A stretch of 64,000 nt of DNA from Defluviitaleaceae bacterium (GTDB lineage: Bacteria > Bacillota > Clostridia > Lachnospirales > WQUN01): the NCBI GenBank assembly GCA_009780585.1, contig WQZS01000002.1, positions 62,001 to 126,000 on the forward strand, read 5' to 3'. This document shows, in pieces, positions 1 through 64,000 of the stretch. A program made the translations under genes and the position numbers. Position 1 is the stretch's first letter, and the number at the start of each line of letters is the position of its first letter. The notes under the pieces are model-generated. The model was given only the letters and a program-made list of their open reading frames with translations, was not told the origin of the DNA and did not search any database.

Positions 1-980
1 TTTCGGTTATTGCGTACGCTGGGTACGCCCTTCCCGCGCAAATGCACGACCGCGCCCGGCTGCGTACCGGGCTTTAAGTTATGCTTTTCTTCCTTGCCGT
101 CCAGCATGGGGATCGAAATCTCGTCCCCCAGCGCCGCTTGCACGAACGTGACGGGGATATCCAAATATAGGTTATTCCCCTCGCGGTTAAATAATTTATG
201 CGGCGCAATTTGCACGACGATATACAAATCCCCCGCGGGGCCGCCCTTTTCGCCGAACTCGCCCTTGCCTTGCAAACGGATTTGCTGACCGTTGTCTATA
301 CCCTTAGGTACGACGACCGTCAGCGTTTTGTTTGCGCGTACGCGACCCGCGCCGCGGCAGTTCGTACACGGCTCCTTAATAATTTTCCCCTCACCGCGGC
401 ACGCCGAACACGCCACCACGCTGGTCATATACCCCAACATCGTCTGCTGCATGATCCGCTCCGAACCGGAGCCGTTGCACTTCTTACAATTCTCCGCGAA
501 AGTCCCGGGCTTCGCGCCGCTACCCTTACATGGCGCGCACGTTTCATACGTGTTGAGCGAAACCTCCTTCGAACAACCGAACACCGCTTCCTCGAACCGT
601 ATATTCAAGCGCATTTGCAAATCCGCGCCCCGCTTGGGCCCTGACCTTCTGCCGCCGCCCATGCCGAAGAAATCCCCGCCGCCGAATATATCCCCGAACC
701 GGTTGAAAATTTCATTCAAATCCATGCTCGCGCCGCCGAAGCCGCCCCCCTGGCTGAACGCCGCGTGGCCCATCCTATCGTAAGCGGAACGCTTGTCGCC
801 GTCCGAAAGCACGCCGTACGCTTCGCTGACCTCCTTAAACTTTTCCTCGGCCTTCTTGTCGCCGGGGTTCGCGTCGGGATGGTATTGTTTGGCCAGCTTG
901 CGGTAAGCCTTCTTTATATCGTCGTCACTCGATTGCTTCGCTACGCCCAATACGTCGTAATAATCGCGCTTGTCTGCCAT
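1..980 (-). CDS. dnaJ: Chaperone DnaJ (Hsp40), C-terminus cut by window edge
   Basis: Co-chaperone that delivers unfolded clients to DnaK and stimulates its ATPase in the cytoplasm. The start is ATG at 978-980, giving [13 protein letters not shown]. The J domain has the HPD tripeptide (QYHPDANPG, about residue 33), followed by a Gly/Phe-rich stretch. The zinc-finger domain shows the CxxCxGxG-type pairs [24 protein letters not shown] and CTNCRG. About 326 codons lie in the window; the usual length is 370-385, so the extreme C-terminus runs past position 1. It lies in the dnaK direction but about 1.2 kb downstream of dnaK. The identification is certain. Whether it is still transcribed from the CIRCE promoter is unknown. 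Confidence 0.97.
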
Positions 981-1004
981 TTGCTTGGCTCCCCCATGTG
1001 GTTT

Positions 1005-1031
1005 AACTTGTCCTCCGGTGGGGGACAAGTT
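1005..1031. repeat. 27-nt palindromic repeat, copy 1
   Basis: It starts AACTTGTCC and ends GGACAAGTT, with 9-bp perfect arms that extend to 12 if one U-G pair is allowed. It has the same length and the same AACTT/AAGTT ends as five other copies in this window. It lies between the decayed toxin gene and dnaJ. Confidence 0.75.
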
Positions 1032-1039
1032 AGGTTGTA

Positions 1040-1214
1040 TTATTTAATTACTTCGAATAATTTTTTCTTCGTTTTTTCAACTATCTCTTGTTTAACGTTG
1101 CCAAACCGTTTAACGACGATGTTCTTTAGATAATACAAGAACGGGACGCCTTTTTTGCGAAGACAAGTCCGTATATGGAAGCGGAACAAGAAGGATGTCG
1201 CCCTGGCTATGCAT
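1040..1214 (-). pseudogene. Decayed MazF/PemK-type toxin (internal deletion and frameshift)
   Basis: Reading from ATG at 1212-1214 gives MHSQGDILLVPLPYTDLSS followed by QKRRPVLVLSK, the classic MazF/PemK N-terminus. The frame stops at 1110-1112 after 34 residues. A second frame then continues as [23 protein letters not shown] to a stop at 1040, which resembles a MazF C-terminal helix. The family is about 110-115 residues, so roughly 55-60 residues of the core fold are missing and the two ends are out of frame. The start overlaps the antitoxin stop by 8 bp, as in intact modules. The toxin is almost certainly inactive, which would leave the antitoxin an orphan. Confidence 0.8.
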
Positions 1215-1410
1215 CGTTCCAAACCTCATCGTCAATTTCATTATTCCAAAATTCCGTACTGGAAACGCTTAACGCTTCCAAACCCTTAAACAACCTGCGC
1301 TCTTCACGTATTTTAATAAACGCAATAAAATTAGCGGCTTCTTGTAACAGCGATGCCGGCAAGGTATCGATTAAATTATAAACTTCTTGTTTCGCAAGTG
1401 CTGCCTGCAT
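1207..1410 (-). CDS. Orphan antitoxin of a MazEF/PemIK-type module
   Basis: A 67-residue acidic protein, MQAALAKQEVYNLIDTLP..., with a central helical segment (LLQEAANFIAFIK) typical of small antitoxins of the DUF2281 sort. Its end overlaps the start of the broken MazF-like toxin, so the antitoxin role is inferred mainly from position. The start follows AGAAGGGAATTGTC, an acceptable ribosome-binding site. It begins 18 nt downstream of the Nudix stop and is probably cotranscribed. It may persist as an anti-addiction protein or simply be decaying. No DNA-binding motif is obvious by eye. Confidence 0.6.
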   Translation of the reverse strand: MQAALAKQEVYNLIDTLPASLLQEAANFIAFIKIREERRLFKGLEALSVSSTEFWNNEIDDEVWNDA

Positions 1411-1428
1411 GACAATTCCCTTCTTGTT

Positions 1429-1905
1429 TTAATTTTGATAATTCGAACCTAAAAAAATCGGGGCTGTCCCTTTTAATATATCACAAATATTATCAGCAAC
1501 CATTTTCGGGAAAAGGCGAATTTTGGCATTTCCGGTTATTTCGTTAACATCTACCCATTCGCTGCTTTCCTGCATTTCATCTTTTTCCGTAGGCTCGGTT
1601 TGCTCAACATTAACAATTTCACAAATAAATATATGATATGACCTATGCGCGCAATTGGGATTCCCTATAGTTAAACCGTTATCCGTAAAAATCGTTTCAC
1701 ACAAAGCAGCGAACCGAACCGGTTTTACCGTATATCCCGTTTCTTCCAAACATTCCCGTACAACAGCTTCATGTAGCGTTTCGCAAAACCGCTGCCCTCC
1801 GCCCGGCAATGAATAATAATCGCCGAACACACCATCTTTACATACGTTAAGCAACATCCTGTTATCCCTAACGATTATCGCTTTAACGGTATTTCTAATG
1901 TTCAT
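1429..1905 (-). CDS. Nudix hydrolase
   Basis: Hydrolyses a nucleoside diphosphate linked to another moiety; the substrate cannot be told from sequence. The complete Nudix box GX5EX7REUXEEXGU is present in two readable parts, GGGQRFCETLHEA and VVRECLEETGY (about residues 36-59), carrying the metal-binding glutamates. The chosen start (MNIRNTVKAI, 1905) is preceded by a GGGGG-rich ribosome-binding site; an upstream ATG at 1923 would add six residues. At 158 residues it has normal Nudix length. It sits between dnaK and dnaJ in the same orientation, an unusual place. A housecleaning role during stress is conceivable but speculative. Confidence 0.88.
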   Translation of the reverse strand: MNIRNTVKAIIVRDNRMLLNVCKDGVFGDYYSLPGGGQRFCETLHEAVVRECLEETGYTVKPVRFAALCETIFTDNGLTIGNPNCAHRSYHIFICEIVNVEQTEPTEKDEMQESSEWVDVNEITGNAKIRLFPKMVADNICDILKGTAPIFLGSNYQN

Positions 1906-2011
1906 ATTACCCCCGAACATCATACAATATAATTTATGTTAACCTATCTCTTTTCGTACGCCGACCGCGAATTGATCGCGCGAAGCCATCCGAAAACCCG
2001 TGCAAGCCGCT

Positions 2012-2080
2012 GTCGGAGGGGTAGGGAGTTGCGGCGAACGACTTCGCCTTCAAGAGAGCGCAACTCCCTACCCCTCCGAC
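2012..2080. repeat. Perfect 22-bp inverted repeat downstream of dnaK
   Basis: Left arm 2012-2033 starts GTCGGAGGGGTAGGG. Right arm 2059-2080 is its exact reverse complement, around a 25-nt loop. It lies 90 nt past the dnaK stop. No strong T-run follows on either strand, so it may be a transcript stabiliser or processing site, or a mobile palindrome, rather than a classic intrinsic terminator. Confidence 0.75.
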
Positions 2081-2170
2081 ATTCGTATACATCGCAGTAT
2101 ATTTCATTCCAACACCCAACCCGCGCGATCGCTTCGCGGCGGCTGCGCCCGAAGGGTGGGATAACGGCAT

Positions 2171-4057
<1,887 letters not shown>

Positions 4058-4104
4058 TTATTTCCATATTTTTCTTGATAATAATGGTAAACCTTTTCCG
4101 ACGT

Positions 4105-4680
4105 TTAATTCGCGACCTTTACCATGCTGTAACGCAGCACTTTATCCTTATGCATGTATCCCTTTTGCAGCACGTTCGCCACTTGGTTTGCGCCGAGGCT
4201 ATCGTTTTCCTCATGGGCGACGGCGTAGTGGAGCTTGGTATCGAATTCGTCCCCGATTGCGGCGGGGATTTCCACTATATTAATATCTTGCAAAACTTGT
4301 GAAAGCTGCCGCGCGATCAACGCGATGCCTTGGTAAAAGGTATCGTCCGCGTGCGTCCCCTCGCTCGATTGCATGGCACGCTCGAAATTATCCACCACGG
4401 GGAGCAGCTTTTCGGCGGCGGCGCGCACGCCGTCGTCGTATTGGACGGCCTTTTCCTTGATACTGCGCTTGCGGAAGTTATCGAACTCCGCCAAGGTGCG
4501 CTGGTACCGATCCATCGCTTCCTTATATAAGGCTTCGTGGCTCGGTTCGGCCGTTGCGTCGGCGGTTTCCGACGCTTCCCCTTCGTCCGAATCCAACAAT
4601 TCGATTTCTTCGGGGGTAAGATTGTCGGTCATCGGCCCGTCCGCTTGCGCATTATTTTTGCCGCGTTTCTTTTTCTTCAT
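4105..4680 (-). CDS. grpE: Nucleotide exchange factor GrpE
   Basis: Promotes ADP release from DnaK. At 191 residues it has a charged, disordered N-terminus (MKKKKRGKNN...), a long coiled-coil helix containing YQRTLAEFDNFRKRSIKEK, and a C-terminal beta domain with the conserved end LQKGYMHKDKVLRYSMVKVAN. It lies between hrcA (48 nt upstream) and dnaK (74 nt downstream) on the same strand, the standard Bacillota heat-shock operon order. The family match and context leave little doubt. Confidence 0.98.
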   Translation of the reverse strand: MKKKKRGKNNAQADGPMTDNLTPEEIELLDSDEGEASETADATAEPSHEALYKEAMDRYQRTLAEFDNFRKRSIKEKAVQYDDGVRAAAEKLLPVVDNFERAMQSSEGTHADDTFYQGIALIARQLSQVLQDINIVEIPAAIGDEFDTKLHYAVAHEENDSLGANQVANVLQKGYMHKDKVLRYSMVKVAN

Positions 4681-4728
4681 GCGTTACCTCCGGAATGGAA
4701 TCCCGAATCATGGTGCGGGATTTATTTT

Positions 4729-5775
4729 TTAGCGGGATAGTGCCTGTATTACCTGCCGTATGTTTTGCGATATTCCCGTAAGCACACTCACCGCGTGCGC
4801 ATAGTCCATACGCGTGGGCCCGATGATGGCGATGTAGCCCGTCGATTGGTTGTCGATGGAATAACCCGCCCGTACCAAGCTGCAATCCTTCAGCCATTCG
4901 AAATTGTTTTCATCGCCGATCACGATTTGGATGCCTTCGTAGGAAGGCGTCGCGTTGGAAATGGGCGCGAACAGCGACATAAGCGATTCGCGTTCCTCCA
5001 GGGCCTGGAAGATGGCGTCCGCTTTCTGGCGGTCGGAAAATTCCGGGAAGGTGAGGATGTTTTTCACTCCGCTGGTGAATACGCGGACATCGTCCTCGGC
5101 TTGTATCATGCCCGCTATAATACCCAGCAGCGGCATGAGTATATGCGCGCACGCCCCGAACGACTCCAATAAGATATCGATACAAGGGCGGTCGATTTCG
5201 CGTACGCTTTTCCCCACGAGGTGCCTGTTGAGGGTCTGCGATAATCGGGCGAGTTCATCATATCCCGTCGCGTCGGGTAAGGTCACCACTTGGCTCTTCA
5301 CCGCTTTGGTATCGGTAACCAAAACCAGCAGCACGGCCCTTTCGTCCACGGGTACCAATTGCAAGTGGCGGACCTTCGTCTTCTTCAAGTACGGCTCCGA
5401 AACGATGGCGGGGCAGCGCGTCAACCGCGCCAGAGCCTTCGCCGTTTCCTGCATCATAAATTCCACTTGGTTGATGTTTTGGATAATCATGCCCTGCAGG
5501 AAGAGGGCTTCCTCCCCCGCCAGCGGCCGTTCGCGCATCATGCGGTCCACATAGAAGCGGTAACCCTTTTGCGAGGGTACGCGCCCGCTGGAAGAATGTA
5601 ATCGGGAGATCAGACCCAAGTCCTCCAAGTCGCTCATCTCGTTGCGGATGGTGGCGGAGCTGATGCCCGGCCCGTACTTCTTGGCGATCGTGCGCGAGCC
5701 TATCGGCTCGGCGGTGTGGATGTAGTCGTTGACGATGGCTTCAAGGATTTTGAACTTACGGTCGGTTAGTTCCAT
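4729..5775 (-). CDS. hrcA: Heat-inducible transcription repressor HrcA
   Basis: Repressor of class I heat-shock genes; it binds CIRCE and depends on GroE for folding. At 348 residues it has full length. It starts MELTDRKFKILEAIVNDYIH with a winged helix (SATIRNEMSDLEDLGLI, about residues 39-56), followed by the HrcA core with SGRVPSQKGYRFYVD. It is first gene of the operon, with CIRCE just upstream at 5810-5836 and a vegetative promoter at 5844-5872, so it represses itself together with grpE and dnaK. Confidence 0.98.
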   Translation of the reverse strand: MELTDRKFKILEAIVNDYIHTAEPIGSRTIAKKYGPGISSATIRNEMSDLEDLGLISRLHSSSGRVPSQKGYRFYVDRMMRERPLAGEEALFLQGMIIQNINQVEFMMQETAKALARLTRCPAIVSEPYLKKTKVRHLQLVPVDERAVLLVLVTDTKAVKSQVVTLPDATGYDELARLSQTLNRHLVGKSVREIDRPCIDILLESFGACAHILMPLLGIIAGMIQAEDDVRVFTSGVKNILTFPEFSDRQKADAIFQALEERESLMSLFAPISNATPSYEGIQIVIGDENNFEWLKDCSLVRAGYSIDNQSTGYIAIIGPTRMDYAHAVSVLTGISQNIRQVIQALSR

Positions 5776-5809
5776 GACCCTCTACCCCCTTTTCGTGCGG
5801 ACCGTGTTG

Positions 5810-5836
5810 TTAGCACTCACTCATGTCGAGTGCTAA
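5810..5836. promoter_or_regulatory. CIRCE operator (HrcA site)
   Basis: TTAGCACTC at 5810-5818, a nine-base spacer, then GAGTGCTAA at 5828-5836. This is an exact match to the CIRCE consensus. It lies just downstream of the -10 of the hrcA promoter, so it would fall in the transcript start region. Confidence 0.98.
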
Positions 5837-5843
5837 CGAAGGA

Positions 5844-5872
5844 AGAATACTACGCTTCCTTATCAATGTCAA
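5844..5872 (-). promoter_or_regulatory. Sigma-A promoter of hrcA-grpE-dnaK
   Basis: On the minus strand the -35 is TTGACA (5872-5867), a 17-bp spacer follows, and the -10 is TATTCT (5849-5844). Transcription should begin just ahead of or inside the CIRCE element, the standard arrangement for HrcA control. Confidence 0.9.
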
Positions 5873-5984
5873 GCGTTTTCGAAAAATATTTTATTTTTGC
5901 GTTGTTCCAATTGACCCGCATCCCCCGATATTTTTTGTATAATGTATTCGGTTTAACCATTTGCAAACAAAAACGGAGGCGCTA

Positions 5985-6734
5985 ATGCCGCAATCCGAAC
6001 TCCGCAACAACGATTGCGTAGCCGCGATGAAACATTTAAAAGGCGGCTCGGTGGATATGGTCCTGACCGACCCGCCTTACCATTTGGCTAATTTCATGAA
6101 GCAACGCGCGACCAACCTCACCGCCATGCGAGAAAACACCCCCGCCGCCGCGGGATGGGATACCCTAACCGACGGGGAATGGGCGGATGCCATGGACGGC
6201 TTCTTCTACGAAGCGGCACGCGTGGTAAAAATCGGCGGCTCGTTCATTATCTTCATGTCCGTCATACGGATCGAAACGCTCATCAAAATCGCCCAACGGT
6301 ACGGACTTTATTACAAGACGACGGGCATCTGGCACAAAACCAACCCCATGCCGCGCAACATGCACCTGCATTTCGTCAACTCCACGGAGGCGTGGGTTTA
6401 TTTCGTCAACCGCAAAGCGACGGGTATATTTAATAATGAAGGAAAGGCGTTGCACGACTTCGTGGAATGTGCGTCCGCCCCGCCTTCCGAACGCAAGCAC
6501 GGCAAGCATCCTACGCAAAAACCCTTAAAGCTAATGGAATTCTTCATCCGCACGCTCACCCATGAAGGCGAAACCGTCCTCGACCCCTTTATGGGCAGCG
6601 GCTCGACGGGCGTTGCGGCATTAAACCTCCGGCGGAATTTCATCGGTTTCGAAACGGACGCGGACTATTTCAATATCGCCGAACGGCGGATAAATCCGAC
6701 CCAATCTCCGCATACTATTTCCAAAACGATATAA
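5985..6734 (+). CDS. DNA (adenine-N6 or cytosine-N4) methyltransferase, beta-class
   Basis: Transfers methyl from S-adenosylmethionine to an exocyclic amino group in a specific DNA site. At 249 residues, catalytic motif IV DPPYHLANF (about residue 28) comes before the SAM-binding motif I DPFMGSGSTGVAAL (about residue 198), the beta-class order. KHPTQKPLKLMEFFIR before motif I is typical. The start is ATG 5985 behind GGAGG (5975-5979); a TTG at 5961 is less likely. No restriction endonuclease is adjacent, so it is an orphan or regulatory methylase, or part of a scattered system. The target site cannot be deduced. It is divergent from hrcA. Confidence 0.93.
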   Translation: MPQSELRNNDCVAAMKHLKGGSVDMVLTDPPYHLANFMKQRATNLTAMRENTPAAAGWDTLTDGEWADAMDGFFYEAARVVKIGGSFIIFMSVIRIETLIKIAQRYGLYYKTTGIWHKTNPMPRNMHLHFVNSTEAWVYFVNRKATGIFNNEGKALHDFVECASAPPSERKHGKHPTQKPLKLMEFFIRTLTHEGETVLDPFMGSGSTGVAALNLRRNFIGFETDADYFNIAERRINPTQSPHTISKTI

Positions 6735-6776
6735 AGCCCCGAAAAATACCCTTAGGGGCGGTTTGGAGCAGACAGT

Positions 6777-7241
6777 ATGCTACGTTTCATTCAAATCCTT
6801 TTCCTGTTTATCGCGTCTTCCCGGCATCCCCTCTTTACCGAGGAGGAACGCGAAGCACCCCCGCCCCCGCCCCCCGCGCGGCTTTTCGTATCCGCCGAGG
6901 GACGTTACGCCATCCAACAGGGTTGGCTCGCAGGCGCTGATTACGTTGAAAATAAAATCGCCACCCACGGCGAAGCGGTGGCGATGATCATGCAAATCGC
7001 GGCGCTGGATTGGGAAACCGTCAGTTTTTACGGTATCCTAACCGAAAACGAAAATTTCGACCCCGAGCAACCCCTCACCCGGCATGATTTTCTCCTATAC
7101 CTCAGTTATGTATTCCACGACCTCCCCGAGGAAGGCATCCTCGACCCCGACACGGACAATTCCCCCGAAAAAGAAATGACCCTCGTGGAAATGGCGAGGG
7201 CCGCGTATCGTTTGCGGGGGTTAAACCCGCACGGGGAATAA
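6777..7241 (+). CDS. Small SLH-like repeat protein, function unknown
   Basis: 154 residues. The N-terminal hydrophobic segment MLRFIQILFLFIASS could be a short signal or anchor. A proline run (APPPPPPAR) follows, then two stretches resembling S-layer homology units: YAIQQGWLAGADYVENKI then EAVAMIMQIAAL, and FYGILTENENFDPEQPLTRH then FLLYLSYVFHDL. SLH domains bind secondary cell-wall polymers, so a surface role is plausible, but the match is loose. A GGAG ribosome-binding site precedes the ATG. Its last 21 bp overlap, tail to tail, the end of the minus-strand ATPase gene. A weak GC hairpin (6736-6759) separates it from the methyltransferase. Confidence 0.5.
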   Translation: MLRFIQILFLFIASSRHPLFTEEEREAPPPPPPARLFVSAEGRYAIQQGWLAGADYVENKIATHGEAVAMIMQIAALDWETVSFYGILTENENFDPEQPLTRHDFLLYLSYVFHDLPEEGILDPDTDNSPEKEMTLVEMARAAYRLRGLNPHGE

Positions 7242-8426
7242 TTCCAACAACCAACCAATGACGTTGATCTTTCTTATCCCGTCATAATCCGCCGTACCGA
7301 ACACTTCGTCCAGCGTCAACAGGAATTTGGGGTAATTGTCGGATATCTTACGCAGGGGGGCAAGTTCCCGTTTCAACACGTTTTCGTCCAACGCCGTAGC
7401 CGTTACTTGGTAATATTGTATGCCGTCGGCGTTTATGGCGACGAAATCCACTTCCGCGTTGTCAAACTGCCCCGCATACACATCGTATCCGCGCCGCTTC
7501 AATTCAAGGAAAACGATGTTCTCAAGGATATGTCCGATATCGTTGTCCTTACCGCGTACCAGCAGGTTACGCAAGGCAATGTCCACACAATAGTATTTGC
7601 TTTGCGTGGAAAGGAAGCTCCTGCCTTTGATATTGTACCTTGTCGCTTCGTAAATAATCAGGCTGTCGCAAAGTCCCTTGATATATTTATCCACCGTCTT
7701 TTGGTCAACGCCCTTGCCGCTTGATTTTAACGTGTTGGCGATTTTGGCGGGCGAAACGATGCTCCCGATGTTATGGAAAATGAACTTGACGACGCTTTCC
7801 AAGCTGGTAACATCGGAAATCTTCAAGCGTTGCACAATGTCCTTAAGCAAAACGGTATGATATAAATCCCGCAGGTATTCCTTCGCTTCCCTTTCTTCTT
7901 GCAAAAAACGCAGCGTGTAAGGGAACGACCCCATCGTGATATAGCGGTCGAGGGAACACGCGGCATCCCCCATGCGGTATTCCTTAAAAGACAGGGGGAG
8001 CATTTTCAACTCCACATATCTTCCGGACAGCAGGGTCGCAAGCTCGCCGGATAAAAAATAAGCGTTCGAACCTGTGATATAGACATCGCAATTCCTTTTA
8101 AGGAAAAGGCTGTCCACCGCTTTCTCGAATGCTTCGACGTGCTGTACCTCGTCCAGGAAGATATAGTTCATCTTGTCCGTCAGCAGGATTCCCGTAATGT
8201 AGTCATACAGCGTACGGTACCGCGTTAAATGTTCGTTATTAATATCCTCAAAATTTATGGCAATTATCTGCGCATCGTTCGTGCCGTTTTGCAACAGGTA
8301 ATTCCGGTACATTTCAAACAGGGTTGATTTTCCGCAGCGGCGTATGCCCGATACGACCTTGATAATTTGCCGCTCCTTCCATCGAATCAGCCAATCCAAG
8401 TATTGCTTGCGTTCAATAAAACCCAT
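7221..8426 (-). CDS. ATPase of the AAA/DUF4143 family
   Basis: 401 residues. The N-terminal P-loop ATPase domain has Walker A VVSGIRRCGKSTLFEMYRNY (about residues 24-43) and Walker B NYIFLDEVQHVEAFEKAVDS (about residue 90). ITGSNAYFLSGELATLLSGR is the usual sensor segment. The C-terminal half is DUF4143, with the nuclease-like turn DNAEVDFVAINADGIQYYQV near residue 340. The family is common in anaerobes and archaea; its biological role is unresolved, though the AEVDFV motif hints at a PD-(D/E)xK-like fold. It is a single-gene unit. Upstream are TTGACA at about 8485 and a CACAT-N5-ATGTG dyad (8440-8454). Confidence 0.9.
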   Translation of the reverse strand: MGFIERKQYLDWLIRWKERQIIKVVSGIRRCGKSTLFEMYRNYLLQNGTNDAQIIAINFEDINNEHLTRYRTLYDYITGILLTDKMNYIFLDEVQHVEAFEKAVDSLFLKRNCDVYITGSNAYFLSGELATLLSGRYVELKMLPLSFKEYRMGDAACSLDRYITMGSFPYTLRFLQEEREAKEYLRDLYHTVLLKDIVQRLKISDVTSLESVVKFIFHNIGSIVSPAKIANTLKSSGKGVDQKTVDKYIKGLCDSLIIYEATRYNIKGRSFLSTQSKYYCVDIALRNLLVRGKDNDIGHILENIVFLELKRRGYDVYAGQFDNAEVDFVAINADGIQYYQVTATALDENVLKRELAPLRKISDNYPKFLLTLDEVFGTADYDGIRKINVIGWLLELFPVRV

Positions 8427-8532
8427 GGTAACACCCTTTCACATGTATTATGTGCATTGTGTTCCCTGTTTATGCAAATGTCAAGGTTTTTTAGGAATAC
8501 ATTCCTTGTTTTTGTCATTACGGTAAAATAAT

Positions 8533-8571
8533 CCACCCCCCGGGATGCCGTACATGCACCGCGGGGGGTGG
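8533..8571 (-). terminator. GC-rich hairpin terminator after the RCC1-CAP gene
   Basis: Perfect 10-bp arms, CCACCCCCCG (8533-8542) and CGGGGGGTGG (8562-8571), around a 19-nt loop. On the minus strand ATTATTTT follows, so it probably ends transcription of the 8594-11317 gene. It could also act weakly in the other direction. Confidence 0.65.
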
Positions 8572-8593
8572 GGTTTGTCAGGAAGTAATATTG

Positions 8594-11317
8594 CTATCTG
8601 CGGACGATGAATACGACGATTCTGTACGTCATTTGGTCATCCCATTCGTAGGACTCGTGGGATACCCCTACCGCCAAATGGGTAGCGGTAGAGAAATCGG
8701 TAGCGGCGGCGGTTGTACCCCAGGGATGCGTGATTTGACGTAATTGATCTTGGGTAAGGGACAAATTCGGATTAAGAACGTTGGTGCGGATGGTGAACTC
8801 ATGGTAAAACGGGCGATTGTTGCTGTCGTGGGTAACCTCCCAATGGAACGCATTGCCGAATTGCGCGGATTGCTCAGCCAACGTTTGGTTCTGCCCGGTA
8901 GCGGCGGGTAGTGCCCGCCCGCCGGCAGCGCGCAGGGCGTCGTTGACTTGGTTGCGTACCCGCGTTTCGATGGCGCGCAGTTCCTGTTGGGTGTGGGTGG
9001 GAGCAGATAGGGACGCACGGTCGCTTGCTGCTTTAAACGTAAACACATAACGTGATACCAAATGATTAAGTTCATGGTTGGCAAATCCGACACCCGCATG
9101 GGTGATGTTGGGTGACGTCACAAGTACCCAATGAGGCGTCGAACTTCGCCATCCCTCTACTGATTGCAAAGGTGTTGAGTTGAAAGCCAGGTTTTCCCCC
9201 ACACTACCATGAGACCATCCCGCAAGCCGTGCGCGGTCTCCGGGGGTTGACCCGTTTGTTCCTAAATGCATATCTCTTCGTATGGCTACCCCCGTATAAG
9301 GGTCGTTTACCCTGTCAACGCTGTGCGCACGGGAGGCTGCCGCTAAAGCGTTATTCCATTCAACGGGTGCAATGCCGTAGTTGGCACGCATTACATTGAT
9401 TAGCCGGAAGGTTTCCCGCTCCATTATATTTTGTATTTGCGCGGGTGAATGACCTTGTGCGCGCAGGTTGGCAACCGAGAATTCAGACCCCGGGGTTATA
9501 CCCGTACCCGTTGTAGCGAAATAATCCGCAAGGTACCGCCTGTGCAGAGTACCGTCGCCCAATTGGCCGGAGCTGTTTATTCCCCACGACCACAAGTCCC
9601 CGTTGCTTCGTATCGCCAATGTATAACCGCCACCCACGGAAACCGCCGTAACGTCCTTGTCGATAATCATTGCCGGCGTAGCGTGAGCGTGAGAATAATA
9701 GGCTGTGCCGTCACCTAATGAATTACCCGGTGAACTAACGTCAACCCAAATCCACATGCTGCCGTCGTTGCGCAAGGCAGCCGCGTTAGTGGAACCCGCG
9801 TCGATTTGCGTAAAGCCATATGAAGGTTGTTGTCCATGTGCAGGGTTAACCACTTGTGAAGGTGCCAGCGGCGAATATCTGCCCCGTGTCATATTTACAT
9901 GGATGGCTCTGTCTTGGCTTGTATTTCTGCCGTGCAACGATTGTCCCCAACCCCATATCTGCCCTTGCAACGGAACTTGGGTACCCCATGGACAAAGGTT
10001 TCTCAACACCAATACACCGGTTCTACCTGCGGCTATAGCGGTTGCTTGGTTCAACACGGCTGCGGGGCGATTCCTGTTTACGGTCGAGCCATCGCCCAAT
10101 TGCCTTCTGTCCCCCCACGTCCATACATGCCCGTCGGCGGTCAACGCCACGGAAAAGTTTTCCCCCGCGGCGGCGGATATTACGTTGTCCATAATTTTGA
10201 ACGGATGCAGGCGGTTGGTGTTCGTTCCGTCACCCAACTGCCCCAAGCGGTTATTGCCCCATGCCCATAAACTGCCGTCGCTGCGTACGGCAAGGGCGTG
10301 ATTGACCCCTGCGGCTATGTGTATGACATTGTCCATCACTACGGAAATATCACTAAAAGTTTGGATGCCAGCCGCCGTGTTTGGTCGTACGCCGCGCCCC
10401 AAACTTCCAAAACTGTCATTTCCCCATGAATATACATACCCATCGTTGGAAAGGGCTAAGGTAAAGTCCTGTCCCGCCGAAACGGCTTTTATATTTTCCA
10501 TAACCAACACGGGGCTACGCTGCACCGTATTGTTGCCTATACCGAGCTGCCGCGTGTTATTTGCGCCCCACCCCCACAGGGTACCCTGCGCGTCTATAGC
10601 AAAGCTGCTGCCCCCAAGAGAAGCGGAAACGGCTTTCACGTCAAAGGCGTTGACGTTAGGAAGCCTACTTCCCCTTGCGGGGTTATTTTGCGCTTTTTCG
10701 GTAAGAAGGGCGAACACAGCCGTATCACGGGTAACATATACCCCCTCCTGTACCGTCACAACCGGAGGTGAAGGTAAAATAGAATAACCGTTGCTCCACC
10801 TATGTTGTATTTGCTCTTGCCAAGACCAAATTTGACCGCCTGCCGTTACTTGGTCTTGGAAGATATATGTTATATGCGTTTGTAACGTTACCCGCGCAAT
10901 ACTTACCGGATGCTGCGGAAGGGGTGGATTGTATGTTACGCGTAGGGTATTCCCATCCCTTACGACTTCCATATTACTCCGCCCCAGCATGGTGCGTTCC
11001 AGGCAAAAGAAGGAATCCATTGTGACGCCCAAAGCCGCCACGTTGTCCGGAATGGTAAAATCATGCCTGAACAGCCGTTCGAAATCGCGGAACGTAATGG
11101 AAAATATCCCCGCTTCCACATGAGCGGCTGGGGGCATGTGCGAAAGCGTGTAGCGAGCCATGTCTGTACGGCCCGCCACCACAACTTCTTGACTGCCCAA
11201 TGTAAAAGTAGCGGTAAAAACGCCGCTGACGGAAGCACTAACCCCAATTGGCACAGCTAACCCCAAAATAAAAACGGCGACTAACATCCATGCGATGCCT
11301 TTCCTTATACCTTTCAT
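8594..11317 (-). CDS. Secreted RCC1-repeat / CAP-domain protein
   Basis: 907 residues. The Sec signal peptide [20 protein letters not shown] is followed by [10 protein letters not shown]. Residues about 30-200 form an unrecognised N-terminal domain. About 235-600 are RCC1-type repeats ([60 protein letters not shown]), probably a beta-propeller. About 625-760 is a CAP/SCP domain ([20 protein letters not shown], then [11 protein letters not shown]). The last 140 residues are unassigned. Neither domain predicts an enzyme; surface binding is likely. It follows the LysM-protein gene, separated by a strong terminator, and the RRNPP regulator lies one gene further upstream. It is the counterpart of the CAP protein at 37339-38553. 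Confidence 0.85.
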
Positions 11318-11350
11318 GTATCACAACTCCTTTACATTTTTTTATAAAAA

Positions 11351-11393
11351 ACGGGAGCAACTTCGGACCTAATAGGTCCGAAGTTGCTCCCGT
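11351..11393 (-). terminator. Strong intrinsic terminator built on a 27-nt palindrome (copy 3)
   Basis: Perfect 20-bp arms (ACGGGAGCAACTTCGGACCT and its complement) around AAT. On the minus strand TTTTTATAAA follows, so it terminates the LysM gene. The core 11359-11385 is a copy of the 27-nt AACTT...AAGTT family, extended by GGGAGC/GCTCCC flanks. Confidence 0.9.
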
Positions 11394-11404
11394 AGTTTAA
11401 TTTT

Positions 11405-12544
11405 TTATTGGGGGATAACCAGCCATTGCCCTTCGTAAATCATGTTGCTGGTACCGACGCGGGGGCTGTTGGCTTCGCGGATGCGCCTCCATTGGGTTGC
11501 GTCACCATAGAAGTGCGCGGCAATACCCGCCAGCGTGTCGCCCGAGCGTACCAGGTACACGCCCGCGGCTTCTGCAAGGCTCCCCTGCATGACGGGTTGG
11601 CGCAAGCCCTGCGCGGGCAATGTCAGCACCATGCCCGCTTCCAACGCGCGATTGGCGGGGATAATATCACGGTTGGCATTGAATATACGGTTTACCGACG
11701 CGGCTTGCATGGAGCCGTAATAATTAAACGCGATGCTCCACAGGGTTTCTCCCGCTTGCACGGTGTAACGCAGGTCCCGTTCCGCAACGGGCGCGGGCGG
11801 GATGTTGCGTACCAAGCGTTCCGTGGTTACCAGTTCACCGGCTGCGCCGGGGGCAACGGTAACGGGCGGGGCGGGGGTCGCCTGCGGTACAGGCGTCGGC
11901 GCGGGGGTTGCGGTAGGCGCTGGAGTCGGCGCGGCCGTAGGAGGAGGAGGGGTCGGCGCAGGAGCAGCGTCAACCCCGCCCAATACGATAATAATTGCGG
12001 ATGGCATCACTTGTGCCGGCGACCCGCGATACACAAGGGCGTACACGCCGGGCATGGTAAAGGTCGAATACGAACCGGGCGCCCAAAAATACATACCGTC
12101 GTATTCATCTACCCAATGGGTTGTAAGGTTGGAAACCACGGCGGCTTCATGGGCTGCGCTTGGATACGCCGCTTCAATGCTGAATAAACCGAATTCACCG
12201 TTTCCGATGGTTATCGTAACCGGCTCGGAAGCATGGAAAATACCTGTAATGCTTGCGCCTTCATCGGTCAAGTCGGCAATTTGCCGGGAATTTAAGCCAA
12301 AGCGTTCCAATTGTTGTGCGTAATCGGCGCTCCCCCATGTAGTTATCCAATCATCAAATTCCCATATTTCGTATTCATTAACATTGGTAAATGTCAGCAC
12401 GGGGCCTTGCCAACCGTCGATGGACGCCGTCGTACCGGACGCGGACGCCGATACGGGCACCGCCGTTACCGCTATGATTGCGGCAATAAGTACATACAAA
12501 CCGTTCCTAACCATGCGGGTGATGCTTTTACTTGCCTTGTTCAT
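11405..12544 (-). CDS. Secreted protein with C-terminal LysM pair
   Basis: 379 residues. Signal peptide MNKASKSITRMVRNGLYVLI continuing AAIIAVTAVPVSASAS. Residues about 40-185 are an unrecognised extracellular domain. About 190-240 is a Pro/Thr/Ala linker. LysM 1 ([20 protein letters not shown], about 253-305) and LysM 2 (VYLVRSGDTLAGIAAHFYG, about 326-377) bind peptidoglycan. The LysM cassette is nearly identical to that of the 38585-40372 protein, while the N-terminal domains differ. The start follows AAAGGAGCGG. It sits between the RRNPP regulator and the RCC1-CAP protein. The role is inferred as a non-covalently wall-bound display protein. Confidence 0.88.
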   Translation of the reverse strand: MNKASKSITRMVRNGLYVLIAAIIAVTAVPVSASASGTTASIDGWQGPVLTFTNVNEYEIWEFDDWITTWGSADYAQQLERFGLNSRQIADLTDEGASITGIFHASEPVTITIGNGEFGLFSIEAAYPSAAHEAAVVSNLTTHWVDEYDGMYFWAPGSYSTFTMPGVYALVYRGSPAQVMPSAIIIVLGGVDAAPAPTPPPPTAAPTPAPTATPAPTPVPQATPAPPVTVAPGAAGELVTTERLVRNIPPAPVAERDLRYTVQAGETLWSIAFNYYGSMQAASVNRIFNANRDIIPANRALEAGMVLTLPAQGLRQPVMQGSLAEAAGVYLVRSGDTLAGIAAHFYGDATQWRRIREANSPRVGTSNMIYEGQWLVIPQ

Positions 12545-12728
12545 TTTTAAACCGCTCCTTTAAATAATATTACCCTGTCGGGATTTTCTTCCAACAGGGT
12601 AGCATAATAACGGTTTGCATTGTGCGGAGGTTTACTTACACTTTTTGTATGTGCATAAATAAATGTAAGCAACCTTACGCAAAAATAACATGCGGCTGAT
12701 AACCGTTACCAATAATGCGCGTGAATTT

Positions 12729-13661
12729 TCACGCGTTGAAGGGTTGGCGCTTGGGGATTGATAAATCCAATGGCGCAATTCTCCTTACGTCTTCGGCAAT
12801 ATGTAATTGGGCGTGCATTAGTGAACCGTAGTACGCTTGGTATAGCAGCTCCGTGATTTCATCCTTATCACCGCCGAGCGACCGCATCGCGAACGCCTTG
12901 TAATATACCAAATAGGGGATGCTGCCGAAGCGTTGTTTTTCCGTGCTTATCCGTATGCCTTCGTTGCATATATCAAGTTGTTCCTTGTATTTTTTCGTTT
13001 CCCCGTAATACCGAGCCAAATGTGTGTACAAAAATGCCAAGTTTACGGCTTTGTCGGTGGAGTTTGATTCGCGTTTGCTTATATTATCCGTCAATTTTTC
13101 CAATATCGTGATGGCTTTGTTCCGGCTGCCCGTTTCAAATGCGATACGCGCAATCATAGCGATAATCTTATGGTCAAAATATCCCAACAGATAAGTGCCC
13201 AACAGCGCGGGTGTAAAGCCGGGTACCGTTATATTTATCGCTTCATTTAAGTACGCTTGCGCGGCGTTATAATTAACGGGTTCCTCGTGCATACACAAGG
13301 CTGCCATTGCAAACAAAAGGTATTGATGGTGTACCCCCCCCCCGAATTCTTTTTGCGCCTTCATAATGCGCACTAAACGAATCATTTTTTTCGTGTTTCT
13401 TGCGTTCATCGCATTGTCAAAATCGGCACGCAGTTCATACCCCTCGAACTCTTCATTTGTCAGCGGGTAACAAAAAAACCGCTGCGCGTCCTGCCCCAAG
13501 CGGTTAAACAACAAATCCAGCTTATCTTTCGGTACGGTTTGCCCCCTTTCGATTAAGGATAGGTTTTCCCTGCTCATGATACCCCGCGCCAATTTTTCCT
13601 GGCTGATGTTTTGCTGCTTACGCAAACGTCTAATCATCTTACCAATGGCGATGAAGTCCAT
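12729..13661 (-). CDS. XRE-HTH/TPR transcription regulator, RRNPP (PlcR/Rgg) type
   Basis: 310 residues. An N-terminal HTH (IRRLRKQQNISQEKLARGIM then SRENLSLIERG, residues about 10-40) is followed by a helical, TPR-like body (HLARYYGETKKYKEQLDICN). This is the layout of RRNPP regulators, which bind secreted-then-imported peptides. It begins 20 nt after the SNF2 stop and could be cotranscribed with it. The next gene downstream encodes a LysM surface protein, as near the paralogous regulator at 42642. Codons for FGGGV contain ten consecutive G (13334-13343 as C on the plus strand), a possible slippage site. No peptide gene was found beside it. Confidence 0.8.
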   Translation of the reverse strand: MDFIAIGKMIRRLRKQQNISQEKLARGIMSRENLSLIERGQTVPKDKLDLLFNRLGQDAQRFFCYPLTNEEFEGYELRADFDNAMNARNTKKMIRLVRIMKAQKEFGGGVHHQYLLFAMAALCMHEEPVNYNAAQAYLNEAINITVPGFTPALLGTYLLGYFDHKIIAMIARIAFETGSRNKAITILEKLTDNISKRESNSTDKAVNLAFLYTHLARYYGETKKYKEQLDICNEGIRISTEKQRFGSIPYLVYYKAFAMRSLGGDKDEITELLYQAYYGSLMHAQLHIAEDVRRIAPLDLSIPKRQPFNA

Positions 13662-13681
13662 GCCTTAACCCCTTTCCCGTT

Positions 13682-16600
13682 TTACCCCGTAAACAACTTC
13701 CTTACTTCCTCCGCGGTAAGCAAATTAATAAAACTGCCGCCCTCGGTAATGACGCTGTCTATCAAGCCCCGCTTCTTTTCCTGCAGGGCCATTATTTTTT
13801 CCTCAATGGAGTCCTTGGCCACGATGTTGTAAACCTGCACGGCCCTTTTTTGGCCGTAGCGGTGGGCACGGTCGCTGGCTTGGTCCATCACGGAAGGGTT
13901 CCACCACGGGTCGTAATGGATGACCACATCCGCCCCGGTCAAGTTAAGCCCCGTGCCGCCCGCTTTCAACGAAATAAGAAAAATGTCCTTTTCGCCTTCG
14001 TTAAACGCGGTCGTCATGTCCATGCGGTCCTTGGCTTTAGTCGCGCCGTCCAGGTAGAAGTACGAAATCTTCTTGTCCCTGTCCAGTTTCTTGCGCAATA
14101 TATCCAGCATCCCCGTAAATTGGGAGAAGAACAATACCCGATGCCCCGATTCCAACGCGATTTGGATCGTTTCGAGCGCAAGCTCAAACTTGCCCGACCC
14201 GCCCTTGTAATCGTCGATGAACAGGGAAGGATGGCAGCAAATCTGCCGTAAGCGCGTGAGCTGCGCGAGTATACGCATACGGTTGTCCGCGAAAGCGTCG
14301 CGTTTTATATAATCGTCCAGCGCGCCGAGGGCTTCCATCAGGTGCGCTTGGTACACGAGGTTTTGGTCGGGCGTCAATTCCGCGGGAAGGGTCGTTTCGG
14401 TTTTTTCGGGGAGTTCCTTTAATACGCTCCCCTTTACGCGGCGCAAAACGAAGGGCGATATCTGCGCGCGCAATTGCGTCGCGCGGGTCTTGTCGTCGTC
14501 GCGGATGATGGGCGTTTCGTATAAGCGTTGGAATTTGTTCGCCGAGTGTAAATACCCCGGCATGATAAAATCGAAGATGCTCCACAATTCCGACAGATTA
14601 TTTTCGATGGGCGTACCCGTCAGCGCGAAGCGCGTTTGCCCGTTTAACGTTTTTATACTCTTCGCCGCTTGGGTCGAAGGGTTTTTTATGTTTTGCGCCT
14701 CGTCCGCAATGATATAAGCGAACGACATGTTCTTGTAAAAATCCACGTCCCGCTTGAGCATGTCGTACGTCGTGATGAATACGTCCACCAACTTGTAACC
14801 CAACAGCTCCCGCCGTTTTTCCGGGAAGCCGGAAACCACCTGCGTGATGATGTCCGGCGTGAAACGGGCGAATTCGTTTTCCCAATTGTACAAAAGGGAC
14901 GTAGGCGCGACCACCAGCGAGGGTTTCTTGCTTTTCTTGCGTTCGCTTTCCAATAGGGTAATGACCTGCAACGTTTTACCCAAGCCCATGTCATCGGCCA
15001 ATATCCCGCCGAAGCCGTAGTGCGTCAGCGTCTTGAGCCAATAAAAGCCCGTTTTTTGGTAATCCCTTAAAATATCGGTCAGTATCGACGGGGTTTTGAA
15101 CCCGAGGTTTTCGTTGTTCTTAAAATCGCTGACCAGTTTCTCGAAGTTTGCGTCCCGCCTGTGCGCGACGGAAAGGTTATTGTTTTGCACCAAGTCATCC
15201 ACGTACAGCGCGCGGTACGCGGGGATGGTGAAGGTCTTGCCCTTCACGTCCTTACGCGTCGCGTCCAGCGCGTCCAGCAATTGCAAGGGCTTGGCGATCG
15301 CGTCGTCCGAAAGCGACAGGAACCGCCCGTCCTTCAAGCGGATAAATTTTTTACGGGCGCGGTAAGCCTCCAATGCCTCCAGCAAATCCGCCATCGTATA
15401 GCCGATTTCCTCCAATGAAATATCCAGCAAATTACCCACCAAGCGGATGCCCATGTTCGGCGTTGGCGGGCGTTTGATCTTCTTGCCCAATTCCTCGCTG
15501 ACGAACACCTCCGCCATTTTGCGCAGATTTTCCAAGCCACCCGTCGGTTCGTACAAGAAGTTGTACATCATGTCGTTGCCGCTTAGGTAAAACAAGCCTT
15601 TCGTTTCCTTAAACCCGTAAGCGATGAGCATCCGTTTTAAAGTATACTCGGCCAGCATATCCCGTGGAATTTGGTTGTCGCTTTCCTTGGGTATGCTGGG
15701 TTTAATCACCACATTACCGTAATGGAACTCGAACCGTGCGAACATATCCATACGCGCCGATCCGGTAACCTCTAAGTACACCCGCGCGGCAAGCGGAACG
15801 TTTTTATGGCTGGGCGGCACGCCCTCGGTGCGGCAGATCAATCCCATCTTGGTTAATTTGGGTAATATAATGGACAGGAAGCGTTGCTCCTCCTGTCCGG
15901 TAAAGACGATTTCCTTGTTTGGTGTGGCGGTCAGCGTTTCCAATAGACGGATAACAACGGCTCCGTCGTTTAATGGCAGGCGCAGCAGCTTTTCTTCCAT
16001 AAATATATAGTGCGCCTTGCGCCCCGATATGGCGCGGAAGGAAGGGTATTCCGCACGCAAAGCCGTACTGTCCGCCGTATGCTCGATGGTGATCTCCAGC
16101 GTCGGCATCCCTTCCGCAAGGGATATCTCCGCGGGCAAGTCACCCGCCGCTTGCAACGTTTTACCCGCGTACATATCGAAGAATTCGTCGATATTGCGGA
16201 CGTTGATCGGAACCTCCCGCGCACCCGCCAGCGGACGGCGGGAAAACTGGAATTGCTTACTTAATTTCTTTACCACTTCGGTATACAGGTAATCCTCCGC
16301 CAGCACGAAATCAAGCAAGGCTTGTCCTTCCGAATCGAACTGGTTGCGCCTATGCGGGAAGGAAAGCCCCTGCCCGTAGGAAACCGTTTCCTCCCGTTTG
16401 CAACTCTCTACAAACAAGGCGATATTTTTGATTACGTACATGCGGTTAAGGCCCACCGTAAGGGTTATATATACCCCGCGTTCTTCCGAATGGACGATGG
16501 GCGTCAGCTTGATCTGCGGGCCGGAAGCGATCTCGGGCATTGCCAGCTCTTCGTCGATGCCGTCGAATATCAGTTTTTCCAGCGCGTTGGTCAAGGCTTC

Positions 16601-16945
16601 GGATTGGTTTTTCATGGTTTCGGCGGATAGATGGCCGCCGCGCCCCTCCGCGTGGGCAAATAAAACAGCCACAACATGTTTGCACGCGCCGCGCCAAATG
16701 CTGTGGCTTTCACAACTGCAGGTGTATTCGCCTAATGAACCGTCTTCCTTGATCTTCAACGTTACGTCGTAATTCTTATAATTACCTTCCACGGCGGAAC
16801 GGACGGTGGACCCGCCTTCGGGGTTTTCCTGCGTTTTAAAGGTTAGGAGCTTACCTTCGCGGAAATTACGTTCCCCGCGTTCATATACGTCCTTGTTGGA
16901 ACTTATGGTAAGGATCGTGCCTTTGGTTATTGCGGCAGAACCCAT
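13682..16945 (-). CDS. SNF2-family helicase with N-terminal SWIM zinc finger
   Basis: 1087 residues, the usual size of bacterial SNF2/SWIM proteins. The SWIM finger CSCESHSIWRGACKHVVA (CxCx(n)CxH, about residues 70-90) precedes a long SNF2-associated region. The SF2 ATPase core has motif I ADDMGLGKT (about 651), motif II ADEAQ (about 747), ALTGTPIENNLSELWS (motif III region) and C-terminal motifs V-VI, SLKAGGTGLNLTGADVVIHY then DQASDRAHRYGQ. It translocates on double-stranded DNA, possibly displacing polymerase or proteins; the cellular role is not established for the family. It starts 1 nt after the CheV stop, so the two are likely cotranscribed. Confidence 0.95.
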   Translation of the reverse strand: MGSAAITKGTILTISSNKDVYERGERNFREGKLLTFKTQENPEGGSTVRSAVEGNYKNYDVTLKIKEDGSLGEYTCSCESHSIWRGACKHVVAVLFAHAEGRGGHLSAETMKNQSEALTNALEKLIFDGIDEELAMPEIASGPQIKLTPIVHSEERGVYITLTVGLNRMYVIKNIALFVESCKREETVSYGQGLSFPHRRNQFDSEGQALLDFVLAEDYLYTEVVKKLSKQFQFSRRPLAGAREVPINVRNIDEFFDMYAGKTLQAAGDLPAEISLAEGMPTLEITIEHTADSTALRAEYPSFRAISGRKAHYIFMEEKLLRLPLNDGAVVIRLLETLTATPNKEIVFTGQEEQRFLSIILPKLTKMGLICRTEGVPPSHKNVPLAARVYLEVTGSARMDMFARFEFHYGNVVIKPSIPKESDNQIPRDMLAEYTLKRMLIAYGFKETKGLFYLSGNDMMYNFLYEPTGGLENLRKMAEVFVSEELGKKIKRPPTPNMGIRLVGNLLDISLEEIGYTMADLLEALEAYRARKKFIRLKDGRFLSLSDDAIAKPLQLLDALDATRKDVKGKTFTIPAYRALYVDDLVQNNNLSVAHRRDANFEKLVSDFKNNENLGFKTPSILTDILRDYQKTGFYWLKTLTHYGFGGILADDMGLGKTLQVITLLESERKKSKKPSLVVAPTSLLYNWENEFARFTPDIITQVVSGFPEKRRELLGYKLVDVFITTYDMLKRDVDFYKNMSFAYIIADEAQNIKNPSTQAAKSIKTLNGQTRFALTGTPIENNLSELWSIFDFIMPGYLHSANKFQRLYETPIIRDDDKTRATQLRAQISPFVLRRVKGSVLKELPEKTETTLPAELTPDQNLVYQAHLMEALGALDDYIKRDAFADNRMRILAQLTRLRQICCHPSLFIDDYKGGSGKFELALETIQIALESGHRVLFFSQFTGMLDILRKKLDRDKKISYFYLDGATKAKDRMDMTTAFNEGEKDIFLISLKAGGTGLNLTGADVVIHYDPWWNPSVMDQASDRAHRYGQKRAVQVYNIVAKDSIEEKIMALQEKKRGLIDSVITEGGSFINLLTAEEVRKLFTG

Positions 16946-16946
16946 T

Positions 16947-17861
16947 TTACAGGATGTGCGCGTCCACCAAGTCCACCAAGTCGGCGATATCGGACTTGGC
17001 TACCTGGGCGGTTGCCTTGAGCCTCTCCCCTATGCTGTATAAATCGGGGGTGATTAGTGTGGAGAAGATGATTACCGGAATGTTCTTCAGCACTTCGTCC
17101 TCACGGATGAGCTTAAGTAAGCGATGACCGTCCATGACGGGCATTTCTATGTCGGTAATTACGATGCTTACATGGTCGGTGATGTTGCCGCCCAGGGATT
17201 TGAAATATTGCAATTTGTCCCAGGCTTCCTTACCGTTGGGCGCGCTCGTCACGTTTACGTAGCCGACCTTCATCAGCGATTCCTCCACGAGGCGTTCGAG
17301 CGTTGGGGAGTCCTCGGCCAGCAGGATGGGCTTGTTGGATTGCGGCCGCGTGCCGAAACGCTCCAGCGAACGAACCTGCATCGCACCCTGCGGATTGATG
17401 TCCATCAGTATCTTTTCAAAGTCGATGACGGTAATTAAGCGGTCCTCTACCTGGGCGACCCCGGTGGCCATGCCTTCCTCTTCGCCGTAAATGGTACGGT
17501 CGGGCTTTTCTATCTTGGACAAATCAACGTTATCGATGGCCATAACCCCGTGTACGTGGAAGGCTGTCTTCACGTTATTCAGCTTGGTGATGATTAATAT
17601 GTCACGTTCCTCGTCCTCCGACGGGGGCAACCCCATGTAAGCCGCCAGGTTGATTACGGTCATGGTTTCGGTGCGCGGACGGAAAATCCCCTCCACGAAG
17701 GGGTTCGAGTTAGGCATAGGTGTGATGGGGTATTGGCTGTACTTCATGATTTCGTCCACTTTGGCTACGTTTATGCCGAAGTTGCCCCCGGCGACGATAA
17801 ACTCCATCAGTTGTAATTGTTGGACATTTTCCGGCCTGTTGTCCTTTTTGTTACCGACCAT
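16947..17861 (-). CDS. cheV: Chemotaxis coupling protein CheV (CheW-receiver)
   Basis: 304 residues. The N-terminal CheW-like domain (LQLMEFIVAGGNFGINVAKV, about residues 17-150) couples receptors to CheA. The C-terminal receiver (about 175-300) has PILLAEDSPTLERLVEESL and the phosphoacceptor segment IVITDIEMPVMDGHRLLKLI, with conserved PVIIFSTL. CheV adjusts receptor-kinase coupling during adaptation. This is the only chemotaxis gene in the window; flagellar cap genes lie at 58-63 kb. It is divergent from tsaE across 122 bp of AT-rich DNA and overlaps nothing downstream. Confidence 0.95.
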   Translation of the reverse strand: MVGNKKDNRPENVQQLQLMEFIVAGGNFGINVAKVDEIMKYSQYPITPMPNSNPFVEGIFRPRTETMTVINLAAYMGLPPSEDEERDILIITKLNNVKTAFHVHGVMAIDNVDLSKIEKPDRTIYGEEEGMATGVAQVEDRLITVIDFEKILMDINPQGAMQVRSLERFGTRPQSNKPILLAEDSPTLERLVEESLMKVGYVNVTSAPNGKEAWDKLQYFKSLGGNITDHVSIVITDIEMPVMDGHRLLKLIREDEVLKNIPVIIFSTLITPDLYSIGERLKATAQVAKSDIADLVDLVDAHIL

Positions 17862-17983
17862 GATATATGCCTCCCGATTTAAGATTTCGATATAAGCGGA
17901 CCCTTACAGAATTCGCCTTGTAACTTATATTATACCACGTTAACGCACAATCACAATATGATTTTTGTGATTTTTTAATTCTT

Positions 17984-18478
17984 ATGGTAAAGTGCTTGAA
18001 ATATCGAAAACGGAAAGCGTGTTTCCATTTGGTTTATCGGTTATACAGCGAGGAAGAAACGGAAAGGTTCGCCCGCGTATTTTCCCGCGGCGTTAAAGCG
18101 GGGGACGTTATTTGCCTGTCGGGCGAATTGGGCGCGGGCAAAACGGTTTTTACACGGGGATTGGCGCGTGGGCTGGGTTATTCGGGACGGGTGACCTCGC
18201 CCACTTTTACGTTGATGAATGTATATGAAGGCGGACGATTAACGGTTTACCATTTCGACCTGTACCGTTTGGACGGCGAAGCGGACCTCGAGGGCATCGG
18301 CTGTGAGGAATATTTCGGCGCGGGCGGCGTATGCGTACTGGAATGGCCCGAACGGGGCAACGCGTTTTTTGACGGAGGGGTCACGCCATACCCGATCCGC
18401 CGGATTCAAATCAAGTCCTTCCTTAACGATGATATTAATTACAGGGAGCTCGTTATACATGAAGATATTGGCGATTGA
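17984..18478 (+). CDS. tsaE: tRNA threonylcarbamoyladenosine biosynthesis ATPase TsaE
   Basis: Partner of TsaB and TsaD in t6A37 formation on ANN-decoding tRNAs. 164 residues. Walker A is LSGELGAGKTVFTRGLARGL (about residue 45), followed by TSPTFTLMNVYEG, YHFDLYRL and VLEWPERG, all hallmark TsaE segments. The annotated ATG has no clear ribosome-binding site and its first 15 residues are atypical, so the true start may be an in-frame TTG near 18029 (LVYRLYSEEE). It overlaps tsaB by 20 bp and begins the tsaE-tsaB-rimI cluster. Confidence 0.95.
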   Translation: MVKCLKYRKRKACFHLVYRLYSEEETERFARVFSRGVKAGDVICLSGELGAGKTVFTRGLARGLGYSGRVTSPTFTLMNVYEGGRLTVYHFDLYRLDGEADLEGIGCEEYFGAGGVCVLEWPERGNAFFDGGVTPYPIRRIQIKSFLNDDINYRELVIHEDIGD

Positions 18479-19085
18479 TACCTCCGGCTTGCAAGCGGGG
18501 ATCGCCGTAGTGGAAAACGGCAAAGCCCTGGGCAAAATTATCGCGGCAGCGCAAACAACAGCCGGTAAATGGAAACATTCCGAAATATTGCTGCCTTCGA
18601 TTGCGCGGCTTTTGGACGAAACGAGGCTTACGCTTGCGGACATCGGCTGCGTCGCGTATACCTGCGGGCCGGGGTCGTTTACGGGCTTGCGTATCGGCGC
18701 GGCTACGGCGTTGGGACTGGCGCGGGGCGCGGGGGTGCCGGTCGTGGGAGTTCCTACGTTGGATGCGATGGCATATGATGGGGTTAGGAATTCGAAATCC
18801 GGAATTCAAAATAAAAAGATCGTTGCGATGATGGACGCGCGGCGCGGGCAAGTGTACGCGGCAGTATATAAAATGGGCGCGGATGGCAAAATGGAGAGGG
18901 TTACCGATTATCTGGCCGCACCCGCAGAGGAAATTATGGAAATCGCCGGAGACGCGGAACCCGTAACGGACGCGGTTGATCCCGCCATGGTGGGGCTGTG
19001 GGCGATGGATAACATACATTCCCACTCAGCGGAATTGTTGTACATCCGTGCGCCGCAAGCGGTGAGGGAAAGGGAAAAATGCTGA
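18459..19085 (+). CDS. tsaB: tRNA threonylcarbamoyladenosine biosynthesis protein TsaB
   Basis: Inactive ASKHA paralogue that scaffolds TsaD in t6A synthesis. 208 residues, starting MKILAIDTSGLQAGIAVVEN at 18459, where AGGGAG lies ten bases upstream. Conserved CGPGSFTGLRIGAATALGLA (about residues 68-87) and MMDARRGQVYAAVYK (about 124-138) are present. Between them a low-complexity stretch, RNSKSGIQNKK, is encoded by a short DNA repeat that recurs upstream of the Lon-like gene. It looks like an in-frame repeat insertion in a surface loop. The gene overlaps tsaE and rimI, so translation is probably coupled. Confidence 0.95.
   Translation: MKILAIDTSGLQAGIAVVENGKALGKIIAAAQTTAGKWKHSEILLPSIARLLDETRLTLADIGCVAYTCGPGSFTGLRIGAATALGLARGAGVPVVGVPTLDAMAYDGVRNSKSGIQNKKIVAMMDARRGQVYAAVYKMGADGKMERVTDYLAAPAEEIMEIAGDAEPVTDAVDPAMVGLWAMDNIHSHSAELLYIRAPQAVREREKC
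18785..18820 (+). repeat. Short dispersed repeat inside tsaB
   Basis: AGGAATTCGAAATCCGGAAT continues through TCAAAATAAAAAGAT and matches the intergenic unit at 19526-19566. It is read in frame as RNSKSGIQNKK. The flanking protein sequence is well conserved while this block is not. Confidence 0.65.
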
Positions 19086-19528
19086 TCCTCCCCGCCTCGC
19101 TTGAACACCTCGACGCGATACACGCCTTGGAATACGCGTGTTTTTCCGACGCGTGGACGCGGAATGATTTCATAGAGGAGTTAAATAATAAACATACGGT
19201 TCCCTTCGTCGCGCTGGACGCCGCACCGGTACCTTCGTTGATCGGTTACACTTTCATGCGCCACACCGTTAATGAAGGTCATATCGGGACGATAGCGGTG
19301 GCTCCCGAATACCGCGGAAAAGGCGTCGGGTCTTTGTTAATGGACGCGTTGATCAACGCCGCATACGAACGCGGGATGATCGGCATTGCGCTGGAGGTAC
19401 GCCAGGGCAACCGCCCCGCGATGTCGCTGTACCACAAGTACGGCTTTATCGTGGAGGGGTACAGGAAGGATTTTTACCGCGACCCGTCGGAGGACGCGGT
19501 GTTGATGTGGAAGGATATTAAATATTGA
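19079..19528 (+). CDS. rimI: Ribosomal-protein-alanine N-acetyltransferase RimI
   Basis: GNAT enzyme that acetylates the N-terminus of ribosomal protein S18 from acetyl-CoA. 149 residues. Acetyl-CoA-binding motif A is IGTIAVAPEYRGKGVGSLLM (about residues 68-87), followed by IALEVRQGNRPAMSLYHKYG (motif B) and GFIVEGYRKDFY. It overlaps tsaB by 7 bp, in the common tsaE-tsaB-rimI order. As with most such annotations the exact substrate is inferred from family and neighbourhood. Confidence 0.93.
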   Translation: MLILPASLEHLDAIHALEYACFSDAWTRNDFIEELNNKHTVPFVALDAAPVPSLIGYTFMRHTVNEGHIGTIAVAPEYRGKGVGSLLMDALINAAYERGMIGIALEVRQGNRPAMSLYHKYGFIVEGYRKDFYRDPSEDAVLMWKDIKY

Positions 19529-19566
19529 ATTCGGAATCCGGAATCCGGAATCCGGAATAAAAAGAT
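19526..19566 (+). repeat. Intergenic copy of the GGAATCC repeat
   Basis: After GAATTC the unit GGAATCC occurs in tandem (three or four times), ending GGAATAAAAAGAT. It fills the gap between rimI and the Lon-like gene and shares its ending with the repeat inside tsaB. Confidence 0.65.
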
Positions 19567-19578
19567 AAGGGTGATTCG

Positions 19579-22035
19579 ATGGCTTTAAACCACAGGGAAC
19601 TGAACTGGCGAGAGTTAAAATATTTTTGCGAATTAATTCCGGTGGAATCCACCGAAATTATCGGTGACGCCGGAAAAGAAAAAAAAGAATTGATCGGCCA
19701 GGACCGTGCCGCCAAGGCTCTTGATTTCGGCTTGGGCATGAAGGAGCACGGTTATCATATTTATGTATGCGGCCCGACGGGTACGGGACGTACGACGTTC
19801 GCGCGGGAATACGCCCGCCGAAAAGCCCTGACCGAACCCACCCCGCCGGATCTGTGTTATGTGTATAACTTCGATAACCCCAAATGTCCCAAACTGCTAC
19901 GCCTGCCCGCGGGTACGGGCCGTCGGTTGAAGGATGAATTAAACGATCTGATGGGGCGCTTGGCCGCGGAACTGCCCAAGACGTTCTCCGGTAAGGAGCA
20001 TGAGCAGAAGAAAAACGAAATCGTGCGCATCCTGCATAACCGCCGCGACGAACTGATTAAGATCATGACCGAGGAAGCCCACAAGCAAAATTTCGGCGTA
20101 AAGAATACGAACTCGGGCATTTATTTTATGCCCATCATCGAAGGCGAAGTCATCAGCGAGGAACAATTCGACGCCTTGACGCAGGAGCAGCGCGACGGGA
20201 TATCCGTCAATTCCGAAGCCATACAAAAACGCGCGTCCGAAGTAATGCGCCAAATAAAGGAGCATGAAAAGACCACGAAGAAAGATGTGGAGGAACTGGA
20301 ATACGCGCTGGGGCTCTTTACCGTGGGCCGCTACATGAACGACATCATCGAAACCTTCGCCCACGAGTCCTCACTATTGGAATACTTAAAGGCCGTGAAG
20401 GAGGATATATTAGAAAACCTCGCCGAATTTATTTCGGACGAAAATGAGGAAGAACAGGAGGCCATGCAATCCTTCCTCCCGTGGTACAACAAAAAAAACA
20501 GCGAAGACCTGCTCACGAAATATAAGGTTAACCTGTTGACCGACAACACCGATTTGCAAGGCGCGCCCGTCATCATCGATTACAACCCCGGCTATACGCA
20601 TTTGGTGGGCGAAGTGGAGTATGACAACGAATTCGGCAATTTTTCCACGGACTTTATGAAAATCAAGCCCGGCCTTTTGCACCGCGCAAATGGCGGGTAT
20701 TTGATATTGCAAGCGCAGGACATACTCGGCACCCCCCATGCTTGGGAAGCCTTGCGCCGCGCGCTCGTCACGAGGCAAATCATCACCGAGCCGCTGCGGG
20801 AATATACGACGGGGGTAGCGGTTTCGGGTATCAAGCCGGAGCCGATCCCGCTGGATATCAAGGTTATTATCATTGGCGGAGGATATTACTATAGTGTGCT
20901 GTACGCTTACGATGATTACTTCGAAAAGTTATTTAAGGTCCGTGTGGATTTCGATTATGAAATGAAGCTGAACGACGGGAACATTGGGGAGATCATCCGT
21001 TTTATCCGTCGATACAGCGAAGCTCCCCCAAACGGCGGCAACCCGCGTCTGCCCTTTTCACCGTCCGCCGCCGCCGCCATCATCGAATACGCCGCGCGTT
21101 TGGCCGAACGGAAGGATAAGCTGACGACGCGGTTCAATCGTTTGTCTGACCTGTTGGCCGAAGCGACGGCCTTCGCGTTGGCGGACAATGCCGCCGAAGT
21201 TAATGACGGCCACGTAAGGCGTGCGTTATCCGCGCGCGAATACCGCTATAACATATATGAAGAAAAGCTCGCCGAGCGCATCGAGGAAGACACGATCATG
21301 ATCTCGACCAAGGGCGGCAGGGTTGGGCAAATCAATGGCTTAGCCGTGATCGATACGGGCGAGCATGTTTTCGCCGTACCTTCGCGCATTACAGCCACGG
21401 CGTATATGGGCAAATCAGGCATCGTCAACATCGAGAAGGAAGCCAACCTTTCGGGCGAAACCCACGACAAGGGCGTGCAAATCCTCATCGGTTACTTGGG
21501 GCAAACCTACGCGCAGGACTTCCCGCTTTCGCTTTCGTGCCGTATTTGCTTCGAACAGAACTACGGCGGCATCGATGGCGACAGCGCGTCCTCCACGGAA
21601 TTGTTCGCCATTATCTCCGCGCTTTCGGGCCTGCCCATCCGCCAGGACATCGCCGTAACGGGTTCGATTAACCAGCACGGCGAAATCCAGCCCATCGGCG
21701 GCGCGACGTATAAAATCGAAGGTTTCTTTGACCTATGTAAAAAACGCGGACTTTCCGGGTGGCAGGGGGTTATCATCCCCGCCCGGAACGTCCGCGATTT
21801 GGTTTTAAAAGACGAAGTCGTGCAAGCCGTGAAGGATGGTCTATTCCATATATATCCCATCACACACGTAAACGAAGGCTTGGAAATCCTGCTCGGCGAG
21901 CCCGCCGGGGGGGAACCGCTCAGCGACGCCAACCCCAAAACCCTCGCGAACCTCTACCCCCACGATACCGTGCACGGCAAGGTGTACCGCAAGCTGCGCA
22001 CGTACCACCGCAGGGCTATGAAGGGCGAGATGTGA
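19579..22035 (+). CDS. Lon-like ATP-dependent protease (AAA_32 / Lon_C family)
   Basis: 818 residues. The N-terminal ATPase has a P-loop YVCGPTGTGRTTFAREYARR (about residues 56-75) in which arginine replaces the usual lysine, as in many members of this family. The middle segment has GLLHRANGGYLILQAQDIL. The C-terminal Lon protease domain has catalytic serine in GGIDGDSASSTELFAIISAL (about 660-680) and catalytic lysine in IQPIGGATYKIEGFFDLC (about 710). It is a cytosolic serine-lysine protease of unknown client range. The ATG follows AAGGGTGATTCG. The last 20 bp overlap the end of the convergent LysM-hydrolase gene. Confidence 0.93.
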   Translation: MALNHRELNWRELKYFCELIPVESTEIIGDAGKEKKELIGQDRAAKALDFGLGMKEHGYHIYVCGPTGTGRTTFAREYARRKALTEPTPPDLCYVYNFDNPKCPKLLRLPAGTGRRLKDELNDLMGRLAAELPKTFSGKEHEQKKNEIVRILHNRRDELIKIMTEEAHKQNFGVKNTNSGIYFMPIIEGEVISEEQFDALTQEQRDGISVNSEAIQKRASEVMRQIKEHEKTTKKDVEELEYALGLFTVGRYMNDIIETFAHESSLLEYLKAVKEDILENLAEFISDENEEEQEAMQSFLPWYNKKNSEDLLTKYKVNLLTDNTDLQGAPVIIDYNPGYTHLVGEVEYDNEFGNFSTDFMKIKPGLLHRANGGYLILQAQDILGTPHAWEALRRALVTRQIITEPLREYTTGVAVSGIKPEPIPLDIKVIIIGGGYYYSVLYAYDDYFEKLFKVRVDFDYEMKLNDGNIGEIIRFIRRYSEAPPNGGNPRLPFSPSAAAAIIEYAARLAERKDKLTTRFNRLSDLLAEATAFALADNAAEVNDGHVRRALSAREYRYNIYEEKLAERIEEDTIMISTKGGRVGQINGLAVIDTGEHVFAVPSRITATAYMGKSGIVNIEKEANLSGETHDKGVQILIGYLGQTYAQDFPLSLSCRICFEQNYGGIDGDSASSTELFAIISALSGLPIRQDIAVTGSINQHGEIQPIGGATYKIEGFFDLCKKRGLSGWQGVIIPARNVRDLVLKDEVVQAVKDGLFHIYPITHVNEGLEILLGEPAGGEPLSDANPKTLANLYPHDTVHGKVYRKLRTYHRRAMKGEM

Positions 22036-23401
22036 TCCAATCGACCATATCCTGCAATACTTGGGGATGTACCTGCGCGGGTACGCCCAGCATCGCGGTA
22101 AAAGCGTCATGCAGGGTATCCGCTTCGCAGGGCATGAAGATATGGTTTAACCCGGGGTATAAACGGAACGTTACGTTTTCGCGCCCGCCAAGTAGTTCCT
22201 TATATAATAAATAATCAACGTCGGCGAGGATTTGCTTGTCGTTTTCGCCTTGCATGATTAACATGGGTACGGATGTTTCCGCCAGGTATCTTTCGGCGGA
22301 ATGGATTGCCATATCGCGCAGGATGTACGCGGGCCACGCGCCTACAGAGCCTTGCAACGCATCCTCGGCTGTAATGTGAGGCAGGATATCCAATGTTGAT
22401 AATAACAAATCGAACATCCCGTCGGATTCTTCCAAAAGGATTTTTATCGCGTATGCTTCTTCCAAGGACGCTTCTATAAAATGTAACGCTGTTTCATCGT
22501 CCAAGTCTTGCAAGGCAGGGTCCAACATCCTTAACGTATCGTAATCTTTTGTTGCCAGTAACATTTCGAGCAGCGCGATTTGTCCTTCCAGTATTTGCGA
22601 CTGGAATGTTACGCTTTCGCGTTCCTGTTCAACGGTAATTTCCAATATATGGCGGGGCGAACCCGCCATTATGATTATCCCCGCGAAGTCCCCGCCGCTT
22701 GCGTGGATGCGCGGCGCTAACATACCGCCTAAGCTGAGCCCCGCCATGTAGATACGGGCGGAATCGATGCGCGCGTCCGCGCGGAGCAAACCGGCGGCGA
22801 GGACGGCGTCCTCGATCGTTTCCTCCCAATATGTGAAATTACTCGCTAACATTCCCGCTTCGTTAACGTCGAATTTTTCTGCCAACGCCGCGCCGTGCGT
22901 AAACGTGCGTTTATCGTAGCGCAATACCGCGATGCCGTTGGCGGTCAAATAAGACGCGATATCGTAAAAGGCACGGTTGACACCCAGGGTTAAGTCCCTG
23001 TCGTTGGGGCCGGAGCCGTGTACCAGCACGACAGCCGGTACGGGGTTGGCTACGCTTACCACCGCCGGGAGGGTCAGCGTGCCGCCCAAGGGCCATGGCG
23101 TTCCCGCGCCGATGGTGACTTCCTGTTCTGTCGGGCCGTGCGCCGTTTCAATAGGCGCGGTCGCGGGGATTTCAAGTGCCGACGCGTCGGGTATGCGGAT
23201 TTCCTGCCCTGTTCGGATTAAATGCGGATTGCGCAACCCGTTATATTCGGCAAGCGCTTCCCACGTCGTGCCGTGGTCGCGGGCGATACGCCACAATACA
23301 TCGCCTTCGCGTACGGTATAGGTCCCGCTTCCCGACACGGGAATTACATATCCCACGGTTAACGCAACCGCCAGCAAAACGGTCAAAATCTTCTTTTTCA
23401 T
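22016..23401 (-). CDS. Secreted alpha/beta hydrolase with N-terminal LysM
   Basis: 461 residues from ATG 23401 (AGAGGAAC precedes it); a longer upstream frame is unlikely. Signal peptide MKKKILTVLLAVALTVGYVI, then one LysM (YTVREGDVLWRIARDHGTTW ... GQEIRIP, about residues 25-72). The alpha/beta hydrolase domain has VVLVHGSGPNDRDLTLG (oxyanion region, about 130), nucleophile elbow MAGLSLGGMLAPR, then aspartate in MLIMQGENDKQI and histidine in YPGLNHIFMP, a full catalytic triad. It is probably a wall-associated esterase or peptidase-like hydrolase; the substrate is unknown. It is divergent from the LytTR regulator, a possible target or controller. Confidence 0.9.
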   Translation of the reverse strand: MKKKILTVLLAVALTVGYVIPVSGSGTYTVREGDVLWRIARDHGTTWEALAEYNGLRNPHLIRTGQEIRIPDASALEIPATAPIETAHGPTEQEVTIGAGTPWPLGGTLTLPAVVSVANPVPAVVLVHGSGPNDRDLTLGVNRAFYDIASYLTANGIAVLRYDKRTFTHGAALAEKFDVNEAGMLASNFTYWEETIEDAVLAAGLLRADARIDSARIYMAGLSLGGMLAPRIHASGGDFAGIIIMAGSPRHILEITVEQERESVTFQSQILEGQIALLEMLLATKDYDTLRMLDPALQDLDDETALHFIEASLEEAYAIKILLEESDGMFDLLLSTLDILPHITAEDALQGSVGAWPAYILRDMAIHSAERYLAETSVPMLIMQGENDKQILADVDYLLYKELLGGRENVTFRLYPGLNHIFMPCEADTLHDAFTAMLGVPAQVHPQVLQDMVDWITSRPS

Positions 23402-23531
23402 TTCGGTTCCTCTTTTCATCGTATTATTTGCGCCGCCGAGTATAACAAGCGGTTCCGGCTGATATGGTATACTGCCGTAATCGGGCGGATTTTTGCCGTA
23501 ACCGGACAGCCGAAGGAGCATAAAATCATCT

Positions 23532-24266
23532 ATGATACATATAGCCGTATGCGACGACGAAGTGAAGATAGGCGCGGATTTGGAGCGCGACCTAACCGAT
23601 ATATTGGATAAAATGAACGTTCGGCACAAAACCGACATGTTCCTCACCGGGGAGCGTTTGTTATATGAATTGGAAAACGGGACGCATTACGACTTGATCT
23701 TCCTCGACATCGAATTCGCCCTGTCGGAAATTGACGGCGTAGAGGTCGGGCGACGCATCCGCGACGTACACCACAACCACCTAACCGCCATCGTCTATAT
23801 TTCGTGGGAGCGTAAATACGCTTTGCAATTGTTCGACATCCAGCCCCTTAATTTTCTCGTTAAGCCCCTGCGGTACGAAAAAACCGATGAAGTGCTGCGC
23901 AAATATATAAAAATTGCGGGCTTGTGGTCGGAAACGTTTACCTACAAAATCGGCCATGCCGCACACAAGGCGCGGATCAAGGATATCGTTTACCTCGAAA
24001 GCGCTGACCGTAAACTCATCCTGCATTTGGCGGGCGGCAAACGGGAGGAATTTTACGGTTCGTTAAAAGCGGCATATGAAGAACAGCTTTCGCGCTTCGA
24101 TTTCTTGTTCATCCACAACGCCTTCGTTATTAATTACGATTACGTAACCGCGTTGAAGTTCGACCACGCGGTATTGACCGGTGTCACCCTTCCCCTGCCC
24201 ATCAGCAAGCACCGCAGGAACGCCGTGAAGGAAAAATACAGCGAAATCATGAAAAAGCGGACTTGA
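23532..24266 (+). CDS. LytTR-family response regulator (AgrA-like)
   Basis: 244 residues. The receiver domain (MIHIAVCDDEVKIGADLERD) has phosphoacceptor aspartate in YDLIFLDIEFALSEIDGVEV (about residue 60) and the FLVKPLRYEK turn. The C-terminal LytTR DNA-binding domain covers about 145-235 (KDIVYLESADRKLILHLAGG, then FIHNAFVINYDYV). It is directly followed, 3 nt later, by a GHKL sensor kinase, so the two form a two-component system. In Bacillota such pairs usually sense peptides or control surface factors. AAGGAG lies 13 nt before the ATG, slightly far. No AgrB/AgrD genes are present. Confidence 0.93.
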   Translation: MIHIAVCDDEVKIGADLERDLTDILDKMNVRHKTDMFLTGERLLYELENGTHYDLIFLDIEFALSEIDGVEVGRRIRDVHHNHLTAIVYISWERKYALQLFDIQPLNFLVKPLRYEKTDEVLRKYIKIAGLWSETFTYKIGHAAHKARIKDIVYLESADRKLILHLAGGKREEFYGSLKAAYEEQLSRFDFLFIHNAFVINYDYVTALKFDHAVLTGVTLPLPISKHRRNAVKEKYSEIMKKRT

Positions 24267-24269
24267 TTT

Positions 24270-25520
24270 ATGGAATGGATGCTCGCGTCAATCGTCGCCA
24301 ACGGTCTAATGGTGCTCGCCTTTGAGCGGACGATGAACGTCTTCTTCGAAAGGAAGCGGACATCCTTTTTTATTTTTACCGTTTCCCTCGCGCTTATGTG
24401 GGTTACGCTGATGCTCCAGTCGTGGTGGGCGGGTAATCCTTTCCTTTTAGCCGCGTTCTACTTCTTTGCGCTGGCGGTTTTGTCGCTCAACTACGAATCC
24501 GTACCCATGAAACGCGTCGCCGCCGTAGCGGGGAGCCATTACGTTTCCATGTTTACCACCGGCATGGTTAATAACCTCGCGGGGTTGCTCCCCGCCGATT
24601 GGTTTATGGCCAACGTCGGTTGGGTGGTGGTCGGTGTTTGCCTTGCCGCCTACCTCGTAACGATTTTAATATTCCCGTTGTTTAAACACATCAAGGAATC
24701 GGCCATTAACTTGAACAAGCTGTGGATTCCTTTCGTGATATTCCCCTTTACGAATACGTTTATCGAGCTTTTCCATCATTTAAACCCGCCGGTTGTCCGC
24801 ATGGTTTTACTGGTTACCAACACCCTTATCATCATTTTGGTATTCCTCGCGCTGTACAATATTATTTCAAGGATGTTCGGGGATACGGTCAAGTCCGCCC
24901 TTCACGCGCGGGAGAAGGAATATTACTTCACCCAATGCCGCCTCATGCAGGAATCGGTAGAGAAAATGAAGGCGTACCGCCACGACATGAAGCTCCATTT
25001 GGCCGCGCTGCGTGAATTTTCGTCGGGCAATGAAGCCGCTATCAATTACTTGGACGCTTTGCAAAGCGACATGGAGGCAAATGACATCTACAGCGACACC
25101 GGGAACATCGCCTTTGACAGTATTATCAACTATAAATTGAAAAACGCCGCGCAAAACGGCATCAAAACGGACGTAAACGTTCACATCCCCCCTTCCCTGC
25201 CCATAGAGGTTGCCGACGCGGTGACCATACTCGGCAACCTGCTGGACAACGCCCTGGAAGGTACGGCGAAAACCGACGACAAACGGCTTGCCCTTACCGT
25301 CACGACCGGCAAGGGCAACCTGTATATCAAATTGGAAAATACCTTCGACGGCGGAGTAGCGTACGCGAACGACGTAATTACCACCCGTAAAGATAACGCC
25401 GGCCACGGCTACGGCATAAAAAATATCCGCACATCCGCCGAAAAGTACAACGGACATGTGGATATCTATCATGACGATTCAATTTTTACGGTGGGGGTGC
25501 TGCTTTACCTTACCGATTAA
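24270..25520 (+). CDS. GHKL sensor histidine kinase (AgrC-like)
   Basis: 416 residues. The N-terminal half has several membrane segments (ANGLMVLAF, FFIFTVSLALMWVTLMLQSW, FLLAAFYFFALAVLSL, VGWVVVGVCLAAYLVTILIF, TLIIILVFLALYNIIS). The cytoplasmic part has the phospho-histidine motif YRHDMKLHLAALREF (about residue 236) and an HATPase_c fold with NLLDNALEGTA (N box) and GHGYGIKNIRTSAEKYNG (G box). It is the partner of the LytTR regulator immediately upstream. The signal is unknown; a membrane-sensed peptide is typical for the family. It ends in a tandem duplication of ATTAATCCTTACCG around 25514-25545. Confidence 0.92.
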   Translation: MEWMLASIVANGLMVLAFERTMNVFFERKRTSFFIFTVSLALMWVTLMLQSWWAGNPFLLAAFYFFALAVLSLNYESVPMKRVAAVAGSHYVSMFTTGMVNNLAGLLPADWFMANVGWVVVGVCLAAYLVTILIFPLFKHIKESAINLNKLWIPFVIFPFTNTFIELFHHLNPPVVRMVLLVTNTLIIILVFLALYNIISRMFGDTVKSALHAREKEYYFTQCRLMQESVEKMKAYRHDMKLHLAALREFSSGNEAAINYLDALQSDMEANDIYSDTGNIAFDSIINYKLKNAAQNGIKTDVNVHIPPSLPIEVADAVTILGNLLDNALEGTAKTDDKRLALTVTTGKGNLYIKLENTFDGGVAYANDVITTRKDNAGHGYGIKNIRTSAEKYNGHVDIYHDDSIFTVGVLLYLTD

Positions 25521-25530
25521 TCCTTACCGA

Positions 25531-26091
25531 TTAATCCTTACCGCAACTTAACACATAAGCGGGGGGTAGGTTGCGCACTTCGCGGGTGATTTGTACCGTG
25601 CCGAAATGACGCGCGATCAAATCTTTTTTTAATAACGTGTATTGGAATGTAATAAAACGGCCTTCGCCGCGTAAATGCTTGCACGCCTGCGTAAGGATGC
25701 CTTCGGAAACTTCCTTGGGCAAGCTGGCGAAGGGCAAGCCGGAAACGATGTAATCCGCGTGGGGGATGCCCTGCTCCGACAGATACGTGCCGATTTTTTC
25801 GGCGGAGCCGTTGACGATGCGGAGGTTGGGGACGGTTGCGTACCTCCTGTGCAGCGTTTCGCAGAAGTCCTTATTGCGTTCGATGATCATGACAAAGGTT
25901 TCCGCGTTGCGCCGTTTGAGAATTTGTTCCGTAAAGACCCCCGTACCCGGGCCGAACTCCACGATACACCGCGCCCGCCCGAAGTCGATGGGCGCGACCA
26001 TTTTACGCGCGAGGAAGCGGGAGCTGGGGGCTATCGCGCCGACGGAGCGCGGTTTTGATAAATAAAGTTTTACGAATTTGAACCAATTCAT
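25531..26091 (-). CDS. SAM-dependent methyltransferase, phospholipid-methyltransferase-like
   Basis: 186 residues from ATG 26091, preceded by AGAGGTG. The opening MNWFKFVKLYLSKPRSVGAI then APSSRFLARKM is characteristic of PmtA-like/Ksga-related small methyltransferases. SAM motif I is IVEFGPGTGVFTEQIL (about residues 45-60), followed by the acidic MIIERNKDF and the catalytic-loop region YIVSGLPFASLPKEV. Candidate substrates are phosphatidylethanolamine or an rRNA adenine; the SGLPFASLP motif favours the lipid-type family. It is a lone minus-strand gene convergent with the GHKL kinase and divergent from the giant activase. Confidence 0.8.
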   Translation of the reverse strand: MNWFKFVKLYLSKPRSVGAIAPSSRFLARKMVAPIDFGRARCIVEFGPGTGVFTEQILKRRNAETFVMIIERNKDFCETLHRRYATVPNLRIVNGSAEKIGTYLSEQGIPHADYIVSGLPFASLPKEVSEGILTQACKHLRGEGRFITFQYTLLKKDLIARHFGTVQITREVRNLPPAYVLSCGKD

Positions 26092-26143
26092 GGCAATCAC
26101 CTCTGCGCACACAGTATAACACGCAATATCCTTTACTTCCCGC

Positions 26144-26171
26144 TTGTCGTACGCGGTTGAACCGTTATAAT
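26144..26171 (+). promoter_or_regulatory. Promoter of the CoA-dehydratase activase gene
   Basis: TTGTCG (26144-26149), 16-bp spacer, TATAAT (26166-26171). The inferred start of transcription near 26178 excludes an ATG at 26170 and supports 26221 as the true start codon. Confidence 0.7.
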
Positions 26172-26220
26172 GGCTAGGTTGTTTTCCGCTGTACACAAAA
26201 CGCCTTCGGGGGGATGCCGG

Positions 26221-29200
26221 ATGCACAGATATACCATGGGGATCGATATCGGCTCGACGACGATTAAAATGGCGGTCATAAACGGCCATGCCCCTTCGGG
26301 GTTGGCGGCCAATCCCGATTTCAGCGTGTATCGGCGCCACCATTCGGATATACGCGGTACGTTAACGACAATGGCCGAAGAAGCGCGCGCCGCGCTTGGG
26401 GCGTTTTCGTTTAGGGCGATGATCACCGGTTCGGGCGGGCTGAGCCTGGCGGATTGGGTGGGCGTACCGTTCGTACAGGAAGTGATCGCCGTATCGGACG
26501 CGCTGGAATACTATGAACGTAACGGCGGCCAAAAAACCGACGTCGCCATCGAAATCGGCGGCGAGGACGCGAAGATCATCTATTTCGGCAATTCGATCGA
26601 ACAGCGTATGAACGGCATCTGCGCGGGCGGTACGGGTTCGTTCATCGACCAAATGGCGACGTTACTCGACACCGACGCTTCCGGTTTGAACGAATTGGCC
26701 AAGGAATATAAAGTCATTTACCCCATCGCCGCGCGTTGCGGCGTATTCGCTAAGAGTGATTTGCAACCCTTAATTAATGAAGGGACGGCGCGCTGCGATT
26801 TAGCCGTATCCATTTTCCAAGCCATCGTAAGCCAAACCATCAGCGGTTTGGCTTGCGGCAAACCCATTCGGGGCAATATCGCGTTTTTGGGCGGGCCGCT
26901 GTATTTCCTTTCGGAATTACGCGCTCGCTTTATTGATGTATTAAAGCTCTCGGGGGATCAAGTAATTTCGCCCGATGATTCGCACCTTTTCGCCGCCATG
27001 GGTGCGGCGTACCGCGCCGAAAACGAAGGCGCGAAAATGGATATCGACCGGTTGCTTGAAAACCTTCGCGCCAAACAGGAGCTGCCCTTCGAAATTGACC
27101 GTTTGGCGCCCTTGTTCACATCACAGGAGGAATACGCCGTTTTTACGGCACGGCACGATAAACACGTTGTGCCCAAAGCCGCCTTGTCCTCGTATAAAGG
27201 CGATTGCTTCCTGGGCATCGACGCGGGTTCCACCACGACCAAAGCCGCGCTGATCGATGCAAACGGCGCCGTTTTATACACCGTTTACGCGAACAACGAA
27301 GGCAACCCGCTGGCCGTCGCCCGCGCCGCATTGACGCAGATATACGAGCATTTACCCGCAGGGGCGGCTATTAAACAATCCTGTGTAACGGGTTACGGTG
27401 AGGGTTTACTCAAAACCGCTTTGGGCGCGGATATCGGCGAAATCGAAACCGTGGCGCACTACCGCGCAGCCGCTTTCTTCGACCCCGAAGTGGATTTTAT
27501 CCTCGACATCGGCGGGCAGGACATGAAGTGTCTGCGCATCAAAAACGGCGTAATCGATACGGTGCTGCTTAACGAGGCGTGTTCGGCGGGCTGCGGGTCG
27601 TTCCTTGAAACCTTCGCCCGTTCGCTGGATTTGCCGATCGAAACCTTCGCCGAGCAAAGCCTGTTCGCGGAGAACCCCGTGGACTTGGGCAGCCGCTGCA
27701 CCGTGTTTATGAACTCCCGCGTTAAACAAGCCCAAAAGGAAGGCGCGGCGGTGGCGGATATTTCCGCGGGCCTTGCTTATTCCGTAATAAAAAACGCCTT
27801 GCAAAAGGTTATTAAAATCACCGACCCGTCGCAAATGGGCAAGCGTATCGTCGTGCAGGGCGGCACGTTCCATAACGACGCGGTGCTGCGCGCTTTCGAG
27901 CATGTAAGCGAACGCGAGGCGATCCGGCCCGATATCGCGGGGCTGATGGGCGCGTACGGGGCGGCGCTAATCGCACGGGAGCGCGTCCAAAGCGACGGAA
28001 CCGCGGAAGGCAATACATCCGCCAAGTCCGCCCTTCTTTCCCCCGAAAGGCTTAAGGCCCTCACCGTTTCCACGTCGCATACGCGGTGCAAGGCGTGCGA
28101 AAATAATTGCTTGCTGACCGTCAACCGATTTACGGTAAAAGATACGGGGGTAACTTCTGCCCTAATAGAGCAGAAGTTAACGGACGGAGCCGTTACGCGC
28201 TTCATTTCCGGTAACCGATGCGAAAAGGCCATCCTCGGCAACACCAACGCCAACAACCTCCCCAACCTCTTCGAAGCCAAATATAAACGCGTGTTCGATT
28301 ACGAACCGCTTCCGGAATTTAAAGCCGTGCGCGGCGTAGTCGGGCTACCCCGCGTAATGAATATGTATGAAAATTATCCCCTGTGGGCAACGTTCTTCGC
28401 GGAGCTTGGCTACCGCGTCATATTGTCGCCGCGGTCCTCACGCGATTTGTACGAATTGGGCATCGAATCCATACCCAGCGAAAGCGAATGTTATCCGGCC
28501 AAGCTGGCGCACGGGCATATCATGGCGCTGATACGGCAGGGCGTGAAATATATCTTTTACCCCGCCGTCCCGTACGAGCAGGAATCGGCGGCGGGCGCGG
28601 ACGATTGTTACAACTGCCCGATCGTCACCTCGTACCCGGAAAATATCAAGAATAACGTGGAGGAACTCGCGGAAGGTACGGACATCCGCTTCCACAGTCC
28701 CTTCCTGCATTTGGGGCGGCGCGAAAGTCTGATCGCGCGTTTGGTTGAAGAATTCCCGCACATCCCCGCGGAAGAAGTAAAAACCGCCGCGCGAAAGGGC
28801 TTGGCGGAGCTTGACCATTACAAAGCCGACGTGCGGAAAATGGGCGAGGAAGCCTTGGACTACATCGCGGAAAACAAAGCTAAGGCCATCGTACTCGCGG
28901 GGCGTCCGTACCATATAGACCCGGAAATCCACCACGGCATCCCGGAAATGATCACGTCCTACGGCGTGGCGGTGCTGAGCGAGGATTCCGTAGCGCATTT
29001 GGGTAAAATCGAGCGGCCCCTCGGCGTACGCGACCAATGGGCGTACCATTCGCGGCTGTACGCGGCGGCGTATTTTGCGCGCGAACTAAAAAATATCGAA
29101 CTCGTGCAGTTAAATTCCTTCGGCTGCGGGTTGGACGCTGTCACTTCCGATGAAGTGCAAGAAATCCTTGAAGCAAGCGGCAAGATTTTTACGCTGCTTA

Positions 29201-30591
29201 AAATTGACGAGGTTAGCAACCTGGGTTCGGTGAGGATCCGTATACGTTCCCTGCTCGCCGCGCTCGGCGAAAGGCAGCGTCGCGGCATTTCCCTAACAAA
29301 GCCCGCACCCCGTACCCCGCGCCGCGTCTTCACCCGCAAAATGCGCGAAAATCACACGCTCATCTGCCCGCAAATGGCGCCCCTGCATTTCGATATTATA
29401 AAGGAAGCCTTCCGTTCGGAAGGCTATAACATGGTGGTGATGCCCGCCATCGACCGCGCAAGCATCGAAACGGGCTTAAAATATGTGAACAACGACGCCT
29501 GCTACCCCGCGCTCATCGTGGTGGGGCAGGTAATGAACGCACTTACGAGCGGCGAATACGACCTCAACAACGTGTCAATTATCATGTCGCAAACGGGCGG
29601 CGGCTGCCGCGCTTCCAATTATATCGCGTTTATCCGCAAAGCGTTGGCGCGCGCGGGCATGGCGCACATCCCCGTCCTGTCCATCAGCGCAAGCGGCGTG
29701 GAAAAAAACCCGGGGCTCAAATTCACGCCCGGGTTGATAAACAAAGCCTTCCAAGCCTTGGTTTACGGCGACCTTTTCATACGCGTATTGTACCGCGTAC
29801 GCCCGTACGAAGCCGAACCGAACAGCGCGAACGCCTTGTACCAACATTGGAACGCAATCGCGAAAAACGCCGTGCGCAAAGGCAGCCCGCGCGAATTTAA
29901 GAAAAATTGCCATGCCATCGTGGAGGCCTTCGACACGTTGCCCCTGCGTGACATCACCCTCCCCCGCGTGGGCGTGGTGGGTGAAATCCTCGTTAAGTAC
30001 CACCCCACCGCCAACAACGATATCGTCACCCTGCTCGAAAACGAAGGCGCGGAAGCCGTCGTACCCGACCTCATCGATTTCCTTCTGTACGGGTCACACA
30101 ACGCGAGTTTTAAGACACGCTTCCTGGGCTTCCCCAAAAGGACCCGCTTCTTCGGCAAGCTGGGCATTAAAATCATCGAACTCTTCCGCCGCCACGCCCG
30201 CCGCGCCCTCGAAGCAAGCGTCCGCTTCCACCCGCCCCTTCCCATCGAAAAAATGGGTAAGCTAGCCGCACCCGTCGTCTCCCTCGGCAACATGACCGGC
30301 GAGGGCTGGTTCCTTACCGCCGAAATGATAGAGCTTATCGAATCCGGCGTAGGTAACATCGTTTGCACCCAACCCTTCGCCTGCCTGCCCAACCACGTTA
30401 CCGGCAAAGGCGCGATCAAAGCCCTGCACAACCGCTACCCCACAGCCAACATCGTTGCCGTGGACTACGACCCCGGCGCCAGCGAAGTAAACCAACTAAA
30501 CCGCATCAAACTCATGTTGAGCGCGGCGCGGCGGAATTTGGAAAAACAAAACAAAAATAGTTACGAACTTGTCCCCCAAACCCTTGCTTGA
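26221..30591 (+). CDS. Fused 2-hydroxyacyl-CoA dehydratase activase / DUF2229 protein
   Basis: 1456 residues. Two ASKHA activase domains are in tandem: [16 protein letters not shown] with Fe-S ligand segments [14 protein letters not shown] and [10 protein letters not shown]; then [17 protein letters not shown] with [19 protein letters not shown] and [12 protein letters not shown] cysteine segment ([10 protein letters not shown]) opens the DUF2229 dehydratase-like part with [33 protein letters not shown] and [20 protein letters not shown]. The family is iron-sulfur, ATP-dependent, and related to HgdC/HgdB; the actual substrate of these large fusions is unknown. A 27-nt palindromic repeat (28152-28178) is read in frame as part of [14 protein letters not shown]. 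The stop overlaps the tRNA-Leu promoter. Confidence 0.92.
28152..28178. repeat. 27-nt palindromic repeat, copy 4, inside coding sequence
   Basis: It starts AACTTCTGCCC and ends AGCAGAAGTT, with 9-bp perfect arms. It is the same length as the intergenic copies and keeps the reading frame of the activase fusion in a linker after the [10 protein letters not shown] segment. Confidence 0.75.
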
Positions 30592-30616
30592 CAACTAACG
30601 ACGAGCGTTTTACAAT
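30588..30616 (+). promoter_or_regulatory. Promoter of tRNA-Leu
   Basis: TTGACA (30588-30593), 17-bp spacer, TACAAT (30611-30616), 14 bp before the tRNA. The -35 overlaps the TGA stop of the preceding gene. Confidence 0.9.
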
Positions 30617-30630
30617 CCCCTTCGCGTCAC

Positions 30631-30714
30631 GCGGCTGTGGCGGAATTGGCAGACGCGCTAGATTCAGGTTCTAGTGATCGAAAGATTGTGCAGGTTCAAG
30701 TCCTGTCAGCCGCA
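30631..30714 (+). tRNA. tRNA-Leu (anticodon CAG)
   Basis: 84-nt class II tRNA. The acceptor stem GCGGCTG pairs with CAGCCGC, with discriminator A. The D-arm contains GGCAGAC. The anticodon stem CTAGA/TCTAG encloses TTCAGGT (anticodon CAG, reads CUG). The long variable arm GTGATCGAAAGATTGTG is as expected for leucine, and the T-arm CAGGTTCAAGTCCTG is canonical. CCA is not encoded (AAA follows). Confidence 0.97.
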
Positions 30715-30726
30715 AAAATAACTGTT

Positions 30727-30776
30727 AATCCGAACTATTAACCGGGAGCAAAACTCTTTGGTGATGGGTTCGGATT
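30727..30776 (+). terminator. Possible terminator of the tRNA transcript
   Basis: AATCCGAAC (30727-30735) pairs with GTTCGGATT (30768-30776) across a 32-nt loop and runs into TTTTGC. The long loop makes it a moderate candidate. Confidence 0.45.
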
Positions 30777-30806
30777 TTGCTATTATTATGATTTTTCGTG
30801 TATAAT
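30777..30806 (+). promoter_or_regulatory. Promoter of the YefM-YoeB module
   Basis: TTGCTA (30777-30782), 18-bp spacer, TATAAT (30801-30806), then a GGAGGTG ribosome-binding site before the ATG at 30826. Repression by the antitoxin-toxin complex is expected for the family; no operator was pinpointed. Confidence 0.6.
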
Positions 30807-30825
30807 AACATTATGGAGGTGTGTA

Positions 30826-31077
30826 ATGAGCCATATGACCGCTGCTGTAGCCCAAAAAAATTTTACCACCATTCTTGATACTGTCATTAGGCAAAGTGAC
30901 ACCATATCCATTGCCACAGATGACGGCGCGGCAATGTTGGTGAACCAAGACGAATGGTATGGGATGATAGAAACGCTTTACTTGCAATCAATACCCGGCA
31001 TGAAGGAATCTATACTGGAAGGCAAGGCAACGCCGCTTGACGAGTGCCTTGATAGCGTGGGATGGGATATAAATTAA
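30826..31077 (+). CDS. Antitoxin of the Phd/YefM family
   Basis: 83 residues. MSHMTAAVAQKNFTTILDTV then IATDDGAAMLVNQDEWYGMIETLYLQS matches the Phd/YefM fold. The N-terminal half dimerises and binds DNA, the C-terminal tail (MKESILEGKATPLDECLDSV) wraps the toxin. GGAGGTGTGTA precedes the ATG. The stop lies 16 bp inside the toxin gene, the usual coupled arrangement. It should neutralise the YoeB-type RNase encoded next and repress the promoter. Confidence 0.9.
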   Translation: MSHMTAAVAQKNFTTILDTVIRQSDTISIATDDGAAMLVNQDEWYGMIETLYLQSIPGMKESILEGKATPLDECLDSVGWDIN

Positions 31078-31361
31078 AGTATACCAACCAAGCGTATAAG
31101 GATGCACGATTACTTGAACGCGCCGGGTTGGACAAAGGTGTCCAAGACCTTCTATCTGTCATATCAATGAATCCGTGGCAAAACCCACCCGCATATGAAA
31201 AATTGCAAGGTGATTTAAAAGGTTCATATTCTCGCCGGATAAATAAACAACACCGCATCGTGTATGATGTACTGCCCAATGATGAAAAACTAAAAAATGA
31301 AAATAACGTTCTCTACAAAGGCATCGTTAAAATTATACGCATGTGGACGCATTACGAATAA
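31062..31361 (+). CDS. YoeB-family mRNA interferase toxin
   Basis: 99 residues, ribosome-dependent endoribonuclease of the RelE/ParE fold. MGYKLKYTNQAYKDARLLER, NPPAYEKLQGDLKGSYSRRI then NKQHRIVYDV carry the expected glutamate and arginines, and the C-terminus IIRMWTHYE holds the catalytic histidine-tyrosine pair. Between the last strands is an insert (PNDEKLKNENNVLYKGI) longer than in typical 84-85-residue YoeB proteins. It overlaps the antitoxin by 16 bp. It appears intact and probably functional. Confidence 0.88.
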   Translation: MGYKLKYTNQAYKDARLLERAGLDKGVQDLLSVISMNPWQNPPAYEKLQGDLKGSYSRRINKQHRIVYDVLPNDEKLKNENNVLYKGIVKIIRMWTHYE

Positions 31362-31419
31362 ACACGCTCATTTATGGAGTACACATGGTTCATACTTTTT
31401 TCAAAGAGGGGTATTCATT

Positions 31420-34400
31420 ATGGACGATGGGCGCATCAAACGTTTATTGGATAAACTCGGCATCGGCATATGGCCCAAACTTATTTTTTCCTTCCTTATC
31501 AGCAGCATAATACCCATAGTCGTATTGATCGTAATCCAACTGGTGCAATTCAACACCATCGGCCGCGAGCTCGAAGCCATCGCCATTACGGACTCCACCT
31601 CCGCGTTAACCGAAATCGCCATCCAAAACATCGAACGCCTGACGACCGATACGGCAAGGAACGTCGCCGAATTCCTGTATGCCCGCGACGCCGACATCCT
31701 GTTCCTGGCCGCCATGGAACCTTCGGAGGAGCTGTTCAGACAATTTATCGATAATAAACAGGGGCGGGTCGTCGTCAGGGGCGGTTGGACGCTTTCCCCC
31801 GACGGAACGTCCTGGGTGCCGGAAAGCGCGAACGCCCCGACGGGTATCGGCGGTATCTCCACCAACAACGAAAACAGCGACGACGGCGGCTTTAACGCCC
31901 GCCCGCCCGACACACTCGCGTACGAATATATCCCGCTGTACGACGAAATTACCTTCATCGACCTGTACGGCAACGAACTGATCAAGGTAACCGCTTCCGC
32001 GTCCCCCAAAATCCATTATCCCCTCAACCCCGCGAAGGGGAACGTCTCCCAAAAGGAAAATACATATATAAAGGCCGAAACGTATTTCGCCGCGCTGGCG
32101 TATCTCCGCCCCGGCGACATCTTTGTTTCCGACGTGATCGGCGCGTACGTGGGTACGAATTACATCGGCATGTACGTACCCGGAACGGTGCAAACGGCCG
32201 CCCAAACGCGCGGGTACGACATCCATTTCGACCCGGAGCTGCAAGCGTACGCCGGGAAGGAAAACCCCAACGGCCAACGCTTCGAGGGTATTATCCGCTG
32301 GGCCGCGCCCGTGGCGGACGCAAGCGGCAACCACATCGGGTACGTGACCTTCGCCCTAAACCACGACCATATCATGGCCTTCGTCGATCACATAACCCCG
32401 ATGGAGGAACGTTATACCGCGTTGCCCAGCGCGTTTGAAGGCAACTACGCCTTTATTTGGGATTACCAATCGCGCAGTATCTGCCACCCCAGGCACCATT
32501 CCATCGTCGGCTTCGACCCCGAAACGGGCAACCCGCAAATCCCCTGGCTCGAGTCCTCGATTTACGACGCCTGGCAGGCAAGCGGTACGCCGCTTTGGAA
32601 CGATTTTATCCAAGGCTGGCCGATGTTCGACAACCAATCCAGAAGCAAGACCCCCGCTCCCGCGCTGACACGGGCGGGCATGGTCGGGTTGGACGGGCGG
32701 TATCTCAACAACGCCCCCCAATGCACCGGGTGGATGGATTTGACGCGGGACGGGGGCTCCGGTTCCTTTTATATATTGTGGAGCGGCATCCAAAAATTAA
32801 CGACGGCCGCCGCCATCCCCTATTACACGGGACAATACGCGCCTTCCGCGCAAAACGGCTATTCCCGCCGCGGCTTCGGCTTTGTCACCATCGGCGCGGG
32901 GTTGGAGGATTTTACAAAGCCGGTTGAAGTGATCAGGACAAAACTGGACGAAACCATCAACAGCCGCATGAACAGCATGATCCGCCAGGTACTTACCGGA
33001 AGCCTGTTTGTCCTTACCCTGGCGGCGTTAATGGGCATTTGGGTTGCCTCCGTGTTTACGGGGAGCATAAATAAACTTATCAACGGCGTATCCCGCTTTA
33101 GGGCGGGGGAACGCCAATTCCGTTTCAACTCCGTCGTTAAGGACGAGTTCGGCACGCTGGCGGACGCCTTCGACGATATGGCCAAAAATATCGTTGGTAG
33201 CGTAAACGGCCCGCTTTCCATCATCGGACCGGACGGGAATATTATCTACATGAACGAGCATGGGCTCGAAATCATTGATTCCACCTTGGAAGAGGTCGTC
33301 GGTTCCCCCTACAGCGAAAAGAGCATCTACCCCTCCGGTTCAACGCATGACCCCGTATTGGCATTGGAAGAGGGGCATGAAGCCGAGGTATACCATATGG
33401 CGGAGCAAGGCCGTTATATAAAAGGGTCGGCCAGTTACTTCCTTAATAATGAAGGCGAAAGGATCGGTTATATCGTCTCCGGCACGGATGTCACCGAAAT
33501 CCAAAACGCGCGCGAAAAGGCCGAAGAAGCGAGCCGCTCGAAGAGTGAATTCCTTTCCCGAATGAGCCATGAAATGAGAACACCCATGCTTGTCATCAAC
33601 GGCAAGGCGGAAATCGAATATATCAGCAATTCGCTGATGGAATGGCTGGATTTGGACGCCGATCGGGAAATCATCGGCCAATTGTTTAACGACTTGCCCA
33701 TAACGGAAGGCACGAAGGAGTTCTTCACCAACGCGTTCGGGCGGGACGAATTCATACAGCAAAACATCATGATCGAGAAGGAAAACGGGCACAACTGGTT
33801 TATGCTGCGTTCTTCGCTGCTGGGCGAAGGGAATCTGTCACGGGTATATGAGCTGGTGGACATTACCGAGCTCATCGAAGCGAAGAACGAGGCGGAACAG
33901 GCAACCCGCGTGAAGAACGACTTCCTGGCGAAGATGAGCCACGAAATCCGCACGCCCATGAACGCCATCATCGGCATGTCCGAACTTATGCTCAACGAAA
34001 CCCTCAACGACCGCCAAAACGGATATATACGGGACATCCATATTTCCTCCCATTCCCTTTTGGGCATCATCAACGACATATTGGATTTCTCCAAGATCGA
34101 ATCGGGCAAAATGGAACTGATTCCCGTCGATTATGACTTTACCTCGCTCGTCGATAACCTCCATTCTATGTTTACGTATATAACGCAAAAGAAGGGCCTC
34201 GACTTCCTGCTGGTAAAGGAAGGCGAAATGCCCGACTGCCTGTTCGGCGACGATGTAAGGCTCCGTCAAATATTGACGAACCTTTGCTCAAACGCCGCGA
34301 AGTTTACGAGCGAAGGTTACCTGCGCATGAAAATCACAACCACGGACGATTCCGTTATCTTTGAAATAAAGGATACCGGCATGGGTATCCGCGAAGAGGA

Positions 34401-35565
34401 ATTGCAAAAGCTCTTTACGCCCTTTTCACAAGCCGACGCGCGCAAAAACCGCAACATCGCGGGTACGGGACTGGGGCTTACCATCAGCCGTAACTTCGCG
34501 GAAATGATGGGTGGCAACATCACCGTTTCAAGCGTATACGGCGAAGGCTCGGTGTTTACGGTTACGATTCCCAAGGTGCCGGGTAACAGGAGCGCGATCG
34601 ACGACGGCGACGCAAGCGGGGTAAAACACTTCCGCGCCCCCACAGCCGCTGTATTGGTGGTGGACGATAATGAGCTTAACCTTACGGTGGCGAAAGGGTT
34701 GCTGGCCCTGCTCGATATCGTCATCGATACGGCGTCTTCCGGTAAGGAAGCCCTAAAACGGATAACCGAAAAGGATTACGACATCGTGTTTATGGACCAT
34801 ATGATGCCCGAAATGGACGGGATCGAAACGACGCACGAAATCCGTAAGATGGGCGGTAAATACGAACGGCAAACCGTCGTGGCGCTGACGGCGAACGCCA
34901 TCGCGGGCGTTAAAAAGATGTTTTTAGATAACAGCTTCAACGACTTTATTTCAAAGCCGATCGAGGTACAGGACCTGCGCAAGATCATCAAGACATACCT
35001 GCCCCCGGAAAAAATCCTCGCGGAAACCGACGGCGAAGGCAAACACGAGCAACTAAGCAGGGATGAACAGCTTCGGCACAAGGTCATCGGAACGTTCGTG
35101 AAGGAAAACAAGGATACGTATACCCGCTTCTATAACGCGCTTAGCTCCGGCGACACCAAGACCGCGCACAGGATCGTGCATACGTTAAAAAGCGGCGCGG
35201 GCTACCTCGGCAAGACAAAATTGCAGGACGCGGCGTTCTCGCTGGAGCAATCCCTGCAGCTTGACCCGCCTTCCCATACCCCCGACCAGCTCCACGACCT
35301 TGAAAAAGAGCTGGAAGCCGCGCTAGCCGAATTGGAACCCTTAATCATGGAAATCGAACCGCAAAAACAAGAGGCCGTAGCGATGGATTCCGAAAAATTG
35401 GCTGCCTTGCTGACGGATTTGGAGGCGTTGCTCCAAGCGGGCGACTACGGCGCGTCGGATTACGTCGACGCGTTGAAGGGCATCACCGGGATGGAGGAAT
35501 TGGCGGATTTGATCGACGATTACGACTACGAAGGCGCGATGGAATTATTAAAACAACTTAAGTAA
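31420..35565 (+). CDS. Hybrid sensor histidine kinase (Cache-HAMP-PAS-PAS-HisKA-HATPase-REC-Hpt)
   Basis: 1381 residues from ATG 31420 (AGAGGGG upstream). Membrane helices lie at about 22-42 and 523-545, enclosing a large extracellular Cache-like sensor with aromatic-rich loops. Then HAMP (about 545-595), a first PAS ending in IVSGTDVTEIQNAREKAEEA, an H-box FLSRMSHEMRTPM (about 710) that breaks off directly into a second PAS, and a complete HisKA with FLAKMSHEIRTPMNAIIGMS (about 835). HATPase (GTGLGLTISRNFAEMMGG, about 1016), receiver (VFMDHMMPEMDG) and Hpt (AHRIVHTLKSGAGYLG, about 1249) follow. No separate output regulator is adjacent. The truncated first H-box suggests an internal recombination. 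Confidence 0.93.
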   Translation: MDDGRIKRLLDKLGIGIWPKLIFSFLISSIIPIVVLIVIQLVQFNTIGRELEAIAITDSTSALTEIAIQNIERLTTDTARNVAEFLYARDADILFLAAMEPSEELFRQFIDNKQGRVVVRGGWTLSPDGTSWVPESANAPTGIGGISTNNENSDDGGFNARPPDTLAYEYIPLYDEITFIDLYGNELIKVTASASPKIHYPLNPAKGNVSQKENTYIKAETYFAALAYLRPGDIFVSDVIGAYVGTNYIGMYVPGTVQTAAQTRGYDIHFDPELQAYAGKENPNGQRFEGIIRWAAPVADASGNHIGYVTFALNHDHIMAFVDHITPMEERYTALPSAFEGNYAFIWDYQSRSICHPRHHSIVGFDPETGNPQIPWLESSIYDAWQASGTPLWNDFIQGWPMFDNQSRSKTPAPALTRAGMVGLDGRYLNNAPQCTGWMDLTRDGGSGSFYILWSGIQKLTTAAAIPYYTGQYAPSAQNGYSRRGFGFVTIGAGLEDFTKPVEVIRTKLDETINSRMNSMIRQVLTGSLFVLTLAALMGIWVASVFTGSINKLINGVSRFRAGERQFRFNSVVKDEFGTLADAFDDMAKNIVGSVNGPLSIIGPDGNIIYMNEHGLEIIDSTLEEVVGSPYSEKSIYPSGSTHDPVLALEEGHEAEVYHMAEQGRYIKGSASYFLNNEGERIGYIVSGTDVTEIQNAREKAEEASRSKSEFLSRMSHEMRTPMLVINGKAEIEYISNSLMEWLDLDADREIIGQLFNDLPITEGTKEFFTNAFGRDEFIQQNIMIEKENGHNWFMLRSSLLGEGNLSRVYELVDITELIEAKNEAEQATRVKNDFLAKMSHEIRTPMNAIIGMSELMLNETLNDRQNGYIRDIHISSHSLLGIINDILDFSKIESGKMELIPVDYDFTSLVDNLHSMFTYITQKKGLDFLLVKEGEMPDCLFGDDVRLRQILTNLCSNAAKFTSEGYLRMKITTTDDSVIFEIKDTGMGIREEELQKLFTPFSQADARKNRNIAGTGLGLTISRNFAEMMGGNITVSSVYGEGSVFTVTIPKVPGNRSAIDDGDASGVKHFRAPTAAVLVVDDNELNLTVAKGLLALLDIVIDTASSGKEALKRITEKDYDIVFMDHMMPEMDGIETTHEIRKMGGKYERQTVVALTANAIAGVKKMFLDNSFNDFISKPIEVQDLRKIIKTYLPPEKILAETDGEGKHEQLSRDEQLRHKVIGTFVKENKDTYTRFYNALSSGDTKTAHRIVHTLKSGAGYLGKTKLQDAAFSLEQSLQLDPPSHTPDQLHDLEKELEAALAELEPLIMEIEPQKQEAVAMDSEKLAALLTDLEALLQAGDYGASDYVDALKGITGMEELADLIDDYDYEGAMELLKQLK

Positions 35566-35592
35566 AACCCCGCGTCACGGGGATAACAATAC

Positions 35593-35623
35593 CGCCTCCG
35601 CGAAATACTAATAAACGGAGGCG
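35593..35623 (+). promoter_or_regulatory. Hairpin enclosing the selO ribosome-binding site
   Basis: CGCCTCCG (35593-35600) pairs perfectly with CGGAGGCG (35616-35623). The right arm contains the GGAGG ribosome-binding site of selO, and ATTTTTT plus the ATG follow at once. The same structure could terminate kinase transcription or mask translation initiation of selO. Confidence 0.6.
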
Positions 35624-35630
35624 ATTTTTT

Positions 35631-36947
35631 ATGTCAAACGAAGGTTGGAACCTGGAATATACCTACACGCAACTCCCCGAATTTTTTTACCGCCGCCAAC
35701 GTCCCGAACCCGCGCTTGCGCCGAAAATGGTTATCTTTAACCACGACTTGGCCGCGGAATTGGGCTTAAACGCGGACGTATTACGGGATAACGCCGAAGT
35801 CTTTGCGGGTTCGCGTTTGCCCGAAGCCGGATGCGTCCCCATATCGCAAGCGTACGCGGGCTACCAATTCGGGCATTTCACCATGCTGGGCGACGGACGA
35901 GCGGTGCTGTTGGGTGAACAGCGGACACCTCCTTCCCCGACGGCCCCGAACGGCCATTTATTCGACATCCAATTGAAGGGTTCCGGCCCGACGGCGTTTT
36001 CCCGCGGGGGCGACGGCTACGCGGCACTCGGGCCAATGCTGCGGGAATACATCATCAGCGAGGCGTTGCACGCGCTGGGTATCCCCACCACGCGTTCGTT
36101 GGCGGTCGTATCGACGGGGCGCGGTGTGATACGTGAAAGGATACTGACGGGAGCGGTACTCACACGGGTTGCGGCAAGCCACATCCGGGTCGGAACGTTT
36201 AATTACGCGGCGGCGTTCGGCTCGCCCGAGGATGTCCGCGCGTTGACGGATTATACGATCCGCCGCCACTTTCCCGACCTTGAACACGCGGAAAACAAAT
36301 ACGCGCGGTTCTTCCGCGCTGTATGCGAACGCCAGGCTTCGCTCATCGCGAAGTGGCAATCCGTAGGTTTTATCCACGGCGTGATGAACACCGATAACAT
36401 GGCGGTTTCCGGTGAAACGATCGACTTCGGCCCGTGCGCCTTTATGGACACGTACGACCCCGATACCGTTTTCAGCTCCATCGATACCCAGGGGCGCTAC
36501 GCGTACAAGAACCAACCCGCCATCGGCGCGTGGAACCTGAGCCGCTTGGCGGAATCCCTCGCGCCGTTTTTAACGATGGCGCAAGCCAAGGAAGCGGTCG
36601 CCCATTATCGGGAACACCATGAAGCGCATTGGCTCGTATGTATGCGGATCAAATTGGGTATGACCCGCGAAGGCGCGGACGACAAAATGATCATTAACGA
36701 ATTCCTGGATGAAATGAAAAGGGAAGGCAAGGATTTTACGAATACCTTCCGTGCGGTTTCCAAACGCAACCCCGCCGTTATTCCGCGCAATCACCGCGTG
36801 GAGGAAGCGTTATCCGCGGCGGATGAAGGGGATTTGACTGTTATGCGTGATTTGCTGGAGGTGTTGCGTAAACCGTATGAGGAAAATGCCGATTATATGC
36901 AGCCGCCGGAATGTGGGTGCGGGTATAGGACTTTTTGCGGGACGTAA
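35631..36947 (+). CDS. selO: Protein adenylyltransferase SelO (YdiU/UPF0061)
   Basis: Pseudokinase-fold enzyme that transfers AMP from ATP to Ser/Thr/Tyr of proteins; in other bacteria it is linked to redox stress. 438 residues, a little shorter than most homologues. Conserved segments are QLKGSGPTAFSRGGDGYAAL, MLREYIISEALHALGIPTTR, the catalytic region GFIHGVMNTDNMAVSGETID then FGPCAFMDTYDP, and NLSRLAESLAPF. The C-terminus ends CGCGYRTFCGT, keeping the CGT end in which some relatives have selenocysteine; here it is cysteine. Start ATG 35631, with GGAGG inside a hairpin. It probably forms its own transcript. Confidence 0.95.
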   Translation: MSNEGWNLEYTYTQLPEFFYRRQRPEPALAPKMVIFNHDLAAELGLNADVLRDNAEVFAGSRLPEAGCVPISQAYAGYQFGHFTMLGDGRAVLLGEQRTPPSPTAPNGHLFDIQLKGSGPTAFSRGGDGYAALGPMLREYIISEALHALGIPTTRSLAVVSTGRGVIRERILTGAVLTRVAASHIRVGTFNYAAAFGSPEDVRALTDYTIRRHFPDLEHAENKYARFFRAVCERQASLIAKWQSVGFIHGVMNTDNMAVSGETIDFGPCAFMDTYDPDTVFSSIDTQGRYAYKNQPAIGAWNLSRLAESLAPFLTMAQAKEAVAHYREHHEAHWLVCMRIKLGMTREGADDKMIINEFLDEMKREGKDFTNTFRAVSKRNPAVIPRNHRVEEALSAADEGDLTVMRDLLEVLRKPYEENADYMQPPECGCGYRTFCGT

Positions 36948-36978
36948 AAAATGGGGTTGTCTTACCTGTTATTATTCC

Positions 36979-37168
36979 GTGGGGCGGGGGCGGGCGGATG
37001 TTCCAACGCTGCGCTGAACACAATCGGACGATGAACGGCTCCGTCCGCGAAGTGGTTGTGTCGGTCTTGGGAAGCAGCCCGACACCAACCACGTAACGCG
37101 CCCGTTCGCCGTTCATCGTCCGATTGCGTAGGCGCTGCTTATGGAACATCCGCCCGCCCCCGCCCCAC
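36979..37168. repeat. 190-nt near-palindrome (long inverted repeat)
   Basis: Left arm 36979-37039 and right arm 37108-37168 are each 61 nt. The outer 27 bases match exactly (GTGGGGCGGGGGCGGGCGGA and on), as do the inner 18 (CAATCGGACGATGAACGG), with a variable block between. A further stem lies inside: GTGGTTGTGTCGG (37052-37064) against CCGACACCAACCAC (37079-37092). It occupies the convergent gap between selO and the CAP gene. No other copy was seen in the window. A non-autonomous mobile element or a structured RNA are both possible. Confidence 0.75.
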
Positions 37169-37218
37169 TTGTGTCCGGTGTGTTGGCATCCCGTTTTTTC
37201 TTTTGGAATGTCCGGCCC

Positions 37219-37245
37219 AACTTGTGCCCTAGTAGGGCCGAAGTT
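37219..37245. repeat. 27-nt palindromic repeat, copy 5
   Basis: It starts AACTTGTGCCC and ends GGGCCGAAGTT, with the CTAGTAG centre. The arms are imperfect (GTG against CCG) but the AACTT/AAGTT ends and the length are kept. It lies in the selO-CAP intergenic region. Confidence 0.65.
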
Positions 37246-37279
37246 AAAAAACAGGCGTTTTTCCGGTTGTGTGGGTTTC

Positions 37280-37306
37280 AACTTCTGCTTAATTTAGGTA
37301 GAAGTC
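37280..37306. repeat. 27-nt palindromic repeat, copy 6 (diverged)
   Basis: It starts AACTTCTGCTTAA and ends AGGTAGAAGTC. The last base breaks the consensus and the centre is degenerate, yet length and arms still fit the family. It is the nearest copy downstream of the CAP gene. Confidence 0.6.
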
Positions 37307-37338
37307 AAAGTGATAATTTTTTTCTTATTAATCGCGTG

Positions 37339-38553
37339 CTACCCGAACGTGGCGAATTTTTGAGTCCAGTAATACGTCCATTGCGTACCTGCCAAACGAT
37401 GCACACCAACCCCTATATATTTTAAGTTGGCATTGAGGATGTTGGCACGGTGTCCGGGGGAATTCATCCATGCGGTAACCACCGCTTCGGGGGTTTGACG
37501 CCCTGCGGCTACATTTGCGGCGGCATGGCTCCACGAAAGACCCGCTGCCAACATTCTATCAAACGGTGATGAACCGTCAGACCCGGTATGGCTCATAAAA
37601 TCGTTTGTCGCCATATCTATACTGTGGTTGCGTGCCACGGCAGCGAGGGTACTGTCCAACGCCAATGCAGGCACTCCTTGATTAGCGCGTTCGATATTAA
37701 CCAGTTCCAAAACGCGCTGTTCAAAATCATAAGCGTTAAACGGGATAGGTGTTGGCGTGGGTGCGGGTGTCGGGGTGGGTATTGGCGTGGGGGTTGGCGT
37801 AGGTGTTAGTGTGGGCAACGGTGTATGAATGGGTGCAGGCGTAGGTGTCGGGACGGGCGTTGTCGGTTCCGGCGTCGGCGAAGGGGTGGGAGCCGTTATT
37901 CGGGCTTGCACCGTTATGCTGTGCGTTTGGCTTACCGCGCCGCTCAGCCAAAAACCACGGTTGGCATAAACCGCAAACGTTTGTGTCCCCAATACGGCGG
38001 GGGTCACAATGATTTCCCATACTTGCGTTGTGTCATCCCCTCCGGTGCGTACAGCTTGTGGGAACCGCGCGGGATTGCTGTGGCGCACCCATACATTGTT
38101 TACTTCCCCTTCGGTGGTTACCGATAAATGCACGGCACCCGGCAGTCGGGTTATATCAACGTTGCGTATAACCGGGTCGGTCTTGATCGGGGCTGATGTA
38201 TCAACATACAGTTCTTGCATTGACGCGCCCTGTAACCAAAACCCGCGGTTTGCCCATACCTCTACATATTGGCTCCCCGCGTGGGTCGGTGTAAAGACCA
38301 CTTCCCACGTTTGCGAAAGCGCGTCCCCGGTAATGCGTTCGGCTCGGGGCCAGCGCGGCGGGTCGCTGTGCTTTACCCAAACGTTATTGACACCCGTACC
38401 GGTCACAATGGTAAAGCTCACCGTGCCGTCGGCGGCTTCGGTGTTTTCTTCCACACTAATGATGGATAACGGCGCGTTGGCGTAGGCCACTATTGGTAAC
38501 GCGAATAAAATTGCTAAAAAAACCAAAGTGAACAAGACCGTTCTTTTTTTCAT
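37339..38553 (-). CDS. Secreted CAP/SCP-domain protein with tandem beta domains
   Basis: 404 residues. Signal peptide [20 protein letters not shown]. Two homologous beta-rich units of about 90 residues follow: [20 protein letters not shown] ... [13 protein letters not shown] and [20 protein letters not shown] ... [14 protein letters not shown] Pro/Thr linker (about 215-270) leads to a C-terminal CAP domain, starting [20 protein letters not shown], with [13 protein letters not shown] and the typical [23 protein letters not shown] domains bind lipids, peptides or glycans outside the cell; no enzymatic motif is certain. It lies 31 nt after the LysM gene, behind GGGAGG, in the same operon. It is the functional counterpart of the RCC1-CAP protein at 8594. 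Confidence 0.9.
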
Positions 38554-38584
38554 ACGATTACCTCCCCTATACGTGCGGCTTACC

Positions 38585-40372
38585 TTACGCGCGCGGGATA
38601 ATCAGCCATTGCCCCGCGTAAATTATGTTATTGGTACCGACGCGGGGGCTGTTGGCTTCGCGGATGCGCCCCCATTGGGACGCGTCACCGAAGAAATGCA
38701 ACGCGATGCTTGACAGCGTATCACCCGGGCGCACAAGGTACACACCCGCTGCATCGCCGAGGTTGGCTTGCATAACGGGCTGGCGCAAACCCTGCGCGGG
38801 AAGGGTGAGTACCATGCCCACTTCCAACGCGTTGTTGGCGGGGAGGATATCGCGGTTAGCCGCGGCGATGCGGTTGACCGTTGCGGCTTGCATCGAACCG
38901 TAATAATTAAAGGCGATGCCCCAAAGCGTTTCCCCGGGCTGTACGGTGTAGCGCAAATCCCGTCCCGCCGCGGGCGAGGGGGGTATGACGCTGACCAACC
39001 GTTCGGTAGTGATGATATCGGCGGAAGCGCCGGGGGCTACAATGATGGGCGCGGGGGTAGGCTGCGGTGTGGGTTGCGGTGTGGGAGGAGCGGGAGTCGG
39101 CGCAGGAGCGGCGCCGACCCCACCCTGTACGGAAAATGGATAAGTGATTGTTAAGGGTTCGCTTGTGCTTGGGCTGCGTGTGATAAAATCACCGTTTATA
39201 GATATTGATACTTGATATTCCTGCGTTTCCCAGTCCAGCGGGACAGGTTCCCAATGTTCGTTCATGGTTTCCAATCTAATTGTATACAAGTCGATACGGT
39301 TTTCTTCAACCCGTCTGGAACCGATTGAAGACCAAAACCATTCGTCAGGATTGAAATTTGAGGGAACATACCTTGCGATACCTACGAAATAGCTTGTCGC
39401 TCCCGGCACCACGTCCCACGATAATGTCGAATCGGTCAGCGTCAATCCCGTGGCTTGGGGCATGGGACCCAAATACCTTGAATCAAATTCCAATGTATTA
39501 CTTAATGGGGACGATTGGTCACCATCGGATACAGAAGCCTGGATACGGTGCGTTCCGGCAGGAAGGGCATTAAATGTCAGGGTCCAATATACACGGTACG
39601 CGTCATATTCATTATGATTATGCATGGGGTGATTCCACCGGGTATGGAATTCTTCGCCGTTTACGTACAGGGTAACGCTTTCGATAATTGACTCGGACCT
39701 TATGGCAAACCCCGACAATTCAATTCCCATTGCTTCATAGGTTTCATACGTTAGCGTCGGTGCGGGCGGCGGCGGCGGTATTTCCATATTTGCGCCGATC
39801 TTGTTCATTTCGGTGGCTATATTAAACGGTCTGGCGGGAATCATGTACAATTGTTGGCTGGCCCCCCCCTGATTCCATAATTCCCCTATGTTTATATTTC
39901 CGCTTTCGGGCTGTTGCGCAAATACATCGAAGCTGCCGTCGGGCATAATTTGAGCAAACATGACATCGCCGCCATAGTGCCCCTGTCCGGTTTCTTCAAT
40001 CATCATGATACTTATTACGTAAGCGATTGGTTTCCCTCCAAACCAAATTTCGCTCGTTACATGGGACATGACGTGCTGCCATCCCCGCGCATCCGTTCTG
40101 TTAAGATTGGGATGCTCGCTTAAACGGTGTATAACGCCATTATGGTAGGAATAAACTTCCCCGGCGCCATGTCTTCCGACCAACAATTCCGGTGTACCCC
40201 TGCCGCCCGTGTCCATCAGGGTAAAATTATATTCCCGCCCGTAATCCTCCAGGATTTCCAGGTACGCGGCTACCCATGAGGGCACACCTGTATTCGTGTT
40301 TGCGGATACGGTTACCGTAACCACACCCAAAGTCATTACCGCTGCCAGCAGCAGGGCTGTCATTTTCTTCAT
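38585..40372 (-). CDS. Secreted protein with C-terminal LysM pair (paralogue module)
   Basis: 595 residues. Signal peptide [20 protein letters not shown]. Residues about 30-200 resemble a lipoprotein-like sensor fold of unknown type. About 205-400 contain Ig/fibronectin-like beta segments ([36 protein letters not shown]). A Pro linker leads to LysM 1 ([20 protein letters not shown], about 467) and LysM 2 ([19 protein letters not shown], about 542). These are nearly identical to the 11405-12544 protein, unlike the N-terminus. Start ATG 40372 with GGGAGG upstream. Its promoter carries the 34-bp element shared with the 42490 operon, so it is inferred to belong to the RRNPP regulon. Confidence 0.88.
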
Positions 40373-40419
40373 TTACATAGCCTCCCGAAATATTTTCGCC
40401 TGTCCGGCGGTTAATCCTA

Positions 40420-40475
40420 ATTATAGCGACATTTTTATATATAAAAGTAGACATTTTTTGCAACTTTCCTTATTT
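40420..40475 (-). promoter_or_regulatory. Activator-type promoter A with shared 34-bp element
   Basis: On the minus strand, TATAAT (40425-40420) is preceded by 16 bp and then a 34-bp block (40475-40442) containing GGAAAGTTGCAAAAAATGTC. The same block sits at the same distance from TATAAT at promoter B (42531-42586). No good -35 exists, so an activator covering the -35 is expected. A half-repeat AAAAATGTC recurs between block and -10. Confidence 0.8.
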
Positions 40476-40532
40476 ATTCGTTATTTATTTAAATTGTTTA
40501 TTTAAATTATTTATTTAAGTTGATTATTTAAT

Positions 40533-40561
40533 TTGACATTTTTTTCTACTATTGCTATATT
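40533..40561 (+). promoter_or_regulatory. Plus-strand promoter facing the peptide gene
   Basis: TTGACA (40533-40538), 17-bp spacer, TATATT (40556-40561), a near-consensus sigma-A promoter. Its transcript would run antisense through the terminator and the small peptide gene (40634-40771), and might continue into the gene at 40918. Confidence 0.7.
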
Positions 40562-40575
40562 ATGGGTGCAAAACA

Positions 40576-40614
40576 AAACTCGCCACGCTGGTTGTGTTCC
40601 TTCGTGACGAGTTT
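40576..40614 (-). terminator. Terminator of the small peptide gene
   Basis: On the minus strand AAACTCGTCACG (40614-40603) pairs with CGTGGCGAGTTT (40587-40576), 12 bp with one T-G pair, followed by TGTTTTG. It begins 20 nt after the peptide stop codon. Confidence 0.75.
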
Positions 40615-40633
40615 GGCTTGGAACTACAGCATT

Positions 40634-40771
40634 TTAAAGAATGGGTTCTTCTTGCCAAATGCTGTTTGTTTCTGTTAGTGCTTTTTCTGTGTTGACAACT
40701 GCGTCGCACCATGTCACACTTGCATTAAATGCCAGCATGACTGCCATGAGGATGGATAAAATCTTTTGCAT
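40634..40771 (-). CDS. Small secreted peptide precursor, candidate quorum-sensing pheromone
   Basis: 45 codons. The N-terminus MQKILSILMAVMLAFNASVT is a short Sec-type signal (lysine, then a hydrophobic core), followed by a polar tail ending TETNSIWQEEPIL. An AAGGTGG ribosome-binding site precedes the ATG and an intrinsic terminator follows the stop, so this is a complete gene unit. A PlcR-like RRNPP regulator is encoded 1.9 kb away, and the LysM/CAP operon downstream carries the shared promoter element. PapR-type pheromone precursors are about 48 residues with the same layout, the active peptide being the C-terminal residues. Upstream are a TATGAT -10 and three direct repeats. No homologue is recalled; function is inferred. 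Confidence 0.6.
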   Translation of the reverse strand: MQKILSILMAVMLAFNASVTWCDAVVNTEKALTETNSIWQEEPIL

Positions 40772-40834
40772 CCTCACCACCACCTTTCTTAAGATTACGC
40801 AGCGGGTACAGCCGCCGCGACATCGAAAGAATAA

Positions 40835-40840
40835 ATCATA
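40835..40840 (-). promoter_or_regulatory. -10 element of the peptide gene
   Basis: TATGAT on the minus strand (40840-40835). At 17-bp spacing the -35 position (40863-40858, ATCCGT) is poor and is covered by the 10-bp direct repeats, so activation by a repeat-binding protein is plausible. Confidence 0.5.
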
Positions 40841-40850
40841 ACTACCGATA

Positions 40851-40880
40851 GATTTGTACGGATTTGCGAGGATTTGTATG
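40851..40880. repeat. Three 10-bp direct repeats (GATTTGnnnG)
   Basis: GATTTGTACG, GATTTGCGAG and GATTTGTATG follow one another with no gap. The period is close to one helical turn, so three subunits of a binding protein could line up on one DNA face. It lies between the divergent peptide gene and the gene at 40918, over the presumed -35 of the former. Confidence 0.75.
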
Positions 40881-40917
40881 TATGTTGTTTTTACAAAAAT
40901 ATTAAGGAGGTTGTATC

Positions 40918-41373
40918 ATGGAATTGACCAAAGTCACTATCAGCAGATTTGCACAAGAGCTTCACCCTTATTTTTCACGCGGGAAAATACCGGCGGATTT
41001 TATGGTGATGCTAACAAACGGAATCATGACTAGACCGGGCGATACAAAGAACAGAGCAGCCGTCAGAAAAGGTGAAGATCCCGATTATTTAAATCCGATT
41101 AAAAACAAGGGACAAGATTATCGCCGCCAATTTTTTACCGATGATCGCACTATTCCCGCAACCGATATAACGGAAATTTTGGGACGCCTTGATAAACAAA
41201 GATTTGGGACATTCATCTCAAAATACCCAATCGATGTGCGTTTAAAGCTTGTGGATATCTTGAAAAGTTTTGAGGTCAAGTTAGTAAACATCGAGAATGT
41301 CGCGGTTAAATGCGCGGAATTTTTCGAAGTCGTACTCATAAGCGAACTCCAGCGAAAACGAGGTAATGTTTAA
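40918..41373 (+). CDS. Protein of unknown function
   Basis: 151 residues with no recognised family. MELTKVTISRFAQELHPYFS is followed by a polar, probably alpha-helical protein without signal peptide or membrane segment. FTDDRTIPATDITEILGRLD and the hydrophobic C-terminal helix NVAVKCAEFFEVVLISELQR suggest a small cytosolic domain. AAGGAGG seven bases before the ATG gives a very strong ribosome-binding site. It ends 4 bp inside the 3' end of the minus-strand gene at 41370. Its only obvious upstream promoter is the plus-strand one at 40533. Lower G+C than the core genes suggests accessory origin. Confidence 0.6.
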   Translation: MELTKVTISRFAQELHPYFSRGKIPADFMVMLTNGIMTRPGDTKNRAAVRKGEDPDYLNPIKNKGQDYRRQFFTDDRTIPATDITEILGRLDKQRFGTFISKYPIDVRLKLVDILKSFEVKLVNIENVAVKCAEFFEVVLISELQRKRGNV

Positions 41374-41783
41374 TTACTTAAAAAAGCTATATGTTTACGA
41401 AGTTGCAAAACCAAGGTTTTTATTGAATCGTCGTGTTTAGATATTGGAACACGAAATATACCCTTCATCGTAGTGATTTCCAAAAACCGACGAACGGAAA
41501 ATAAAAACGTAAAACACAAAATACCCACCACGGCTACAACCGCGATGGGTATTGTTGTTGGAAGGTGTTTATAATAATCCATTCCCAAAACCATTAAACC
41601 GCAACATATTAAACTCATGTACATAACTTTTTTGGAACGGCGTTTAACAAACTCGACGGCAAGCACATCGCCGTAGTTTACTACGGCTTCGCCGGTTGAC
41701 TTTGTAATGAAGCCGTTGTTGACAGTAAAATGCCCTTCTTTGATAATAAAACATCTGTCAAACAATTCAATTTTTACGGTCAT
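41370..41783 (-). CDS. Small membrane protein, regulon partner of the zinc-ribbon protein
   Basis: 137 residues. The start at 41783 forms an ATGA overlap with the upstream stop, so translation is coupled; a longer frame exists but lies inside the neighbour. Two adjacent membrane helices (KVMYMSLICCGLMVLGMDYY and TTIPIAVVAVVGILCFTFLF) are flanked by soluble segments (MTVKIELFDRCFIIKEGHFT and the C-terminal KTLVLQLRKHIAFLSN). The pattern recalls bacterial PH-like membrane proteins, but I do not recognise a family. It is in one operon with 41780-42490 under promoter B. Confidence 0.6.
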   Translation of the reverse strand: MTVKIELFDRCFIIKEGHFTVNNGFITKSTGEAVVNYGDVLAVEFVKRRSKKVMYMSLICCGLMVLGMDYYKHLPTTIPIAVVAVVGILCFTFLFSVRRFLEITTMKGIFRVPISKHDDSIKTLVLQLRKHIAFLSN

Positions 41784-42490
41784 TCCAGTCCGTTCCCGCA
41801 TTTTACACAGAACAATGAAGGTGGCTTGTTTTGGTGTCCGCAATTTTGGCAAAGTATATGATTTCCGCTTGGCGCACTTTCACGGTAAACAATGTAATCA
41901 TTTGCGTTACCTGACGGGTTATGGATTTTATCTTTAATTAGGTGAATGTTGCGAATAAAATCATCCTGTTCATGGCTAAGTATCCACTTGACATCAAACG
42001 CTATGTTCCCTCCGGCATATTCGATGCAAAGTAACGTTTTACGGAAGAATAAGTATAATGCGACGAACACGCCTGCTAATAGTAAAAAAATAAAAAAACC
42101 TCCAATGCCCAAACCCGTAACACTGGTACCGGTGACTTCTCCCCGACGTCCGTAATTTTCTTCCACCGTTAAAAATATCCAAAAAAATCCAAGGATTGCG
42201 ATTAGGCAAGCCCATACAATAAATTTCAACGGATTGTAAAATCTGTAGCCTACACCCGTTACATCGCGTACATTTAGTATTTTTTGCTCTTTTATCGCCG
42301 AAAGGCTCCCCTTGGAATTGAACGAAAATACATTACCGGAAAAATAAATCCTCATATCCGTTACTGTTGCCCCCGCTTTCGATAAAACACCCCCCGTTAA
42401 AAAATTGGCGATATAACCCGAACCGATGGTAGTGACTTGCTTTTCGTCGGGATTACAAAACCTGCCACCGTACTTGCTTCTTGCTTCCAT
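41780..42490 (-). CDS. Membrane protein with C-terminal zinc ribbon
   Basis: 236 residues from ATG 42490, behind AAAGGAG; the promoter -10 at 42536-42531 rules out starts further upstream. A soluble N-terminal part (QVTTIGSGYIANFLTGGVLS, MRIYFSGNVFSFN) resembles a PH-like domain. Two membrane helices follow (LKFIVWACLIAILGFFWIFL and GGFFIFLLLAGVFVALYLFF), and the protein ends in a zinc ribbon, CQNCGHQNKPPSLFCVKCG (two CxxC pairs). Function is unknown. Its promoter shares the 34-bp block with the LysM/CAP operon, so it should respond to the adjacent divergent RRNPP regulator. Confidence 0.7.
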   Translation of the reverse strand: MEARSKYGGRFCNPDEKQVTTIGSGYIANFLTGGVLSKAGATVTDMRIYFSGNVFSFNSKGSLSAIKEQKILNVRDVTGVGYRFYNPLKFIVWACLIAILGFFWIFLTVEENYGRRGEVTGTSVTGLGIGGFFIFLLLAGVFVALYLFFRKTLLCIEYAGGNIAFDVKWILSHEQDDFIRNIHLIKDKIHNPSGNANDYIVYRESAPSGNHILCQNCGHQNKPPSLFCVKCGNGLE

Positions 42491-42530
42491 TTTGTTTTCT
42501 CCTTTTTTATTTATTCGTTCCATCATTAAG

Positions 42531-42618
42531 ATTATAATTGTATTTTTTATGTTAAAAGTAGACATTTTTTGCAACTTTCCTTATTTTTATAGACATTTTT
42601 TGCAACCGTTATTATTAT
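42531..42618. promoter_or_regulatory. Divergent promoter region B with element copies
   Basis: Minus strand: TATAAT (42536-42531), 16 bp, then the 34-bp block (42586-42553) identical to promoter A. A further copy of its core, TAGACATTTTTTGCAAC, lies at 42590-42606, 31 bp from the first. On the plus strand that copy supplies a -35 (TAGACA 42590-42595) with 17-bp spacing to TATTAT (42613-42618), the likely promoter of the regulator gene at 42642. The regulator therefore probably controls itself and the divergent operon. Confidence 0.8.
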
Positions 42619-42641
42619 GGGGATGAAAGGGTGTGTCCGTT

Positions 42642-43562
42642 ATGCCGCTGTATAACGCTGCGACTATTGTTAAGGAACTGCGCAAGAGCAAGGGCTTGAC
42701 ACAAGAAAACCTATGTGCGGGTATTTGTTCAAAGGATGAAATCTCGCGCATAGAGAGAAATATCCGACGCCCCTGCTGGTTTGTTTTTGAAAAAATAATG
42801 CAACGTTTAGGGGAAGACCCACAAAAATACTTTACGTCTATAGCATCCATAGAAGAAATGAAAATTATTGATATAAAGAATAATATACAGTTACTCCTTC
42901 GTAAAAAAACCGAAGGTGCATTAAAGGAAGCAGAGGTTAAATTAGAAGAATTGTCTGTGCGTGGAGGGGAATACAACCTAATTAAACAGCATGTCATGTA
43001 TGTAAAATCTGTCCTCGCTTTTTACCGCAAAGATTTCAACGCCATGCTCGCATACGCGAAAGCTGCCGTCATACTAACCCGCCACGACTTTAATGAAAAC
43101 AAAACATTTATGCTGTTAACGATGGATGAAATAATCGCTATTAATAATATTGCTTTGGCATATTTTAATTTGGAATTCATTGACAAAGCCGTAGACATTT
43201 TATTAAATTTAAAATCATCATTAGATATACAACATACCGTGGAAGAAGAAAGAACAAAGATATACATACAGGTTACGTACAATTTAACAAAGTACCTGGG
43301 TTTGTTAAAACGGTACGACGAATCCATCCTGCATTGCGACGAGGGGATACATTTATGTGAAATCCATTGGCAGTATTATTATCTCCCTTTGTTATTAGGT
43401 AACAAAATGTACGCTTGTTTCTATTTAAACAGGCAAGAAGAAGGAAAAAACCTTGCAAAACGAGTCATTGCCCTCTTTGAAGGCTTAGAGAAACACAAAG
43501 AACTCGCTATGTTAGAAAAGTTTTTACGTGATGAATTTGGGTTAGAAAGAGAAACACTTTAA
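42642..43562 (+). CDS. XRE-HTH/TPR transcription regulator, PlcR-like (RRNPP)
   Basis: 306 residues. The HTH covers about residues 6-40 (IVKELRKSKGLTQENLCAGI then CSKDEISRIERN). The helical TPR-type body (YNLTKYLGLLKRYDESILHC, CFYLNRQEEGKNLAKRVIAL) should bind a small imported peptide. It is similar in plan to the regulator at 12729. The chosen ATG at 42642 fits AAAGGGTG and the mapped promoter; a GTG at 42633 is less likely. The adjacent operator-like repeats and the peptide gene 1.9 kb away support a quorum-sensing role. The target promoters are inferred, not shown. Confidence 0.82.
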   Translation: MPLYNAATIVKELRKSKGLTQENLCAGICSKDEISRIERNIRRPCWFVFEKIMQRLGEDPQKYFTSIASIEEMKIIDIKNNIQLLLRKKTEGALKEAEVKLEELSVRGGEYNLIKQHVMYVKSVLAFYRKDFNAMLAYAKAAVILTRHDFNENKTFMLLTMDEIIAINNIALAYFNLEFIDKAVDILLNLKSSLDIQHTVEEERTKIYIQVTYNLTKYLGLLKRYDESILHCDEGIHLCEIHWQYYYLPLLLGNKMYACFYLNRQEEGKNLAKRVIALFEGLEKHKELAMLEKFLRDEFGLERETL

Positions 43563-43576
43563 ATATTAACAGCTTT

Positions 43577-43996
43577 TTATATACTTACGTCTGTGTCCAA
43601 TCCAAAAATAGCAAGCCCGTCAATGTTTTCATAATCCTTTATATTGTTCGTAACGATGGCACAATCGTGGGCAAGGCAAAATGCCGCGATGAGTATGTCC
43701 AATTCCCCAACGGTAAAACCTTTGCGGTACAATTCTTTATATACATCAATTGCCCGTTCCCAAATCACAGCGGTTATTTCGATAATGGGGCAGCGTTGGG
43801 TGAGCAGTTCATACACCTGTTCTTTACGATGTGAAGGTCTTTGCATTAGCTTAAAACCGCGGCGTACTTCGTAATCCACCATTTTTGGTATATATAACTT
43901 GTGGTTATTGGCAAGTGCGTTGTCTATATTGTTAACAGAGGTCGTTTCATTTTTCAAATAACGGATAATAATATTTGTATCCAACGCGTATTTCAT
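43577..43996 (-). CDS. PIN-domain (VapC-like) toxin
   Basis: 139 residues from MKYALDTNIIIRYLKN (ATG 43996). PIN ribonuclease acidic residues are visible: D in ALDTNI, E in VDYEVRRG, D in GELDILIAAFCLA, and a C-terminal aspartate in TNNIKDYENI. VapC-type toxins cut tRNA or rRNA with Mg2+. The preceding gene ends 16 nt upstream and encodes the probable antitoxin. It faces the RRNPP regulator tail to tail across 14 bp. It appears intact. Confidence 0.88.
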   Translation of the reverse strand: MKYALDTNIIIRYLKNETTSVNNIDNALANNHKLYIPKMVDYEVRRGFKLMQRPSHRKEQVYELLTQRCPIIEITAVIWERAIDVYKELYRKGFTVGELDILIAAFCLAHDCAIVTNNIKDYENIDGLAIFGLDTDVSI

Positions 43997-44012
43997 ATAT
44001 TTGCTTGCCTCC

Positions 44013-44285
44013 TCAGTTGTCAAAATTTATGGGTGGGCGCATATCTTTTGAACGCCGAAAATAAACATCCGGCAATTCTTCGTTCATCGAAAGCGCAAGG
44101 GCTTCTTTTATACGTTTATGCCATGCATAAAAATCGTCATCTTCTTGCGTGATTTCATCTACATTTTGCGATTGATTTATCACAAAATCAAGAATGGTGA
44201 CGATAGCGTGGCTGCCCTTCGGAACAACCACTGGTTCAAAAGGTATAAATGCACCTTCATTATAAAACGCTCTGACTGCTTGCAT
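44013..44285 (-). CDS. Antitoxin of the PIN-toxin module
   Basis: 90 residues. MQAVRAFYNEGAFIPFEPVV then VPKGSHAIVTILDF resembles the DUF104 (AF2212/PG0164) antitoxin family, which forms a small beta barrel. The C-terminal half is acidic and flexible (EITQEDDDFYAWHKRIKEAL) and probably wraps the PIN toxin. GGAG eight bases before the ATG is the ribosome-binding site. Position directly upstream of the toxin gene supports the assignment; the two form one operon. Confidence 0.75.
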   Translation of the reverse strand: MQAVRAFYNEGAFIPFEPVVVPKGSHAIVTILDFVINQSQNVDEITQEDDDFYAWHKRIKEALALSMNEELPDVYFRRSKDMRPPINFDN

Positions 44286-44494
44286 ATGTTCAACTCCTAT
44301 CTAAGGGTTCGGTTATCCGGTTAATAGCCAAATGATATTCATTGGTCTTAATTTTCGCAAACCCTTTTATGAATGTCAAATCATTTATGATGTCAACAAT
44401 GGATAAAAACGAAATTTAATCATCGTTATATGGGGTAGTGCTTCATTGCGTTAACTTCCCCCGTTTATGTTATACTCCCATCGCACCCCATTCC

Positions 44495-44521
44495 AACTTG
44501 TACCCTACTAGGGTACAAGTT
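44495..44521. repeat. 27-nt palindromic repeat, copy 2 (perfect)
   Basis: AACTTGTACCCTA (44495-44507), C, then its exact complement through 44521. It lies immediately before the AAAAAGGAG ribosome-binding region of metG, so in RNA the hairpin would sit in the metG leader. Confidence 0.8.
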
Positions 44522-44541
44522 AAAAAGGAGCATTTCATCCC

Positions 44542-46086
44542 ATGAAACCCTTCTACGTCACCACCCCCATCTACTTCCTCAACGGCGAGCCGCACATCGG
44601 CCACACGTACACCACCGTCGCGGCGGATTCCTTGGCACGTTATAAGAAAGCGCGCGGCTTCGACGTCAAGTTCCTCACCGGCGCGGACGAACACGGCCAA
44701 AAGGTGGAGCAAGCCGCCGCCGCCGCGGGCATTACGCCCCAGGAATACTGCGACGGCTTGGTCGCCAAGTACAAGGAAATTTGGGAACTGATGAACATTG
44801 ATTACGATTATTTCCAGCGCACCACCGGCGCGCCGCACATGGCATCGGTGGCGCGGATTTTCAAGAAATTATACGAGCAAGGGGACATATATAAAGGAAG
44901 CTACGAAGGGCTGTACTGCATACCCTGCGAAACGTTTTTCACCGAGCATCAAATGAAGGAAGAAAAAGTTTGCACCGATTGCGGCAGGCCACTGGAGCGC
45001 ATCAGCGAGGAATGTTACTTTTTTAGGATGGGCAAATATCAGAAGGCGCTGGAAGCGCACATCGCCGCCAACCCCGAGTTCATCATGCCCGCGTCGCGCC
45101 GCAACGAAATGATAAATAACTTCCTCAAACCGGGCTTGAACGATTTGTGCGTTTCGCGCACCACGTTTACCTGGGGTGTGCCGGTGGATTTTGACCCCGG
45201 GCATATCATGTACGTGTGGGTGGACGCGCTGCCCAACTACGTGACGGCGCTGGGCTTTTTGTCGGAGAACGACGCGGAATACAAGAAATACTGGCCCGCC
45301 GACGTGCATCTGATGGCGAAGGAAATTACGCGCTTCCACACGATTATTTGGCCCTGCATCCTGCTCGCGCTGGGTGAGCCGCTGCCCAAACAAGTCTTCG
45401 CCCACGGCTGGTTACAAATCGAGGGGCAAAAGCTGGGCAAGTCCCTGGGCAACGCCATCGACCCGCGCCCGCTGTCGGCGGAGTTCGGCGTGGACGCGCT
45501 GCGTTATTTCCTGTTGCGCGAGTTCTCCTTCGGGCCGGACGGCAACTTCACCCGCGCCAATTTTATTAACCGTTACAACGCCGACCTCGCCAACGACCTG
45601 GGCAACCTGCTTTCCCGCACAGTAGGTATGGTGGACAAATATTTCGGCGGCACGCTGCCCCTTTGCGCGCCCGCACCCTCCCCTTACGACACCGACCTCG
45701 CCGCGCTTGCCACAGCCATGATCACCAAAGTCGAGGACCACATGGACAACCTGCGTTTTTCCGAGGCGTTGGCGGAGACATGGCAAGCCGTGCGCCGCGC
45801 GAACAAATACATCGACGAAAACGCGCCCTGGGTACTGGCGAAGGACGAAACGAAGCGCGCCGAACTCGCCAACGTATTGTACTGCCTTGCGGAAACCCTG
45901 CGTATCACGGCAATCGCCATCGCCCCCGTGATGCCCGCCACCCCCGCCATCATCCGCGCGCAACTAAACATCACCGATTCGGCGTTCACCACTTGGGAAA
46001 GCGCGAAGCATTTCGGGCTTCTCCCCCGCGAGGTGCGCGTGGAGAAAGGCCCCGCGGCGTTCCCCCGGATGGAGAAGGCGCAATGA
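44542..46086 (+). CDS. metG: Methionyl-tRNA synthetase
   Basis: Charges tRNA-Met and initiator tRNA. At 514 residues it is the short form without the C-terminal EMAP-like tRNA-binding domain. Class I signatures: PIYFLNGEPHIGHTYTTVAA (HIGH) and QKLGKSLGNAIDP in place of KMSKS. The zinc knuckle CIPCETFFTEHQ...CTDCGRP has four cysteines (about residues 127-150), and WVDALPNYVTALGF is conserved. AAAAAGGAG lies 12 nt before the ATG, with a 27-nt palindrome just upstream in the leader. It overlaps tatD by ATGA, an operon arrangement common in Bacillota. Confidence 0.98.
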   Translation: MKPFYVTTPIYFLNGEPHIGHTYTTVAADSLARYKKARGFDVKFLTGADEHGQKVEQAAAAAGITPQEYCDGLVAKYKEIWELMNIDYDYFQRTTGAPHMASVARIFKKLYEQGDIYKGSYEGLYCIPCETFFTEHQMKEEKVCTDCGRPLERISEECYFFRMGKYQKALEAHIAANPEFIMPASRRNEMINNFLKPGLNDLCVSRTTFTWGVPVDFDPGHIMYVWVDALPNYVTALGFLSENDAEYKKYWPADVHLMAKEITRFHTIIWPCILLALGEPLPKQVFAHGWLQIEGQKLGKSLGNAIDPRPLSAEFGVDALRYFLLREFSFGPDGNFTRANFINRYNADLANDLGNLLSRTVGMVDKYFGGTLPLCAPAPSPYDTDLAALATAMITKVEDHMDNLRFSEALAETWQAVRRANKYIDENAPWVLAKDETKRAELANVLYCLAETLRITAIAIAPVMPATPAIIRAQLNITDSAFTTWESAKHFGLLPREVRVEKGPAAFPRMEKAQ

Positions 46087-46913
46087 CGCCCCCATTGATA
46101 TTCGACACCCACACGCATTACGACTTCAGCCAATTTAACGCGGATAGGGATGCCGTGTTGGATTCCCTCGCGTCCAACGGCGTGGGCGCGGTGCTTAACG
46201 TGGGCAGCGACATGCGTTCGTCGCGGGCGTCGGTTGAATTGGCGAAGAAATACCCTTTCATATACGCGACGGTGGGTGTGCATCCGCACGACGCGAAGAC
46301 CCTCACCGAAAGGAATTTGGCCGAATTAAAGGCCCTGGCGGCGAATCAAAAGGTCGTTGCTTTCGGTGAGATCGGCTTGGATTTTTTTAGGAACCTTTCG
46401 CCGCCGGATGTGCAGCGGAAGTGGTTTATACGGCAGCTTGAAATCGCTTGGGAATTGCGGTTGCCGGTAATTATACATTCGCGGGATGCGGATGAGGATG
46501 TTTACGGGATAATGGCGGGGTCTCCGTACGGGAACGGGGGATGGCGGTTGAAGGGGGGTAGTCCCGTGGACGGCCCGACCCTTCCCCCCGGCGGCGTTAT
46601 CCATGCTTTTCCCGGTGACGCTGCGCTGGCGCAAAGATATGTTGACATGGGTTTTTACCTCGGCATCGGGGGCGTACTTACGTACGACAAGACGGGGCGG
46701 TTGAAGACTGTGGTGGAGGCCGTGCCGTTGGAAAAAATATTACTTGAAACCGATTGCCCTTACCTCACGCCCGCGCCGCATCGCGGGAAAAGGAATGAAT
46801 CGGGGTATTTACGATATGTTGTGGACGCGATTTCCCAAATAAAAAAAATATCCCCCGATGTTGTACGAAGACAAACGTATGAAAATGCGCGTACGTTGTT
46901 TGGAATAAAATAA
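46083..46913 (+). CDS. TatD-family metal-dependent hydrolase
   Basis: 276 residues, TIM-barrel DNase-type hydrolase. Metal ligands are visible in FDTHTHYDFSQF (HxH), VAFGEIGLDFFR (Glu), VIIHSRDADEDV (His) and VIHAFPGDAALAQRYVDMGF, with the final aspartate in LLETDCPYLTPAPHRGKRNE. Between the third and fourth ligands is an extra Gly/Pro-rich stretch (GSPYGNGGWRLKGGSPVDGP) not usual in the family, probably an expanded loop. The start overlaps the metG stop (ATGA), so translation is coupled. It may be a 3' exonuclease or a D-amino-acyl-type deacylase relative; the precise role is unproven. Confidence 0.94.
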   Translation: MTPPLIFDTHTHYDFSQFNADRDAVLDSLASNGVGAVLNVGSDMRSSRASVELAKKYPFIYATVGVHPHDAKTLTERNLAELKALAANQKVVAFGEIGLDFFRNLSPPDVQRKWFIRQLEIAWELRLPVIIHSRDADEDVYGIMAGSPYGNGGWRLKGGSPVDGPTLPPGGVIHAFPGDAALAQRYVDMGFYLGIGGVLTYDKTGRLKTVVEAVPLEKILLETDCPYLTPAPHRGKRNESGYLRYVVDAISQIKKISPDVVRRQTYENARTLFGIK

Positions 46914-46937
46914 ACGATTGATAAAGATTACTTTTAG

Positions 46938-46968
46938 CCGTCATTTATCTTGCGATGACGGTTTTTTT
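46938..46968 (+). terminator. Intrinsic terminator after tatD
   Basis: CCGTCAT (46938-46944) and ATGACGG (46955-46961) around a ten-base loop, followed by seven T residues. It closes the metG-tatD operon. Confidence 0.93.
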
Positions 46969-47003
46969 ATTTACAATCACTATAAAAAACCGGAGGAAAC
47001 CGC

Positions 47004-47810
47004 ATGTCAAATGAAACCGAAATTAAGAACTTGGGTGCGTTTTTATACGAACAGCATGAGACGCAAGACGACGACGTAAAGTTCATCTTGCAAACCATCG
47101 GCGCCCCTGCGAAGAAGGTATTGGAGGTTGCTTGCGGCGGCGGGCGTATCCTTGTGCCGTTGGCGAAGGCGGGACATGACGCTTGGGGCTTTGATATGGA
47201 CGATGACATGCTTGCCAATATACCCGCCAAGGCGTTGGGTTTATCCAACATTCATTGGTGTAACGCCGACGCGCTGCTTGACGATTGGGGTGCGGGCTTC
47301 GATGTGGTGGTTTTGGCAGGTAATTTGCTGTTTAACATCGAAATCGGAGCCGGTATTGAATATAAAAAAGCGCAGGAGCTTTTCATCCAAAAAGCCGCAA
47401 ACGCGCTTGTGACCGGCGGATATCTTTACATCGGGTACAACCCGTGGGCGCCCAATGGCCGCACGCTGACACGCCCCGCGGGGTATAACGTTGAGGATGA
47501 CGGCAACGTCGTGTGGGAATGGGAAGGCACAGACGAACACGGCAATTATCAAAGGGAATGGACGACGTCGGGCGCGTTTGACGAAGATAGCGGCATCCTT
47601 ACATCCACGAACGGTTGCGAACAACGACTCGCCGACGGTACGCACGCCGAAGAAATAACCTTCGGAATCAAACACTACGCCACCCTCGAACACATCCACG
47701 GCTGGCTCACCGCCGCAGGCTTCGAAATCGAGCAACAATACGAAAACTTCGACAAGAAACCCATCGACGACGACTCCACAACCCTCATCATCTACGCGCG
47801 GAAGAAATAA
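47004..47810 (+). CDS. Class I SAM-dependent methyltransferase
   Basis: 268 residues. SAM motif I is VLEVACGGGRILVPLAKAGH (about residues 33-52), followed by the acidic WGFDMDDDML and the post-motif VVVLAGNLLFNI. The remainder (YLYIGYNPWAPNGRTLTRPA, IKHYATLEHIHGWLTAAGFE) is typical of small-molecule methyltransferases. The substrate cannot be inferred. CGGAGGAAACCGC gives a strong ribosome-binding site. It has its own transcript after the tatD terminator and is convergent with the minus-strand gene pair at 47835-49809. Confidence 0.88.
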   Translation: MSNETEIKNLGAFLYEQHETQDDDVKFILQTIGAPAKKVLEVACGGGRILVPLAKAGHDAWGFDMDDDMLANIPAKALGLSNIHWCNADALLDDWGAGFDVVVLAGNLLFNIEIGAGIEYKKAQELFIQKAANALVTGGYLYIGYNPWAPNGRTLTRPAGYNVEDDGNVVWEWEGTDEHGNYQREWTTSGAFDEDSGILTSTNGCEQRLADGTHAEEITFGIKHYATLEHIHGWLTAAGFEIEQQYENFDKKPIDDDSTTLIIYARKK

Positions 47811-47834
47811 ATTTTTTGATTTTACAATGGGTTA

Positions 47835-48047
47835 TTAATAAAGATGCCGCGTATTTTTATCCACCACTTTTAAATAATCCACGTCATTCAAATCATTAAC
47901 CCCCCTAACCAAGTTGCGCAGCCAGGCTTCGTCCCTTTCGCGGCGTAACGGCAGGGGCGGTATGTCCCCGAAGATACGGTCGCGTACTTTTTGCCCGTAC
48001 TTGTTTTCTACTTGTGCCGCGAGTTTTTCCGGCCATTTTTTATTCAC
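47835..48047 (-). CDS. Small hypothetical protein downstream of the MerR regulator
   Basis: 70 residues, MNKKWPEKLAAQVENKYGQK then VRDRIFGDIPPLPLRRERDE, basic and probably helical, with no signal peptide or known family. It starts 4 nt after the stop of the MerR-type gene and must be cotranscribed. The tail RNLVRGVNDLNDVDYLKVVD looks structured. An effector of, or partner to, the regulator is possible but unproven. Confidence 0.6.
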   Translation of the reverse strand: MNKKWPEKLAAQVENKYGQKVRDRIFGDIPPLPLRRERDEAWLRNLVRGVNDLNDVDYLKVVDKNTRHLY

Positions 48048-48051
48048 GGGT

Positions 48052-49809
48052 TTAACCCTTTTGCACCACGCTCAACAACAGAGCGTTGTCGATCATCAGT
48101 TCCGCTTCGCCCGTCAGTTCAAACCCGGCGCCCCACATCAGCCAGGAAGGAAGGTATGTTTCGTATACCTCCTCGATGAAGGCGGCGGTATCGGTGTAGC
48201 CCTGCGGCAGGGCGGCGTAGATGTACCTGCCCGCGGGGGCTTTGATTATTGCGCCGATCGGCGGCGTTTCGCCGTGTACCCGCGCGTAAAATGTCCCGTC
48301 GCAGGTTACTTCAAACGCTTCCAAATGCCGGATTTCGTACTTGGGGCGGTCAATTTCTGTATAGTTCGGGTTTGCGGAAAAAGGCTTTACCGTTATTTCG
48401 ATATGTTCAATCATAAACGGCACCTCCCGCGCGAGGTGGTTTGACGTAATCCGCAAGGTGGGTAGTGCCCGATCCCTCATAACGGGGAAGGTGTGCGCCA
48501 GCGTGAACGCTTCGCCAGCGTTTACAACGTGGTGCGCCATCGAATCGTACCCCGGCAAGGCAGTCATTTCAATCCGGCCGCCCGGTAAAGTAGATGTTTT
48601 GTCCGTTACGCGCCCGCGCACCTCTATTGTGCAATAATGGTTGGGTTGGATTCCCAACTTGTCCAATAGGATGAAGATTCCGTCCCAATCGTTGGCGCGG
48701 TTGGTGATATGGATGCCGTTACGGCCTTCTACTTCGCGGAAGGTATAATCCGGGTCGCCCGTAGAGCCGATGGTGCGGCGGGGAATCCCTTTCCATGTAG
48801 CGCCGTGTTCCATGCTTTGGATAAACGCGTCCGTGGCGAGTGAGTACACCGTTTGCCAATCCTGCGTGTCAAATTTAATGGGTATATATTGCTGCATTTG
48901 GTGATACCCCAAGCCGCGTTTTATATCACTATGCGGGAACAATAATTGCGCCAAACAATCCCGCGAATCGTCGTGGGTAAAGTTCGTGCCTTCCAGCCAT
49001 TTCATAATTTTCGCATGGGTGCTTGTTTGGCTTTCGCCGTCCATATCGGCGTATACCGCCGCGGCGTACATACCGCCTTCCACCGTTATCAGCTCGAAGG
49101 GTGCGGCATCGGCTTCGGTCACCCGGTCGCGGACAGCGTACATTAACATGCTGTCCATGCCCGAATCTTCCTTGTTTAGGTAGAATTCGCAACCGCCCCA
49201 AAAGTCCTCCCTGCACAAATGGCCGCGGGTTTCCAGCCAACCCCAAAGGGCATTGTAGTCACACCCGCTTACCGCGCGGAAGCCCGGCAGCATGACCACC
49301 GTAACGTTCGGTATGCGCCTGTCGGTTTGCTCCAAGACTTCCGGCAAGCGGCTAACGTCGAGAACGGTATTTTCGGGTGCAGCATTTTCGGGTGCGGCGG
49401 TAATACGGCCTTCGATTTCCTTTGCTTTTTCGTAGAGCATCTTAACGTCGTCGCCCTTGGTAAAATCCGCTTGCCTGATTTGGCGTATAAATTCAAGGAT
49501 AAACCCCTTAAGTTCATGCAGCAGCGACACCTCGCCGTCAATGTCACGCACCTTCTTGCCCAGCACCGCCAGTACCGCTTCCGTCCCCGACGCGTTAAAA
49601 ATCATTTGTATATCCTTGATGGAAATGTTGAGCTTGCGCAGGATGAGGACCTGCTCGAGCTTCCGTACCGCCGCTTCGTCGTACAAGCGGTAGGCGTAGA
49701 CATCGGTGCGGATGCTTTCGATCAGCCCCATATCCTCGTAATACCGCAGGGTGCGCGCGGATACATCATACCTATGCGACACGTCGCGTATTTTAATCAA
49801 CTTGTCCAT
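48052..49809 (-). CDS. MerR-family regulator with large C-terminal effector region
   Basis: 585 residues from ATG 49809 (GGGGGA upstream; the promoter maps so that 49875 cannot be the start). The MerR winged helix is MDKLIKIRDVSHRYDVSART then LRYYEDMGLIES, followed by a dimerisation helix (about 75-115). A GyrI-like ligand domain covers about 140-290 (VTVVMLPGFRAVSG). A beta-rich middle (about 330-480) and a second GyrI-like end (FYARVHGETPPIGAIIKAPA) follow. Typical MerR regulators are 120-300 residues, so this is an extended multidrug or small-molecule sensor. Autoregulation is indicated by a 19-bp-spaced promoter carrying a dyad. Confidence 0.85.
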   Translation of the reverse strand: MDKLIKIRDVSHRYDVSARTLRYYEDMGLIESIRTDVYAYRLYDEAAVRKLEQVLILRKLNISIKDIQMIFNASGTEAVLAVLGKKVRDIDGEVSLLHELKGFILEFIRQIRQADFTKGDDVKMLYEKAKEIEGRITAAPENAAPENTVLDVSRLPEVLEQTDRRIPNVTVVMLPGFRAVSGCDYNALWGWLETRGHLCREDFWGGCEFYLNKEDSGMDSMLMYAVRDRVTEADAAPFELITVEGGMYAAAVYADMDGESQTSTHAKIMKWLEGTNFTHDDSRDCLAQLLFPHSDIKRGLGYHQMQQYIPIKFDTQDWQTVYSLATDAFIQSMEHGATWKGIPRRTIGSTGDPDYTFREVEGRNGIHITNRANDWDGIFILLDKLGIQPNHYCTIEVRGRVTDKTSTLPGGRIEMTALPGYDSMAHHVVNAGEAFTLAHTFPVMRDRALPTLRITSNHLAREVPFMIEHIEITVKPFSANPNYTEIDRPKYEIRHLEAFEVTCDGTFYARVHGETPPIGAIIKAPAGRYIYAALPQGYTDTAAFIEEVYETYLPSWLMWGAGFELTGEAELMIDNALLLSVVQKG

Positions 49810-49870
49810 ATAAAAATCCCCCATGAATCCCCCGCGTACAGAGGCGCGGGAAGCGTTATGCATCGGAAGG

Positions 49871-49901
49871 AGCATAACCGCTTCCCCAGGGGAAGAGTCA
49901 A
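49871..49901 (-). promoter_or_regulatory. MerR-type promoter with 19-bp spacer and dyad
   Basis: Minus strand: TTGACT (49901-49896), a 19-bp spacer, TATGCT (49876-49871). Within the spacer CTTCCCC (49881-49887) and GGGGAAG (49889-49895) form a perfect dyad. A 19-bp spacer with an internal dyad is the signature of MerR-activated promoters, here placed to control the regulator itself. Confidence 0.85.
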
Positions 49902-49920
49902 GGGGGGATTAAATTTTATG

Positions 49921-49979
49921 TATGTTTTATGATTCCGTTTTCAACCAAAAACATTTCCAAAATTGCTTTTACATCGTTA
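49921..49979 (-). pseudogene. 3' remnant of a paralogue of the 52974-54380 gene
   Basis: On the minus strand the sequence reads DVKAILEMFLVENGI, matching the end of the 468-residue protein (DDAKAILEMFLIENGIK). The DNA matches base for base over most of about 45 nt (TTTTGGAAATGTTTTTG). Nothing further upstream matches. It is a deletion relic lying just before the sigma-factor gene. Confidence 0.75.
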
Positions 49980-50038
49980 AAATAACACATGAACGCACCA
50001 TTCCCTAACCCGATCCTTTTTCCGCCGACTATATAAGC

Positions 50039-50051
50039 GTTAAGGCTTAAC
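50039..50051. promoter_or_regulatory. Palindrome in the sigma-gene leader
   Basis: GTTAAG-G-CTTAAC, perfect arms, just after ATATAAG and 17 bp before the start codon of the sigma-type gene. It could be an operator; there is no direct evidence. Confidence 0.4.
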
Positions 50052-50068
50052 GAAACGGAGCGAAGCCC

Positions 50069-51688
50069 GTGAACGAAATCTACGGCCTGCTCGGTAGCAA
50101 GGCGTTCCTGAAAAGTTTGTACGCTTTTGCGTACAAGCGCACCGCCAATTCCTATGAAGCGGAGGATTTATGTTCGGATATCGTTGCCGCCGTGCTTTCC
50201 GCGGCGCGCAGGAATTCCGACGTTACCCACCCCTACGCCTTCGTGTGGACAATCGCGCGGCGCGTCTACGCCGATTTTTCCGTAAAGCGTAAGCGCGGAG
50301 CGGACCACACCGCCCTTTATTCGGACGATGCCGCAACCGGCTGTTCCCAATCCATCGACGAATATATCGAAAACGAGGATGACAAGCTCCGCTTGCGGCG
50401 CATCCTGCGGGAATTCGCCTTCCTGTCGAAGATATACCGCGACGTGTGCGTCATGTACTACCTCGACGAATTGAAGGTGCCGCATATCGCAAAACGGCTG
50501 GGCATCAGCCAAAACACCGTCAAACAGCGGCTCTGGTCGGCACGCGTTACTATTAAAAAAGGAGTGGGAAAAATGGACAACCCCGTATTAAAGCCCATCG
50601 AAATCGCCTTCATCGGCACGGGTAGCCCCGTGGGCAACGACCCGCGGGAACACGCCCGCCGCAGCTTTTCAAAGGCCCTCATCTACCTGTGCAAGGACAC
50701 CGAACGCAGCGTAAAGGAACTCTCCGAAATGCTGGGCGTCCCTATGCCCTATGTGGAGGAGGAAGTATGGATACAAACCCACGGAACAAACGGTTACTAC
50801 GGATTCCTGCGGAAAACGGAAAGCGGTAAGTACATTACCAACTTTATCCTCACGGACTATGATGATTATATGAAAGTAAGCGAAATGTACGGACGCCACG
50901 CCTACGTCATCGCGGAAAAATTCGACGCCTTCGTTAAAAAGCACGAGCAGACCATTCTGGGCCTGCCCTTCCTCAACCCGCAAACCGACACACGCCTGAT
51001 AACGTGGAAGCTCATACACGACTTGAATTGGGCATTAATCGAACACGTGGGGAAAAGGGCGGAAGAAAAATACTTTGCACACATCACCCCCACCCAACGC
51101 GATTTTTATACCTTCGGCATCGCCATCAAGGAAGGGCAAACCTTCGACGCTCCTTTCTACGGCTGCGATGGCAACATCGCCCACGACATCGACGGATACA
51201 AGCGGGTTTTCATTTCCAACATCTACGGCAGGCGGTTGGAAAAACATTTCGGCTGCGGGGACGACATTTCCCAAGACAAACCCCTCCGCCTCACCATACG
51301 CGCCATCGGCGGGCTTCCCTTATCGTCCCTGACCGAAGGCGAAAGGGAAACAGCGGCAAAGGCCATCGAAGCCGGATACCTTAAAAAGAAAAACGACACG
51401 TTCCACCCCCGTATCCTCGTCAGCGAAGCCGACGTGTACTGGTGCGTCACCGACGCCTTCCTTAAGGAAATCGCTCATTTGATTGAACCCATGGCCGACG
51501 ACATTCACAAAATGATAAAAAAATACCTGCCCAAACACATGGCAGGTGAATACAAACTTTTCAACCAGCAAACCTCTTTGGGTCTGCTGGACGGCATGTA
51601 TGAAAAATGCATCGAACTCGGCACCATCACCGCCCCCGACAAAACCCCCTCCGCCGAAGGGGTGGTTATGATAGCAGAAAGGAAATAA
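50069..51688 (+). CDS. ECF-type sigma-70 factor with long C-terminal extension
   Basis: 539 residues. Residues about 1-75 match sigma region 2 (YKRTANSYEAEDLCSDIVAA, PYAFVWTIARRVYADF). About 115-165 match region 4 (VCVMYYLDELKVPHIAKRLG then ISQNTVKQRLWSARVTIKKG). A 360-residue extension follows: a winged-helix-like part (SFSKALIYLCKDTERSVKEL) and an unrecognised domain (FDAPFYGCDGNIAHDIDGYK). Normal ECF factors are about 170-200 residues, so the extension probably senses a signal in place of an anti-sigma factor. GTG start with GGAG upstream. It faces two related unknown proteins, its likely partners or targets. Confidence 0.85.
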   Translation: MNEIYGLLGSKAFLKSLYAFAYKRTANSYEAEDLCSDIVAAVLSAARRNSDVTHPYAFVWTIARRVYADFSVKRKRGADHTALYSDDAATGCSQSIDEYIENEDDKLRLRRILREFAFLSKIYRDVCVMYYLDELKVPHIAKRLGISQNTVKQRLWSARVTIKKGVGKMDNPVLKPIEIAFIGTGSPVGNDPREHARRSFSKALIYLCKDTERSVKELSEMLGVPMPYVEEEVWIQTHGTNGYYGFLRKTESGKYITNFILTDYDDYMKVSEMYGRHAYVIAEKFDAFVKKHEQTILGLPFLNPQTDTRLITWKLIHDLNWALIEHVGKRAEEKYFAHITPTQRDFYTFGIAIKEGQTFDAPFYGCDGNIAHDIDGYKRVFISNIYGRRLEKHFGCGDDISQDKPLRLTIRAIGGLPLSSLTEGERETAAKAIEAGYLKKKNDTFHPRILVSEADVYWCVTDAFLKEIAHLIEPMADDIHKMIKKYLPKHMAGEYKLFNQQTSLGLLDGMYEKCIELGTITAPDKTPSAEGVVMIAERK

Positions 51689-51738
51689 ACATTTGCGGTT
51701 TTCGTAAATCATGCAATTACTGTTTGCATAATTTCATT

Positions 51739-52959
51739 TTATCTACCCTCCGAAAAATGACCCAAACGAATTTTTATCAAACCGGTTACAAAATCAAAAT
51801 TATCGCGGGTCAAATGCTCCACGCCAAAGCTCGTCCCGCCGCCGCAGGAATAAAATATTTTATCAAACATTACCTTGGGGTGGCCGCGCGGGGGCGGCGC
51901 AAATAAACAACCACATTCGCGGCAACGCTTGAAATGCTTGATGCAAAAGGCTTTCATGCCGTCGGCGTTGGGCAGCCCCTCAACAGCACTTTCGAAGGCT
52001 TCGCGGTTTTCCGTATTCTTTTCGGGGCCGAAGTTCGGTCTTATGTTGGGCCAATGGAAGCTCCAGGACTTATCAATATAAATCGTGATGAGGTTGTTTT
52101 CGTTGCCGCTCTTGTTAATGTCATAATGCTCCTTACGCCCGCTAAAACTGACTATTTTCTTTTTCATGAATATCCAGTTCACGTTGTTCAGCTTACATTC
52201 CCGTTTTATATTCAACGCGGCGAGGAAAGCGTCCAGGCGAATGAGTTCCTTTGTATTCGCGTCGTCCAGGGAATACAGCGCGTCTTCAAAAGAGCAGGCA
52301 TAATTCGGCATAAGCACGCGGAAGTCCAGGTATTCGCAAGCCGCGCTTAGTGCCCTCGTTTTGTTTGCCGCTTGTTTCATGTCAACCTTGTGCAAGCGCT
52401 TCAACGCTTTAAACATTTGGGGGTATTTGGTGTTCGTGACCACAAAATTATCGCCGTCCGGGGTGATTACAAAGGAAAGGCGTTCCATTAGCCGCACAAA
52501 CCGTTCTTTATCGTAGCCATGGTGCTTCCTTGCCAAGCTAAGGAGCTTTTTGTAGGAATCCTTTGAAAAATACGCGCCTTGGCTGTGCATAACCGTATTT
52601 TCCGACATGATTTTATTGCATATAAAACGGAAGAAATGCAAGCGGCTTTCGGTGCGTTTAAAATAGTCCAACGCCCCTTGGTCTTCCTTATTAATAGCCA
52701 AAATAATCGCCTTGCTCCACGGCCTGCCGCCCAAATACACTTCGGCGTCCATCGGGTCCACGCCGTATACCGCCGGGTTGTAATAAATATCTTCGTACCC
52801 GTCCATCACCAGGTTATGCAAATCCGTACAGGTAGCCCGTACTTCATCGTCAACGATGGCGGGGAAGCTTTTTTCCAAGGGGAAAATACGCCGCGCCGCG
52901 TTCCAAATCGCTTGGTGGATGACGGAGGGGAAAACGGTTTCGTTCTTCGAAAAAATCAT
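51739..52959 (-). CDS. Unknown protein, paralogue A of the sigma-linked pair
   Basis: 406 residues with no recognised family. Mostly soluble; the C-terminal third has a Cys-rich block FKRCRECGCLFAPP ... IFYSCGGGTSFGVEHLTRDN followed by FVTGLIKIRL. This parallels the end of the neighbouring 468-residue protein (GTCCKGG ... YTRCGLNHFFFQDIS then ILEMFLIENG), so the two look like distant paralogues with a possible metal-binding C-terminal module. It starts 15 nt after the stop of that gene, so they form an operon. It is convergent with the extended sigma factor. Confidence 0.7.
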   Translation of the reverse strand: MIFSKNETVFPSVIHQAIWNAARRIFPLEKSFPAIVDDEVRATCTDLHNLVMDGYEDIYYNPAVYGVDPMDAEVYLGGRPWSKAIILAINKEDQGALDYFKRTESRLHFFRFICNKIMSENTVMHSQGAYFSKDSYKKLLSLARKHHGYDKERFVRLMERLSFVITPDGDNFVVTNTKYPQMFKALKRLHKVDMKQAANKTRALSAACEYLDFRVLMPNYACSFEDALYSLDDANTKELIRLDAFLAALNIKRECKLNNVNWIFMKKKIVSFSGRKEHYDINKSGNENNLITIYIDKSWSFHWPNIRPNFGPEKNTENREAFESAVEGLPNADGMKAFCIKHFKRCRECGCLFAPPPRGHPKVMFDKIFYSCGGGTSFGVEHLTRDNFDFVTGLIKIRLGHFSEGR

Positions 52960-52973
52960 AGCGTTCTCCTTTA

Positions 52974-54380
52974 TTATTTAATTCCGTTTTCAATCAAAAA
53001 CATTTCCAAAATCGCCTTTGCGTCGTCAAAGGATATATCTTGGAAGAAGAAATGATTCAACCCGCACCGCGTATACGTAACCCCTTCGAAGGTGAACAGC
53101 ATACGGAAGGTACACCGTTTTTCGCTGCTTTCGCCGCCGCCGGCCTTAAACATATGCGGGCTGCCGCCCTTGCAACATGTGCCGCGGTCGCCTAAATTAA
53201 ATACCCGTGGGAAACGGTCAACCAGCGCGCGCATTTTGTCGGGCGATTTTTCAAAAGCGTGAATAAAGGACACCTTGGTGCCTATCTTTGTTTCGTGAGG
53301 GTCGAAATGCCCCGCATCCGGTTTGCGTTCCCCTTGCCGCACGAGCAAAAACCGCTTCGAACCTTTTTTGTAAAGGATACAGCCTTTTTCCATGTGTTCC
53401 TTGGGGTCGATGGCGAAGCCGTACTTTTTCGCTTCGGCGTGGAGCCATTCCTGTATCTCCCGCAGTTTATCCGAAGCATAATCCATTTCCGCGTGGAACA
53501 CACGTTCGTACTTTTGGGCGGCGGGGTCCTCGATATAACGGTAGGAAAAGCTGTGCAGCGGCTTCCCCCATGCCCAATCGGGCTTCGTGTCGTCAATTTC
53601 ACTTACATAAGCGTGCAGAGCGGTTATCACATTCGGGTTGCCGGGGTAGGAAGCCCGGAATGATTCGGATTTTTTCCCGTACCCTTCGAAGAAAAACCCC
53701 CTATTTTCAAACCCGGCAACCATTAATTCCACTTTTTTGTGCCTTTTTACCCTTTTATCATTGAAAAATGCCTTCGCATCCACCGTCACGGCACCGTCGT
53801 GACAAATACCGTTAAAAATGAAAGCGAACAGGATATCCACCACACGGTTGTAATAACCGTCCGTCGTTTCATAATCCGGATACCCCCAAGCGAAGGGGTC
53901 TTTTTCAATGTCTTCGTAAATATCGGTTATGATTTGTTGCAACTGCCGGAAAGCGGCGGTAAATTCCTCATTGGAAAGGACCCCCAGGTGCTTCGGGTCG
54001 GCTTGCACGCCTTCGGGTATGGGTAAAATATCATTTTTACGCCGCGCCGCCGCTTCCTTCGCCGCTTGTTCGTACCCGCATAAAAAATAGCCGTTAATAA
54101 CGGCTGCTAAGGGCTTCAAATTAGGGGCTTCTTGGTCGATATACTTGGCATAATCAATCAGAAAACGCGAAGCGTTGCGATAATGGACGATGGCACCGCT
54201 TACGTTCCAAGTCTTAAGGAATTCGGTCAATACGTCGGCGGTAATGATCGCTATGCTTGTTATGCCGTTGTGTTCAACGGTTTTTATCAATTCATCAAAG
54301 AACCAAAGCCGCTCCCGCAACAGTTTTTCGTTGCATTTCTTTTTAAGTAAATAGTCGTGGTAACCCTGTTTGTCCAACAT
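52974..54380 (-). CDS. Unknown protein, paralogue B of the sigma-linked pair
   Basis: 468 residues, not recognised. The N-terminal 100 residues (YHDYLLKKKCNEKLLRERLW ... SGAIVHYRNASRFLIDYAKY) are helical and recall the SAM-like core-binding domain of tyrosine recombinases, but no catalytic recombinase motif is visible. The C-terminal 120 residues carry cysteines (LGDRGTCCKGGSPHMF, YTRCGLNHFFFQDIS). A second copy's last 20 codons survive at 49921-49979, showing that the family was duplicated around the sigma gene. It is first in a two-gene operon with paralogue A. Confidence 0.7.
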   Translation of the reverse strand: MLDKQGYHDYLLKKKCNEKLLRERLWFFDELIKTVEHNGITSIAIITADVLTEFLKTWNVSGAIVHYRNASRFLIDYAKYIDQEAPNLKPLAAVINGYFLCGYEQAAKEAAARRKNDILPIPEGVQADPKHLGVLSNEEFTAAFRQLQQIITDIYEDIEKDPFAWGYPDYETTDGYYNRVVDILFAFIFNGICHDGAVTVDAKAFFNDKRVKRHKKVELMVAGFENRGFFFEGYGKKSESFRASYPGNPNVITALHAYVSEIDDTKPDWAWGKPLHSFSYRYIEDPAAQKYERVFHAEMDYASDKLREIQEWLHAEAKKYGFAIDPKEHMEKGCILYKKGSKRFLLVRQGERKPDAGHFDPHETKIGTKVSFIHAFEKSPDKMRALVDRFPRVFNLGDRGTCCKGGSPHMFKAGGGESSEKRCTFRMLFTFEGVTYTRCGLNHFFFQDISFDDAKAILEMFLIENGIK

Positions 54381-54392
54381 TATAGCAGCCCC

Positions 54393-54497
54393 TTATTTAA
54401 TAAAATAGTAGATATCTAACGTTATGTTCTCGTTCTCATCCTTTTCGGTAAAGCGCGGATAATTCAAGTCTTTTCCCCAAACACTTCCCGGCACCAA
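54393..54497 (-). pseudogene. Possible C-terminal gene remnant
   Basis: A 34-codon open stretch reads GSVWGKDLNYPRFTEKDENE then NITLDIYYFIK before a stop. The composition looks like a genuine protein tail, but there is no ATG or ribosome-binding site; only TTG/GTG codons open it. It sits directly upstream of the 52974-54380 gene. It could be a relic of another deleted gene or chance. Confidence 0.35.
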
Positions 54498-54580
54498 CCG
54501 ACATTATGTTCCTTTTTTGTCATTATATCATAAATGAAACAAAACAACGGTTTGTTATTAGATATTTATTAAATACAGAA

Positions 54581-54610
54581 ATAACGCCATTTTATTGCCG
54601 ACGGCGTTAT
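54581..54610. promoter_or_regulatory. Operator/promoter of the RelB-MazF module
   Basis: ATAACGCC (54581-54588) and GGCGTTAT (54603-54610) form a perfect 8-bp inverted repeat. TTGCCG (54595-54600) and, after 17 bp, TATCTT (54618-54623) make a plausible promoter overlapping it, as expected for autorepression by an antitoxin complex. Confidence 0.65.
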
Positions 54611-54641
54611 ATTATGTTATCTTGTATGTGAGGTGATGGTT

Positions 54642-54947
54642 ATGACGGCTGTTAAATCAAATGTAAACGTAAAAATTGATAAAACGGTAAAAGAACGCGC
54701 CACACAGTTGCTTGCCCATATGGGCATCGACCAAACAACGGCTATCGACATGTTCTTCCGCCAAATCATCGCCGAAAAACGACTCCCCTTTCAACCGGCG
54801 GTTGTAACGGCAACGGACACGGCATTAGTTGCATTGCTGGAAAGCAACAAAGCAAAAGAATATACATTGGATACGGATAAAAACGGAGCGTTCCGCATAG
54901 ATAAAAACCTCCACGTTGACTTGTACGATTGGGCGGTAAACGGATAA
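54642..54947 (+). CDS. RelB/DinJ-family antitoxin
   Basis: 101 residues. SNVNVKIDKTVKERATQLLA then HMGIDQTTAIDMFFRQIIAE is the ribbon-helix-helix of RelB/DinJ proteins, which dimerise on operator DNA. The C-terminal part (TLDTDKNGAFRIDKNLHVDL) should bind the toxin. The start at 54642 fits GAGGTG seven bases upstream; GTG/ATG codons at 54633 and 54636 lie inside that site. Its stop overlaps the toxin start (TAATG). RelB usually pairs with RelE/YafQ, but here the partner is MazF-like. Confidence 0.85.
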   Translation: MTAVKSNVNVKIDKTVKERATQLLAHMGIDQTTAIDMFFRQIIAEKRLPFQPAVVTATDTALVALLESNKAKEYTLDTDKNGAFRIDKNLHVDLYDWAVNG

Positions 54948-55282
54948 TGTCCCCGTTTGATATATTTATCGCATACATTTCGTGGGGCGACGGCGGCAAG
55001 CACCGTCCGGTATTGGTATACGCGTTGGACGACACCTACGTTCGGTTGTACCCCATAACTTCACGTTATGACAATAAAAGCGAAGCGGTAAGGTCAAAAT
55101 ATTTCGCAATCAACGACCTTGCGTGTGCGGGTCTTTACAAATCGTCCTACATTGATACGGGGACACGGTTAAAACAATCAACAGATATCCTGTTTAATAT
55201 CAAGCCAATCGGCAAACTTTCCGAAGGCGACAAACAACGGTTAATTCAATTCTTGCAAAACAAACGGCTTCCTCGACCGTGA
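54947..55282 (+). CDS. MazF/PemK-like toxin
   Basis: 111 residues. MSPFDIFIAYISWGDGGKHR then PVLVYALDDTYVRLYPITSR fits the PemK/MazF fold, with the KHRPVLV strand and the TS(R) turn near the active site. The tail has the usual C-terminal helix (EGDKQRLIQFLQNKRL). It is probably a sequence-specific endoribonuclease. It overlaps the RelB-type antitoxin stop by one base. Unlike the relic at 1040-1214 it is intact. Assignment rests on motifs only. Confidence 0.75.
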   Translation: MSPFDIFIAYISWGDGGKHRPVLVYALDDTYVRLYPITSRYDNKSEAVRSKYFAINDLACAGLYKSSYIDTGTRLKQSTDILFNIKPIGKLSEGDKQRLIQFLQNKRLPRP

Positions 55283-55300
55283 CAAGGAGGGTACAACCTA

Positions 55301-56047
55301 TTGGATAAGACAATGATTTCGTATTACGACTTGGATTGCAACGGCACACTTAAGTTCTCCGCGTTCCTGCGGATGGTGCATATCGCCGCCGACATTAACG
55401 CGACGGAGCTGGGCGTGGGCTTCGCGCAGCTTGCCCCGCTGGGCATGAGCTTCGTGTTGCAACGCTTCAGCGCCCAAGTATACGAGGCGCTCCCCGCCTA
55501 CGGCGAAGAGGTGCAAATCCGTACATGGCCCGCTTCCATTGAACGCGGAACCTTCATCCGCAAGGGTGAAATGCTGGACAAAAAAAGCCGCAAGCGGTTG
55601 GAATGGGCAAGCCTGTGGCTCCTGTTTGACTTAAACGAGCGGAAGATTTTACGCCCTGCGGCATTACCCGTGGATTTCGCTTTGATGGGGCTGGGCGACC
55701 AAGGCACAACCGTAGTGCCGGAGAAGGTCGATATCCCCGCCGATTGGCTTGCGTGGGAGCAGCCGCACAACGCCTACACCCACACCGTACGCTACGCCGA
55801 AGTGGACACCAACAAACACGTTAACAACGCCGTCTACGGGGATTGGGCCGCCAACGCCGCCGCGCATCCTTCGGAGGAAGCCGCCTTCCGCTGGCAAGCC
55901 TTCCATATCAACTACCTGGCCGAAACGCGCCTTAACGACGAAATCGCCGTTACCTCCCGCAAAGGGGACAACGGCGATATCCTGATCGTCGGCGAAAGCG
56001 GAGCCCGCCGCTCCTTTACGGCGCGGGTGGTTTGTACGAACTCTTAA
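55301..56047 (+). CDS. Acyl-ACP thioesterase (FatA/FatB-like, bacterial)
   Basis: 248 residues, a double hot-dog enzyme that releases fatty acids from acyl carrier protein. The first hot dog has YYDLDCNGTLKFSAFLRMVH and RTWPASIERGTFIRKGEML. The second carries the catalytic-region motif YAEVDTNKHVNNAVYGDWAA (Asp-x-Asn-x-His-Val-Asn-Asn) and FHINYLAETRLNDEI. The start is TTG 55301, behind a strong AAGGAGGG; the first ATG (55313) is too far from it. The last 32 bp overlap glnS tail to tail. The product probably tunes membrane acyl chains or makes free fatty acids. Confidence 0.93.
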   Translation: MDKTMISYYDLDCNGTLKFSAFLRMVHIAADINATELGVGFAQLAPLGMSFVLQRFSAQVYEALPAYGEEVQIRTWPASIERGTFIRKGEMLDKKSRKRLEWASLWLLFDLNERKILRPAALPVDFALMGLGDQGTTVVPEKVDIPADWLAWEQPHNAYTHTVRYAEVDTNKHVNNAVYGDWAANAAAHPSEEAAFRWQAFHINYLAETRLNDEIAVTSRKGDNGDILIVGESGARRSFTARVVCTNS

Positions 56048-57731
56048 GCCCCACCGTACGGTTATATACGGGCTTCCCCCCTTGGGAAGCCTTTTTTTCA
56101 TCCAAACAGAAGTACCCCTGCCGCATGAATTGGAAGCGGTCGTCGGGTGTGGCGTTTGCCAGGGACGGCTCCGCCAGCGCGTTTTCCATGACGACCATCG
56201 AATTCGGGTTCTCCACCCAACCCGTTTCCGTTTCCGGCGCGTCCAGTACCAGCGTATCGTACAGGTGCGCGGCAATGGGCAACGCCGCTTCCGCGCTTAC
56301 CCAATGAAGCACACCCTTTACCTTGCGGGTTTCCGCACCGTCGGTTTGCATCCCCGAATCCCCCTGAGGGGTTCGGGCCGCACCGCTTTTCGTCGCCGGA
56401 TCGTAGGTACAGCGCACGGCGGTGATATTCCCCTCCGCGTCTTTTTCCACACCCGTACACAACACGATGTATGCGCCCTTCAAGCGTACCTCTTTACCCG
56501 GTGCCAACCGGAAGAACTTCTTTTCCGGCACTTCCATAAAATCGTCCCGTTCGATATAGATTTCGCGCGTAAAGGGCACTGCACGGCTGCCCGCGCTTGG
56601 GTCATCCGTGTTATAAGGGACATCCAGCGTTTCTGTTACGCCTTCGGGTAAATTTTCGATAATCACCTTCAACGGCTCCAGCACCGCCATCACGACTTTG
56701 CTCATTGGCTTTAAATGCTCGCGTACGTAGTGCTCGAGCAGCCCGAAGTCCGCTGTGCTTTGCGCCTTAGCCACGCCCGTGGCACCCAAAAATTCCCGGA
56801 TCGCCGACGCGGGGTAGCCCCTGCGCTTCATACCGCTGAGGGTCACCAAGCGCGGGTCGTCCCAGCCGCCGATTTTCCCCTCCGCCACCAGCTTGCGGAT
56901 GTGCCGCTTGCCCATGACGGTGTTGGTCACCGCAAGGGAGGCGAACTCCATCTGCCGCGGTTTGACGGTAAAGCGGTCCAAGCGGTTCACGTACCATTCG
57001 TAAATCGGGCGGTGGTCCTCAAATTCCACGTTGCACAGGGAATGTGTAATCCCCTCGATGGCATCCTCCAGCGGGTGGGCATAATCGTACATGGGGTAGA
57101 TGCACCACTTGTCGCCCGTATTCGAATGTGTCTTGCGGGTGATGCGGTAAATCACGGGGTCGCGCAGGTTCAAATTGGAAGAAGCCATGTCGATCTTCGC
57201 TCGGAGCGTGCGGGAACCGTCGGGGAATTCGCCGTTTTTCATCCGTTCGAATAGGTCGAGATTCTCCTCCGCGGAGCGGTTGCGGTACGGGCTTTCCGTC
57301 CCCGCTTTGTCGATCCCGCCAAAGGAAGCGCGGATTTCCTCCGCGCTCATGTCGCACACGAAAGCCAAGCCCTTCTTGATTAAATCCACCGCACAATCGT
57401 AGAATATATCAAAATAATCGGAAGCGAAGCGCACCTCGCCGTCCCATTCGTAACCCAGCCAGCGTATTTCATCCTGTATGGCCTGCACGAACTCGGCTTC
57501 TTCCTTCACGGGGTTGGTATCGTCCATGCGCAGGTTACACTTGCCGCCGTAGATTTTCGCCAGTTCGAAGTTGATATACACCGCTCGCGCGTTTCCGATA
57601 TGCAGAAATCCCCCCGGCTCGGGCGGGAAGCGCGTACGCAGGTCACATAACCTACCTTCAAGGTCTGTCCGAATAGCGTTGTGGATAAACGCGCCGGTAT
57701 TTAGTAGAATGTGTCCGTTATCTTTGTCCAT
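56016..57731 (-). CDS. glnS: Glutaminyl-tRNA synthetase
   Basis: 571 residues from ATG 57731 behind GGAGG. Class I signatures: RFPPEPGGFLHIGNARAVYI (HIGH) and VMGKRHIRKLVAEGKIGGWD (KMSKS region), with RMDDTNPVKEEAEFVQAIQD, CIYPMYDYAHPLEDAIEGIT and GVTETLDVPYN... The C-terminal beta barrels (YIERDDFMEVPEKKFFRLAP, then LKGAYIVLCTG) bind the anticodon. GlnRS is far from universal in Bacillota, most of which use the Asp/Glu amidotransferase route, and suggests acquisition by transfer. It overlaps the thioesterase end by 32 bp and is divergent from an acetyltransferase. Confidence 0.97.
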   Translation of the reverse strand: MDKDNGHILLNTGAFIHNAIRTDLEGRLCDLRTRFPPEPGGFLHIGNARAVYINFELAKIYGGKCNLRMDDTNPVKEEAEFVQAIQDEIRWLGYEWDGEVRFASDYFDIFYDCAVDLIKKGLAFVCDMSAEEIRASFGGIDKAGTESPYRNRSAEENLDLFERMKNGEFPDGSRTLRAKIDMASSNLNLRDPVIYRITRKTHSNTGDKWCIYPMYDYAHPLEDAIEGITHSLCNVEFEDHRPIYEWYVNRLDRFTVKPRQMEFASLAVTNTVMGKRHIRKLVAEGKIGGWDDPRLVTLSGMKRRGYPASAIREFLGATGVAKAQSTADFGLLEHYVREHLKPMSKVVMAVLEPLKVIIENLPEGVTETLDVPYNTDDPSAGSRAVPFTREIYIERDDFMEVPEKKFFRLAPGKEVRLKGAYIVLCTGVEKDAEGNITAVRCTYDPATKSGAARTPQGDSGMQTDGAETRKVKGVLHWVSAEAALPIAAHLYDTLVLDAPETETGWVENPNSMVVMENALAEPSLANATPDDRFQFMRQGYFCLDEKKASQGGKPVYNRTVGLKSSYKPPAP

Positions 57732-57813
57732 TTTAAAGCCTCCGAAATGTAGGGTTGTCCCATTTATACAGTAAATATATCCCTGTGACAAGGCACACGC
57801 GAAGGAGCCTCCC

Positions 57814-58254
57814 ATGCTGCGGCCATACCAAAAAAACGATTTAACCGTTTGCATCCAACTATTCGTCGCCGCGTTTAACGCGCCGCCGCTTAATTATCAA
57901 TTCATAACCCATGAAAAAACCCGGCGGTATCTGCGCGATATCGTAAGCACGCCGGGTTTTAACGGATTTATGTATAAAATCAACGGGCAGCCAGCCGCCT
58001 TCTGCTTCGGGGTAAAGGACGACTATTTCCACGCTCCGCAATATGAAATCAAGGAATTCGCTGTCTGTCCCGCCCAACAAGGCAAAGGCACGGGTTCCGC
58101 CTTCCTGCGCGAAATCGAAAAAACCCTCACCAAAGAAGGCGTCACCGCCATATCCCTCCAAACATCCCGCGCCATCCCCGCCTACGGCTTCTATAAAAAA
58201 AACGGCTTCACCGAATACGGAGAAACCGTTGGATTCATGAAATCGTTAATCTAG
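57814..58254 (+). CDS. GNAT-family acetyltransferase
   Basis: 146 residues. Acetyl-CoA motif A is KEFAVCPAQQGKGTGSAFLR (about residues 80-99), followed by AISLQTSRAIPAYGFYKKNG (motif B) and FTEYGETVGF. The N-terminus RPYQKNDLTVCIQLFVAAFN is typical. The substrate is unknown (amine or small molecule). GAAGGAGCC lies before the ATG. The last 4 bp overlap the end of the minus-strand fliS. It is probably a single-gene transcript. Confidence 0.9.
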   Translation: MLRPYQKNDLTVCIQLFVAAFNAPPLNYQFITHEKTRRYLRDIVSTPGFNGFMYKINGQPAAFCFGVKDDYFHAPQYEIKEFAVCPAQQGKGTGSAFLREIEKTLTKEGVTAISLQTSRAIPAYGFYKKNGFTEYGETVGFMKSLI

Positions 58255-58646
58255 CTTACGTTCGCGGCGGCACCCGTCCGCGCCAGCTTCATGGCTTCCT
58301 TCCACGTATCGCGGAAGGACCGGAACATGCCCAGCACCTCATTTAATACAACCGCGTCTTTGCGGAAGTTCGCCTCCACCAGCTTGCGGTGCATGTAATC
58401 GTAAAGGTTGTCAAACTGCCGGGCGATGGGATAGTCATGGTTGAGCGTTATTTGGAATTCCCTCACGATATCCTGTACACGCAATATCAAATCATTGGCC
58501 TTGGGGATGTCCTTCTTTTCAAGGGCTGCCAATGCCTGGTTGCAAAATTTTATCCCGCCCTCATACAGCATAAGGGTCAATTCTTCCTTCGAAGCGGACA
58601 TGATCGCGTCGTCTTGCATCTTGGTGTACGGATTTGGTTTTATCAT
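58251..58646 (-). CDS. fliS: Flagellin export chaperone FliS
   Basis: 131 residues. NPYTKMQDDAIMSASKEELT then LMLYEGGIKFCNQALAALE is the signature FliS opening. It is four-helical throughout (RVQDIVREFQITLNHDYPIA, NLYDYMHRKLVEANFRKD). It binds the C-terminal helix of flagellin in the cytoplasm and prevents early polymerisation. It is last of the fliD-fliT-flaG-fliS series, 11 nt after flaG. No flagellin gene lies in the window. Confidence 0.97.
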   Translation of the reverse strand: MIKPNPYTKMQDDAIMSASKEELTLMLYEGGIKFCNQALAALEKKDIPKANDLILRVQDIVREFQITLNHDYPIARQFDNLYDYMHRKLVEANFRKDAVVLNEVLGMFRSFRDTWKEAMKLARTGAAANVS

Positions 58647-58657
58647 GTACCCACCCC

Positions 58658-59005
58658 TTAACCTTTTTTATCCACGAGAAGTCCTGCCATTTCCAGCAAG
58701 CTGGTATGCGCGTCCAATACCTTTTGCGGCGGGATTTCGCGGATGATCTCCTGTGTGTCGGTATCATAAACCGTCACCATCTTGCGCCCCGTTGGAGCAT
58801 GAACGTTAACGCTCATATGCCGCATATGCGAAGAAAGCGATTTATTCAACTCCGTTACGGCGCGTTCCAATTTTTGTTCTTCATTCCGTTCGGACGCGCG
58901 AACAAGCTGTTCCTTCTCCACTACGTCAATTTCCACAGGCGGCAGAACATCCTCCCCCGGCAACGGCATCGGCGGGGTGTAGTTGCTGATACGGGTAACG
59001 TCCAT
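58658..59005 (-). CDS. flaG: FlaG-family protein
   Basis: 115 residues. The C-terminal FlaG domain reads KLERAVTELNKSLSSHMRHM then SVNVHAPTGRKMVTVYDTDT and EIIREIPPQKVLDAHTSLLE; the N-terminus is disordered and proline-rich. FlaG affects filament length in several bacteria, by an unclear mechanism. It lies between the FliT-like gene (19 nt) and fliS in the flagellar cap operon. Family identification is secure, function less so. Confidence 0.92.
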   Translation of the reverse strand: MDVTRISNYTPPMPLPGEDVLPPVEIDVVEKEQLVRASERNEEQKLERAVTELNKSLSSHMRHMSVNVHAPTGRKMVTVYDTDTQEIIREIPPQKVLDAHTSLLEMAGLLVDKKG

Positions 59006-59024
59006 GTTATTCTTCCTTCCTTAA

Positions 59025-59342
59025 TTAAATGGGAGAACCATATTCCCCATAGGCTTCATTGATTTTACGCGCCGTTTTTGCGTCCTTAATGGTCGTGCGT
59101 ATTTCATCGCGCATATTTTTTATCATTGCGTAATTGCGTTTATCCATTTCGATGATCTCGTCAATTTGCCTTTTTATATCCGGTGTTATTTCATCCCCCA
59201 ACGCTTCAAGCTGTTTTATCAGGGGTTCCCTTTCTTCCATTAATATAGCGAAGGATTCCGCTTCCTCTTCCCTTTTTTCCTTTAACCCGGTAATTTGCAG
59301 GGAAGACGTCATATAATAAATCGTTTGTATCAAATCCTCCAT
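59025..59342 (-). CDS. FliT-like flagellar chaperone
   Basis: 105 residues, nearly all alpha-helical and charged (TSSLQITGLKEKREEEAESF, ILMEEREPLIKQLEALGDEI, DEIIEMDKRNYAMIKNMRDE), of the size and helical pattern of FliT/FlgN-type export chaperones. It starts with TAATG overlap on the fliD stop and precedes flaG, the place where FliT is expected. It would bind FliD before export. Sequence motifs of this family are weak, so the call depends on context. Confidence 0.7.
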   Translation of the reverse strand: MEDLIQTIYYMTSSLQITGLKEKREEEAESFAILMEEREPLIKQLEALGDEITPDIKRQIDEIIEMDKRNYAMIKNMRDEIRTTIKDAKTARKINEAYGEYGSPI

Positions 59343-62300
59343 TATTGGTTACCAAACATCCAAAGGGATTCCATTTGTTGCTGGGACCTGGCCATGGCAA
59401 CTTCCATCCGCGAAAACATGGCGAACAAAGACGTTTCGCGCCTTGCCAGCCAAGAATGCATATCGTTAATACGCCTGTCGTATTCCGCCATTTGGCGTGT
59501 GGTTACGGAGTTTGTATTGGCGGTACCGGCTAATTCAAACAACGTCCCGGTACTGCTGATGGCGTTGGCGATAATATCGTTTAACCGGCCGTTAAGACCC
59601 TGGTGCGGCAAACGAGCGTTACGCTCGGAGGTATTGGCGGCGACACCGGGGGGAGGTGCTTGGGTAAACAAGCGCATCGCGCGTTCGGGGTTCTGTTCCA
59701 AAGCGGCTTGCAGGCGGGCTTCGTCAATTTGCAACATACCGATCAACCGCAATTCCTGCGGGCCGCCGCCGGTGGTGATGCCCAGTTGGTGTAAAAACAC
59801 CGTTTCCCCGCCGGGTTGCAAGGTTACGCCGGAGGTTATCCATTGACGCAGTTGATTTTGTATATCCCGCAGCGTCCTGTCCCGATGAAGCAGGCCGGTT
59901 TTGGCTAAATCCTCCCAGCGTTCGATTTCGCGGTCGCTCATGGCGGCGCGTTCCTCTTGGGTTAACGGTTCGAAAAAAGCGCGGTTATTGGTACGCGGAC
60001 GGGCAGTCGTATGCATCGTATTGATTGATAAAATTAACGCGTTATACGAATCCACAAAAGCACGGATATTATCCATCGCATCGGAAACATCGCGGGTGGT
60101 GTCAACGGTGAAGATTTGATCTGCCTGCGCGCCGTTTATAGTGATGGTATGGCCTTGGTAGGTAAAATAGTTGGTTTCGGAATCGAGGGTGATGAGAATA
60201 GTCTCGAATCTATTTAATGCGGAGTCAAATATAGGATTTCCGCTTGCATCAAGGACATGTTCCCCAGTATCAATAGTAATCCGGGCATTTTTGCCAAATG
60301 TGACTTGATCTGCGGCTTTGTTATTTGCTTCATCTATTGTATTTTTGTGTGCTATCGCTTGTGTTAATTTATTATTAAGATGTTGTATAAATCCGGTTGG
60401 GTCAATAATTGTGGGGTTGCCTACCAATACAGGGATGCCGTGGTCCTCGTCCCTTATGATTCCAACACCGGTACCCAATCCCGCTGTTGTATTTATCCTA
60501 TTAATAATATCATCGACGGTATCATTATGGCGGATTTCTATGGATTGGCCGTTGATTTCTATCGAACTCCTAAAATCCGGAGTATGAACCCAATTATAAA
60601 CAAGACTGTTACTACCCATTGGCGCGCCCGTAATAGCAACCGCTGCCTGAATAGCCGGTAATTCGGCGGCTGTCGGGTGGTTGGGAGGACTGTTTCCGGC
60701 TAAGCTGACATTGCCGTTTACATCTCTTTGTACCAATATAAAATGTTCGTGTGACGAACCGTTTGTGCCATATATTTGTATAAATTCTATGCGGTTGGAT
60801 CCAACCTCGTAGAACATAACGGGACGATCAAAGCCGCTATGAGTAAAAAATGCCTGCACAGGCACTGATGTGTGTGAAAATAATTCCCATCCGGCAGGAT
60901 TTTCATGGGTAGGTGATCCAGCAAAAGCCGCCCACGAAGCGGGGGTAGCATCCGTACTGCGCGTTACCGTCTCCGGCCAGCCCCCGGGCCTTCCCGCATT
61001 TATCAAACCCGCTTCCCGCGCACGGGCTTGTTCATTGTTGTGCATTTTAGCAAAAAAGAATTTAGCAAGGTCATTGTCAAGGCTTACGGGTACGCCGATT
61101 GTCGAAACCAAAAACGGTTGTTTATATATACTGGTTGTTTCTATTTCAAAATTAAAGCCATTAGCGGAATCGTTGATTCTGTCTATAATGCGTTGGATCG
61201 TATCGTCGGAAAAAACTTCAACATTTTGCCCGTTAACTTCCATGATACCTTCAAATACCGGAATGTGGTTGTAATTAAATACGGGTGCGCGGAGGGGTGC
61301 AGGTGTACCTAATACATACAGTTCATCTGTTGATTGCAACTGCTCCGCAGGGGGAGCGATAATGGCAGACCCATTTATATCCCTTGTAACTACCAGAAAA
61401 TCCTGATACGTTAGATTCGTTCCCGTCCTTAGCTGTACAAACTCAACGAAATCGCCGTTGGTTCTTTCAAATGACCATATATCAAGCTCCCTGGGCGGGT
61501 TGGTGCCTTCTATATACGTAAATCTCGCCCGCACTTGTGTTGTCGTTGTCCTGCTTGCATATGACCACATCCCATTATTGAAACTACCCCAAGAAGCAGG
61601 AGGTACAATGGGTGGAGCGGCATTGGGGTCATCACCGCTCCTTAGTACCGCAACCGGTGTCGGCCAACCATTCGGCCCCGGGTCCAACCAACCCGCGGTT
61701 CTTGCGCTTACGTTTGTGTCAAGGGTCTTGGGTGTGTAGGTGCCTAACCCCAGCCCGAATAAAAAGTTGGTGGGGTCATTGATATCCATACGGCTGCCCA
61801 CTCCGGTAGTGGCGGTTGTCATCGTAAACCGTCGGTTGTGGCTGTCAAAGGTTATGTTTACACCGGCTCGGGAGCCGTTGGTACGATTTATAACATCACC
61901 AACGCTGTCTTCGGGGAAGACAGATATAGACACACCGTTGACGGTCATGGACTGGTGCAGCCGCGGTTCGTGGATAAAGTTGTTTACGACACGCAGGGGA
62001 CCGGTAACGACAATAGGATTGCTGGGGACAACACGGGTCGCCACACCGCTCCCGTCCCTTTCAACCTCGCGCCATTGCGGCGGGGAAGCGGGATCCGTCG
62101 AAAGGTTCATATTCACGACTTCTACCACGCGGTTGTTATTATTGGTGTCCACAAAGGTCATAACATTGCGGATGAGGGGAGGGTTGGAATAGGGGTTGAC
62201 GGCAAAAGTAGCCGGTTCCGGTCTTGTACTGAAGCTGTGGTACCGCCAGCCGCCCGCATCGGTATAATCAGTCCAAAGCTGCATCGGGAAAGGTAATACG

Positions 62301-63235
62301 CGGTCAAAGGTTATAGGTGCAAACCCCGGATTTGGTGCGCTAAATTCGGACAATGCGCTTACCAGGTTCCGGTTAAGTTGAAAAGTATTATTATCACCGC
62401 TTGCAAAGCCCAACATTGATAGTGCGCAAGACCGGATTAAACTTCCCGCTTCTGTCCTCGTTGTGGTGCCGGCGGTGAGCGTTATTACGTCTCTTATATT
62501 ATTACTTGTATCTTTGTCATAATTACTGCTAAAAACAAATTGATTTGTAATGGTGTTAAATTTAACCACCACGCGCTGGTTATCAAGTACATCCGGGGGA
62601 AGCGGATTTGTATTTAACTGGGGAGAAAAACGTTCCCTTAGTTGGCGGTTGATTTCATCCTCGACAGTAGCACCGATTGTAGACGCATTCCTTAGATCAA
62701 CACCATTAACCCCATCCCTCAGGGTAATCGTTACGTTATTGCCATTTAGGTTTAAATTGAAGTTAAAATCGACACCCGTCCAACTCCAATCGGCCGGAGT
62801 CGTAAGCATCGCGCCCGTAAGCGTACCGTCACTTACTGTTGTGCCGCGGATGGTGACCGGCGTTGCGGGGTTGTCTACTTTAACTTCAAAACGCCCCGGC
62901 GTTGCAGTCATACCCGCACGCACCGTAAGCGCGCTTGAATTGACACCGCTTGGCCCCGTTACCGTTGAGCGCATGGTGTTAAACGACGAATTGATTAAAT
63001 CCGAGCTGGAAAGGTTACCAAGCCGTGAAGCGTTTGCAATACTCAATTGCTGTACTTGAAAATCCCTTAACCAATCCGAAGCGGTGCGGAAATGATCCTG
63101 CCGCCATTCCACCAATTGCCTGCGTTGAGTAAACCGATTAAGGCGCATGCTTTCGGCACGCATCATCTGTTGTACCATGCTGTTCGTATCCATACCCGAA
63201 AACAAACCACCGAAACGTATCTGACTGGTAAACAT
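59342..63235 (-). CDS. fliD: Flagellar filament cap protein FliD, greatly enlarged
   Basis: 1297 residues; most FliD proteins have 400-700. The conserved D0/D1 ends are present: GLFSGMDTNSMVQQMMRAES with the coiled N-terminus, and at the C-terminus NIRAFVDSYNALILSINTMH, LRDIQNQLRQWI and MAEYDRRINDMHSWLARRET. The expanded centre holds three flagellin-hook IN-type motifs near residues 430 (MTVNGVSISVFPEDSVGDVI), 665 (EVNGQNVEVFSDDTIQRIID) and 890 (IEINGQSIEIRHNDTVDDII), about 230 residues apart, with similar flanks, indicating tandem domain duplication. It caps the growing filament and may be an adhesive surface. It is first gene of the cap operon, with a sigma-D-like promoter upstream. Confidence 0.95.
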   Translation of the reverse strand: MFTSQIRFGGLFSGMDTNSMVQQMMRAESMRLNRFTQRRQLVEWRQDHFRTASDWLRDFQVQQLSIANASRLGNLSSSDLINSSFNTMRSTVTGPSGVNSSALTVRAGMTATPGRFEVKVDNPATPVTIRGTTVSDGTLTGAMLTTPADWSWTGVDFNFNLNLNGNNVTITLRDGVNGVDLRNASTIGATVEDEINRQLRERFSPQLNTNPLPPDVLDNQRVVVKFNTITNQFVFSSNYDKDTSNNIRDVITLTAGTTTRTEAGSLIRSCALSMLGFASGDNNTFQLNRNLVSALSEFSAPNPGFAPITFDRVLPFPMQLWTDYTDAGGWRYHSFSTRPEPATFAVNPYSNPPLIRNVMTFVDTNNNNRVVEVVNMNLSTDPASPPQWREVERDGSGVATRVVPSNPIVVTGPLRVVNNFIHEPRLHQSMTVNGVSISVFPEDSVGDVINRTNGSRAGVNITFDSHNRRFTMTTATTGVGSRMDINDPTNFLFGLGLGTYTPKTLDTNVSARTAGWLDPGPNGWPTPVAVLRSGDDPNAAPPIVPPASWGSFNNGMWSYASRTTTTQVRARFTYIEGTNPPRELDIWSFERTNGDFVEFVQLRTGTNLTYQDFLVVTRDINGSAIIAPPAEQLQSTDELYVLGTPAPLRAPVFNYNHIPVFEGIMEVNGQNVEVFSDDTIQRIIDRINDSANGFNFEIETTSIYKQPFLVSTIGVPVSLDNDLAKFFFAKMHNNEQARAREAGLINAGRPGGWPETVTRSTDATPASWAAFAGSPTHENPAGWELFSHTSVPVQAFFTHSGFDRPVMFYEVGSNRIEFIQIYGTNGSSHEHFILVQRDVNGNVSLAGNSPPNHPTAAELPAIQAAVAITGAPMGSNSLVYNWVHTPDFRSSIEINGQSIEIRHNDTVDDIINRINTTAGLGTGVGIIRDEDHGIPVLVGNPTIIDPTGFIQHLNNKLTQAIAHKNTIDEANNKAADQVTFGKNARITIDTGEHVLDASGNPIFDSALNRFETILITLDSETNYFTYQGHTITINGAQADQIFTVDTTRDVSDAMDNIRAFVDSYNALILSINTMHTTARPRTNNRAFFEPLTQEERAAMSDREIERWEDLAKTGLLHRDRTLRDIQNQLRQWITSGVTLQPGGETVFLHQLGITTGGGPQELRLIGMLQIDEARLQAALEQNPERAMRLFTQAPPPGVAANTSERNARLPHQGLNGRLNDIIANAISSTGTLFELAGTANTNSVTTRQMAEYDRRINDMHSWLARRETSLFAMFSRMEVAMARSQQQMESLWMFGNQ

Positions 63236-63271
63236 TAAATCACCCGATTTTTATATATTTCTTCATTTTTA

Positions 63272-63298
63272 TTATCGTCATTAATTGGGTTGGGATTA
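63272..63298 (-). promoter_or_regulatory. Sigma-D (sigma-28) type flagellar promoter of fliD
   Basis: Minus strand: TAAT (63298-63295), 15-bp spacer, GACGATAA (63279-63272). This fits the sigma-D pattern TAAA-N15-GCCGATAT with few differences and lies 37 bp before the fliD start codon. Confidence 0.75.
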
Positions 63299-63389
63299 AG
63301 TTTTAAATTCCGCATGATATTAAAATTGTGTTATTTTTACTTTTATGCTTATTTTTATAATTATGCGTAATTTTTTGCAACATTTTAAT

Positions 63390-63418
63390 TTGACAAAATC
63401 TTAGAAAATGTCTGAACA
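63390..63418 (+). promoter_or_regulatory. Possible promoter for the DUF1659 leader
   Basis: TTGACA (63390-63395) followed, after 17 bp, by the weak -10 TGAACA. TTTTTTGCAAC, resembling the core of the RRNPP-region element, lies just upstream (63371-63381). Confidence 0.4.
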
Positions 63419-63439
63419 AATGCAGAAATTTTTCCTGTA

Positions 63440-63660
63440 TTCTCCGCTCAAGTCAAAGGGCATCTCCCTGACGGACAGCACTATTCGGCGTGCAAACGGT
63501 AGCCCCGTCCCTGCCCCGCTCTTGTGCCAAGCTCCCGATGCGGACTTCTCCCGGGCTTATCGACTCGCGAACGGTTGGCCAACCAGAGTCACCCCACAGG
63601 TATGCATTTAGGGTACCCCCCTGTACTTTTCTACGACGCAGCCAAAAACAACCGAATAAA
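63440..63660 (+). ncRNA. Structured 5' leader, unidentified
   Basis: About 220 nt without a supported gene, rich in nested stems on the plus strand: GTCA/TGAC with GGG/CCC inside (63452-63472), GACGG/CCGTC (63470-63474 with 63505-63509) enclosing GCAC/GTGC, and GACTC/GAGTC (63562-63566 with 63586-63590) closing the palindrome GGTTGGCCAACC. An imperfect hairpin with ACTTTTCT (63596-63632) precedes the DUF1659 ribosome-binding site. It could be a riboswitch or other regulatory RNA; it did not match any class I can recall. Confidence 0.45.
63596..63632 (+). terminator. Possible attenuator hairpin in the leader
   Basis: ACAGG (63596-63600) and CCTGT (63620-63624) with inner GGTA/TACC pairing, then ACTTTTCT. 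It is 48 nt before the DUF1659 start, where a riboswitch expression platform would lie. It is imperfect and moderate at best. Confidence 0.4.
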
Positions 63661-63679
63661 CGAAGAAAGGAGGAGAAGT

Positions 63680-63874
63680 ATGGCAGAATTAAAAGCCATC
63701 TCCGCAGCTTTGCGTATCTCAAATAATGAGAAGACGCGGGTTTGCTCTGTGCCTAACGTGGCACACGACGTTGCGGCGTTGACCGTAGCTAATTTTGTGG
63801 ATGCAGTGGAAACGATTTATAACAACAACCCCTGCACCGCAAGGCTTAACATCGCCTTGGAAGTTGTAAGATAA
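63680..63874 (+). CDS. DUF1659 family protein
   Basis: 64 residues: MAELKAISAALRISNNEKTR, then VAHDVAALTVANFVDAVETI and LNIALEVVR. The size, pattern and the DUF2922 gene directly downstream fit the DUF1659/DUF2922 pair found in many Bacillota. Function is unknown. AAAGGAGGAG before the ATG is a very strong ribosome-binding site, suggesting high expression. It lies downstream of a structured leader and is divergent from the fliD operon. Confidence 0.8.
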   Translation: MAELKAISAALRISNNEKTRVCSVPNVAHDVAALTVANFVDAVETIYNNNPCTARLNIALEVVR

Positions 63875-63911
63875 CAACACCCCATTAAAAATGAAAGGAG
63901 GTGAAACGAAC

Positions 63912-64000
63912 ATGACACATTATTCAATGGTGTTTAACACCCTGTCGGGGTCGCGCCGTTCGCTGCGCATCATCAACCCCAACCCCAACTTGCCCGTGGA
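63912..64000 (+). CDS. DUF2922 family protein, cut by window end
   Basis: 29 codons are visible: MTHYSMVFNTLSGSRRSLRI then INPNPNLPV, matching the opening strand pattern of DUF2922 (a short beta-hairpin with phenylalanine, then NPxPxLP). AAGGAGGTGAAACGAAC is the ribosome-binding site, 37 nt after the DUF1659 stop, so they are one operon. The remainder lies beyond position 64000. Confidence 0.75.
   Translation, partial: MTHYSMVFNTLSGSRRSLRIINPNPNLPV

Follow-up and report, generated by a model that had tools for sequence, protein, structure and literature searches.

Systems of the RRNPP type combine a receptor of about 250-500 residues, built of HTH and TPR parts and related to PlcR, Rgg or NprR, with a directly neighbouring gene for a short precursor that bears an N-terminal export signal and whose processed product binds the receptor and alters its activity, and with an oligopeptide permease for re-import. 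In Bacillales systems papR lies immediately downstream of plcR (PMC9765709) and itself belongs to the PlcR regulon (PMC2464732), whose operator, the PlcR box, is the palindrome TATGNAN4TNCATA (PMC3519770). PlcRa of B. cereus is a PlcR paralog activated by a C-terminal-region heptapeptide, and it has sister paralogs with no peptide gene at all (PMC3519770). A different layout is found in the Rgg-SHP group III systems of streptococci, where the peptide gene is downstream of, and convergent to, the regulator gene (PMC3679016). Within the Clostridia, the RRNPP regulators of the Qsr-Qsp systems of Clostridium acetobutylicum have unannotated short secreted peptides downstream (PMC7376267), and large-scale catalogues exist (PMC10075063).

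The window considered here, a stretch of 64,000 nucleotides from a Defluviitaleaceae bacterium (contig WQZS01000002.1), carries a locus that is a variant of RRNPP and no new class. It resembles PlcR-PapR of the Bacillus cereus group in its HTH and TPR receptor, for which PlcR is the best PDB match by profile and by fold, in its short Sec-type precursor, in boxes placed ahead of sigma-A -10 elements, and in putative targets that, like most of the PlcR regulon (PMC2464732), are secreted or cell-envelope proteins. Unlike papR, the peptide gene is convergent to the remnant of a regulator gene and has no box, and the locus departs from PlcR-PapR proper in that the shared box is TTGCAAAAAATGTCTA, the PlcR palindrome having been sought as the box and not found, and in that a PIN/AF2212-like pair, with no peptide ORF, follows the intact regulator. 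Shared with PlcRa-PapRa are a receptor related to PlcR, which here would likewise respond to a C-terminal peptide, and sister paralogs that lack a peptide gene, whereas papRa is upstream of its receptor and a deleted receptor is not reported there. The convergent layout is that of Rgg-SHP group III, yet the SHPs have 22-26 residues (loci tabulated in PMC3679016) and are exported by PptAB, in contrast to the Sec-like precursors of 43-65 residues and the PlcR-like receptors of the present family. A receptor remnant or split pair is not described in the sections of the Qsr-Qsp report drawn on here, and a limited literature search found no published description of a pheromone gene beside its receptor's remnant. 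The features of the locus are as follows.

37339-38553, minus strand: putative target in the same operon as the LysM gene, a secreted CAP-domain (YkwD-like) protein of 404 aa (Pfam CAP; TIGR02909 below cut-off)
38585-40372, minus strand: putative target, a secreted protein of 595 aa with two LysM domains (Pfam LysM; box 1 upstream)
40448-40463, minus strand: box 1, TTGCAAAAAATGTCTA, 5' of the 40372 operon (exact three-copy box; -10 TATAAT at 40425-40420, offset 22)
40533-40561, plus strand: TTGACA-17-TATATT and a decayed box, probably the promoter of the lost regulator (promoter scan, 11/12)
40571-40619, minus strand: intrinsic terminator hairpin of the peptide gene, inside the regulator remnant (folding energy, then UUUUGUUUU)
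40576-40637, plus strand: remnant, convergent to the peptide gene, of the 3' end of a deleted RNPP regulator (12/16 identity, codon comparison, shuffles)
40634-40771, minus strand: secreted-peptide precursor ORF, candidate pheromone (translation; like ORFs convergent to related regulators)
40772-40791, minus strand: Shine-Dalgarno-like sequence TAAGAAAGGTGGTGGTGAGG 5' of the ATG (sequence)
40918-41373, plus strand: 151-aa protein of no assigned family and with no box, between peptide and regulator (ORF list, Pfam/NCBIfam)
41370-41852, minus strand: putative target in the same operon as the zinc-ribbon gene, a small membrane protein of no assigned family (ORF list; weak below-cut-off Pfam match)
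41780-42490, minus strand: putative target, a zinc-ribbon membrane protein of 236 aa (Pfam zinc ribbon just below cut-off; box 2 upstream)
42559-42574, minus strand: box 2, 5' of the 42490 operon (exact three-copy box; -10 TATAAT at 42536-42531, offset 22)
42590-42605, minus strand: box 3, which overlaps the -35 in the promoter of the 42642 regulator (exact three-copy box; promoter scan)
42642-43562, plus strand: intact PlcR-like RNPP regulator, 306 aa, HTH and TPR (Pfam, PlcR profile, AlphaFold model)

An initial annotation of this DNA had claimed a Sec-type precursor gene on the minus strand with its own ribosome-binding site and terminator, and both parts of that claim hold. Read from the letters of the window, the 45-codon ORF at 40634-40771(-), so small that it is easily overlooked, translates as MQKILSILMAVMLAFNASVTWCDAVVNTEKALTETNSIWQEEPIL followed by a stop, with a basic N-terminus and an 11-residue hydrophobic core (mean 2.8, Kyte-Doolittle). 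Hydropathy was the means by which the leader was assessed as Sec-type, and the 45-residue product thus has the make-up of a short precursor with an N-terminal export signal; its mature part probably lies within TETNSIWQEEPIL. The Shine-Dalgarno-like TAAGAAAGGTGGTGGTGAGG precedes the ATG, and a GTG at 40783 is a possible alternative start. Searches of Pfam and NCBIfam returned no family match for the peptide, and no ortholog was found in 60 relatives (best other match E 0.04). The terminator sits just beyond the ORF, where the stem at 40619-40571(-) has a folding energy of -22.5 kcal/mol (z -3.86; none of 200 shuffles equally stable); a simple terminator scan made no call there because the loop is long.

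The regulator at 42642 had been called PlcR-like, and it proves to be a full-length protein of that kind. Pfam recognises HTH_3 (E 1e-5) and RNPP_C (25.3 bits, slightly under the cut-off of 26.5), and its 306 residues fall within the size and relationship expected of an RRNPP receptor. A profile of eight relatives matched PlcR (2QFC) in a PDB search over nearly the full length (E 9.9e-17), the other PDB matches of this profile being weak and confined to the HTH, which leaves PlcR the sole strong PDB relative. For the AlphaFold model (pLDDT 88.6) the PDB structures ranked highest are those of PlcR-PapR, 3u3w and 2qfc, and next come ComR, Rgg2 and Rap. Residues N168 and N214 align with N159 and N201 of PlcR, both Asn being kept, and we take these two PlcR residues to be contacts of PapR. 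In a docking model of PlcRa, N205 and K208 hold the peptide backbone (PMC3519770). For re-import, the genome encodes three oligopeptide-binding proteins (SBP_bac_5, above cut-off) as candidate parts of a permease. No close ortholog of the regulator was found in 38 genomes of the family (best 45%).

Directly downstream of the regulator and convergent to it, where a peptide gene would be expected, lie a PIN-domain (VapC-like) gene and its AF2212-like partner (43577-44285(-)). The sole candidate ORF for a convergent peptide of the regulator's own is the tail of the PIN gene and was rejected. Elsewhere in the window, a second RNPP regulator (12729-13661(-)), also lacking a convergent peptide, adjoins a gene for a LysM protein (11405-12544(-)) that resembles the 40372 target.

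The evidence that the peptide gene once had a closer partner lies on the opposite strand at its 3' end. The 16 codons at 40576-40623(+) read KLATLVVFLRDEFGLE, of which 12 residues are identical to the C-terminus of the 42642 regulator, ELAMLEKFLRDEFGLERETL; the regulator itself aside, no other frame among the window's 127,904 gets beyond 7/16. At the codon level the two tails show 8 synonymous and 4 nonsynonymous differences, with the third position changed in nine of the 16. With the comparison confined to this position and to the last 40 residues of the regulator, none of 100,000 shuffles reached the remnant's score. The unconstrained score, set against Markov-resampled sequence, was only moderately significant (2/300); the confined shuffles and the codon comparison, not the unconstrained score, decided the call. 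A TAA at 40635-40637(+), one base out of the remnant's frame, overlaps the stop of the peptide gene, and the same 4-base overlap of stops occurs in six relatives. Upstream, 27 nt of the region 40533-40561 match box 1 with its flank at 70% identity. We read this arrangement as a second regulator gene lost between its promoter and its last 20 or so codons, the tail of which now holds the terminator of the peptide gene. The synonymous changes imply that selection acted on the protein of the deleted regulator while its gene still existed, and that this gene had not been newly copied from the one at 42642; because third positions differ, a recent duplication of the entire regulator was rejected.

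The proposal that the 40372 and 42490 operons form one regulon gains support from the 16-bp box TTGCAAAAAATGTCTA, of which the 3.1-Mb genome holds exactly three mismatch-free copies, all at this locus and two of them ahead of these putative targets. Allowing up to one mismatch in a 15-base core adds only two scattered sites in the whole genome. Boxes 1 and 2 are each followed at offset 22 by a perfect TATAAT, and the hexamer that immediately adjoins them on this side, ACTTTT, makes a poor -35. Box 3 extends over the TAGACA in the promoter of the regulator itself (TAGACA-17-TATTAT, 42590-42618(+)). A related genome, G012, has TTGCAAAAAACGTCTA followed in most copies by a -10 at offset 23 or 24. 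With the two species pooled, a -10 lies at offset 21-24 for 8 of the 11 boxes, where shuffles give a mean of 1.6. The position of the box just 5' of a weak -35 suggests activation. Single-mismatch boxes in several other relatives lack a -10 at fixed distance and are probably due to chance. In G012 itself about eight promoters carry TTGCAAAAAACGTCTA and make up an apparent regulon, the motif mostly keeping a set distance to the -10 (loci L033, L106, L122-L125); the closest regulator homolog in this genome has no evident peptide gene.

Whether the convergent layout is general was judged from the regulators of the window's genome and its relatives, the named ones being MAGs of Clostridiales and Defluviitaleaceae, several of which, by their isolate codes, would come from termite guts. 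A narrow regulator alignment served for the profile scan of genome contigs, a broad one having been discarded, and 73 distinct RNPP-type regulators were collected, 71 of them with enough flank to be scored for an ORF of 30-80 aa with a Shine-Dalgarno sequence and a strong hydrophobic leader, convergent at the regulator's 3' end. Such ORFs (43-65 aa) stand at 27 of the 71 regulators and at 1 of 133 control genes (Fisher p 1.8e-13, an indicative value, as thresholds were set after the first examples had been seen and the regulators are related rather than independent). The two stops mostly lie -8 to +20 nt apart. Groups of these peptides have short cores in common, as would be expected of mature signals; for example, two paralogs from a single genome share VAYGMDY, and PFxI recurs in five of the peptides. 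The nearest paralog within the genome, C22, is 45% identical to the 42642 regulator and belongs to a complete module, in which the regulator is accompanied by two box-like sites, by a divergent gene whose product seems to have a secretion leader, and by a convergent secreted peptide of 52 aa. A gene for an oligopeptide-binding protein (L136, G000:C22:24269-25261) lies about 6 kb from this module. The layout offers a simple rule for finding such peptide genes.

Because peptide genes of this family usually face the 3' end of their receptor gene, and a regulator remnant lies exactly there, the ORF at 40634-40771 very probably encodes the precursor of a pheromone whose neighbouring receptor has been lost. 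The peptide-regulator link drawn in the initial annotation had rested on proximity alone, the remnant having been overlooked; it now has independent support from the convergent-pairing rule and the homologous tail in place, with the amendment that the original receptor was probably the deleted neighbour and not the 42642 regulator. Only the remnant directly adjoins the precursor gene. The 42642 regulator likely reads the peptide now, which is the simplest account given that it has the same box and no convergent peptide of its own.

The ORF, its terminator, the boxes and their geometry, the receptor family, the remnant and the family-wide pairing are all matters of sequence, and from them we infer that the peptide is expressed, processed and bound by a receptor, and that the outcome is activation rather than repression. 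The precursor would be exported by Sec and cut to a short C-terminal peptide, which would return through an oligopeptide permease. Its original receptor would have been a PlcR-like regulator directly adjoining the peptide gene in convergent orientation, later deleted down to its promoter and last 20 or so codons, and the 42642 paralog, which uses this box too and comes without its own peptide gene, would sense the peptide in its place. Bound to it, the paralog would activate the LysM/CAP and zinc-ribbon membrane-protein operons from boxes 1 and 2 and control its own promoter through box 3. Taken as a whole, an RRNPP-type pheromone whose adjacent receptor was deleted and which the 42642 paralog most likely senses is a reading we consider moderately probable. 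More tentative is the idea that a paralogous receptor 2 kb away with the same box took over the pheromone, so that the locus would show a natural receptor swap in mid-course, in which the pheromone gene draws its terminator from the tail of the dead receptor. A signal, the tail of a deleted receptor and an intact paralog sharing its operator occur together here, which makes the exchange of partners between RRNPP signals and receptors directly testable.

Several observations count against this reading. The 42642 regulator is 1.9 kb from the peptide ORF with other genes between, although such pairs normally adjoin; the peptide gene has no box 5' of it; about 60% of related regulators, that at 42642 included, have no convergent peptide; and most third positions are changed between the remnant and the intact tail, which makes the deleted receptor no recent copy, and its signal may have been another peptide. 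Together with the deletion of the peptide's receptor and its lack of a conserved ortholog in the 60 relatives, this distance and the synonymous divergence of the tails are also what an orphan pheromone in decay would leave, the remainder of a deleted pair next to a peptide-less paralog that does not sense it. We think that rather unlikely: the ORF, Shine-Dalgarno sequence and terminator are all intact, the box next to the promoter of the deleted regulator is the one that the intact regulator's promoter carries, and the intact regulator has no other peptide.

Besides the 42642 regulator the genome encodes at least six of the RNPP type, and several of these lack a convergent peptide. The signal might be meant for one of them, such as the 45% identical C22, or for other cells only, as in cheating or cross-talk. 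This we judge improbable, as C22 is paired with a convergent peptide of its own whose C-terminus differs, and the box common to the remnant's promoter and the intact regulator favours a local partner. The absence of a family match and of an ortholog would equally suit a secreted peptide unrelated to signalling, for instance an antimicrobial, or a chance ORF, for which there is just as little room: the ORF is convergent to a regulator remnant, a position strongly enriched for such ORFs in the family, and it has both a terminator and a Shine-Dalgarno sequence.

Beyond the locus itself, this uncultured Clostridia family, probably largely of termite guts, holds many pheromone-receptor-like pairs in one standard convergent layout, double-length receptors included. 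The latter are regulators of 570-690 aa in which the PlcR-like profile matches twice, head to tail, as in fused tandem receptors; two lie in one genome (L005:1492-3405(-) and L006:1390-3303(-)), and further loci are L037, L038, L079, L082, L085, L086, L088, L091, L097, L100, L102, L103 and L104. A convergent secreted-peptide ORF also accompanies 12 of the 22 double-length regulators. The peptides at L006, L038, L088, L091 and L102 have the PFxI core, mostly as (I/V)TPFxIG or close variants, which makes this core a candidate for a mature pheromone conserved across genera. In L005, Pfam recognises the HTH and RNPP_C in the second half only.
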